Assembly: GCA_028715625.1 (NCBI GenBank)
Contig: JAQURL010000021.1
Location: forward strand, 1-39,064
Reading direction: 5' to 3'
DNA length: 39,064 nt
Source of the DNA: Candidatus Margulisiibacteriota bacterium
GTDB taxonomy: Bacteria > Margulisbacteria > Riflemargulisbacteria > GWF2-35-9
Position numbers and translations under genes: made by a program. Shown here in pieces: positions 1 through 39,064 of this stretch (position 1 is the stretch's first letter; the number at the start of each line of letters is the position of its first letter). The notes below the pieces were generated by a model. That model did not search any database and was not told the origin of the DNA. It was given only the letters and a program-made list of their open reading frames with translations.

Positions 1-1
1 T

Positions 2-1993
2 CAGCTCTTCAAAAAAGGTCTGGCTTATGAAGCCACATTTCCGATTAATTGGTGCCCATCATGTAAAACCGGATTAGCTAATGAAGAAGTAGCGGATGGT
101 AAATGCGACAGATGTGGCGCGGAAGTTGGCAAAAAAAATCTCAGGCAGTGGATGCTTAAAATTACCGCTTACGCGGAAAGACTGCTTGCGGACCTGGATC
201 AACTGGATTGGCCTGAACCTATAAAGATTATGCAGCGCAACTGGATCGGAAAAAGTACCGGGGCTGAAGTAATTTTTAAGGTTGACGGCCATAATAAAGA
301 AGAGCTGAAGGTTTTTACTACGAGACCGGATACGCTTTTTGGCGCCACTTATATGGTACTTGCCCCGGAGCATGCTCTTATAAAGAAGATTGTTACAGCT
401 GATCAATATAAAAAAGTTGAGGAGTATATAGAAAATTCCATTAAGAAATCTGATACGGAAAGAGTTTTCTTGAATAAAGAAAAAACCGGTGTTTTTACCG
501 GCGCTTATGCCATTAACCCTGTTAATAACAAAAAAATCCCAATCTGGGTAGCTGATTATGTCCTGATATCATATGGAACAGGAGCCATTATGGCTGTTCC
601 TGCTCATGATGAGAGAGATTTCGCGTTCGCTAAAACTTTTAATTTACCTGTTATTCAGGTAGTTTCACCGGATAAAATGCCAGGCAAGAATGGATTGACG
701 GAAGCTTTTTGCGGTGACGGTTTTGCCGTTAATTCTGATGAATATAACGGCTTAAGTACCAAAGATTTTAAAGAAAAAATTACAAATGACCTGGAGCAAA
801 AAGGATTAGGTAAACTATCTGTACAGTACAAATTGAGAGATTGGGTCTTTTCACGACAGAGATATTGGGGCGAGCCGATTCCTATTGTACATTGTGCCAA
901 GTGCGGGCAAGTTCCGGTCCCGGAAAGCGAATTACCGCTAAAGTTGCCGGAAGTGGACAAATACGAGCCTTCAGGAACCGGCGAATCACCGCTGATAAAT
1001 ATTAAAGAGTGGGTAAATACCGCATGCCCCAAATGTCATGGCCCTGCCAAAAGAGAAACAAACACCATGCCGCAATGGGCGGGATCTTCCTGGTATTATT
1101 TACGTTATATTGATCCTCGAAATACAGATAAACTCGCTGATTATAAGAAGCTTGAATACTGGCTGCCGGTTGATTCTTACATCGGTGGAGCTGAGCATGC
1201 CGTACTGCATTTATTATATTCACGTTTCTGGCATAAATTTTTATATGATATAAAAGTAGTGCCCACTGTTGAACCATATCAGAAATTGACCAATCAGGGA
1301 CTGATACTGGGTGAAGACGGTCAAAAAATGTCCAAATCTCTGGGAAATGTTATCAACCCCGATGACATAATTAATGAATATGGGGCTGATGTGATGCGCA
1401 TCTATGAAATGTTCATGGGGCCGCTGGAAGTTGCCAAGCCCTGGTCAATGTCCAGTATCATGGGAGTAAGGCGCTTTTTGGAAAAATGTTGGAGGCTTCA
1501 GGAAAAGAAACTCTCATCTTCAGCAAAAATCGAGGAACAGTTGCTGAAATTGATGCATCAAACTATTAAGAAAGTATCCGAGGATATAGATTCTTATAAA
1601 TTTAATACAGCGGTTAGTGCCTTGATGATTTACGTTAACGAACTGGGTAAATATACTGACTTAAATAAAATATTAGTTGAGAACATGTTGTTGATGCTTG
1701 CTCCTTTTGCGCCGCATATCACAGATGAATTATGGGAAAAAATTGGTAATAAATTTAGTATACATCAAAAGCTATGGCCCAATTATGACGAGAAATATTT
1801 AACTAAAGAGGAATACACTTACGCAATAACAGTAAACGGGAAGGTAAAAGGCACGCTTACCTATACATCTGTTATAGATGATACAACTTTAAAAAAAGAC
1901 GCTCTGGAAAAGATTCAGCAGGTTATTATAGGCAAGACAATAATCAAAGAAGTTATTGTTCCTAAAAAGTTAATAAATTTCGTAATAAAATAA
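2..1993 (+). CDS. leuS: Leucyl-tRNA synthetase, 3' part (5' end outside the window)
   Basis: Charges tRNA-Leu with leucine in the cytoplasm (class Ia synthetase). The frame is open from base 2, so the gene enters from the left edge; 663 residues are visible, and the N-terminal part with the HIGH motif is missing. Visible landmarks are a zinc-type pair of CxxC motifs (codons at 53-64 and 104-115), the CP1 editing-domain motif TTRPDT (317-334), the editing/hinge stretch GTGAIMAVPAHDERD, the catalytic RDWVFSRQRYWGEP block, KMSKS (1325-1339), the anticodon-binding-domain signature LAPFAPHITDELWEKIG, and a C-terminal domain with the VNGKVKG motif. No frameshift is seen. A bidirectional terminator follows about 120 nt downstream. 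The identification is secure; only the start is unknown. Confidence 0.97.
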   Translation, partial: QLFKKGLAYEATFPINWCPSCKTGLANEEVADGKCDRCGAEVGKKNLRQWMLKITAYAERLLADLDQLDWPEPIKIMQRNWIGKSTGAEVIFKVDGHNKEELKVFTTRPDTLFGATYMVLAPEHALIKKIVTADQYKKVEEYIENSIKKSDTERVFLNKEKTGVFTGAYAINPVNNKKIPIWVADYVLISYGTGAIMAVPAHDERDFAFAKTFNLPVIQVVSPDKMPGKNGLTEAFCGDGFAVNSDEYNGLSTKDFKEKITNDLEQKGLGKLSVQYKLRDWVFSRQRYWGEPIPIVHCAKCGQVPVPESELPLKLPEVDKYEPSGTGESPLINIKEWVNTACPKCHGPAKRETNTMPQWAGSSWYYLRYIDPRNTDKLADYKKLEYWLPVDSYIGGAEHAVLHLLYSRFWHKFLYDIKVVPTVEPYQKLTNQGLILGEDGQKMSKSLGNVINPDDIINEYGADVMRIYEMFMGPLEVAKPWSMSSIMGVRRFLEKCWRLQEKKLSSSAKIEEQLLKLMHQTIKKVSEDIDSYKFNTAVSALMIYVNELGKYTDLNKILVENMLLMLAPFAPHITDELWEKIGNKFSIHQKLWPNYDEKYLTKEEYTYAITVNGKVKGTLTYTSVIDDTTLKKDALEKIQQVIIGKTIIKEVIVPKKLINFVIK

Positions 1994-2114
1994 TTATTCT
2001 TTTTTTTGTCATCTCAACTGATTATTCTACGACGTTCCGGCAACGCGTCCAAATAATTAAGTATCAATAATGTAGAGGGGGTGGGGTCTCTAGATTGATG
2101 AGTTTGTAACTAAC

Positions 2115-2145
2115 AAAAAGCCCCGCGGAAACGCGGGGCTTTTTT
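2115..2145. terminator. Bidirectional rho-independent terminator between leuS and the binding-protein gene
   Basis: A perfect GC-rich hairpin with arms GCCCCGCG and CGCGGGGC closes a GAAA tetraloop, flanked by A5 on the left and T5 on the right, so either strand ends in a stem followed by U residues. It lies between the convergent ends of leuS (+) and the binding-protein gene (-) and can serve both. The rest of 1994-2169 holds a short T-run after the leuS stop and a G-rich stretch near 2075-2087 with no recognised role. Confidence 0.92.
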
Positions 2146-2169
2146 ACAACTAAATTGTGGCTATGTGTA

Positions 2170-3408
2170 TTAAAGTGCTTCTAATTCTGTAGGTTGATTG
2201 GCTTTAGTCCTCTCTTCGTTCCATTCGGAGCGTGTTTTAGCTGCTGTATTACCGTCCATCTTATCGATTATTGTGAAATAATCAAGTTTGAATTTGTCTT
2301 TTTTTACAACATCAGGAGAATTGCCTTTTACCGCGTACACAGTCTGAATTGATTGATGATCAAAATCTCTCCAGGTTTGCTGATCTTTTACATACTGGTA
2401 GGAAGAACCTTCCAGTGCTTTTACTATAGCTTTACCATCAAAAGATTTTGCGGCTTCCGCGCCTCTTTTGAATTCATAAACTATAGCATAAGCTGACGCA
2501 GCCGAAGTGCTGGGATAAGTATTGTATTTTTTTGCGAATTTCTCCACAAATGCTTTACCTTTGGGAAAGTTATACTGATACGGAACTTTCCATTCCCAGC
2601 AGATAGCTCCTACAACACCTTCCATTGCTTCGGGTGTTGCTTCTTCAGCCATCCATAATGTCAGATTGGGAACAACAAACTGCATTTTACTTTTTAGCCC
2701 CATATCATAGGCCATTTTAACCATGGTAGACATGTCTTTACCGAATTCTACGAAAACCAGAACATCGGGATTTTCAGCTTTAGCTGCTTCCAGAGCCTTT
2801 TTGTAATCTACTTCTGTGGCTTTTGGAAAAGGTGTAAGGTAGGTCTTGTTTTTGGTTTTATCTGTAGTGCCGCTGAATTTTCTGATTGATTCTTCAGTTG
2901 TCCATCCCCAGGTATAATCTGCCGTTATATAAAAGTATTTTTTACCGGACAGATTTTTTTTCAAGTAGTTGGCTAGCACTTTTGCACCCATCCAGGCGTT
3001 ATAACATTCTCTGAATGTGAATCTGTGACCGGATTCACCGGTTGTAGCATTGGAGTAGGTTAAAGTTCCAAAAAAAGGAACTCCCTGTTTTTGAGCCACT
3101 CCGCCAACAGATACTGCTACTCCGCTCGATGAACCTCCAAATAACATTTTTGCGCCCTGATTAACTAAATCCATTGCGTTTCTGTATGATATTTTTGCGT
3201 CTGATTTAGAATCAGTCTTTAAGAGTTCGGCGGGTTCACCCAAGATGCCACCTGCAGCGTTAATTTCTTCAACTGCCAGCTGAGCACCTCTTAATTGATC
3301 GGCTCCTTCAAGAGAATATGGCCCGGTTTCCGGATAGTTGAAACCAAGTTTGACTCCAAAAGTCATACTAAGTCCTATAATAAACAAAACGATTAAATTT
3401 TTTTTCAT
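2170..3408 (-). CDS. ABC transporter substrate-binding protein, branched-chain amino acid/urea (LivK/UrtA) type
   Basis: Type I periplasmic binding protein of 412 residues that would capture a small amino acid, amide or related solute outside the inner membrane. A signal peptide is visible (Lys-Lys followed by a hydrophobic core over roughly residues 5-18). The mature start carries the family pattern GFNYPETGPYSLEGADQLRG and AVEEINAAGGILG, then repeated Rossmann-like segments, including FGGSSSGVAVSVGGVAQKQGVPFFG. The ATG is preceded by AAAGGGG, a usable ribosome-binding site. No permease or ATPase gene lies in the window, so it is an orphan here. It is divergent from a chemoreceptor gene, and the pair may be related in sensing, but this is inference. 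The ligand cannot be read from sequence alone. Confidence 0.88.
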   Translation of the reverse strand: MKKNLIVLFIIGLSMTFGVKLGFNYPETGPYSLEGADQLRGAQLAVEEINAAGGILGEPAELLKTDSKSDAKISYRNAMDLVNQGAKMLFGGSSSGVAVSVGGVAQKQGVPFFGTLTYSNATTGESGHRFTFRECYNAWMGAKVLANYLKKNLSGKKYFYITADYTWGWTTEESIRKFSGTTDKTKNKTYLTPFPKATEVDYKKALEAAKAENPDVLVFVEFGKDMSTMVKMAYDMGLKSKMQFVVPNLTLWMAEEATPEAMEGVVGAICWEWKVPYQYNFPKGKAFVEKFAKKYNTYPSTSAASAYAIVYEFKRGAEAAKSFDGKAIVKALEGSSYQYVKDQQTWRDFDHQSIQTVYAVKGNSPDVVKKDKFKLDYFTIIDKMDGNTAAKTRSEWNEERTKANQPTELEAL

Positions 3409-3717
3409 ATTCCACCCCTTTCGTTGTACTTTTATAGCGCCTGATATAGCGCTTGAACTCTACCCACCTCCTTAAATGAAATGATTACGTTAATTCACGC
3501 AATTCTATTTCTATTGTATGTAAAATTCATAAAAATTCAATAAAGAAAATTTTTTGTATAAATCTTGTCTTATCAAAAAATATTTTATAATATTAGGGTA
3601 TCGCTATTGATGTATTTAGTATTGTGAGATTGTTAACGTAAAGGAAACGTTTGCTATGAGGGGGTAAGGTTCAAAATCATTAAATAGCTAAGATTCTAAA
3701 TAAGAGGGGTGCAGGAT
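3409..3717. promoter_or_regulatory. 309-nt divergent intergenic region between the binding protein and chemoreceptor genes
   Basis: On the plus strand TTGTCT (3565-3570) and TATAAT (3586-3591), spacer 15, or the overlapping TAATAT with spacer 17, form a plausible promoter about 120 nt before the chemoreceptor. On the minus-strand side, two direct copies of TATAGCGC (3433-3440 and 3445-3452) lie 12 nt apart and also form a short dyad (AGCGC/GCGCT); they sit 25-45 nt before the binding-protein start and could be an operator. A perfect AAGGAGG sequence (minus strand, near 3467-3473) is followed by no convincing reading frame. The A-rich stretch 3500-3600 has no gene. Confidence 0.45.
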
Positions 3718-5727
3718 ATGAAAATGAAAATCAGCATAAAAATTATTTTAATTTCGACAATTCTTGTATTGTCGACGGCAGTAGCAATTCTATTAATTAC
3801 TATCTTTATGGATACTTTAAATTCCAAAAGAGATATAAAAGAATATAAAATTTCTGCTGAAAAAGAAGCTAAAAAATATATTAAGGACGTCGTAGAGTTA
3901 GGTTATGTGGTTATTGATAAAATTAATAATGATTTTGCCGATAAGGCAATGGCAGTAGACGTTATAAACAAACTAAGATATGGTCCGACAAAAGAAGAAT
4001 ATCTCTGGGTACATTCTACGGAGCAGGAAGTAAATATGGTTGTTGATCCTCAAAACCCTCAATTAAATAACAAAAGTGTGGCAAATTTTGTTGATCTGGA
4101 CAGAGTTAAAAGTTTATCCATTGGCGGTAAAATATATCCGAAAGATTCAGATTTTGTAAAACAAAGAATTAAACCGGTAAACATCTACACTCAGCTTAAT
4201 GAAATTATTAAGAATAATAAGGGTGAGGGATATTTATATTATTATAGCCCAAAACCGGATAATCCTGATATCGGTTATGCCAAACTTGCTTTTGTTAAAA
4301 GTTTCGGGACATGGAACTGGGCGATAGGTACCAGTATGTATGTTGACTTCATTGGTAAACAAGTTGAACAGAAAAAACAGAATATGAATGCTGCATTCGC
4401 CAGAAAAATTTTTGTGGTTGTTATTCTGACAATAATTATAGCAGTTCTGGCTGTGCTCATATCTATGTTGGCAACCAGGCCTATAGTCAGACCTATTGTA
4501 GAAACGTCTGATATGCTAAAAGATATGTCGGAAGGCGAAGGGGACTTAACCAAAAGACTGACAACCAAATCTAATGACGAAATAGGTGTTCTAACAGGAT
4601 TTTTTAATACTTTCATCGGTAAAGTGGCTTTGCTTATAAAACAGTCACAGGAAACCTCTAAAAAAGTACAGGAGGGTTCTGACAGAGTTATTGCTTCATT
4701 CGTGGAAAATACTAAAGCATTGGAAAATGTCACTGTAGCAATTAATAATATAGCTCAGGGGTCTGGTCAGCAGGTAGATGAAGTCAGCAAAATCAATAAA
4801 ATGATTGAAAAAATTAATGGTATAACTACGGAAGCTAAAACTCAATTTGATGATCAGGTTAATAAAAGTACGAATGCGTCTCAGTTGATACAGGTAGTTA
4901 ATAATTCTATCAATCAGGTTTCCAGAGATATTGTTGATATTGAAAATTCTTCGGAAAAAACATTGCAGGTAGCAACGAACGGAGAAAATAAGGTTGAGGA
5001 ATCCGTGCAGTCTATGGGTATGATTGACAATAAAGTCACAGAAATTTCTCAACAGATTGAAACTCTGGGCAAGAATTCGGAACAAATAGGGGAAATTATT
5101 AATGTTATTACTGATATCGCGACTCAAACAAACCTTCTGGCTTTAAACGCAGCCATAGAAGCTGCCCGTGCGGGTGAAGCCGGTAAAGGATTCGCTGTAG
5201 TTGCTGATGAAGTCAGGAAGCTGGCAGAAAGAAGCGCTGAAGCAACCAAAGAAATAGCAAATATTTTAAACAGCATCCAAAGTGTTTCCAAACAATCTAT
5301 AAATTCTATGAACGAGGGTACAACAATTGTTCAGGAGGGAGTGCTTCTTGCTGAACAGGCAAGAAAAGCATTACAGGAAATTGTAATGGCAGTAAAAGGC
5401 AACGGTGTACAGATCAGAAATATTGCCAAATCATCTCAGGAAGTTACATCAAACATTGATGAAGCCGTAGCCACAATAAATACCTTGCAGGAATCTATAT
5501 CGGCGACCACTCAGAAAATGGATGATGTAGCCGAAAGTATCGCAGAAGTGAATAAATATATCGGAAATGTTGTAGACATATCTCAGTCAAACGCAGCAGG
5601 AGCTGAGGAAGTTTCGGCATCGGCAGAAGAAGTAACCGCTTCTATGAATGAAGGCTTGATGAAGGTAAGGGACAATGTAACTGAAGTGAGTAATCTTAAC
5701 ACCCTGCTGAACAGATTTAAAGTTTAG
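3718..5727 (+). CDS. Methyl-accepting chemotaxis protein with single Cache (sCache_2-like) sensor
   Basis: Transmembrane chemoreceptor of 669 residues that signals to CheA/CheW. Order: TM1 (about residues 5-28), periplasmic sensor (about 35-225) with sCache_2-like features ([20 protein letters not shown], then [12 protein letters not shown] and [15 protein letters not shown]), TM2 (about 230-252), HAMP (about 255-308), and a long coiled-coil signalling domain with the conserved hairpin tip ([20 protein letters not shown], near residues 470-490). No C-terminal CheR-tethering pentapeptide is seen. The ATG at 3718 is chosen because GAGGGG lies 8-9 nt upstream; the in-frame GTG at 3709 would fall inside that site. 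Cache_2 receptors often bind small carboxylates, but the ligand is unknown. A terminator follows directly. Confidence 0.95.
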
Positions 5728-5749
5728 AACACAGTTAATGACTAATGTA

Positions 5750-5781
5750 AAAAGCCCTGTTATATGCAGGGCTTTTTTTTT
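5750..5781 (+). terminator. Rho-independent terminator after the chemoreceptor gene
   Basis: Arms AAAAGCCCTG and CAGGGCTTTT with a 7-nt loop are followed by an uninterrupted T8 tract. It starts 22 nt after the chemoreceptor stop codon. Confidence 0.93.
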
Positions 5782-5795
5782 ATTGTATACTCTTA

Positions 5796-5899
5796 ACAAA
5801 ATGGTTAACAGCTTTGTTGTCTTTATCGCTCATTCCTCGATGTACATTCAGTACGCCTATGGAATTCGCTCCTTGAAGACTAGTTGTAAGCCATTTTGT
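5796..5899. repeat. Non-coding element with 15-bp terminal inverted repeats (MITE-like or structured repeat)
   Basis: The left end ACAAAATGGTTAACA (5796-5810) and right end TGTAAGCCATTTTGT (5885-5899) are inverted copies matching at 13 of 15 positions. The interior has a further short dyad, GTAC-ATTCA-GTAC (about 5843-5855), and no open reading frame of note. The element fills almost the whole gap between the chemoreceptor terminator and the ispD promoter. I cannot test from one window whether it is dispersed in the genome. Its central part resembles, loosely, the shorter element at 14092-14164. Confidence 0.55.
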
Positions 5900-5923
5900 G
5901 TCGAGTGTCGGTCTTAGTATAGA
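5896..5923 (+). promoter_or_regulatory. Candidate ispD promoter
   Basis: TTGTGT (5896-5901), a 16-nt spacer and TATAGA (5918-5923). Transcription would start about 5930, two nt before the ispD ATG at 5932, giving an essentially leaderless mRNA. The -35 box overlaps the right terminal repeat of the preceding element. Confidence 0.4.
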
Positions 5924-5931
5924 ATGGTTCT

Positions 5932-6642
5932 ATGAAAAAAAATCTACAGAGTGTAAGTTGTATAATAGTTGCGTCCGGACAAGGCAACAGATTTCGGAAT
6001 TCGTTACCCAAACAGTTCATACCGCTTAAGGGCAAACCTATACTGGAATATAGTCTGGAAGTGTTTCAGCAGCATCCACAAATTGATGAGATTATTCTGG
6101 TCCTTAATAAAGAGTCTCTGGATATACATGAAAAAAGTATCAATCTGAAAAAATACACGAAATTAACAAGGATAGTGACCGGTGGACAAACGAGGCAAAT
6201 ATCGGTATGTAATGGTCTGGACGCCTGTAGTGCCAAAGCAGAACGTGTTCTGGTCCATGACGGAGTAAGACCATTTGTCACAGAAGATTTGATTAGTTAC
6301 TGTTTGAACGGATTAACCAAATATAAGGCGGTTTCTGTAGCCATTCCTGTCAGCCAGACTGTGTTTGAAGTTGATGAACAGCAGGTCGTTAAAAATGTTC
6401 CAGACAGAGAGCGGCTGTACTGTGTTCAGACACCTCAGGGCTTTATGATGAACACTATAAAAAAAGCTCACAAAATGGCAAAAAATGAAAAGCGTTATGA
6501 TTTTACAGATGACTGTGGAATGATAATTCATTACGGCCTTGGCGAAGTGGGTTTAATAGAAGGTAGTGAAAAAAATATAAAAATTACTTATCCTGATGAT
6601 ATATATGTAGCTGAAAAAATCCTGGGAAATTTATCAATCTGA
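5932..6642 (+). CDS. ispD: 2-C-methyl-D-erythritol 4-phosphate cytidylyltransferase
   Basis: Third step of the MEP isoprenoid pathway: joins CTP and methylerythritol 4-phosphate to give CDP-ME. The protein is 236 residues, the usual length for stand-alone IspD. The N-terminal nucleotide-binding signature ASGQGNRFRNSLPKQF (about residues 14-29) and the central VHDGVRPF (from residue 108) fit the family; the VQTPQGF segment and a late DDCGMIIHYG stretch also match. IspF is not fused and not next door. Upstream there is no Shine-Dalgarno sequence, but a -10 box ends 8 nt before the ATG, so leaderless translation is likely. The 3' end overlaps the convergent glycosyltransferase gene by 9 nt. The related ribitol-phosphate cytidylyltransferase TarI is a less likely alternative. 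Confidence 0.9.
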   Translation: MKKNLQSVSCIIVASGQGNRFRNSLPKQFIPLKGKPILEYSLEVFQQHPQIDEIILVLNKESLDIHEKSINLKKYTKLTRIVTGGQTRQISVCNGLDACSAKAERVLVHDGVRPFVTEDLISYCLNGLTKYKAVSVAIPVSQTVFEVDEQQVVKNVPDRERLYCVQTPQGFMMNTIKKAHKMAKNEKRYDFTDDCGMIIHYGLGEVGLIEGSEKNIKITYPDDIYVAEKILGNLSI

Positions 6643-7392
6643 AATAAATTCAGCTCCGCTTTTATGATGAGTGGCTTCAGTTCCATTCAAATATCCGTTT
6701 TTATATCCTTTTCTTTTTAAAACGTCATGCAAGGAAGCATCATCAAAGGCATAAACATCATAAATTTTTTTAGGGAAAATCCTATAATTAAGGTCTTTGG
6801 GCAATATTCTACCTTTAATACCAAAAATTCCTCCGGCGACATTACTCATAAAGGGCAGGCTGACATGATATAAATTGCCATCCTTTCCTTTCATATTTTT
6901 TGGACGGAAAAATAAATTACTTTCCGGATTACATATGTTTTTTTTATAACGCATGCTTAACATGCCTATTTTCGGCAGGTTTTTAACTCCTTGGACCAGA
7001 TACTCAAAATCCTTTATAGAAAAAGTGATATCAGGGTCAATTACAACAATTATTTCCGGCAGATTAGATTCATTAACGTAGGTTTTGAGATAATTATTAA
7101 ATACCGCGGCCCTTCCCAGGTTTTCATCCACAAAATTTATTTCAACACGTTTGTTTTTCAATGTTTTTAAGTATGTTTTGATCGGACTTTCGGAAGCATT
7201 ATCGATAACCGTAAGATACACATCGTCACGTTTTTCTACTATGTCTAATATTGATTTAAACGATTTTTTTATTAGATCAAGATGCCAGTGTGTAGCAACC
7301 ATAATCAGGATTTTATCTTTAAATAAACTATGGTCGAAATTGGAATGAAAGATAGGTTTGGATTCCAGAATTTTCCAATCGATATTTTCCAT
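6634..7392 (-). CDS. GT2-type glycosyltransferase
   Basis: Cytoplasmic GT-A-fold glycosyltransferase of about 252 residues, probably adding a sugar to a surface glycan. It shows the family-2 pattern: ATHWHLDLIKKSFKSIL, then VIDNASESP (nucleotide-binding strand end), VDENLGRAAVFNNYL, and a DxD-type metal site in VVIDPDITF. A later DDASLHDVLKRKGYKNGYL stretch resembles the acceptor-side ED/DD region, and the ATHHKSG end is typical too. I chose the ATG at 7392; the frame could extend to a TTG at 7434, but the extra 14 residues look non-homologous. No strong ribosome-binding site is seen for either. It overlaps convergent ispD by 9 nt and is divergent from the next glycosyltransferase. Donor and acceptor are unknown. 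Confidence 0.82.
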   Translation of the reverse strand: MENIDWKILESKPIFHSNFDHSLFKDKILIMVATHWHLDLIKKSFKSILDIVEKRDDVYLTVIDNASESPIKTYLKTLKNKRVEINFVDENLGRAAVFNNYLKTYVNESNLPEIIVVIDPDITFSIKDFEYLVQGVKNLPKIGMLSMRYKKNICNPESNLFFRPKNMKGKDGNLYHVSLPFMSNVAGGIFGIKGRILPKDLNYRIFPKKIYDVYAFDDASLHDVLKRKGYKNGYLNGTEATHHKSGAEFISD

Positions 7393-7476
7393 AAGAGAAT
7401 ATCTTACAGCTTCTTTAAAAAAGAGGCAAATCAATATCCGGTTTACTAATCAAATCCCTTATGTTAGTCTAATCTC

Positions 7477-8331
7477 ATGCAAAACATAGGGTTGTTGATG
7501 ACCTATAATGAAGAAGATATCATTGATGAAGTCATGCAGGCAAATAAAAAATTTTTTGATAAAATATTTGTGCTGGACGGTTCAACTGATAAAACCACAG
7601 AAATACTACGCAGTTATGACAATGTAAAATATTTGATTCAGGATAAGGATCTGTTCCCACCTCGAAAGATTCGGGACGGGGCTAGACAGTTTTTATTGGA
7701 AAAAGCGCAAGAAATGTATGGTTATGAAGGTTGGTTTACCCTGCTGCACGGGGATGAGATCTTTGTAGATGACCCCAATGAAGTCATAAAAAGAGCAGAA
7801 AAAGTCAAAGCTGAAATAGTCAACTGGCATGCGCTTAATTTTTTTCTGCATTCAAGTCAAAAAGACACATACGACCCCAAAAAGCCTGTCCAGCAGCAAG
7901 TAATTTTTTATCATCCGGGTGGGCTGGAAGTGCGTCAGTTTAAAAATAAAAAAGGTATTTTTTATGATCTTAACCAAATGTATCGTGTCCTTCCATATGG
8001 TCTAAAAAACAGAATTTTATTCGATTATCCTATTTTCAAACATTATGTGGTGAGGTCTGTAAAACAAAAACAGTCAAAACCGATAGGTGGTATCGAAGCC
8101 CGCCGGGATGAAATATCCAAAAATCAGAATAAGCCTCAGTCTATTAAGATTGATGATATTTTTGTAGATAAAAATGATCCCGAGCGGAAGCAGGTCAGAA
8201 AATATGATGGCAGTTTTTACGAATTTGAACCTGGCAAAAGACCACCATTTTTCTTTCAATGGCTGGCCTGGCATAAATACAGGCCCATAGAATGGGGTAT
8301 TATCGGTGAGCTATTTAAAAAGAAAAGTTAA
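7477..8331 (+). CDS. GT2-like glycosyltransferase
   Basis: 284-residue GT-A-type protein. The N-terminus GLLMTYNEEDIIDEVMQAN and VLDGSTDKTTEILRSY is the family-2 nucleotide-binding pattern; LLHGDEIFVDDP (about residues 88-99) supplies the acidic metal-binding segment in a slightly unusual HGDE form. The C-terminal half is rich in Lys/Arg and aromatic residues (FEPGKRPPFFFQWLAWHKY) and has no membrane segment. The same pattern occurs in family-2 proteins of uncertain donor found in polysaccharide loci. Its stop lies inside or just before the next gene, a GT9 transferase, so the two are probably co-transcribed. No Shine-Dalgarno sequence precedes the ATG. Substrate unknown. Confidence 0.75.
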   Translation: MQNIGLLMTYNEEDIIDEVMQANKKFFDKIFVLDGSTDKTTEILRSYDNVKYLIQDKDLFPPRKIRDGARQFLLEKAQEMYGYEGWFTLLHGDEIFVDDPNEVIKRAEKVKAEIVNWHALNFFLHSSQKDTYDPKKPVQQQVIFYHPGGLEVRQFKNKKGIFYDLNQMYRVLPYGLKNRILFDYPIFKHYVVRSVKQKQSKPIGGIEARRDEISKNQNKPQSIKIDDIFVDKNDPERKQVRKYDGSFYEFEPGKRPPFFFQWLAWHKYRPIEWGIIGELFKKKS

Positions 8332-9661
8332 TTTGAAAAGGATCAAGAAAATCCTCATAATTCGCCCGGACGCCATGGGCGATGTGATACTTACTTTCCC
8401 ACTTGCTCATGAGCTTAAAAAGAATATTTCCGGTTCTGAAATTTACTATCTATGCTCAAACTATACTAAAGAGCTGATTGAAGCCCATCCGGACATAACC
8501 GGAACTATTAATGACAATTATAGAGGCACAAAATCAATTAAGGAATATTGCAAATTATTAAGAAAAGTACGAAATATGCGCTTTGATGCGGTTTTTCATT
8601 GTTATAATGAAATTGATTACGCGTTAATGATGTTTTTGGCTTTAATTCCTTACCGGATAGGCGATTCTTCCAAACTGGCACCGAAGCTATTCCACAATTT
8701 TAAGGTAAACCAGGATTTCAGGAATTTTTTAAACCATGAGACTGATATCAATTCGAATCTCCTCAAGGCGCTTAAAATTCCCAGGCCTGAAAAAGCTGAA
8801 TTTAACCTAAGTGAAATTAAAGCTGCGCTTAAGTCTGATATCAGCAAACTTATTTTAACCATGAAGAAGAAAAAAACAGTGATCATTCATCCCGGGATGA
8901 TTAATGGCAATCTGCCTTGGGAAAATGAGAAATACAGAGAGCTTATCGAACTTCTGCAAAAGGATTATCAGGTGTTTCTGACCGGTGGCAAATCAGAAAT
9001 AGCCAACAATAAAAATATTTCAACTGGTCTGCAGGTTATAGACTTAAGCGGTGCGACAAGCATGCTTGATCTTTTACAATTATTGAAAGAAGCTCACTGT
9101 ATCATATCTGTAAATACGGGCCCGATGCACATGGCAGCAGCACTAGGAACGCCTGTAGTACTGCTTTCTCCAACCAAATGGATAAAACCCAATCGTTGGG
9201 GCCCATACGGGGTTAGCCTGATTGTTGAACCTTCAAAAATATGCAAAACCAGATGTAATCCTTATAACTGCAAAACACGATTTTGTGTTGAGGATTTATT
9301 GGTAGAAGATGTTGTTGACGCTGTACAAAAAATTGGAGAACTAAATAAAAAATCAGATATAGCTACTATTAAAAAATATATGCTTAAATTTTCCCTGAAT
9401 GTTCTGAATCTCACAACTGAGGACCTGTCTGGCGCTTGCAGCGGATTTACATATTTTAACAGCGCTGATATCGATTCCAACTTTTTATATTTTATCATTA
9501 ATAATGACATCAATATTATCATTAAAAATAATATAACATTTTTTGACCGATTGATTCGCCAGATAGCAGCTACAGCTATTTATTATCCGCCCTTATTCGT
9601 TAATTTGAAAAAAACTGAAAAACTTGAAGACAAATTGTTCTCATATTTGCAAAAAGATTAA
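8306..9661 (+). CDS. GT9 (ADP-heptose:LPS heptosyltransferase-like) glycosyltransferase, copy 1
   Basis: Member of the WaaC/WaaF family that transfers heptose or a related sugar to lipid-linked glycan at the inner face of the membrane; 451 residues. The N-terminal IIRPDAMGDVILTFPLA and the C-terminal nucleotide-sugar site (SVNTGPMHMAAALGTPVV, Asn270 onward) are the family landmarks. In most GT9 enzymes that Asn is Asp, as in the next gene, so the donor site is altered. A cysteine cluster follows (C-x3-C-x3-Y-N-C-x4-C), and then about 100 extra residues that are conserved only in the neighbouring paralogue. The GTG at 8306 is used; a TTG at 8333, one nt after the upstream stop, is a realistic alternative that gives a more typical N-terminus. 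It ends in a 1-nt TAATG overlap with copy 2. Confidence 0.85.
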   Translation: MSYLKRKVNLKRIKKILIIRPDAMGDVILTFPLAHELKKNISGSEIYYLCSNYTKELIEAHPDITGTINDNYRGTKSIKEYCKLLRKVRNMRFDAVFHCYNEIDYALMMFLALIPYRIGDSSKLAPKLFHNFKVNQDFRNFLNHETDINSNLLKALKIPRPEKAEFNLSEIKAALKSDISKLILTMKKKKTVIIHPGMINGNLPWENEKYRELIELLQKDYQVFLTGGKSEIANNKNISTGLQVIDLSGATSMLDLLQLLKEAHCIISVNTGPMHMAAALGTPVVLLSPTKWIKPNRWGPYGVSLIVEPSKICKTRCNPYNCKTRFCVEDLLVEDVVDAVQKIGELNKKSDIATIKKYMLKFSLNVLNLTTEDLSGACSGFTYFNSADIDSNFLYFIINNDINIIIKNNITFFDRLIRQIAATAIYYPPLFVNLKKTEKLEDKLFSYLQKD

Positions 9662-10968
9662 TGATGCTGGAACTAAAAAAAATATTAATAATCCGTCCTG
9701 ATGAGCTGGGTGATGTGATTCTCAGCCTGCCACTTGCGGTTGAACTAAAAAAACAGTTCCCAAATGTTCAAATTTATTACTTATGCTCGGAATATACTGC
9801 TCAATTGCTGGAATATCATCCGGCAGTTAACGGCTGTATTATTGACCCTCTGGAAAAAGGCAGAACATATAAGGGTATTTTTAAATTTGTAAAAGAAATC
9901 AAACAACAGAATTTTGATGCAGTATTCCATTGTTATAATGAATTTGCCTATGCTCTTGCAGTATATCTTGCTCGAATTAAGTTTAGAGTAGGGGATAGTT
10001 CCAAGCTGGCACCGCGATTTTTTCATAATTATCGTGCTAGACAGGACTTTACAAATATCTGGAACCACGAGGTAGACCTGAATTTGAATCTGTTAAGAGC
10101 TCTTCGCTTAAATGTACCGCAAATAGGGGATTTCGGTATGAAACTTGATTTTTCCAAAGCGGAAAACCCACTTATTAAAAAGGCAATTACTATTAAAAAT
10201 TATATCATGGTTCACCCCGGTCTTGGCAAAGGGAACCGTTTCTGGGGAATTATTAAATATAAAGCTTTAATAGACTGGCTGGTCGATAAGGATTATGGTG
10301 TTATTATCAGCGGGGGAGCATCTGAATTACAACAAAATAAAGAAATCGCGGCAGATTATCCAGGTAAAGTAATTGATTTGACCGGTAAAACAAGTTTGAT
10401 TCAGTTAGCCTTTCTGATAAAAGGTGCCGAAATATTTGTCTCAGTGGACACTGGTCCTATGCATCTTGCTGCTGCCCTGGGCATACCGGTTGTACTTATT
10501 TCACCCTCCAAATATGTTAAGCCCAATCGTTGGGGGCCTTATGGCGTAAAAAATAAAATTGTCTATGCCAAGAGGACGTGCCCGCTGCGTTGTTTCCCCT
10601 ACAACTGTATTGAAAAATACTGTGTGGACGCTATTCAGATAGAGCAAGTGGCTAATGCCATTGAACAAATAAACAGGGAAAAGGCAGTAAGTATCCTGGA
10701 GTATAAAAAACAATGGCTTAAAGTATCGTTAAATATCCTGATTCTGAGCGACAAATTTATAAATGACAAAATTTTGAAGGGGTTTAATGTTTATTATGAA
10801 AACGATATTAAAGGAGCAATTTTAAAGTTTATAGTAAATAACGATATTAACCTGATTATTAAAAATAAAATAAGTTTATGGGATAAAATTATTTGCAGGA
10901 TTGCCTCGTTGTATATTTATTATCCACCGGTAGTTAAAACCGTATTAACTGAAAATATTATAGATTAA
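9661..10968 (+). CDS. GT9 (heptosyltransferase-like) glycosyltransferase, copy 2
   Basis: 435-residue paralogue of the upstream gene, evidently a tandem duplicate. It has IIRPDELGDVILSLPLA at the N-terminus and the intact donor motif SVDTGPMHLAAALGIPVV (Asp263). The segment KPNRWGPYG and the four-cysteine cluster (CPLRCFPYNCIEKYC) are shared with copy 1, as is the C-terminal extension (WLKVSLNILILSD, then FIVNNDINLIIKNKIS, then IYYPPVV). The extension is not part of the E. coli WaaC/WaaF enzymes as I know them. Translation is coupled to copy 1 through a TAATG overlap. The gene converges on the GT4 gene with a 4-nt overlap of ends. It probably adds a heptose-like residue to a lipopolysaccharide core or related glycan. 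Confidence 0.87.
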   Translation: MMLELKKILIIRPDELGDVILSLPLAVELKKQFPNVQIYYLCSEYTAQLLEYHPAVNGCIIDPLEKGRTYKGIFKFVKEIKQQNFDAVFHCYNEFAYALAVYLARIKFRVGDSSKLAPRFFHNYRARQDFTNIWNHEVDLNLNLLRALRLNVPQIGDFGMKLDFSKAENPLIKKAITIKNYIMVHPGLGKGNRFWGIIKYKALIDWLVDKDYGVIISGGASELQQNKEIAADYPGKVIDLTGKTSLIQLAFLIKGAEIFVSVDTGPMHLAAALGIPVVLISPSKYVKPNRWGPYGVKNKIVYAKRTCPLRCFPYNCIEKYCVDAIQIEQVANAIEQINREKAVSILEYKKQWLKVSLNILILSDKFINDKILKGFNVYYENDIKGAILKFIVNNDINLIIKNKISLWDKIICRIASLYIYYPPVVKTVLTENIID

Positions 10969-12104
10969 CCGTGGTTTTTGTCTGGTAAAATACCGATTAA
11001 CAGTTCCTCTGTTTCCCTGGCGCAATTTTCATAAGAAAAATTTTTGATATTTTCATATCCGGCTTTTATCATTTTTTGCTGCAATGATTTGTCGGTAAGC
11101 AGCTTGCCAAGGGCATCTGCCATTTCATCTGTGTTTTTTGGGTCAACATAGAGTGCTGCCGAACCGCCAACTTCAGGCATGGAAGTGATGGAAGAGGTGA
11201 TAACCGGTATGCCCGCTGCCATGGCTTCAAGTATGGGTAAGCCAAAGCCTTCGTAATTAGTTGCAAAGAACAGACAGACAGCATGCTGATAGAGTTCGAC
11301 AAGTGCAGTTTTAGGTAAATTTTTCAGAAGTATAATATCTGTGTCGTTTTTTATCATTGTTTTGATGTCCTCTGGTACCGGAGGGTTGGTTTTGGTAATT
11401 ATTACAAACTGATATTCTTTGTCTCTGTTGCAGTTCTGAAAAGCGCTTATCATATTCAAAACATTTTTTCTGGTTTCAAATGGCGCTACGGTAAGTACAT
11501 AGGGTTTGGTTAAATGATACTGTTTTGTTATAGTACCCGAAGCCTGTTTCCCTTGGAAAGCTTTATCCCAGCCATTATAAATTACTTGAATTTTTTGAGG
11601 ATCGATTTTCAGAAAACTGACGATATCTTTTTTTGTGTATTCACTGACAGCTACAAGTGCCCGAGCCTTATCTAGCTGTTTATGTACCTTATGAGTCATC
11701 CATTTAATATCCAGAATATAGTTAAGTTTTTTAAGACCTGTGGAATTCGCTATTTCCTGCAGACGCAGAGGAAAGTACATGATATCGTGGACAGTGACTA
11801 CGTAAGGGAAATTGATGGTGAAAACATTATATTGGCCGGGGAAAAATAAAAGATTAACTCTATTTTTGAGAAGAAATTTTTTGAAATGATTTTTCAGGTC
11901 CCAGAATAATAAGGTAGGTTTATAGATTATTTTTTCATATTCATTAAGCACCGGATAATCAGGTATGGTTTTTTTGTCCCTGAAGAGCAGAAAAAAACGG
12001 TCTTTTTGCTTTATATCAATTAGAATGTTGAGCAGATAACTGCCAATACCACGTGTTAAAGAGTCATCCTGAAGGGACCTGCAATCAATAGCAATCTTTG
12101 TCAT
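10965..12104 (-). CDS. GT4 family glycosyltransferase
   Basis: GT-B-fold retaining glycosyltransferase of 379 residues. The N-terminal Gly-rich acceptor-side loop (RGIGSYLLNIL) is followed by TVHDIMYFPLR and, in the C-terminal donor domain, PYVLTVAPFETRKN and the E-x7-E region EGFGLPILEAMAAGIPVIT, with PEVGGSAALYVDP after it. These are standard GT4 features; several such proteins are mannosyltransferases, but the donor cannot be fixed here. The ATG is preceded by AAGGTG about 10 nt upstream. It converges on GT9 copy 2 and is divergent from the next GT2 gene. It most likely acts in the cytoplasm on a lipid-linked precursor of the same glycan. Confidence 0.88.
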   Translation of the reverse strand: MTKIAIDCRSLQDDSLTRGIGSYLLNILIDIKQKDRFFLLFRDKKTIPDYPVLNEYEKIIYKPTLLFWDLKNHFKKFLLKNRVNLLFFPGQYNVFTINFPYVVTVHDIMYFPLRLQEIANSTGLKKLNYILDIKWMTHKVHKQLDKARALVAVSEYTKKDIVSFLKIDPQKIQVIYNGWDKAFQGKQASGTITKQYHLTKPYVLTVAPFETRKNVLNMISAFQNCNRDKEYQFVIITKTNPPVPEDIKTMIKNDTDIILLKNLPKTALVELYQHAVCLFFATNYEGFGLPILEAMAAGIPVITSSITSMPEVGGSAALYVDPKNTDEMADALGKLLTDKSLQQKMIKAGYENIKNFSYENCARETEELLIGILPDKNHG

Positions 12105-12185
12105 ATAAAGTACACCTTAATTCTATTTTCTGTTAGAATAAAATATTATGCAAGTTTTATTGTTTTTACCGGTCGGTATTTATAT

Positions 12186-13163
12186 ATGTCTGTAATTTTA
12201 TCTATTTGTATTCCCACTTATAAAATGGCTCAATATCTGGACTATGCGCTGAAAAGTATAGCCGAACAAGTCACAAAAGAGCAGTTAAAGCAACTGGAAA
12301 TTTGTATTAGTGATAATGCCTCACCGGATAATACCACGGAAATTGTGAAAAAATGGCAAAAAGATAGTGTCGTGAGTATAAAATATTTTTGTCATCAGGA
12401 AAATAAAGGAATGGATGAGAATTTATTGCAGGTTGTGAAAATGGCTGCTGGAAAATATTGCTGGTTCCTGGGCAGTGATGACGCGCTAATGCCCGATGCA
12501 ATTGCCAGGATTATTCGAGAGATCGGGAGTGCTGATGATCCGGATATAATTTTTTGTAATCGTATTGAATGTGATATGGGAATGAACCCAAAAGTAAACA
12601 AACCATGGTTAAAACAGCCAAAAAAGGATTGCCTGTTTAATCTAGCCTATGATAAAAGTTTTATAGGATATTCCAAATCGGTGTCTTCACTCGGTGGTCT
12701 ATTCAGTTACCTCAGTTCGCTGGTTTTTAAACGTAGCAGATGGCTGGATGTAAAGGGTTATGAATCTTATATAGGGCATCATTATTTGCATATTTTTATG
12801 CTTTTTAAATTTCTGGAAAAAGGCTGCAAAGTTAAATATGTTTATGATCCGCTGGTATATTGCCGAATTAACGATGTTTATGAAAAATTATTCGGACATA
12901 CAAAGCGATTAATTCATGATTTAAACGCATACAGCTTGCTGGCCGAAATGACTATAAAAGAGAAACCTGACGTGCTTCGGGCTTTTAATAAATTGATGTA
13001 TAGAGAGCATTCTTATCGCAATGTCTGGTCATATAGCGCTTGCGAGCCTGAGAGAAAACAATGGGAGGAAGTGATTCCTTATTTACGTAAATTCAACTAT
13101 CCGGAGTGGGTTATATATATATCTACAATACGCTGGCTGAGCAAAATTCTCTATCGGGTATAA
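12186..13163 (+). CDS. GT2 glycosyltransferase (abequosyltransferase/RfbV-like appearance)
   Basis: 325-residue GT-A transferase. It has ILSICIPTYKMAQYLDYALKS at the N-terminus, EICISDNASPDNTTEIVKKW, and LGSDDALMPDAI as the DxD-type metal site. The middle and end (SSLVFKRSRW, then a His-rich stretch, then the Tyr/Arg-rich tail) recall O-antigen transferases such as those that move 3,6-dideoxyhexoses, which would suit the rfbFGH genes a few kb away; this is inference from general resemblance. No Shine-Dalgarno sequence is visible before the ATG. The short inverted repeat TACCG-GT-CGGTA (12167-12178) sits just upstream. Confidence 0.82.
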   Translation: MSVILSICIPTYKMAQYLDYALKSIAEQVTKEQLKQLEICISDNASPDNTTEIVKKWQKDSVVSIKYFCHQENKGMDENLLQVVKMAAGKYCWFLGSDDALMPDAIARIIREIGSADDPDIIFCNRIECDMGMNPKVNKPWLKQPKKDCLFNLAYDKSFIGYSKSVSSLGGLFSYLSSLVFKRSRWLDVKGYESYIGHHYLHIFMLFKFLEKGCKVKYVYDPLVYCRINDVYEKLFGHTKRLIHDLNAYSLLAEMTIKEKPDVLRAFNKLMYREHSYRNVWSYSACEPERKQWEEVIPYLRKFNYPEWVIYISTIRWLSKILYRV

Positions 13164-13181
13164 ATTCCAGCAATGAAATCA

Positions 13182-13211
13182 TTGGATAAAATAATTATTT
13201 CCATTTATAAT
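13182..13211 (+). promoter_or_regulatory. Candidate promoter of the aldolase gene
   Basis: TTGGAT (13182-13187), 18-nt spacer, TATAAT (13206-13211), giving a leader of about 55 nt that carries AGGAGGG just before the ATG at 13273. Confidence 0.5.
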
Positions 13212-13272
13212 ATATGAAATTTTTTAATTAACTTACAAGTAGCAGCAAAAATGAAATAGGAGGGTTAGATTA

Positions 13273-14088
13273 ATGAATACTTTGGAAAAGAAAATGGTTG
13301 ATATTCTAAAGGGGTTAAAAGAAAATCATCATGTTATCGGGATTAAAGCAGAGTTTGAAGCCGAGGGAACAAGGCTTGAAGAAGCGTTGAGATTAAAAGA
13401 TGTTGTTTCCAAAGCCGGGTTGGACCTCACTATAAAAATAGGTGGCTGCGAAGCGCTTAAGGATATGTATGACGCGCGTTCTATAGGTGTTACACATATT
13501 GTGGCCCCAATGATTGAATCCGCCTATGCTTTAAAAAAGTATTTAGGTTGTGTCAAGCTGGCTTTTCCTGAAGATGAAAGAAAAGATACCAAATTTTTGA
13601 TTAATCTGGAAACAATCCAGGGCTACAAAAACATTGACGAAATCCTGGCCTTAAAAGAAATAAAATCCCTGTCAGGAATAGTTCTGGGAAGAGTAGACCT
13701 TACAGGTTCTCTGGGATTAACCAGAGAAGATGTAAATTCCGATTTAATATTTAATATAGCCAAAGATTTGTTCAATAAAGCTAAAAAACTGAAAATGGAA
13801 ACTGTAATCGGTGGAGGAGTTTCTAAAGAAACAGTACCCTTTATTAATAAGCTACCTAAAGGTTCGGTTAATAGATATGAAACCAGAAAAGTTATCTTCA
13901 AATGTCCCGAAGCTCTTTCCGGTTCTTATGACAAAGGCATTCTGAAAGCTGTGGGTTTTGAGTTAATGTGGCTTAAAAATAAACGTAACTTTTATGGTAT
14001 GATTTTTGAGGAAGATACCCATCGTATTGTAATGCTGGAAAAGCGCTACAAAAAGTTGATAAAAGACGCGGGCGGCGCTTACGAATAA
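13273..14088 (+). CDS. HpcH/HpaI aldolase (citrate lyase beta-like) family protein
   Basis: 271-residue TIM-barrel protein of the family that makes or breaks C-C bonds next to a 2-keto acid or CoA ester using a divalent metal. Landmarks: GVTHIVAPMIESAYALKKYL; the metal-ligand Glu in FLINLETIQGYKNIDEIL; and the Asp ligand in SGIVLGRVDLTGSLG. The C-terminal third departs from classic HpaI (SVNRYETRKVIFKCPEAL and later), so the substrate is probably different. A good AGGAGGG ribosome-binding site precedes the ATG. The gene converges on the cyclase operon across a 75-nt palindromic element. Its position suggests it serves the same unusual-sugar pathway, by making or cleaving a keto-deoxy intermediate, but this is not shown by sequence. 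Confidence 0.83.
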   Translation: MNTLEKKMVDILKGLKENHHVIGIKAEFEAEGTRLEEALRLKDVVSKAGLDLTIKIGGCEALKDMYDARSIGVTHIVAPMIESAYALKKYLGCVKLAFPEDERKDTKFLINLETIQGYKNIDEILALKEIKSLSGIVLGRVDLTGSLGLTREDVNSDLIFNIAKDLFNKAKKLKMETVIGGGVSKETVPFINKLPKGSVNRYETRKVIFKCPEALSGSYDKGILKAVGFELMWLKNKRNFYGMIFEEDTHRIVMLEKRYKKLIKDAGGAYE

Positions 14089-14091
14089 CTT

Positions 14092-14164
14092 ATACCAAGT
14101 TGCCATCAGTCAACTTTATTGACTGCGTTCTCGGCATGCTCATTTTATGATTGTATTTTGGTAT
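14092..14164. repeat. 73-bp palindromic element with ATACCAA/TTGGTAT ends
   Basis: Terminal inverted repeats ATACCAA (14092-14098) and TTGGTAT (14158-14164) enclose a perfect internal hairpin CAGTCAA-CTTTA-TTGACTG (14107-14125). No T-run follows the hairpin, so it is not a normal terminator. The element fills the gap between two convergent genes and touches the stop codon of the cyclase gene. TACCAA/TTGGTA ends recur in small non-autonomous elements of several bacteria, which makes a MITE-like origin possible. Confidence 0.5.
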
Positions 14165-15312
14165 TAATTGTTAAATAGACTGCGTTTAATCAGTTCGAGT
14201 TTATTGACCAGTTCTTGATTAATCACGAATTGCCGAGAAATAACATGGCCGATTTTTTTAAGGCCGATGAAGGTTACTTTGTTGCCCAGTGTTTTCTTAT
14301 CTTTTTGTAATAAAACAGCTACTCCCTGCATAGAGATTTCTTTCATTGTGGCCAAAGCAGATGGTTCGATTAAGGCATAGGAATATTTTTTTATTTCTTC
14401 ATTATCAGCTTTATTGAAAAGCCCCTCCTGATAAAAAATTTCATTGATGATAAGCAGCCCTATATTGATTGCCGAACCATGAGGTATCTTATAATCGGAC
14501 AGGATTTCCAACGCGTGTCCCAGGGTATGACCGTAATTCAGGCTGCGGCGAAGATTCAGTTCAAATTCATCATGTTCAATAACGACTTTTTTTACGCTTA
14601 ATGCAGCCTGAATGAGGGGTTTAAAGTTATTAATCTTTACAACCTTGCCTTTTTTGACGCATTTTGAGTAAATATCCAGGACATCCCTGCCACCTGTTAT
14701 GCAGAGCTTTAAAATTTCACCCAGGCCGGAATTTACTTCCCGCACAGCTAATGTTTTCAGAAAGTTAGGATTGATGATAACTTCAGCCGGCGCTGAAAAA
14801 AGAGCCAGCTGATTTTTTGCATTATTATGGTTAATTCCTGCTTTGCCGCCAATACAGCTGTCACACATAGCCAGTAAAGTTGTCGGGAAATAAGTCCAGG
14901 ATATGCCTCTTTTATAGCAGGCCCCGACAAAAGCACCGACATCCTGAGTTATACCTCCGCCCACAACGACGAGTTTTTCATTTTTGGTGAAGGAGTTTTT
15001 TTGCAGAAAATCGACTACTTTAATGACATTTTCTATGGATTTGAATTCTTCCGTTGCTTCTGCCCTATATGTTCTGGATTTTAGAAAATCAACTTTTTTT
15101 GTTTTTAAATACAAGCCCAGAACGTAATTGTCCACCAGCAGTAAGTTCTTATTGTTAGTTTGTAGTAATTGCTTTACAGGAAGAAAAGCGTCAGTCTCTG
15201 AATCCCAATGTACTTTATAAGGTCTGGGGACTGATGTAACTTGAAAGTCCGAGGACAGGATATCAACTTTAAAGTTTTTATTTTCAATGCGAAAAGAAGC
15301 AGACTTGCTCAT
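14164..15312 (-). CDS. 3-dehydroquinate synthase-like sugar phosphate cyclase
   Basis: NAD- and metal-dependent cyclase superfamily member of 382 residues, longer at the N-terminus than a typical AroB. The superfamily core is plain: VVVGGGITQDVGAFVGACYKRG (residues 116-135), PTTLLA, then DSCIGGKAGIN. Residues matching the known dehydroquinate synthase active site all appear kept: D151, K157, N167, E199 (metal), K202, K241 or K242, R255/R256, N259, H262 (metal), H266, H278 (metal) and K339/K340. So a DAHP-like substrate is more plausible than the sedoheptulose-phosphate substrate of valiolone synthases. It overlaps the SDR gene by ATGA, with GGAGG upstream, and ends a four-gene operon of polysaccharide-type enzymes. 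It could be the housekeeping aroB, but the context argues for a special cyclitol or sugar pathway. Confidence 0.85.
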   Translation of the reverse strand: MSKSASFRIENKNFKVDILSSDFQVTSVPRPYKVHWDSETDAFLPVKQLLQTNNKNLLLVDNYVLGLYLKTKKVDFLKSRTYRAEATEEFKSIENVIKVVDFLQKNSFTKNEKLVVVGGGITQDVGAFVGACYKRGISWTYFPTTLLAMCDSCIGGKAGINHNNAKNQLALFSAPAEVIINPNFLKTLAVREVNSGLGEILKLCITGGRDVLDIYSKCVKKGKVVKINNFKPLIQAALSVKKVVIEHDEFELNLRRSLNYGHTLGHALEILSDYKIPHGSAINIGLLIINEIFYQEGLFNKADNEEIKKYSYALIEPSALATMKEISMQGVAVLLQKDKKTLGNKVTFIGLKKIGHVISRQFVINQELVNKLELIKRSLFNN

Positions 15313-15983
15313 TTTTGAAAACCTCCGATGGAGTAACCACCATCAATAATTATATTTTGCCCGGTGATATAGCTGTTTTGCGAAGAGCATAAAAAATAAG
15401 CCAACTCTGCAATCTCATTGGTATCAGCTAGCCGCCCCAATGCAATTTTTTCTTCAAAGTCTTTAATAGTTTCAGGAGTATTATTTTGAACTGTCATTTT
15501 TGTTGCTACAAAGCCCGGCGAAAGTGCATTAACCTTTATATTATAGGCACCCAGTTCCAGAGCTAATGTTTTAACAAGACCGATTAAAGCGTGCTTGGAC
15601 ATTGAATAGGATGTACGGCCTTTACGTGACAAAAAGCCGTAAATAGAGGATATTCCCAGAATATGTCCTTCTTTTTCGACTTTTAAAGGTTTCAATAAAT
15701 ATTGCAAAACCTGATAAAAAGACAGGGTATTGATGGCCAGAGTTTTATCCAGTTCTTCATAACTGATTTCCTCAAAGGATTTGGGTCGGTTATAGCCTGC
15801 ACATTGTATTATTACATTTGCTTTAATTTTATGTTTGGTAAAATATTTGTCGATAGATTTGCGGTCGGCAAGGTCCATTTCTTTTCTGGTCGGAGCTATG
15901 ACCTGATATTTTTCTTGTTTAAATTTTTTAACAATCGCGCTGCCGATATCACCATTACCACCTAATATAAAGAGAGTTTTCAT
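15309..15983 (-). CDS. Short-chain dehydrogenase/reductase (SDR)
   Basis: Classical SDR of 224 residues, NAD(P)-dependent, probably reducing a keto sugar or cyclitol. Visible: the glycine-rich GGNGDIGSAIV at the N-terminus, the NAG-like CAGYNRP, catalytic Ser in GISSIYG, YSMSK (Tyr and Lys), and the SPGFVATKM and GQNIIIDGGYS segments of the C-terminus. The ATG at 15983 is chosen because AAAGGAG lies 6 nt upstream; an ATG at 15998 overlaps the previous stop as ATGA but has no ribosome-binding site of its own, since the AAAGGAG falls inside it. It is the third gene of the minus-strand operon, between the ThDP enzyme and the cyclase. Confidence 0.88.
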   Translation of the reverse strand: MKTLFILGGNGDIGSAIVKKFKQEKYQVIAPTRKEMDLADRKSIDKYFTKHKIKANVIIQCAGYNRPKSFEEISYEELDKTLAINTLSFYQVLQYLLKPLKVEKEGHILGISSIYGFLSRKGRTSYSMSKHALIGLVKTLALELGAYNIKVNALSPGFVATKMTVQNNTPETIKDFEEKIALGRLADTNEIAELAYFLCSSQNSYITGQNIIIDGGYSIGGFQK

Positions 15984-15994
15984 TTGAGCTCCTT

Positions 15995-17809
15995 TCATTG
16001 CTCGGGCCAGAGTGGCACCAGCATATTATCAGCGAATTCCTGGCGGTCCAGAAACGGCCACATGTCCTCAAGTGGCTTGGATACCATTCTTCCATCAGGT
16101 TTTTTTTCCGAAGAAAGTTTGGGCATAAATTTATAGTCGGTACTAAGCTTAACCTCGCAAAGTACAGGCCCTTTTTTGTCTAGTACTTGCTTTATTTTCC
16201 CCCGGATATTTTTATGTTTGTCCAGACAAGCATAAGTCAAATCAAAAGCAGCCGCGATTTTTTGAAACGAGGGGAAACTGACCCCGGAGCCGCAATCACA
16301 GGCTATACGTCTTCCCTCAAAAAAATTATCCTGAGTTTGTTTGATGGAAATATAGCCTTCATTATTCAGATAAAAAAGTTTGATGGGTAAATTATTTTGT
16401 TTTACAGTCTGTAATTCCTGCAAATTCATTTGCAGGCTGCCGTCTCCTGCCAGACAAATAACATTTTTGTCACTGGCAACCGCTGCCCCAATTGCGGCGG
16501 GTAAGTCGTATCCCATGGATGCACAACCTGAATTCCAGAAGACCCGCTGACCTTTTTTTATGATTCCAGCCTGGAATTCGGCCACACAAGCCGTACCGTT
16601 CCCAGCTACCAGAATATCATTTTCTTTCATTTGTTCATTTAATTGCTGAATAAAATAATAAGGATTTATCAGGTCCTGCTGCTTTTCGTATTCCGGAAGC
16701 ACTACCGGATATTTAATTTTTCTTTGAACGCACCATTCCAGCCAGGTTTTATAAGAAGGGAGTTTTACTTTATAAAGTTGTTTATCCAACATTTGTAAAA
16801 ATTGTTTAGCATCACTTCTAACGGCAATATCAGGAAGTACAGTCGATTTTTGCAGTTCGGCTGCATCAATATCCACAATTACTTTTTTAGCGTGTCTGGC
16901 ATATGTTTGCCAGTTGTAGCCTATTTGACGGATATTATTCCTGGAACCTATAGAAATGAGCAGGTCAGCGTTTTGCAGGGCAAAATTTCCGGCCCTGTCA
17001 CCGACAGTTCCCACGCGCCCTATAAATAATTCGTGGTCAGAAGGAATAATATCAACATTATTGAAGGTTGTCAGAACCGGAATCTGCAGTTTCTTAATTA
17101 ATTGTAAAAAAAGTGACTGAGCGTCAGAGACACGAATACCTCTTCCTGCCAAAACAACAGGGCGCTGGGAGGTTTTAAGTAAACTTATAATTTTGTTTAA
17201 TTTACCAGTTAGTTCAGTACTGTCAAAGATTAGCTCATCCTCAGTTCCTTTGTACACCTTTAATTTTTTTTCATCGATCATGGCGCTTTGCACATTAAGC
17301 GGGATGTCCAGCCAAACTGGCCCTGGTCGGCCATTAGTCGCCAAATAGATGGCTTTTTCCAGACAATATTTTATATCCTGCGGGTCTGTAACCATTACAG
17401 CATATTTGGTGACAGGTTTGACCATATCCACAATATTTATTTCCTGGTCGCCTAATTGGCGCAAAGGAATATTCGGGCAGGAAGCGATTGTAGTCTCAAA
17501 TTTTACCTGACCGGACAAATAGAGCACAGGTACAGAATCCAGCCACTGACCGATAACGCCGGTAAGGGCGTTGGTTCCTCCAGGGCCGGTTGTTACGCAA
17601 ACCACACCCAGATCGCCAAAAATTCTGGAGTAACCCTCAGCAGCAATGGCGCAGCCTTGTTCATGATGATTACAGATATATTTTATTGATTTACTTTTTC
17701 CGATAGAGTCATTAAGGTGCATGGCGCCTCCGCCGGAAATCATAAATATATGACGTACTTTATATTCTTCCAGTCTTTTAACTATATAATCGCTTAATTT
17801 TATTGTCAT
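15995..17809 (-). CDS. ThDP-dependent enzyme, acetolactate synthase-like
   Basis: 604-residue member of the acetolactate synthase/pyruvate decarboxylase superfamily, which cleaves or forms C-C bonds next to a keto group. Order: Pyr domain with catalytic Glu50 in NHHEQGCAIAAEGYSR and TTGPGGTNALTGVIGQW; central domain with VVLAGRGIR; PP domain with the ThDP/Mg motif GDGS (residues 455-458) and NN about 25 residues later, then IKQTQDNFF. The C-terminal tail PLEDMWPFLDRQEF is not found in IlvB as I know it but is the kind of tail seen in homologues from sugar loci. No regulatory subunit is nearby. By analogy with YerE of yersiniose synthesis it might add a two-carbon unit to a keto sugar; a cyclitol-directed role is the alternative. 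It starts one nt after the epimerase stop. Confidence 0.86.
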   Translation of the reverse strand: MTIKLSDYIVKRLEEYKVRHIFMISGGGAMHLNDSIGKSKSIKYICNHHEQGCAIAAEGYSRIFGDLGVVCVTTGPGGTNALTGVIGQWLDSVPVLYLSGQVKFETTIASCPNIPLRQLGDQEINIVDMVKPVTKYAVMVTDPQDIKYCLEKAIYLATNGRPGPVWLDIPLNVQSAMIDEKKLKVYKGTEDELIFDSTELTGKLNKIISLLKTSQRPVVLAGRGIRVSDAQSLFLQLIKKLQIPVLTTFNNVDIIPSDHELFIGRVGTVGDRAGNFALQNADLLISIGSRNNIRQIGYNWQTYARHAKKVIVDIDAAELQKSTVLPDIAVRSDAKQFLQMLDKQLYKVKLPSYKTWLEWCVQRKIKYPVVLPEYEKQQDLINPYYFIQQLNEQMKENDILVAGNGTACVAEFQAGIIKKGQRVFWNSGCASMGYDLPAAIGAAVASDKNVICLAGDGSLQMNLQELQTVKQNNLPIKLFYLNNEGYISIKQTQDNFFEGRRIACDCGSGVSFPSFQKIAAAFDLTYACLDKHKNIRGKIKQVLDKKGPVLCEVKLSTDYKFMPKLSSEKKPDGRMVSKPLEDMWPFLDRQEFADNMLVPLWPEQ

Positions 17810-17810
17810 A

Positions 17811-18716
17811 TTATTTGTCTGTTTCCAGTAATTCTTTTTTAAGATCAGCTTTGCGCTCCGAGTACCAATTATATAATTTGCTTATGCCTTCGTCTATCGA
17901 CGTAAAGTGCAGGGAGGGCATTTCTTTTTTTAAGCGGTCGTTATTGCCGCTGTATTCCGGCCCCAGTCCTCCTTTGGCAATTTTTATTTGCACATTTTTT
18001 TTAGCAATATGTTTGATTTTAGCTGCAATTTCAGCCAGTTCTATGGATTTGTCCGGAGTGACATTATATGATTTGTATTTAGGTTTATTTTCAATAAAAT
18101 ATTTAAGAACAGTCATCAGATCATCAATAAAAATGTAATCAAATTTACGATTTTGTTTAATAGTTATTGGTAAATGAAACAGGGTTTTGCAAATTGCGTT
18201 AGAGATAAAACGAATGGCATAGTCTTCATAAGGTCCGAAAATGCCAAAAATACGTAAATCGTAAATATTTTCCGTAGTTTGTTCAATGTATCTGCCTTTA
18301 ACATAACTGGAAAGGCCATGTTCATCATCAGGTAAATGTTGGCCAAAATAATCTTCTTTCATCTTAGGTTTATAAAATCGTGAGTCATAAATAGCTCCTG
18401 AACCGGTAATAATCATTTTTTTATAATATTGGGCAAATCGGGCAAGGTTCAGGAACATCCTGGTGTTGGTATAAAAAATGCCTGAGCAATCCTGGGCATT
18501 TCGATGACCCGGCTTGCAGGCTGCGTGAATAACAGTATCTATTTCATGATTTTTAAAAAACTGTTCCAGTTGGTCATCGTTGGTCAAGTCCAACTGTGAA
18601 TGGTCTGGAGCCAAAATATTGTATTCGTTATTCAATTTGGACAAAAGTATATTACGTCCGATAAATCCGGAACCGCCGGTAAGAAAAATAGTCTTCTTTT
18701 TTAATAACTTAGCCAT
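17811..18716 (-). CDS. NAD-dependent epimerase/dehydratase (extended SDR), active-site Lys replaced by Arg
   Basis: 301-residue extended SDR that would modify a nucleotide sugar. The N-terminal FLTGGSGFIGRNIL is the dinucleotide-binding motif; DTVIHAACKPG and MIITGSGAIYD follow. The position of the usual YxxxK reads Y-V-K-G-R (within LSSYVKGRYIEQ), so the catalytic Lys is Arg unless the nearby Lys takes over. FDYIFIDDLMTVLKYF and YNVTPDKSIELAEIA match the substrate-side region of the family. It is the first gene of the epimerase-ThDP-SDR-cyclase operon and is divergent from rfbF. No Shine-Dalgarno sequence is visible; a promoter lies just upstream. A reductase or epimerase role is likely, but the exact product is unknown. 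Confidence 0.82.
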   Translation of the reverse strand: MAKLLKKKTIFLTGGSGFIGRNILLSKLNNEYNILAPDHSQLDLTNDDQLEQFFKNHEIDTVIHAACKPGHRNAQDCSGIFYTNTRMFLNLARFAQYYKKMIITGSGAIYDSRFYKPKMKEDYFGQHLPDDEHGLSSYVKGRYIEQTTENIYDLRIFGIFGPYEDYAIRFISNAICKTLFHLPITIKQNRKFDYIFIDDLMTVLKYFIENKPKYKSYNVTPDKSIELAEIAAKIKHIAKKNVQIKIAKGGLGPEYSGNNDRLKKEMPSLHFTSIDEGISKLYNWYSERKADLKKELLETDK

Positions 18717-18731
18717 ATCGCCGCTAGATTA

Positions 18732-18761
18732 AGTATAATGAATACCTGTGTTAATCGTAAA
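18732..18761 (-). promoter_or_regulatory. Candidate promoter of the epimerase-ThDP-SDR-cyclase operon
   Basis: On the minus strand TTTACG (18761-18756), an 18-nt spacer and TATACT (18737-18732). Transcription would begin near 18725, leaving a leader of only about 9 nt before the ATG at 18716. Confidence 0.4.
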
Positions 18762-18845
18762 GGAGATATTTGGCCTTGTCTAAAGATGATGCTTAAAATC
18801 AAGAAATATTGTAAAATACTAACACATTCTTTTAAGGAGATACCT

Positions 18846-19616
18846 ATGAAAGTAGTAATATTGGCCGGGGGGTTCGGTTCCAGGTTAAGTGAGGAAACGG
18901 ATGTTATTCCCAAACCTATGGTAGAAATAGGCGGGAAACCTATCATATGGCATATTATGAAAATATATTCCCAATTCGGATTCCATGATTTCGTTATTTG
19001 TCTGGGTTATAAAGGCTATATTATTAAGGAATATTTCGCCAACTACTTTCTTCATCAAAGTGATATCACATTCGATTTAACAACCAATAAAACAATAGTG
19101 CATTCCAATGCCAGCGAACCCTGGAAAGTTACTTTAGTGGATACAGGGCCCAATACTATGACCGGCGGCAGAATCAAACGTATTCAAAAATACGTAGGTA
19201 ATGAAAGTTTTATGCTTACCTATGGCGATGGTGTAGCGGATGTAAATATCAAGGAACTGGTTAAATTTCATAAAAGTCACGGGAAATTGGCAACATTGAC
19301 CTCGGTTCAAACAGAAGGTCGTTTCGGCGCCATTGATATGGATAAAAATAATAAGGTCTCCTATTTTATGGAGAAACCGAAAGGTGACGGCAGTTGGATA
19401 AACGGAGGTTTTTTTGTTTGCGAGCCTCAGGTTTTCGATTATATTGAAAATGATCAGGTAATTTTCGAACAGGAACCCTTGAAAAAGTTAACAAAAGAAG
19501 GTCAATTATTTTCTTTTAAACATCACGGATTCTGGCGTTCTATGGACACCTTGCGCGAAAAGATACAGCTTAATGATTTATGGAATAATAACAAGGCTAC
19601 ATGGAAAATCTGGTAA
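18846..19616 (+). CDS. rfbF: Glucose-1-phosphate cytidylyltransferase
   Basis: Makes CDP-glucose from CTP and glucose 1-phosphate, the first committed step to CDP-3,6-dideoxyhexoses. The 256-residue length is exactly that of the family. Signature: VILAGGFGSRLSEETDVIPKP at the N-terminus, GGKPIIWHIMKIYSQFG, YGDGVADVNI, the FGAIDM segment, and INGGFFVCEPQVFDYI. The ATG at 18846 follows AAGGAG at 7-nt spacing; the frame stays open to 18738, but that extension has no homology-like sequence. It heads an operon whose next five genes overlap or abut. Also known as ddhA or ascA in other bacteria. Confidence 0.96.
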   Translation: MKVVILAGGFGSRLSEETDVIPKPMVEIGGKPIIWHIMKIYSQFGFHDFVICLGYKGYIIKEYFANYFLHQSDITFDLTTNKTIVHSNASEPWKVTLVDTGPNTMTGGRIKRIQKYVGNESFMLTYGDGVADVNIKELVKFHKSHGKLATLTSVQTEGRFGAIDMDKNNKVSYFMEKPKGDGSWINGGFFVCEPQVFDYIENDQVIFEQEPLKKLTKEGQLFSFKHHGFWRSMDTLREKIQLNDLWNNNKATWKIW

Positions 19617-20761
19617 TTGTGAATTTATTTGGCAATATTTACAAGAATAAACGTGTATTTATTACGGGACATACCGGGTTTAAAGGTGCCTGGCTTTGCT
19701 TATGGCTTAAATATTTGGGTGCAGATGTTAAAGGTTACGCGCTGGAACCTTATACTGACCATGATTTTTACGTAGTTACGAATATGGAAAATCAGGTCAA
19801 ATCTGTAATTGGTGATATTCGCGATTATAAAAAATTAAAAAAAGAAATTAGCGATTTTCAACCGGACATTGTTTTCCATCTTGCTGCCCAGCCTTTGGTA
19901 CGCGATTCATACAAGACTCCCAGAGATACATACGAGATCAATGTAATGGGCACGGTGAACGTTCTGGATATTGTGAAAGACACTCCGTCGGTTAAGGCCT
20001 GTATTATAATCACTTCAGATAAATGTTACGAAAATGTTGAAAAAGAAGATGGTTATCAGGAAACCGATCCTATGGGCGGATTTGATCCCTATAGTTCCAG
20101 CAAAGGCTGCGCGGAGCTTGTAACTGCTGCTTACCGCAGGTCTTTTTTTAATCCTTTAAATAACCGCCAGGGTACGCTTATCGCGTCTGCACGTGCAGGT
20201 AATGTAATCGGTGGTGGGGATTGGCAAAGGGACAGGATTATTCCAGACAGTATTAAAGCTTTGAAGAAAAAAGAACCGATTAAAGTAAGAAATCCTAAGT
20301 CCGTAAGGCCTTGGCAGCATGTACTGGAACCTTTAAGCGGATATTTACTTTTAGCCAGCCAGGCTTTTACGCTGCATGGCTATCTGGGTTTAGCTGACAA
20401 TAATTCTTTTTACAAAGATAATCTGGCCGGAGCCTGGAATTTCGGACCGGATATAGACAAGCTTGTTACAGTGGGAGAGTTGGTGGAAAAAATTATTCAA
20501 TACTGGGGAAACGGTTCCTGGCAGGATACCCATGAACCAGGGGCTGTCCATGAACATAAATTGCTGCACCTTGATTGTGCCAAAGCTAAAAAATTAATAG
20601 ACTGGAACCCTGCTTTAACTGTGGAAGAAAGCATCGAATTGACTGTGGCCTGGTATAAAAAAATTAATGAAAAAAAACCAAATATGCATGATTTTTCACA
20701 GCAACAGCTCGCTACTTATATACAAAAAGCTCAGAATAAAAATATTGTCTGGAGTAAATAA
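19601..20761 (+). CDS. rfbG: CDP-glucose 4,6-dehydratase
   Basis: Converts CDP-glucose to CDP-4-keto-6-deoxyglucose with NAD as internal cofactor; 386 residues. The extended-SDR landmarks are VFITGHTGFKGAWLCLWL, the FHLAAQPLVRDSY segment, IITSDKCYEN, DPYSSSKGCAEL (YxxxK as Y-S-S-S-K), ARAGNVIGGGDW and RPWQHVLEPLSGYL, all typical of RfbG. It overlaps rfbF by 16 nt. A GTG at 19619 is an alternative start that would remove six residues. It hands its product to the dehydrase encoded next. Confidence 0.96.
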   Translation: MENLVIVNLFGNIYKNKRVFITGHTGFKGAWLCLWLKYLGADVKGYALEPYTDHDFYVVTNMENQVKSVIGDIRDYKKLKKEISDFQPDIVFHLAAQPLVRDSYKTPRDTYEINVMGTVNVLDIVKDTPSVKACIIITSDKCYENVEKEDGYQETDPMGGFDPYSSSKGCAELVTAAYRRSFFNPLNNRQGTLIASARAGNVIGGGDWQRDRIIPDSIKALKKKEPIKVRNPKSVRPWQHVLEPLSGYLLLASQAFTLHGYLGLADNNSFYKDNLAGAWNFGPDIDKLVTVGELVEKIIQYWGNGSWQDTHEPGAVHEHKLLHLDCAKAKKLIDWNPALTVEESIELTVAWYKKINEKKPNMHDFSQQQLATYIQKAQNKNIVWSK

Positions 20762-22131
20762 TGAGCAAAGAAACTTCAAAAGATAAAATACTTTCCGAAG
20801 TAAAGAAATATTATAAGTTTGCTTTCAAACATGATGATTTTGTCCCGGGGAAAACCAGGGTAAATTACGGGGGCCGTTTTTTCGATGAAAATGAATTGCT
20901 AAATCTGGTTGATTCTTCGCTGGAATTCTGGCTAACTTACGGCAAATATTCCGAATTATTCGAGAAGAAACTTGCTGCTTTCCTGGGCGTTAAATTCGCA
21001 TTACTGGTAAATTCGGGTTCATCCGCAAATTTGCTGGCCTTTATGGCCCTAACCTCTCCGCTGTTAAAGGACAGACAAGTGCATAGAGGCGATGAGGTTA
21101 TCACCATAGCCGCTGGTTTCCCTACAACTGTAGCCCCTATCATACAATATGGCGCAATCCCTGTTTTTGTGGATGTAGACCTGGAAACAGCCAATATCAA
21201 TGTTAACTCCTTAGAAAAAGCTTTATCCAAAAAGACTAAAGCATTAATGCTGGCCCACACTTTAGGTAATCCTTTCAATATAAAAGCTGTGAAAAAATTC
21301 TGCAAGGATAATAATATATGGTTAATCGAAGACAATTGTGACGCCTTGGGGAGCAGATATTTGGCTGAAAAGAAGTGGCCAACCATCCAATCAACCACCC
21401 ATCTAACCTATCAATATACCGGAACCTTCGGTGACATAGGTACCAGTAGTTTCTATCCGCCGCATCACCTGACAATGGGTGAGGGAGGAGCTGTTTACAC
21501 TAATAATACGTTACTAAAAAAAATAATGCTTTCGTTGAGAGACTGGGGCAGAGATTGCTGGTGCGATAGCGGGAAAGATGATACCTGTAAAAAGCGATTC
21601 TCCCAGCAGTTCGGCAGTTTACCTTTCGGCTATGATCATAAATATGTCTACAGCCATTTCGGCTATAACCTTAAAGCTACGGATATGCAGGCTGCCATTG
21701 GTTGTGCCCAACTGGATAAACTTTCTATTTTTATTAAAAGACGTCAACATAATTTTCAACGTCTATTCAAAGGACTCAGTGATTTACAGGAATATTTATT
21801 ATTACCGACCGCGACAGAGAACAGCGATCCGTCCTGGTTCGGTTTTTTAATAACAATAACCGATAAATGTAAATTCAAGCGCAATGATCTGGTAAAATTT
21901 TTGGAAGATAACAAAATTCAGACCAGAAATCTTTTCGCAGGGAACTTACTCAGGCACCCTTGCTTCGATAGTCTGAAAAAAGGTGAAGATTACAAAATTG
22001 TTACTAATTTAAAAAATACCGACAAGATAATGAATGACAGTTTCTGGATAGGGGTCTATCCGGGTCTTGATAATTCTAAAGTCGATTACATGATTCAAAA
22101 AATAAGGTCTTTTGTTTTAGAAAAGATATAA
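20761..22131 (+). CDS. rfbH: CDP-4-keto-6-deoxyglucose 3-dehydrase (PMP- and [2Fe-2S]-dependent)
   Basis: Removes the 3-hydroxyl of CDP-4-keto-6-deoxyglucose. It has the DegT/DnrJ/EryC1 fold, but the pyridoxal Lys is replaced by His in FYPPHHLTMGEGG (His pair at residues 235-236), which is the hallmark of the E1 dehydrase. Cysteines expected for the [2Fe-2S] cluster are present in DCWCDSGKDDTC and in a later HPCFD. 456 residues, within the usual range. It overlaps rfbG by one base (TAATG). The enzyme normally needs an electron-transfer reductase (E3: AscD/DdhD); no such gene is in the window. The product, CDP-3,6-dideoxy-4-keto-hexose, is the branch point to abequose, tyvelose, ascarylose, colitose-like and yersiniose sugars. 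Confidence 0.96.
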   Translation: MSKETSKDKILSEVKKYYKFAFKHDDFVPGKTRVNYGGRFFDENELLNLVDSSLEFWLTYGKYSELFEKKLAAFLGVKFALLVNSGSSANLLAFMALTSPLLKDRQVHRGDEVITIAAGFPTTVAPIIQYGAIPVFVDVDLETANINVNSLEKALSKKTKALMLAHTLGNPFNIKAVKKFCKDNNIWLIEDNCDALGSRYLAEKKWPTIQSTTHLTYQYTGTFGDIGTSSFYPPHHLTMGEGGAVYTNNTLLKKIMLSLRDWGRDCWCDSGKDDTCKKRFSQQFGSLPFGYDHKYVYSHFGYNLKATDMQAAIGCAQLDKLSIFIKRRQHNFQRLFKGLSDLQEYLLLPTATENSDPSWFGFLITITDKCKFKRNDLVKFLEDNKIQTRNLFAGNLLRHPCFDSLKKGEDYKIVTNLKNTDKIMNDSFWIGVYPGLDNSKVDYMIQKIRSFVLEKI

Positions 22132-22135
22132 ATTT

Positions 22136-23068
22136 ATGAAAAAATTGATAAGTATTATGACAGCTTGTTACAACGAAGAACCTAATGTAAGGAATTTATA
22201 TCAGGCAGTTAAAAAAATATTCACACAGATGCCGGAATATAATTACGAACACATTTTTATTGATAATGCCTCGACTGATAAAACAGTGGGAATCTTGAAA
22301 GAGATAGCTAAAAAAGATAAAAATGTAAAAATAATTGTTAATACAAGAAATTTCGGTCACGTACGTTCTCCCTTTTACGCATTTTTACAAACAAAAGGTG
22401 ACGCCGTGATCAGTCTGGTGGCAGATTTCCAGGATCCACCTGAAATGATTAAAGATTTTTTAAAGAAGTGGGAAGATGGATATAAAATAGTTATCGGGGT
22501 TAAGCACAAAAGTAAAGAATCGACATTAGTCTTTATGCTGCGAAAAATGTATTATAATTTGTTGAAAAAAATGTCTAATACCGGACATATTAAGAATTTC
22601 ACTGGGTTCGGTCTATACGATAAACAGGTTATAGACACCCTAAAAAAGTTCAAAGATCCATATCCTTATTTTCGTGGACTTATAGCGGAAATAGGTTTTG
22701 AAAGAGCGGAAATAAATTACGTTCAGCCTAAGCGCAAGGAAGGAAAGTCAAAGAATAATTTTTATAGTTTATACGATATGGCCATGTTGGGGTTTGTTAA
22801 TCATACCAAAGTACCGTTGAGGTTAGCTACTTTTATCGGGTTTATCGTTTCTATAATCAGCTTATTGATAGCTTTTTCTTATTTTATTTATAAACTGGTC
22901 TTTTGGAACAGCTTTCAAATGGGTATGGCACCACTTATTATAGGCCTGTTTTTTTTCGGCGCTGTGCAACTTTTTTTTATTGGCATTATCGGTGAATATA
23001 TCGGGGCAATTTATACACAAGTTAAAGACCGCCCTCTGGTGATCGAGAAGGAAAGAATTAATTTCTAG
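22136..23068 (+). CDS. Polyprenyl-phosphate glycosyltransferase (GtrB/DPM1-like GT2)
   Basis: 310-residue GT2 with two C-terminal membrane helices (about residues 225-250 and 262-285). The soluble domain has ISIMTACYNEEPNVRNLY, IDNASTDKT, and the metal motif VADFQDPPEMI, the pattern of dolichyl- or undecaprenyl-phosphate sugar transferases; QVKDRPLVIEKERINF at the C-terminus is also typical. It would load a sugar from a nucleotide donor onto undecaprenyl phosphate at the inner leaflet. It lies 4 nt after rfbH and abuts the next membrane-protein gene (TAG directly followed by ATG). This suggests the CDP-dideoxy-sugar made by rfbFGH is its donor, which is inference; GtrA-like protein from the operon at 28.4 kb would be the flippase. 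Confidence 0.9.
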   Translation: MKKLISIMTACYNEEPNVRNLYQAVKKIFTQMPEYNYEHIFIDNASTDKTVGILKEIAKKDKNVKIIVNTRNFGHVRSPFYAFLQTKGDAVISLVADFQDPPEMIKDFLKKWEDGYKIVIGVKHKSKESTLVFMLRKMYYNLLKKMSNTGHIKNFTGFGLYDKQVIDTLKKFKDPYPYFRGLIAEIGFERAEINYVQPKRKEGKSKNNFYSLYDMAMLGFVNHTKVPLRLATFIGFIVSIISLLIAFSYFIYKLVFWNSFQMGMAPLIIGLFFFGAVQLFFIGIIGEYIGAIYTQVKDRPLVIEKERINF

Positions 23069-25543
23069 ATGAATTCCACGTTTAGTAAACGCGCCTATAC
23101 AATTCATTTTTCTATATGCCTGATAGGCCTGTTAAAGCTCTTAAGAATGACAGCGACAATTGTAGCTGAAAAGATGGCGGCAGTGTCAGGGAATGTTGAT
23201 TTTTATTTATGGATTAAACCTTTGTTTTTCCCCTATAAACCCGTAGATGTTCTGTTCTATATAGTGAGTATAATCGTACTGTTTTTGTATTTTTCTTTAT
23301 TTTTTGTTTTGCTTAATATAAATCCAAAAAATAAAACTGAACAAAACAGGACAAAACTATGGTTCTATTCCATAAATCTATTTTTATTGAATATGGTTGT
23401 ATTTATACCTAAAAATCCCGGTGATTATGGACTCAGGGTATTATTATGGATATTGATTTTCTTGTTACCGCTTTATTATCGAGTAATAAAAATAGATGGA
23501 ATTATTAATTTTTTAAAAAAATATTCCCAAATATTGTATGTTTTAATATTTACCTTATGTTTATTACAAATATTCTCCATTTTTTCCCCTTTTGTTTTCG
23601 AAAAAATAAAACTGCACAATGAATTTTATGAAATACCTGCGGAAACTTTGATAAACGGTACTTACGTTGACAACTTCGATTTCATCAATGAAAGCAAATT
23701 GCTTGGAGTAACACAAAAGTACGATTTTCGTAAACAAATAACAGAAACATACTCCGGACAATTATCTGCTGAAAAGCAACTAAAACCTGAAGATTTTTCA
23801 CAGTATTTAAACTATTATTATGATAAACAGCAAAAACAATTATTTAATTTCAGCAGTTTTAACTTCAGTAAAAGAGATTTTCTGACAAAGATTTTTGAGG
23901 ATCCAATAGAAATCAAACATGCTGACTTGCTTCAATATATAGATCGTGCTGGTGGCAAAGAACAGAGCTTATCATCGTCATCCTGGCAAATTGAGGATTT
24001 TATAAATAAAAATTTTAATGAAATCAACTGGCAGATACTTAATAGGGGTATTTTGCATCATCACAACCATTTTTATGGTCCTATAAATGAACTGAACTTG
24101 GGAAAACCCGTGAATAAGACATTTATGCAATATGGATGGCTTAATATAACAATTTTGAAGGAATTATTAAAATATTCAGGCGGCATAAAACTGCAAAATT
24201 ATTTTCATTTATTCTATTCATTTTATTATATTTATTATTTTTTATTTATTTTATTATTATTTTTTTTATTCAGGAAAATCGAGTATGTAGTAGCTATCAC
24301 ATTATTTATTACAGCCGGCCTAAATTTTTTTGAATTTCAGTTTTTATTTTTAGGTCCAGGCGCTAATCCGATCAGACATCTTTTTGATGTTCCAATAATA
24401 TTTTTCCTTGCTTTTTATATGAAAAATAAAAATATTCTCTATATATTTCTGCTATTTGTTTTTTGTTTGCTGGCTATTTTCAATAATTCCAGTCTTGGTT
24501 TATTTGTGACTGCCTCTGCTATAGCTACATTGGGTATTTATTATTTTTTCCAGGATAATAAACTTTTTTCAATTGCCTGGAGATATTTACTGTTATGTAT
24601 ATTATTTTTCTTGAGTGTAGCAGTATACTTAGCTAGCAGCCATCTTGGTGTCGATTATATCACTGAATATTTTAATCTCGGTCTGCTTGGATTTCCTTTA
24701 TCATTAGCCGATATCTATATGATATTAGCTGTAATCGCCACAGGATATTTTGTCTGGATAAAATTTTCTGACAAAAAAAAATATGATTTCAAGTTTATTG
24801 TAATTTTTCTTTTTCTCTACTCACAAGTTCTTTTAACTTATTATATTTGGGGCTCGGACAAGCATCATTTCCTGGTATTTATACCAATATATACTTTAAC
24901 TATTTTCGCCTTTTTAAAGATGATTCTTGATAATAAACCCGGTTTTTTAAAAACTGAAAAAAGAATCCTGGGAATAATTTCCTTAGCCGGTTTTCTGGTT
25001 TTTTTGTTTTCTCTGCAACCATATTATCAGAGCAAAAATACATATATGAATATTTTCAAGGAACACAGGACATATCACTGGAAACTGCAGAAAGCAGATC
25101 TGATTTCGACAATGAATCCGATTTATTTTGAAAATGCTGTAAAATTAATAAAAAAATATAGTGACAAGAGTGATATTTATATTCTTTCCAGATATGATTA
25201 TTTTATTCCTTTTCTTGCTGACAGATATAGTGCAATGCCATATTTTGATTTGACCGCATACATTATGAGCGACAAAGAATTCCAGGCTTGCGTTGCCAAA
25301 TTGCTTACGGATAAACCCGAGTATCTATTTGTCGATTCCGACATTAACAGGGATTTCAGCATGGACATAATACATATGGATGTTTTTAAACTGGGCCCGA
25401 TTCTACATAATGAGTCGATAAGCCGCTACTTGAGATTAACTAACTTGAAACGGTTGTTTGATATTGTTAAGAATAATTATGCGCTTATGGAAAAGACGGA
25501 CTTGCTTACCGTTTATCATAGAATAAATAACAAAGTTGAATAA
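23069..25543 (+). CDS. Large multi-pass membrane protein with soluble insert, GT-C-like
   Basis: 824 residues with about 12 predicted hydrophobic segments. N-terminal helices occupy about residues 1-190. A hydrophilic loop of about 180 residues (190-370) carries HHHNHFYGPINELNLG and QYGWLNI, a motif seen in GT-C lipid-linked-sugar transferases between the first helices. More helices run to about 640, and the C-terminal 160 residues form a soluble domain (DIYILSRYDYFIPFLADRYS onward). I see no catalytic signature that fixes the family. It starts directly at the stop of the GtrB-like gene and overlaps the next gene by 8 nt. It probably transfers the lipid-linked sugar outside the inner membrane, or polymerises a glycan. 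Confidence 0.6.
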   Translation: MNSTFSKRAYTIHFSICLIGLLKLLRMTATIVAEKMAAVSGNVDFYLWIKPLFFPYKPVDVLFYIVSIIVLFLYFSLFFVLLNINPKNKTEQNRTKLWFYSINLFLLNMVVFIPKNPGDYGLRVLLWILIFLLPLYYRVIKIDGIINFLKKYSQILYVLIFTLCLLQIFSIFSPFVFEKIKLHNEFYEIPAETLINGTYVDNFDFINESKLLGVTQKYDFRKQITETYSGQLSAEKQLKPEDFSQYLNYYYDKQQKQLFNFSSFNFSKRDFLTKIFEDPIEIKHADLLQYIDRAGGKEQSLSSSSWQIEDFINKNFNEINWQILNRGILHHHNHFYGPINELNLGKPVNKTFMQYGWLNITILKELLKYSGGIKLQNYFHLFYSFYYIYYFLFILLLFFLFRKIEYVVAITLFITAGLNFFEFQFLFLGPGANPIRHLFDVPIIFFLAFYMKNKNILYIFLLFVFCLLAIFNNSSLGLFVTASAIATLGIYYFFQDNKLFSIAWRYLLLCILFFLSVAVYLASSHLGVDYITEYFNLGLLGFPLSLADIYMILAVIATGYFVWIKFSDKKKYDFKFIVIFLFLYSQVLLTYYIWGSDKHHFLVFIPIYTLTIFAFLKMILDNKPGFLKTEKRILGIISLAGFLVFLFSLQPYYQSKNTYMNIFKEHRTYHWKLQKADLISTMNPIYFENAVKLIKKYSDKSDIYILSRYDYFIPFLADRYSAMPYFDLTAYIMSDKEFQACVAKLLTDKPEYLFVDSDINRDFSMDIIHMDVFKLGPILHNESISRYLRLTNLKRLFDIVKNNYALMEKTDLLTVYHRINNKVE

Positions 25544-27374
25544 ATTCATCAATAAAAAATTTCTGGTTAATGCTTTACCTTATTTCTGTTTAATTTTAAT
25601 TGTCGGTTCCTATCAGCTCTTAACCATTAACAGATATTTGCCTGTTCAGGAAGGCTGGTTCAATTATTATTCCGAGTTAATTTATAGAGGGAAAATACCT
25701 TACCGCGATTTTTATTTATATATTCAGCCTGTTTATATGTTTATCATGGATTGTATTTATAAATTATCCAGGTTTTTTTCAGTTTCTTCCATACTCTCCA
25801 TGAGGATATTTGGGATTGTAGAGCGTATTATTTTAGTTTTATTGATATATAAAATAGTAAGCAAAATAAATGACAGGTTTATCGCCTTTCTTTGCCTGGT
25901 TATAGCTTATTTTTTTTATAGCAGTTTTAATGTAGATTTACCTTATTCTTATTATCAAACAGCGCTTTTTATAACAATTCTTGCTACTGTTTTCATGTTT
26001 AATTTTATAACAAATGAACGAGCAGGATTTACAAATATCATAAATATTTTTTTAGCAGGGTTATTCACGGCAATGGCTTTTTTAACCAAACAATCATCAG
26101 GTATACTTTTCTCTCTTTTTTTTATAATAGTCCTGATACTTTATGCATATAGATATCACACTTTCACAAGTTTGCTTAAATACCTGGTAATCTATATAGC
26201 CGGCTATCTTTTACCCCTTATTTTTTTCGGTATCTGGCTTGTTCGTCATGATACTGTGCGTAACTACTTTAATCAGGTTTATATCTCAACAAGCAGCAAG
26301 GGTGCTCTCCGGGATATTCTTTTCGGATTTATTCCCAGATTATTCGATTCTATCGATATTAGAAAAATTTCATTATATATAATACTTTTTATATTAGTAT
26401 ATTTTTTCGCAAAAAAATCAAAAAGCAAAAAAAACGCTAATTATGCTCCTTATAGCGGGTTCCTTGTATTTACATGCTTGATAATAGCATCTTTTTTATA
26501 TTCATATTTTACACCAGGGTTGATAGAAAATTTTTTATTTTTAGGCAATTATCAAACGATTGACCACTACCTGTCTTTTATAATTTTTTTTACAGTGATA
26601 TTAATAGTTTTTAAAGCTTTTTATGTATGGATAATTAATCCTTATGATAAAAAGAATATGGTGTTTTTGTATTTGTCCGCGGTTTCTTTTATCTGGATGT
26701 TCGCTCATGGTATGTCAGGGGTATTGGAAATACATGCGTTGTTGTTAGCTTTCCCTGTAGTTTTTTTATTTCTTTGGGACATTCTTAAAGGAGACTTGAC
26801 CAAAAAAATATTTTTGATTATTTTTGTAGTTTTCAGTATCTCTTCGGTAATAATAATATCTTCTTCAAGATATAAAACTCCTTATTACTGGTGGGGCTGG
26901 GGCGAACCTGATGTCCGTGAAGCAAGATTTTCATCAAAAATTCCTGAACTTGAGGGGTTTTATTTGTCAGCATCTTCACTAACATGTTATGAAGATATTT
27001 ATAACCTGATAATGAGAAATTCTACACCTCAAGATGAAGTTTATTTTTTCCCGCACATTTCATTGTTCAACGTTTTAACGCGACGGGTTAATTCTTCTTT
27101 CTCAGCAATAAATTATTTTGATGTTTGCAGCGATAAATATGCTTTAAAAACAGCAGAATATATAAAAAATTTTCGTCCTAAAATTATTTTATTCATGCAT
27201 TTTCCAGAAGATGCCTGGGTTACTCATGAAAATATTTTTAGAGCAGGGAAGAGAAGCGGGCAAAGAGAGATCGCTCAGGTTATCAATACACTGAGAGAAA
27301 ATGGTATTTACAAAAGGGTATATTATAAACAGGTAAACAACTGTTATCCAATTGAAGTTTTGGTTCGTAATTAA
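25536..27374 (+). CDS. Multi-pass membrane glycosyltransferase, GT-C (ArnT/PMT-like)
   Basis: 612 residues, about 10-12 hydrophobic segments plus a soluble C-terminal domain of about 150 residues. Between the first two helices lies QEGWFNYYSELIYRGKIPYRDFYL, whose acidic residue and GxxPYRDF motif are common in GT-C enzymes that use polyprenyl-phosphate sugars. The Arg-rich and Trp-rich linker near WWGWGEPDVREARF precedes the soluble domain. It begins with TTG, overlapping the stop of the previous gene by 8 nt, and is the last gene of the rfbF operon. Likely role: moves a sugar from undecaprenyl phosphate to a glycan or protein on the periplasmic side. Donor and acceptor unknown. Confidence 0.72.
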   Translation: MNKFINKKFLVNALPYFCLILIVGSYQLLTINRYLPVQEGWFNYYSELIYRGKIPYRDFYLYIQPVYMFIMDCIYKLSRFFSVSSILSMRIFGIVERIILVLLIYKIVSKINDRFIAFLCLVIAYFFYSSFNVDLPYSYYQTALFITILATVFMFNFITNERAGFTNIINIFLAGLFTAMAFLTKQSSGILFSLFFIIVLILYAYRYHTFTSLLKYLVIYIAGYLLPLIFFGIWLVRHDTVRNYFNQVYISTSSKGALRDILFGFIPRLFDSIDIRKISLYIILFILVYFFAKKSKSKKNANYAPYSGFLVFTCLIIASFLYSYFTPGLIENFLFLGNYQTIDHYLSFIIFFTVILIVFKAFYVWIINPYDKKNMVFLYLSAVSFIWMFAHGMSGVLEIHALLLAFPVVFLFLWDILKGDLTKKIFLIIFVVFSISSVIIISSSRYKTPYYWWGWGEPDVREARFSSKIPELEGFYLSASSLTCYEDIYNLIMRNSTPQDEVYFFPHISLFNVLTRRVNSSFSAINYFDVCSDKYALKTAEYIKNFRPKIILFMHFPEDAWVTHENIFRAGKRSGQREIAQVINTLRENGIYKRVYYKQVNNCYPIEVLVRN

Positions 27375-27379
27375 TAATT

Positions 27380-27865
27380 TTAACCGTAAAAGTTAATTGA
27401 GAAAATATTCCTTAAATAATGCAGAAAACCAGCCAATATTTTCCCTTTGCCGGTTAAATCAATATAATTTTCTGATATTTTTATGAATTTATTTATGGCC
27501 AGCTCATTAATTCTTTTCCCAAGTATTTCTTCATTATTATACAGATTTTTAATATTTTGATACGTTAATTTTTTTTGTGATGATTCATTTATTTCCAACA
27601 TAATTCGCAATGAAATTGAGTTCATCAGATTAATAAAAAAGGTTAAATATAGATTCCAAAAAAGTACCAGATTAAAATAAATGATGATGGCATTGAGTAC
27701 CCCAAACCTGTCCAACAGAGGTTTTACCAGTAAAATACTGATAGCAAGAAATATGGAGTAAGCCTTGATCAAATAACTACGATTCCCGTATATTCGGGTA
27801 ACTACTAAGTGCAGAGCCACATAGACGCAGAAAAGAACCATCGCTGTCAGAAACAATATGCTCAT
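27380..27865 (-). CDS. Small membrane protein with C-terminal winged-helix-like domain, copy 2
   Basis: 161 residues, no family that I can name. Three hydrophobic segments (about 2-22, 32-48, 56-80) are followed by a cytoplasmic-looking domain at 82-145 with a winged-helix pattern: an SISLRIMLEINES helix, then IKNLYNNEEILGKRINELAINK, then a short wing IKISENYIDLTGKGKILAG. The C-terminal helix LHYLRNIF follows. The order, length and spacing match the upstream neighbour, so the two are ancient duplicates. Translation is coupled by an ATGA overlap. It is the last gene of the minus operon and converges on the GT-C gene with 5 nt between stop codons. Function unknown; either a membrane-tethered regulator or a wHTH used for protein contact in glycan assembly. 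Confidence 0.7.
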   Translation of the reverse strand: MSILFLTAMVLFCVYVALHLVVTRIYGNRSYLIKAYSIFLAISILLVKPLLDRFGVLNAIIIYFNLVLFWNLYLTFFINLMNSISLRIMLEINESSQKKLTYQNIKNLYNNEEILGKRINELAINKFIKISENYIDLTGKGKILAGFLHYLRNIFSINFYG

Positions 27866-28407
27866 TTTTCAAACCCTAATTGTTTGAGTTTCCAGACTTT
27901 TAATAAAAGCTTGGTCATGTAGACCATTCGTCTGCCTTTGTCAGTAAGCTTATAGGTGTTATTTTTCACATCAATCCAGCCCAACATATCGTTTATTCTC
28001 CGAATTCTGCTTGTCCTGATATATTCGATACCTTCTCCACCAGCGTATAATTCTGCTATTTTATCTTTATGGATGTGATTTTTATTTTCATAAACAAGAG
28101 AAAGAATGGAGGTAGAAACACTCGCTGCGACCAGACTGACAAAATTCATAAATATTGCATAATGAAAAGCAAAGTAAAAGAACACTCCGATTAGAAAATC
28201 AAAAAGGATAATAAGAGAAAATTTGTTTAGGTTTAATAAGCAGTATAAGGAAGAAATCACCAGGTATAGGGTAAAAAATTTAAAATGTAAAAGATTGAAT
28301 TGTTTTAACGGTGATTTGCCGCGCCCGGTTTTTAATAATACAGCAGCAATAATATAGACAGAATAAGTCCCTATAAAGAAAATCAGAAATATGTAATTAT
28401 TTGTCAT
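27862..28407 (-). CDS. Small membrane protein with C-terminal winged-helix-like domain, copy 1
   Basis: 181 residues, family not recognised. Hydrophobic segments lie at about 6-25, 43-60 and 63-95. The C-terminal domain (97-165) reads like a winged helix: SVSTSILSLVYEN, then KIAELYAGGEGIEYIRTSRI, RRINDMLGWIDV, and NTYKLTDKGRRMV as the wing. A final basic/hydrophobic helix follows. The positions shared with copy 2 include the Ser-x-Ser start, the LY after the second helix, the Arg-Ile pair of the recognition helix, and the Y-x-L-T-x-K-G wing. It begins with an ATGA overlap on the GtrA-like gene and ends with one on copy 2, which implies matched expression of all three. Confidence 0.7.
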   Translation of the reverse strand: MTNNYIFLIFFIGTYSVYIIAAVLLKTGRGKSPLKQFNLLHFKFFTLYLVISSLYCLLNLNKFSLIILFDFLIGVFFYFAFHYAIFMNFVSLVAASVSTSILSLVYENKNHIHKDKIAELYAGGEGIEYIRTSRIRRINDMLGWIDVKNNTYKLTDKGRRMVYMTKLLLKVWKLKQLGFEK

Positions 28408-28802
28408 ATTTTGTTTGAGTCTATATAAACAATATTTTTTTGAAGCAGATAAGAGATGATACCCATAGGAAATAACAAAATAGCTCCGGCCACAAGCATA
28501 TTGATATGGAAGATATTAAAAATTGCCAACAAACCGATATTGATAATATAACTTATGCCATAAGATAAAAAAAAGCGAAAGATCAGCTTGTTGTTTTTAC
28601 TGTTAAAAACCAATTTCCCGTATACTTTAAAATTAAAGAGGATTCCGATAAAAGTTGAGCAAAAAGATGCTATGGTATAGTGTACTCCCAAAATAATGAA
28701 AAGCGCATAAACTGAATAGCCGAATATCGCGCATAATACTCCGGTTAACAGAAAACGGATAAAACGAACTTCCAGTATATTTTTAATAGTTTTTATTATC
28801 AT
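28404..28802 (-). CDS. GtrA-like membrane protein (putative lipid-linked sugar flippase)
   Basis: 132 residues with four transmembrane helices (about 14-34, 40-57, 70-93, 97-118), the size and plan of GtrA family proteins. FIRFLLTGVLCAIFGYSVYALF at the N-terminus, and SFCSTFIGILFNFKVYGKLVF, which ends the second helix with the Asn-Phe and basic cluster, are typical. GtrA proteins are thought to flip polyprenyl-phosphate sugars or to help the partnering GtrB. It overlaps the preceding membrane protein gene by 20 nt, with AGGG before the ATG, and is coupled to the following winged-helix gene by ATGA. Confidence 0.85.
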   Translation of the reverse strand: MIIKTIKNILEVRFIRFLLTGVLCAIFGYSVYALFIILGVHYTIASFCSTFIGILFNFKVYGKLVFNSKNNKLIFRFFLSYGISYIINIGLLAIFNIFHINMLVAGAILLFPMGIISYLLQKNIVYIDSNKI

Positions 28803-30267
28803 TTTTCCCTATTCTCTGTCTTAAGATTAAGGTCGTGGGTCCACCGATTTTTTGTCCGACGGGAGATAAAAGTTCCTGCGGCAGAGGGCTTGCCGGGGAT
28901 GACTTCAAGGCTTGTGCTAGAGGGATATCCGGATGATATACAGCAAATATTATTAAAGGTGCTATTTTGAATCCTTTATTATGAAGATGCCCTGAATAAA
29001 ATATTCTGTTATTGTTGTTTAAAAGTACACTATTGGAAACAATCATCAAGAGCAGGAAAAAAGCTGTCAAACTTCCTAATCCAGGATTCTGCTCGATTAA
29101 TTTTTGGATTAAATAAATTGACGTACAAAATATTACCATTAGAGGTGGTAAAGTATAATAAACAATTTTAACATCAGCCCAAAGCAACGGCGGATGAGCG
29201 ATTGTCATAAGATTCAGCAGAAAGACTATATATACTATTCCAATTATCAGTACGCTGACAGGTATTAATTTGTATTTTTGATTAATATTTTTTTTGCTTA
29301 TATAGTGAAACATTATAAATATAGAAAATCCGATTAAAATAAAAGCACCAATCATCCCTATATTCCCGAAAAACTGCTGTACATATTCACTTAATAAAAA
29401 AAATCCCTGCTTAAAATTTTGAAAGGATAATGTGCCTGCATATTGAATTTGCGCATGGTTTGTTCCAGAACCGATTAAGTATAAAAAAGGATCTAATATT
29501 TTACGATATAGGTAAACAAAAATGAAGGAAAATAGGAACCCCCAAACTAGAGGTAAAAAATTTTTTCTTTCATAAAATTTGAAATAGACCAGAGGTATGA
29601 TAAATGCCAGTATCATATAAGCCAATCCTTGTTCATCAGCCAGACATGTAAAAGTAACTATGAAGAAAGTTAATAAAAAAGATGTTAAATGTGAATACCT
29701 GGATTCATTTTTCCCAAATGAATGTTTTTTAATAGTTATCAACCAGAACATGAAAAAAATCCCAAGAGAAGTCAATATTTTTGAGGTTCTGTAATAAAGA
29801 CCTGTCAGAAACGGCGCAGGTGATGTTAAAAAAAGAATTAATAATAAAATAGTAATAACAAACATTTTTTTTGTTAAATATTTCTTGGCGAAAAAAATAG
29901 TCATTAAAGAAATAATAATCAGGGATAAATAATGGACCATGGACAAAAAATGAGGGATACCGAGTCTGAAACAGTAGAATATGAAGCTGGTATCAACATA
30001 ATTGAAGAATGTACCAACTTCTCTGGCTCTGAAGAAATTTTTACCGTTAGCCAGTTCGGTTATCGGGTTAAATATTTTCATTAATAAAGGTTTGTCGCTT
30101 AGAAAATGAGGTATATAAACATCATTTTCATAATGAAATGTACCATTATTATAGTTAACATAAACAGATACAAGTATAATCAGAGCGCAAAGTATGATCG
30201 ATAAATATAAAATAATTTTTTGCTGTTCGGAAATATAATCAAATATTGAGATAAAAAGTTTTTTCAT
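28783..30267 (-). CDS. Multi-pass membrane protein, possible GT-C glycosyltransferase
   Basis: 494 residues with about 10-11 hydrophobic segments. The loop after the first helix contains YENDVYIPHFLSDK and FFRAREVGTFFNYVD; an acidic residue in the first extracytoplasmic loop is common in GT-C enzymes, and the RARE motif may be a family mark I cannot name. The C-terminal 60 residues are soluble and end in NDNKNY. It heads the operon with the GtrA-like and the two winged-helix membrane proteins. The same strand bias and overlaps support one transcript. It could be the transferase that uses the GtrA-flipped sugar, or an O-antigen ligase/polymerase-like protein; sequence alone does not decide. 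Confidence 0.6.
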   Translation of the reverse strand: MKKLFISIFDYISEQQKIILYLSIILCALIILVSVYVNYNNGTFHYENDVYIPHFLSDKPLLMKIFNPITELANGKNFFRAREVGTFFNYVDTSFIFYCFRLGIPHFLSMVHYLSLIIISLMTIFFAKKYLTKKMFVITILLLILFLTSPAPFLTGLYYRTSKILTSLGIFFMFWLITIKKHSFGKNESRYSHLTSFLLTFFIVTFTCLADEQGLAYMILAFIIPLVYFKFYERKNFLPLVWGFLFSFIFVYLYRKILDPFLYLIGSGTNHAQIQYAGTLSFQNFKQGFFLLSEYVQQFFGNIGMIGAFILIGFSIFIMFHYISKKNINQKYKLIPVSVLIIGIVYIVFLLNLMTIAHPPLLWADVKIVYYTLPPLMVIFCTSIYLIQKLIEQNPGLGSLTAFFLLLMIVSNSVLLNNNNRIFYSGHLHNKGFKIAPLIIFAVYHPDIPLAQALKSSPASPLPQELLSPVGQKIGGPTTLILRQRIGKNDNKNY

Positions 30268-30356
30268 AATTAAAAAAGTTTAGCATATTGTTTGAAAAAT
30301 TTATATGACCGGGATTTTACTTATCGATTTTCATAAGAACATCAAGATAGTAAATG

Positions 30357-30385
30357 TTGTTTGCCACCAGAACATCTGGTATGAT
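30357..30385 (+). promoter_or_regulatory. Candidate promoter with internal operator-like dyad before the epimerase-thiC-thiL genes
   Basis: TTGTTT (30357-30362), a 17-nt spacer and TATGAT (30380-30385). The inverted repeat ACCAGA-ACA-TCTGGT (30366-30380) occupies the spacer almost exactly, the usual position of a repressor operator. The ATG at 30401 lies 15 nt after the -10 box and has no Shine-Dalgarno sequence. Confidence 0.5.
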
Positions 30386-30400
30386 AGCTAAGATTCAATT

Positions 30401-31324
30401 ATGGTAGAAAATATTTTTATAACCGGTTCCACAGGCTGTGTCGGACATTATCTGGTAGAGCAATTCGCCAATAAACCTCAATATAAAATGTATCTCCTGA
30501 TACGCGATAAAAAACGTTTTCTGCTGGATATAGATGCTGTTAAAAATGCTGAATTGATCGTCGGAGATGTGGAGAAACTGGACTCTCTTGCTCCGCTTTT
30601 AAAACAGATGGACCATGTAATTCATATTGCCACATCCTGGTGCGGTAGTAAGGAATGTATAATCGAAGCTCCTTTAAAGCTGCTTGAACTCCTGGACCAC
30701 AAAAGAGTAAAAAAAATAATATTTTTTTCAACGGCCAGTATTCTGGGCAGAGGAAATAAGCCGCTTAAAGAGGCTGGTGAGATAGGAACAAGTTATATAA
30801 AAGATAAATATCAAAGTTATCTGGCAGTACAAAGTTCAAAGTATAAGGACAAAGTAATACATGTTTTCCCTACTGTAATAGTGGGAGGAGACAGGACTCA
30901 TCCTTTTACTCATATCAGTCAGGGCCTCAAAGAACCGGGAAAGTATTTAAAATGGCTTAAATATTTCTATATCGATTTGGGATTCCACTTTATTCACGCT
31001 CGGGATATAGCCGAAGTAATGAACTACATGCTGGAAAATGAAGTTAAAGGCAACAATTTTGTTTTGGGCAATGATTATATTTTACTTAAAGATTTTATCA
31101 AACAATGTTGTGATTATTACAAAATCAAAACCTGGATACGTATTAAAATTCCTACCGGTTTTATTAAATTTATAATTAAATTTTTTCGAATAAAAGTTGA
31201 CCCCTGGGGTTATTTTTCATTAAATTATAAATTTTTTCATTATGATACAGTGAATTGCAGGGTTTTTAAAATACCCACAATGTTATACAATATTCAGGAT
31301 ATTTTGAAACAGAGCGAAAAATAA
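30401..31324 (+). CDS. NAD-dependent epimerase/dehydratase (extended SDR)
   Basis: 307-residue extended SDR. It has IFITGSTGCVGHYLVEQF as dinucleotide-binding motif, DHVIHIATSW, catalytic Ser/Thr in IFFSTASILG, and a Y-x-x-x-K site in SYIKDKYQSY. PTVIVGGDRTHPF and FIHARDIAEVMNYML match the family. Substrate unknown; a 4-keto sugar reductase in the abequose/paratose-synthase sense would fit the nearby rfbFGH genes, and a role as nucleoside-sugar epimerase is as likely. It is immediately followed by thiC (TAA then ATG), so it is probably co-transcribed with the thiamine genes. Confidence 0.82.
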   Translation: MVENIFITGSTGCVGHYLVEQFANKPQYKMYLLIRDKKRFLLDIDAVKNAELIVGDVEKLDSLAPLLKQMDHVIHIATSWCGSKECIIEAPLKLLELLDHKRVKKIIFFSTASILGRGNKPLKEAGEIGTSYIKDKYQSYLAVQSSKYKDKVIHVFPTVIVGGDRTHPFTHISQGLKEPGKYLKWLKYFYIDLGFHFIHARDIAEVMNYMLENEVKGNNFVLGNDYILLKDFIKQCCDYYKIKTWIRIKIPTGFIKFIIKFFRIKVDPWGYFSLNYKFFHYDTVNCRVFKIPTMLYNIQDILKQSEK

Positions 31325-32545
31325 ATGATAAAACCTGAAATAATTCCGCAGAAAATTTATAAAGAAATTGCCGATAACGAAGGAATTACCGTGGAAAGCC
31401 TGAGGATTCTGGTAAAGCAGGGGAAGGCTGTCGTCTTATATAATAAATTACACAAAAATGTTAAACCTATAGCCATTGGCAAGGGATTATCCATCAAGAT
31501 TAATGCCAATATCGGTACTTCTCCGGCTTGTCAGGACCTTAGCCAGGAAATAAAAAAGGTTCAGCTTTGCGAAAAATATGGAGTAGATACACTTATGGAT
31601 TTGTCACTTGGAGAAAATATCCGTTCCTTAAGACAGCAGATAATAAAGAGAACAAGCATGCCGCTTGGTACAGTGCCGGTATATGAACTTTTTTATTATA
31701 ACCAGAATTATCCCAGGGACATGTCTGCCAAATTTTTAAAAATACTTGATGAAAGCGGCCAGGATGGTGTGGATTTTGTGGTTATTCACGCAGGACTTTT
31801 AAGGAAGCATCTGGAGCTGGTTAAATCCAGAATTATAAAGGTGACTAGCCGCGGTGGTTCCCTGCTGATGAAATGGATGCAAAAACATAACAAAGAAAAT
31901 TTTTTATATGAACATTTTGATGAAATACTGCAGATTTGTAAAAAATACAACATGACAATTTCTTTGGGCGACGGCATGAGACCGGCTACAGTAATAGATG
32001 AAACCGATGAAGCACAACTGGAGGAGCTCAGAAATATCGGCGATCTGGTTTTGCGGGCAAGAAAAGCAGGTGTGCAGACAATAGTGGAAGGCCCTGGACA
32101 TATTCCTTTCCACAGGATCGAATTGAACATCAAACTGCAAAAAAAATATTGTCATGGCGCTCCTTTTTATGTTTTAGGCCCGCTGGTTACTGATATAGCA
32201 CCGGGCTATGATCATATTACTGCGGCAATAGGGGCAACAATGGCAGCGCATGCCGGAGCTGATTTTTTATGTTATGTCACGCCCTCCGAACATTTATCCT
32301 TGCCCAATCTGGATGATGTAAAAGAGGGTATCATTGCTTTCAAAATCGCTGCTCATGCAGTGGATATAACCCGAGGTAAAGGTCTGGATAGAGACCGAAA
32401 ACTTTCTGAGGCCAGGGCCAAACTGGATTGGGCAACTCAGAAAAAGTATGCTCTTGATCCTGATTCCTTTGATAAATATATGAAAAAAACTCCTGAAGAA
32501 ATGAAAGCATGCACCATGTGCGGTGAATTCTGCGCCTTAAAGTAA
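31325..32545 (+). CDS. thiC: Phosphomethylpyrimidine synthase ThiC, short form
   Basis: Radical-SAM enzyme that turns aminoimidazole ribotide into hydroxymethylpyrimidine phosphate for thiamine. 406 residues, the short form without the extra N-terminal domain of the E. coli enzyme. Landmarks: GVDTLMDLSLGENIRSLRQQI, TSRGGSLLMKWM, SLGDGMRPA, EGPGHIPFHRIE, GPLVTDIAPGYDHITAAIGA, CYVTPSEHLSLPNLDDVKEG and KIAAHAVDITRG. The C-terminal iron-sulphur triad is C396, C399 and C403 (CTMCGEFC), that is Cx2Cx3C; the well-studied long enzymes have Cx2Cx4C. BzaF, the benzimidazole-forming paralogue, is similar in size, but the thiL neighbour favours ThiC. It starts right at the epimerase stop, so no room for a TPP riboswitch exists directly upstream. 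Confidence 0.92.
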   Translation: MIKPEIIPQKIYKEIADNEGITVESLRILVKQGKAVVLYNKLHKNVKPIAIGKGLSIKINANIGTSPACQDLSQEIKKVQLCEKYGVDTLMDLSLGENIRSLRQQIIKRTSMPLGTVPVYELFYYNQNYPRDMSAKFLKILDESGQDGVDFVVIHAGLLRKHLELVKSRIIKVTSRGGSLLMKWMQKHNKENFLYEHFDEILQICKKYNMTISLGDGMRPATVIDETDEAQLEELRNIGDLVLRARKAGVQTIVEGPGHIPFHRIELNIKLQKKYCHGAPFYVLGPLVTDIAPGYDHITAAIGATMAAHAGADFLCYVTPSEHLSLPNLDDVKEGIIAFKIAAHAVDITRGKGLDRDRKLSEARAKLDWATQKKYALDPDSFDKYMKKTPEEMKACTMCGEFCALK

Positions 32546-32558
32546 ATTCGGAGGTTTT

Positions 32559-33524
32559 ATGAACGAATTTCAGTTAATAGATTTTCTGGCCAAAGATTTT
32601 CCTGTATATCAGAAGAATGTTCAGAAGGGAATAGGTGACGATTGCGCAGTTTGGAAAGGAGGGAAAAAATATATAGTTTTTACAACCGATACTATGGTTG
32701 AAGGTGATCACTTTTTAAAGCAGTGGTTTTCTCCGGAACAAATAGGAGCCCGTCTGGCTGAAATAAATTTAAGTGATATCGCTGCTATGGGTGCTTCACC
32801 AAAATTTTTATTTGTTTCTTTGATACTTGATAAACAAACGTCACCTGAATGGTGCCATAAAGTCTATCAGGGGATCAAAAAATCAATTACTCCCTACAAG
32901 ATATCTTTATTGGGTGGCAATATTACTCACGGGAAAACTTTATCACTTACTGCCTCTGTTATAGGAGAAAGCCTGTACAAACCAATATACAGATCCGGCG
33001 CCAGGCACGGTGACCTGCTTGCAATTACCGGAACAGTAGGTGATGCGTGTGTGGCGAGATTGTTATTGAAGCAGAATGATACGCCAGTTCCTGCGCTTTT
33101 TAAAAAATTGGCCGAACCGAAAGCCAGGATCAAAGAAGCGCAAATTATTAAGAAATACGCTTCATCAATGATTGATATAAGTGACGGTATAGCCTCGGAA
33201 GCCAGACATATTGCCAAAGAAAGCGAAACGGGGGTATCTGTGCTTGCTGACAAACTGCCATTTTCCAAAGCAGCCCTGAATGCTGAGCCTCAAATTCGTG
33301 TCAGTTTGGTTGACTGTGCTTTAAGGGGAGGGGAAGATTACGAGTTGATGTTTACCGCAACTGAAAAAAATTATAATAAACTTATCAAAGAATATAAACT
33401 GAAAACTCCGCTCACCGTTATCGGAACTATAATAAAAAAGAAAAAATATTGTTATCAGCAGGATAGTAAGGAGTACGAGCTTCCTTCAGGGTTTGATCAC
33501 TTTCAGCAGAATATAAATCTGTAA
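32559..33524 (+). CDS. thiL: Thiamine-monophosphate kinase
   Basis: Phosphorylates thiamine monophosphate to thiamine diphosphate, the last step of thiamine synthesis. 321 residues, the family's normal length. Motifs: GIGDDCAVW at the N-terminus, TTDTMVEGDHFLKQWFSPEQIG, INLSDIAAMGASPKF, LLGGNITHGKTLSLTASVIG, GTVGDACVARLLL, MIDISDGIASEARHIA, and ALRGGEDYELMF. The ATG has GGAGG four nt upstream, 14 nt after thiC, so it is expressed with thiC. Confidence 0.95.
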   Translation: MNEFQLIDFLAKDFPVYQKNVQKGIGDDCAVWKGGKKYIVFTTDTMVEGDHFLKQWFSPEQIGARLAEINLSDIAAMGASPKFLFVSLILDKQTSPEWCHKVYQGIKKSITPYKISLLGGNITHGKTLSLTASVIGESLYKPIYRSGARHGDLLAITGTVGDACVARLLLKQNDTPVPALFKKLAEPKARIKEAQIIKKYASSMIDISDGIASEARHIAKESETGVSVLADKLPFSKAALNAEPQIRVSLVDCALRGGEDYELMFTATEKNYNKLIKEYKLKTPLTVIGTIIKKKKYCYQQDSKEYELPSGFDHFQQNINL

Positions 33525-33570
33525 GCTTTGCAAAATTATGGTTATTTTCAGATTTAGCCCAATATAGATA

Positions 33571-33660
33571 AGCACACTTCGTCCCGCCTACGCTAAAGCT
33601 TCCGTCTTCGCTGAAGCTTCGCCGAGACAAGTCGGGGCGGCAAACAAGCTCAGTGTGACA
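33571..33660. repeat. 90-bp palindrome-rich dispersed-repeat-like sequence
   Basis: Lies between the convergent ends of thiL and argJ. Outer inverted arms CACACT (33573-33578) and AGTGTG (33652-33657), inner GC-rich CGTCCCGCC and GGGGCGG arms, and repeated AAGCTTC/GAAGCTT palindromes build a nested foldback. It is much more GC-rich than the surrounding genes. Its ends read like the GTCACACTGAGC type of bacterial dispersed repeat with a second repeat inserted. No coding potential. Confidence 0.55.
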
Positions 33661-33674
33661 AAGACTGAAAGTTA

Positions 33675-34835
33675 TTAATTGTATTCAGCGTTAATTTTTA
33701 CATAATCGTAGGACAAATCTGTTGTCCAGCCGCTAAAGCTTGAACTTCCAATGTTCAGGTCCAGTGTTATTAACAGTTTCTTATTTTTCATATACTTATC
33801 CAGCAGATTTTTTTCATAAGCCAATATAGTACCACCTTTAACAAGTTGGTAACTTCCAAAGTATAAATCTACCTTATCAGCAACCAGCGAAGACTTTATT
33901 TTTCCGGCAGAGCACAAGATGCGGCCGAAGTTTGGGTTTTCTCCGAAAATAGCTGTTTTTACCAGGGGGGAGTTGGCAATGGCGTAAAAAATATCACGGG
34001 CTTCTTTTTTGCTTTTGGCTTTCTGTATCTGGATTTCTACAAATTTTGTGCATCCTTCACCGTCTTCTATAATTTTTTTGGCAAGTTCGGCTGCAACTTC
34101 ACACAAAGCTTCCAGAAACTTTTCATCAGTTTGTGAAATTTTTTGTTTTTTATTGCTGGCCAGAATCATAAAAGTATCATTGGTCGAGGAATCACTGTCT
34201 ACAGTGATCCGGTGAAATGATTCAGCTGTAACTTTTTTTATCATTTTTCTCAGAGAAGACGAGCTGATAGTGGCATCTGTAAAGATAAAGGCCAGCATGG
34301 TAGCCATGTTCGGTTGGATCATGCCGCTTCCTTTGGCTGTTCCCAGAATATTAATTTCTTCATTGTTGATTATTATTTTTTTATGAACAACTTTTTGTAC
34401 CAGGTCTGTTGTGCAAATTGCTTCACTGAAAGCTGCTGCATCGTTTTTCAACCCACTAACTAATTTTTTGTAACTATTTGTGATTGTCTCCAACGGCAGA
34501 TTTTTACCGATAATACCTGTGGAAAATAATAATCCTTTTTTAGCGTCAAATTTAAGCAATGAACCTAAGTTTTTCAATAGAAAATGAATATCATTTAATC
34601 CTTTTTTCCCTGTTAAAGCATTGGCGTTACCGCTATTCACCATTAAAATTTCAAGTTTATCCTGACTTGTTTGTACAGCACGGGCGTTAATAGAACCTGG
34701 TGCAGCGAATTTATTAGTAGTTGTAACAAGTGCAAAGGAGGCTCCATCTTTTGCGTAAACCAGTCCCAAATCAAGTTTGCTTTTTTTTATACCACTGTGT
34801 ATCCCGGAAAACTGGAAACCATCTATGCTATACAT
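33675..34835 (-). CDS. argJ: Bifunctional ornithine/glutamate N-acetyltransferase
   Basis: Transfers the acetyl group from N-acetylornithine to glutamate in arginine synthesis (and in some species also uses acetyl-CoA). 386 residues. The self-cleavage site is visible: KGSGMIQPNMATMLAF with Thr179 as the expected N-terminal nucleophile of the beta chain (cut between Ala178 and Thr179). Other family blocks are GLVYAKDGASFALVTT, NSGNANALTG, STGIIG and VDSDSSTNDT. The ATG follows AAGGAG at 6 nt, and that site lies inside the end of the upstream LeuD-like gene, one nt before. No other arg gene is in the window, so its link to the LeuC/LeuD-like pair is unexplained. Confidence 0.95.
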   Translation of the reverse strand: MYSIDGFQFSGIHSGIKKSKLDLGLVYAKDGASFALVTTTNKFAAPGSINARAVQTSQDKLEILMVNSGNANALTGKKGLNDIHFLLKNLGSLLKFDAKKGLLFSTGIIGKNLPLETITNSYKKLVSGLKNDAAAFSEAICTTDLVQKVVHKKIIINNEEINILGTAKGSGMIQPNMATMLAFIFTDATISSSSLRKMIKKVTAESFHRITVDSDSSTNDTFMILASNKKQKISQTDEKFLEALCEVAAELAKKIIEDGEGCTKFVEIQIQKAKSKKEARDIFYAIANSPLVKTAIFGENPNFGRILCSAGKIKSSLVADKVDLYFGSYQLVKGGTILAYEKNLLDKYMKNKKLLITLDLNIGSSSFSGWTTDLSYDYVKINAEYN

Positions 34836-34836
34836 A

Positions 34837-35334
34837 TCAGACTCCTTCTTTAAAAATAGTATTTAATAGCCCACCGTTCAGATAAAGATTATAAAAATAT
34901 TTCTTTATGGGTTTTATTTTAATACCCAGTTGTTTGGTTTTATTTTGAATGAAACTCTGAATAAGGTCAATTTTTAGATCATCATCATCATCAATGTAAT
35001 CTGTATTGGCATTAATACACAATAGCCCGATATTGTAGGCATTTTTATAAAAACAGGGGAAAAAAGATTTGGCGATAATTGCGTTTACACCATTTTTTTT
35101 CAAAGAAATAGCCGGCATTTCATTAGATGACCCATAACTGAAGTTTTCACCCACTACCAAAATTGATTTGGAAAAAACTTCTTCGGTAAAGTTAGGTATT
35201 TTATTTACAAAAGGTATCATATTGTGCCCGCTGTGATAAGATTCAGTGATGCTGGTACTTATGATATCCTTGGAGGAAATAACAGCATCAATTTTAAAAG
35301 CTTTGCCAGTAATAATTTCAAATTTTAAGGACAA
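34837..35334 (-). CDS. LeuD-like (aconitase swivel domain) small subunit, catalytic motif degenerate
   Basis: 165 residues with the swivel-domain fold of isopropylmalate dehydratase small subunit. The usual GSSREHA substrate-binding motif is present only as GSSNEMP (residues 68-74): the substrate-binding Arg and the His are gone. The next block IIAKSFFPCFYKNAYNIGL (from residue 86) keeps the KSF and the N-x-x-N-I-G-L pattern. An acidic run encoded by (ATC)5 on the opposite strand (34978-34992) gives DDDDD. TTG at 35334 is taken as start because AGGAGGG lies about 7 nt upstream; a TTG at 35352 lies before that site. It overlaps the LeuC-like gene by 10 nt and is followed within one nt by argJ. 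The open frame argues against decay, so a changed function is likely. Confidence 0.8.
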   Translation of the reverse strand: MSLKFEIITGKAFKIDAVISSKDIISTSITESYHSGHNMIPFVNKIPNFTEEVFSKSILVVGENFSYGSSNEMPAISLKKNGVNAIIAKSFFPCFYKNAYNIGLLCINANTDYIDDDDDLKIDLIQSFIQNKTKQLGIKIKPIKKYFYNLYLNGGLLNTIFKEGV

Positions 35335-36548
35335 ACTGCTCCCTCCTCGCAAGTTGCTAAGTGTCCGGTTATGGCTGTATTTATCGCTGTTTCAATTGAA
35401 GATGTATAAAATTCCATAGGAATTTCTTTAACCTGTATGGACAATATATTTACAGCTGTAGAAACTATATTTTCTCCCTCAATCGGTATTAAACCATTGG
35501 TTGCCGAACTTATTCCGGTAGAGGGAGTAAGCAAAATACAACCACCATTCAATATTGATGTCATATATCCTTTTTGCATGGCTTCAGTAAGTATTTTGTG
35601 GGATGAAGGTGTCACGAAACAGGGTATTTTTACTTTTTTGTCAGCCAGAATTTTTGCTAAAAATTCCATATCTGCCAGCGTTCCGCCAATGCTGTTACCA
35701 ATGAAAACTTTATCAATTTTTTTGTCGCACAGCTCTTTAACTCCCAATATTTTTCCGTTATTTTCCACAAGAGGTGACAAATTTGTAAGATCAAAAGTGA
35801 ATTCCTTGGCATATTTTACTTTGCTGTCTGGAAAAACTCCGCACATTACTTTGTTTATTTGTTGAAGAGGAGGAAAAGTAAATGAAGACGCATTCATATT
35901 ATAATGATGAAGAGCAAGGGAATATAGATCTTTGGCAGAAATTTCTTCAAGCAGAGATCCGGAAAATTCCAGTAAATAATGTCCGTTCATCAAACTGGAG
36001 GAAAGTTCTTTAATCAAATAAAGCGCTATGTCTTTGCCGGAAATATTTTGTTGAAGATGACCCTCAAGTACAATATGAATGACCTCCGGAACCAGATAAT
36101 CATGCTTGCTAGTTATCATAGCTTGAATAATATCCTGCATGCCGGAACTGATATTTAAATTATTTAAAGGTGAAAAAAAGTTGATTGTTGATGCACGGCC
36201 CAGAAATATATTGCCGGGCTCAATTATATTTTTTTGCAACAAATTATAAAACCATAAACCTTTATAATTATCCAGGATTTTAAATTTATACTTTTTGGCC
36301 AGGTCCAGAATTTTCTTCTGAATATGACTGTATGAAAACTCATATTGATAGGGGAAATTGGTCAGGGCCAGATATATATTTTCGTGGTGAGGTTTAATCT
36401 GATGATTTTCCAGAATATCAAAAATAGGGACTACACTATTGTCAGGTATCAGAATATGATCCACGTCTACAGAGATGATTTCATCTGGAGCAATATTTTT
36501 ACTTTTGGAATGAAGCTTGAGAATTTTTTCCAGAATAGTACCCTGCAT
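35325..36548 (-). CDS. LeuC-like (aconitase family) large subunit lacking the Fe-S cysteines
   Basis: 407 residues, about the length of short (archaeal-type) LeuC. Family order is clear: TILEKILKLHSKS, later VPEVIHIVLEGHLQQNISGKDIALYLI, LEFSGSLLEEISAKDLYSLALHH, DKVFIGNSIGGTLADM and AINTAITGHLAT. Each active-site signature is altered: GDSHT is GRAST (117-121), IGSCTN is IGNSIG (from 284), and the PGCSMC-type double-Cys block is PSTGIS (342-347). All three [4Fe-4S] ligand cysteines are thus replaced. Normal dehydratase activity is not expected. The ATG at 36548 is used because a TGATATAAT -10 box ends 9 nt before it; an ATG at 36557 would lie inside the promoter. It is followed by the equally degenerate LeuD-like subunit and argJ. 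Confidence 0.8.
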   Translation of the reverse strand: MQGTILEKILKLHSKSKNIAPDEIISVDVDHILIPDNSVVPIFDILENHQIKPHHENIYLALTNFPYQYEFSYSHIQKKILDLAKKYKFKILDNYKGLWFYNLLQKNIIEPGNIFLGRASTINFFSPLNNLNISSGMQDIIQAMITSKHDYLVPEVIHIVLEGHLQQNISGKDIALYLIKELSSSLMNGHYLLEFSGSLLEEISAKDLYSLALHHYNMNASSFTFPPLQQINKVMCGVFPDSKVKYAKEFTFDLTNLSPLVENNGKILGVKELCDKKIDKVFIGNSIGGTLADMEFLAKILADKKVKIPCFVTPSSHKILTEAMQKGYMTSILNGGCILLTPSTGISSATNGLIPIEGENIVSTAVNILSIQVKEIPMEFYTSSIETAINTAITGHLATCEEGAVCP

Positions 36549-36557
36549 GATGTGCAT

Positions 36558-36632
36558 ATTATATCATAAGCCCTAAAGAGATTATAAGCGTAAACATTGC
36601 ATATCTAAGCTCTTTCATATAAAATTTACGAC
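36558..36632. promoter_or_regulatory. Divergent promoters of the LeuC-like and outer-membrane protein genes
   Basis: Minus strand: extended -10 TGATATAAT (36566-36558), 9 nt before the ATG at 36548. Plus strand: TTGCAT (36597-36602), 17-nt spacer, TAAAAT (36620-36625), 7 nt before the ATG at 36633. Both arrangements leave a leader of only a few nt and no Shine-Dalgarno sequence. Confidence 0.5.
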
Positions 36633-37538
36633 ATGGGGGCATTTAGGTATTTTCAGAAATATTTGGTTGCGTGCTTTGTGCTGGCAACATCTATTACATT
36701 GTGCCTCGACTTCACACAATCAGCCGATATTCATTTCAGATATGGTTTCGGAAGTAATTTCAACGATGGTAATCAGGTCTTCAGCATGGACCGATCTTAT
36801 TATACTTTTAATTTACAAGCCAATAATCACACATCAACGGTTGTAAAATTAAATCTTAACACTTCATCCAACGTGAATAATCTTAACCCTGATTTCATCA
36901 ATAATGCCTACGTGCAAATCGGGCATATGATAATCGGGAAACAAACCATACCCTTCGGCAGTTATACAAATCGTGGAATAGCTGACCCTTTTTCCAGAAC
37001 ATTTGAAGAAATTGTCAGAGCAGGTATATCTTCACAGCTCGATTTTAATCAAATTTTATTTATTAACGGTGCACTTGTTAACAACGGAGTAAATGATTCC
37101 ATGACAGCAGCTGCTATGAAGATCAGTCTTATGCCAAAAAAAGAATATCTTTTTCAGCAGTCTGTGTTTATTGATCAGGAAAATAACAATGGCTCCAAGG
37201 TTTATCGTGTGGATATTCATGGAATGGTTTCTATTGCGGTAAGCAAAGCAATTCTTGACCTTGAGGTTTATCGTTGCCTTTTTGGGAATAATAAAAACGC
37301 CATGACTATAGATGCCTCGTTACTTGTTTCGGCACTTGAAGATATGGATACTGTATTACGTATAAGTTATGCCAACTCAGTTGCAGCGACAGTGTTGAAC
37401 AAATCTGTTTCGATTTCCGCCGGATTAAATTATCACCTTAACAGTAATCTGATTTTATCTTTTGAAGGAGCTTATATCAGTAAACCGGCAAATACTTCAG
37501 CTATAAACATGTTATCAATGCTTTCTATAAATTTCTAA
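36633..37538 (+). CDS. Putative outer-membrane beta-barrel protein (porin-like)
   Basis: 301 residues, specific family not recognised. A signal peptide is visible (basic start, hydrophobic core YLVACFVLATSITLCLDF, possible cut after FTQSA near residue 31). The mature part is made of alternating hydrophobic/polar strands rich in Asn and Ser, with DRSYYTFNLQANNH, AYVQIGHMIIGKQTIPFGSYTNRG and a final strand ending in SINF. A C-terminal Phe with alternating hydrophobic residues is the BAM assembly signal. The KQTIPFGSYTNRG stretch recalls the conserved segment of phosphate-selective-type porins. Single gene with a leaderless-type start. Cargo unknown. Confidence 0.72.
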   Translation: MGAFRYFQKYLVACFVLATSITLCLDFTQSADIHFRYGFGSNFNDGNQVFSMDRSYYTFNLQANNHTSTVVKLNLNTSSNVNNLNPDFINNAYVQIGHMIIGKQTIPFGSYTNRGIADPFSRTFEEIVRAGISSQLDFNQILFINGALVNNGVNDSMTAAAMKISLMPKKEYLFQQSVFIDQENNNGSKVYRVDIHGMVSIAVSKAILDLEVYRCLFGNNKNAMTIDASLLVSALEDMDTVLRISYANSVAATVLNKSVSISAGLNYHLNSNLILSFEGAYISKPANTSAINMLSMLSINF

Positions 37539-37550
37539 ATACTTTATAAT
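37522..37550 (+). promoter_or_regulatory. Candidate promoter of the patatin gene
   Basis: TTTCTA (37522-37527, poor -35), 17-nt spacer, TATAAT (37545-37550). The start codon GTG is 8 nt further, so the mRNA would be nearly leaderless. The promoter overlaps the end of the outer-membrane protein gene. Confidence 0.4.
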
Positions 37551-37558
37551 AGTTAGTT

Positions 37559-38347
37559 GTGGCAAAAAAGAATAAAAAAATATTAGGTCTGGCGTTGGGT
37601 GGTGGCAGTCTGCGCGGGCTGGCGCATGTGGGCGTGCTTAAGGTTATCGAGGAATATAGGATCAAGATTGATTATTTGGCCGGTACGAGTATCGGATCCA
37701 TAATAGGCGCTCTTTACGCAGACGGAATGACAGTAAAAGAAATTATAGCTGTTTCCAGACGCATCAAGTGGAACAATTTTTATCAGTTTTCCTTTCAATT
37801 AAGCGGGCTCAGCAACAGCAAAGCTATAGACAATCTTATCAAAACTTTTATCAAACATGATAGTTTTTCAAAGTTAAAAATACCTTTTTCAGTTACAGCA
37901 AGCAATATCACAAAAGGCAAAATGGTGGTTATTAAATCAGGGAGTTTATCCAGTGCTATTCAAATGAGCGCTAGTTTCCCGGGAATATATACACCAGTAA
38001 TTCAAAAAAATGAAATTTTTTGTGACGGGGGTGTTTTTTGTAATCTTCCGGTGCAGCTTGTCAAAAAAATGGGCGCGGAAATTATAGTCGGAGTAGATGT
38101 AATTCCCAAGAGCGATATGGACCCTAAAAAAAATAAAACATACACAATGTTAAATATTATGGACAGGTCATTGGATCTGATGCTAAAAGAACAAATAAAA
38201 GAACTTACTTGTGATTTATTAATGGAACCTGTTAACCAGGACATCAATTCCTTTGACTTAAAGAAAAAGGAAGACCTTATGAAAATGGGTGAAAAATGTG
38301 CCCGTGAGACTTTGCTACCTTTTCTGCGCAAGCGTGGTTTTCTTTGA
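37559..38347 (+). CDS. Patatin-like phospholipase (RssA/YlbK type)
   Basis: 262-residue serine hydrolase with a Ser-Asp dyad, probably releasing fatty acids from phospholipids or acting as acyl hydrolase at the membrane. The oxyanion loop is GLALGGGSLRGLAHVGVL; the nucleophile sits in the GTSIGS elbow (about residue 43), and the Asp in the DGGVFCNLPV block. No signal peptide or membrane helix, so a cytoplasmic or peripheral location is likely. Starts with GTG without a ribosome-binding site. It converges on the next gene with only 2 nt between stop codons. Confidence 0.92.
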   Translation: MAKKNKKILGLALGGGSLRGLAHVGVLKVIEEYRIKIDYLAGTSIGSIIGALYADGMTVKEIIAVSRRIKWNNFYQFSFQLSGLSNSKAIDNLIKTFIKHDSFSKLKIPFSVTASNITKGKMVVIKSGSLSSAIQMSASFPGIYTPVIQKNEIFCDGGVFCNLPVQLVKKMGAEIIVGVDVIPKSDMDPKKNKTYTMLNIMDRSLDLMLKEQIKELTCDLLMEPVNQDINSFDLKKKEDLMKMGEKCARETLLPFLRKRGFL

Positions 38348-38349
38348 AT

Positions 38350-38955
38350 TTATTTACTTGTCTTGAGTTTATAAGAAGTACTTCTGCCCTGACCGATTTT
38401 TTCCAATATTCCCATTGTAAATAATGCAGTAAGTTCGATGTGTGCGGTTTTATGTGAAATGTTATATAAATTCCTATAAGTTTTATTGGTTACAAATTCT
38501 TTTTCTTTTACATACTTTAAACACTGTTCCTGCCTTTGATTCAATTTTACTGATTGTTCCTGACCGACATGCGAATAAATTTCCTCCTTGGCCATTTTTT
38601 TGATTTCTATCCCGGAGCGAAAATAATACTTGTTTCTGTAGGAATAGGGCTTATGCGATCCTTCTGGTACTTTTATAAGTATAACAATTTTATCCAGTCT
38701 CGCGATTTCCTCAATATACACGGTAACCGCGGGATCAATTTTCTGCACACTGGTTTCAATAAAATTTTTGGAAATATTGCTTCCTATCAAATGATCATTC
38801 TTATCATCAATACCGATTATGATTTTACCACCGTTATGATTGAGAAAACCTGTAATATATTTGATAAGTTGTTCGGCGGAAAGTATACTGGAAACAAATT
38901 CTATTTGCGGGCCTTCACCTTCGCGCAAGCAATCGATTACATCTTTCCAGGTCAT
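38350..38955 (-). CDS. AlbA_2 (Schlafen-type) domain protein with C-terminal helix-turn-helix, putative regulator
   Basis: 201 residues. The N-terminal domain (about 1-125) is of the AlbA_2/Schlafen type: EGPQIEFVSS, then FLNHNGGKIIIGIDDKNDHLIG, and later VILIKVPEGSHKPYSYRNKYYFRSG, the usual RxG end block. The C-terminal part (LNQRQEQCLKYVKEKEFVTN onward, to GRSTSYKL) reads as a winged helix for DNA binding. The canonical Lys after IEF is Val here. The ATG at 38955 is chosen since AAAGGGG lies 6 nt upstream; ATGs at 38976 and 38985 lie in or next to the promoter. Target genes are unknown; such proteins are often single transcription regulators. Confidence 0.82.
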   Translation of the reverse strand: MTWKDVIDCLREGEGPQIEFVSSILSAEQLIKYITGFLNHNGGKIIIGIDDKNDHLIGSNISKNFIETSVQKIDPAVTVYIEEIARLDKIVILIKVPEGSHKPYSYRNKYYFRSGIEIKKMAKEEIYSHVGQEQSVKLNQRQEQCLKYVKEKEFVTNKTYRNLYNISHKTAHIELTALFTMGILEKIGQGRSTSYKLKTSK

Positions 38956-38980
38956 TTTTACCCCTTTTTTAGTCATAATA

Positions 38981-39009
38981 AACATAACATAAAAAATTCA
39001 ATTAATCAA
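38981..39009 (-). promoter_or_regulatory. Candidate promoter of the AlbA_2 gene
   Basis: On the minus strand TTGATT (39009-39004), 17-nt spacer, TATGTT (38986-38981). Transcription would begin near 38974, giving a leader of about 19 nt that contains the AAAGGGG site. The remaining 55 nt to the window end are AT-rich with no gene. Confidence 0.4.
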
Positions 39010-39064
39010 TTTTATTGCCGATGTTGCTTTTTTTATTTCTTACGAATATACTGGATTTTAATTA

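Follow-up and report, generated by a model that had tools for sequence, protein, structure and literature searches.

The closest described counterparts of the gene pair reported here are the LeuC and LeuD proteins of methanogen-type isopropylmalate dehydratase/homoaconitase (PDB: 4kp1, 4nqy, 4kp2; 2pkp, 3vba), with which the pair has in common a two-subunit layout and a full-length profile match. Unlike these enzymes, the pair is without the cluster cysteines, the carboxylate-binding arginines and the GSSREH motif. Aconitase X (AcnX), a cis-3-hydroxyproline or phosphomevalonate dehydratase, is a weaker fold match for the large subunit, and it illustrates that the superfamily is able to rebuild both its cluster and its substrate sites (PMC8184944). 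However, AcnX still has iron-sulfur clusters (PMC8184944, PMC10040528), unlike the present pair.

The pair, designated LeuC* and LeuD*, is encoded in the window, i.e., the whole stretch of 39,064 nucleotides that was analysed, which belongs to a genome of 2.6 Mb (G000) whose named relatives are Marinamargulisbacteria and a Termititenax-like family. LeuC* (35325-36548, minus strand) is a 407-residue large subunit of the aconitase family that lacks the cluster cysteines, and its frame runs from an ATG at 36548 to a stop at 35325. LeuD* (34837-35334, minus strand) is a LeuD-like small subunit of 165 residues. Its start is most likely the TTG at 35334, which has AGGAGG six bases upstream and results in a 10-nt overlap with the end of LeuC* (35325-35334, minus strand, read from the sequence); the list of open reading frames places the start instead at the TTG at 35352, from which the LeuD* residues are numbered below. 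The LeuD* stop (34837) is one base from the ATG (34835) of argJ (33675-34835, minus strand), of which no second copy was found in the genome and whose catalytic KGSGMI..NMATM motif is intact. These coordinates and the AGGAGG agree with the first-pass annotation, which had described two open frames with a 10-nt overlap, a ribosome-binding site and a 1-nt gap to argJ. ArgJ is the ornithine acetyltransferase, the enzyme that lets arginine synthesis reuse its acetyl group. The convergent thiL-like gene (32559-33524, plus strand) and the thiC-like gene (31325-32545, plus strand), whose products were judged from sequence, are not thought to be part of the system. On the other side, at 36633-38985, probable outer-membrane protein, patatin-like and AlbA-like genes keep their synteny with the operon throughout the order, except that G005 and G006 apparently lack the outer-membrane gene. 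Neither Rfam elements nor tRNA genes were found in the window.

Family membership, cluster ligands and the former active site

Profile matches and the fold of LeuC* place the pair in the aconitase superfamily. LeuC* matches PF00330 with 69.5 bits (cut-off 28.7) and LeuD* matches PF00694 with 45.2 bits (cut-off 22.8), while the scores against TIGR02086 (LeuC*, 160.2 bits) and TIGR02087 (LeuD*, 95.9 bits) are under the curated cut-offs of 410.15 and 108.95, respectively. The Pfam and NCBIfam matches of the pair include no AcnX family model. An AlphaFold2 model of LeuC* has a pLDDT of 74, with low confidence mostly on the former active-site loops, and its best PDB match by Foldseek is 4kp1 (TM 0.74; E value 1.5e-26), the large subunit of the IPM isomerase from M. 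jannaschii. The LeuD* model (pLDDT 34) is too poor for use. Judged by its residues and scores, the pair fails the defining features of isopropylmalate dehydratase, namely the cysteines, GSSREH together with the arginines, and the curated score.

In the window, LeuC* carries GRAST, GNSIG and STGIS, and the GSSREHA of LeuD* has become GSSNEMP; these motifs, as listed in the first-pass annotation, were confirmed to the residue, and the loss of cluster-ligand and substrate-binding residues from both subunits is seen as well in alignments of the orthologues from the order. The positions in question are those that we take to correspond to Cys358, Cys421 and so on in bovine aconitase numbering. When aligned with canonical LeuC and aconitase, the equivalent of Cys358 is Ser, His or Thr and that of Cys421 is Thr in six of six LeuC* sequences, whereas the equivalent of Cys424 is still Cys in five of them and is Ser (STGIS) in the window only. 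The family as a whole has thus lost two or more of the three cysteines that hold a [4Fe-4S] cluster, and the window's LeuC* has lost all three. Similarly, the Asp of DST is kept in the other five LeuC* sequences and is replaced with Ala (GRAST) in the window only. The equivalents of N258, E262 and the carboxylate-binding arginines R447 and R452 are gone from LeuC*; neither subunit has an invariant Arg, GSSREH having changed to GSSNEMP and similar sequences. The alignment at aconitase D100/H101 is uncertain by one residue, so H101 is left out of these claims. Cysteines elsewhere in the fold, which could have replaced the ligands, were ruled out, since each subunit has a single invariant Cys. 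Two serines are retained: the first Ser of GSS (S642 equivalent; Ser75 of LeuD*, counted from the TTG at 35352) is invariant in 7/7 sequences, and the Ser of DST (S166 equivalent; Ser120 of LeuC*) in 6/6.

The residues lost were replaced by others. New invariant residues of LeuC* include T63, Y67, Q68, W99, N123, P127, N129, H214, H215, Y216 and N219. Conservation in LeuC* peaks in the former active-site loops (chosen manually on the alignments), where 46% of columns are invariant versus 18.5% elsewhere; none of 406 circular shifts reaches the 46%. Thus, the pocket has been rebuilt with another conserved residue set and is held by selection. Comparison of G003 with G004 gives a dN/dS ratio of about 0.03 for LeuC* (dN 0.047, dS 1.6) and about 0.02 for LeuD*, and comparison of G005 with G006 gives 0.06 for LeuD*; these values are approximate because synonymous sites are near saturation. 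Both frames are open in all genomes, in keeping with the earlier statement that there is no frame damage, and chance or damage is excluded because the orthologues in six further genomes are changed alike and are under strong purifying selection. The first-pass annotation had spoken of a loss of functions. The residues are indeed missing from both subunits, but "loss of function" is too simple a description, because the pocket was replaced by a different conserved set and did not drift.

Distribution, gene order and other LeuC and LeuD genes

The order comprises uncultured marine Margulisbacteria and was sampled with seven genomes (G000-G006), all of them derived from metagenomes; G007 served as the nearest outgroup. 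The pair is located directly upstream of argJ in all seven. Both subunits are present in six genomes, and in the remaining one (G002) the small subunit is at a contig end that cuts inside the large gene. Identity of the orthologues to the proteins of the window is 43-53% for the large and 56-62% for the small subunit. No orthologue was found in G007, and a scan of about 85,000 GTDB species revealed four members only, all within this order, although very divergent relatives could be missed because the scan used two peptide patterns.

All seven genomes keep another LeuC, with intact cluster motifs in those checked. Canonical leuCD genes with all cluster motifs are present in G002, G003 and G004 and elsewhere in the window's genome, while G005 and G006 have a LeuC with GTDSHT, GSCTGG and PSCAAC plus a GSSREHA small subunit. 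In G001, LeuC* is accompanied by two other LeuC genes. All seven genomes also contain an aconitase-type match about 645 residues long. LeuC* lies on a very long branch, and close kinship with the second LeuC of G007 was rejected as that protein keeps its cluster cysteines. Further divergent LeuC/LeuD pairs were observed in G007 and G001 (L016, L079); these keep the cluster cysteines and have altered motifs (GGESHS, GACTN).

In the six genomes with a complete large subunit, adjacent genes of the three overlap or are separated by no more than 14 nt, and the synteny with argJ holds in all seven genomes, with the gene order unchanged. However, thiL, thiC and the patatin-like gene are equally syntenic. 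In G007, moreover, argJ heads an argJ-argB-argF-argG-argH cluster (gene names judged in part from sequence) that is without LeuC*D* and close to thiL and thiC; within the order, argB-argF and argG-argH are sited away from the LeuC*-LeuD*-argJ genes. Synteny alone is therefore weak evidence, being shared by unrelated neighbours, of which thiL and thiC are close to argJ even in the outgroup.

Arginine pathway and amino-acid composition

In the order, argJ is single-copy in each genome and its product keeps the catalytic motifs. These ArgJ proteins have GENPN in place of GxDPN and WTxDL in place of WGCDL, unlike all nine other ArgJ sequences compared, and the changes could reflect co-adaptation or a changed specificity. 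The argB, argC and argF genes are present in 7/7 genomes, and argG/argH in those in which they could be seen (most), leaving no obvious gap in the pathway for a new hydro-lyase. The argD candidates of the order are under the curated score, and G000 is without one at the level of its relatives, which may be an assembly gap. A role for the pair in filling a missing arginine step was rejected: the steps tested are present, and argD requires a PLP enzyme, for which a hydro-lyase fold is an unlikely substitute. A match of about 158 residues to the acetyltransferase part of N-acetylglutamate synthase, under its curated cut-off, occurs in all nine genomes searched (in G000 at contig C43:7441-7821), and ArgJ may accordingly only recycle acetyl groups.

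Biosynthetic enzymes poor in their own product are documented as a cognate bias, although the arginine pathway enzyme scored in that work usually shows the opposite bias (PMC4209129). Within the order, the arginine percentile is 0.5-5 for ArgB and 1-20 for ArgJ, and the leucine percentile of canonical LeuC and LeuD is 0.4-9, low leucine being in part a general LeuC trait. LeuC* is at 0.5-18 for arginine and 52-80 for leucine, and LeuD* is more variable for arginine (0-76); these ranks rest on protein samples from each genome, loss of the pocket arginines contributes to them, and the genomes are not independent. Of 217 proteins sampled in G000, the pair is the poorest in arginine, with a single one among its 572 residues; ArgB of this genome (contig C103, L187) has 1 in 282, and ArgB depletion is strong in 7/7 genomes. 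The LeuC*-LeuD*-ArgJ trio is below every sampled same-strand triple in G000 (123), G005 (110) and G006 (85), while triples as low as the operon number 1/70 in G001, 6/69 in G003 and 5/71 in G004. The thi genes are mostly not arginine-poor. Because the pair, ArgJ and ArgB are all arginine-poor in the window's genome, composition points to arginine, not leucine, metabolism. The first-pass annotation had linked the pair to arginine or acetyl-amino-acid metabolism; composition favours the first, while the second has the neighbouring gene as its sole basis.

Proposed role and comparison with known systems

The results suggest that a cluster-free paralogue of isopropylmalate dehydratase has become a partner, or a control element, of the arginine pathway. 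A ligand-binding pseudo-isomerase that works with ArgJ best accounts for a pair that has kept its fold and has a conserved pocket, is without the cluster and is tightly linked to argJ. We propose that such a paralogue might have been recruited beside argJ in the ancestor of the order, that LeuC* and LeuD* would form a LeuCD-like heterodimer, that the rebuilt pocket of this heterodimer would hold a small metabolite but leave it unconverted, and that the heterodimer would contact ArgJ and set the activity or stability of that enzyme. To the reading that the heterodimer binds a metabolite and regulates or assists ArgJ we assign a probability of roughly 0.4. Against it are the synteny of unrelated neighbours, the arginine depletion, which is weak in G003 and G004 and is partly a result of pocket-arginine loss, and the invariant S642 and S166 equivalents, which leave room for chemistry. 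Somewhat more tentatively, an iron-sulfur isomerase without its metal site may have become, order-wide, a dedicated metabolite-sensing subunit of ornithine acetyltransferase that links the acetyl cycle to another metabolite.

The main rival, because the serines are retained, is an active cluster-free lyase, isomerase or hydrolase that would act on an arginine-pathway or acetylated metabolite without Lewis-acid iron, employing the S642-equivalent Ser as base and new His, Tyr and Asn residues as catalysts. The invariance of both serines and of H214, H215, Y216, N123, N129, Y67 and Q68 in the former active-site loops speaks for such an enzyme; nevertheless, we consider it rather unlikely, as no missing step was seen among those of the arginine pathway that were examined (argB, C, F, J; mostly G, H), the window's LeuC* has lost the DST Asp still found in its relatives, and the model has low confidence in the loops surrounding the site. 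A serious third option, less probable again, is a conserved function unrelated to ArgJ, the operon being an inherited neighbourhood. Other neighbours without an obvious link are just as syntenic, and the outgroup likewise has thiL, thiC and argJ close together, but the tight packing in all complete cases and the arginine depletion parallel with ArgJ in G000, G005 and G006, mostly not shared by the thi genes, speak against it. Gene order and packing would also suit a ligand-free scaffold or chaperone that helps ArgJ to mature or oligomerise. This is improbable, because conservation is higher in the pocket than elsewhere in the protein, which a pure scaffold would not require. There is still less reason to expect an RNA-binding regulator like apo-IRP1: although the LeuC* model also matches the folds of IRP1 and IRP2, it does so less well than that of IPMI, four of the six large subunits have a pI of 5.3-6.1, no Arg is invariant and the window has no Rfam element. 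A decaying pseudogene pair, which the additional motif residues lost in the window's copy might suggest and which had been named as what would overturn the first interpretation, is rejected, given seven genomes with open frames and purifying selection at a dN/dS of about 0.03.

In the open papers searched, no description was found of a cluster-free two-subunit member of the aconitase superfamily, of a cluster-free LeuCD pair or of a protein partner of ArgJ. YbhJ of E. coli, an uncharacterised aconitase-family member, was rejected as a cluster-free precedent since it keeps its cysteines, with DSHT, the GCSGG cysteine and CGPC. If the proposal is true, the aconitase fold can leave metal chemistry and ArgJ gains a dedicated partner, in a small three-gene operon that is open to experimental testing and comes from a lineage of metagenome-derived genomes. 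The arrangement would resemble that of HisZ, an inactive histidyl-tRNA synthetase paralogue that is the regulatory subunit for HisG; fold and pathway are unrelated, and HisZ-HisG is an analogy only for LeuC*D* and ArgJ.
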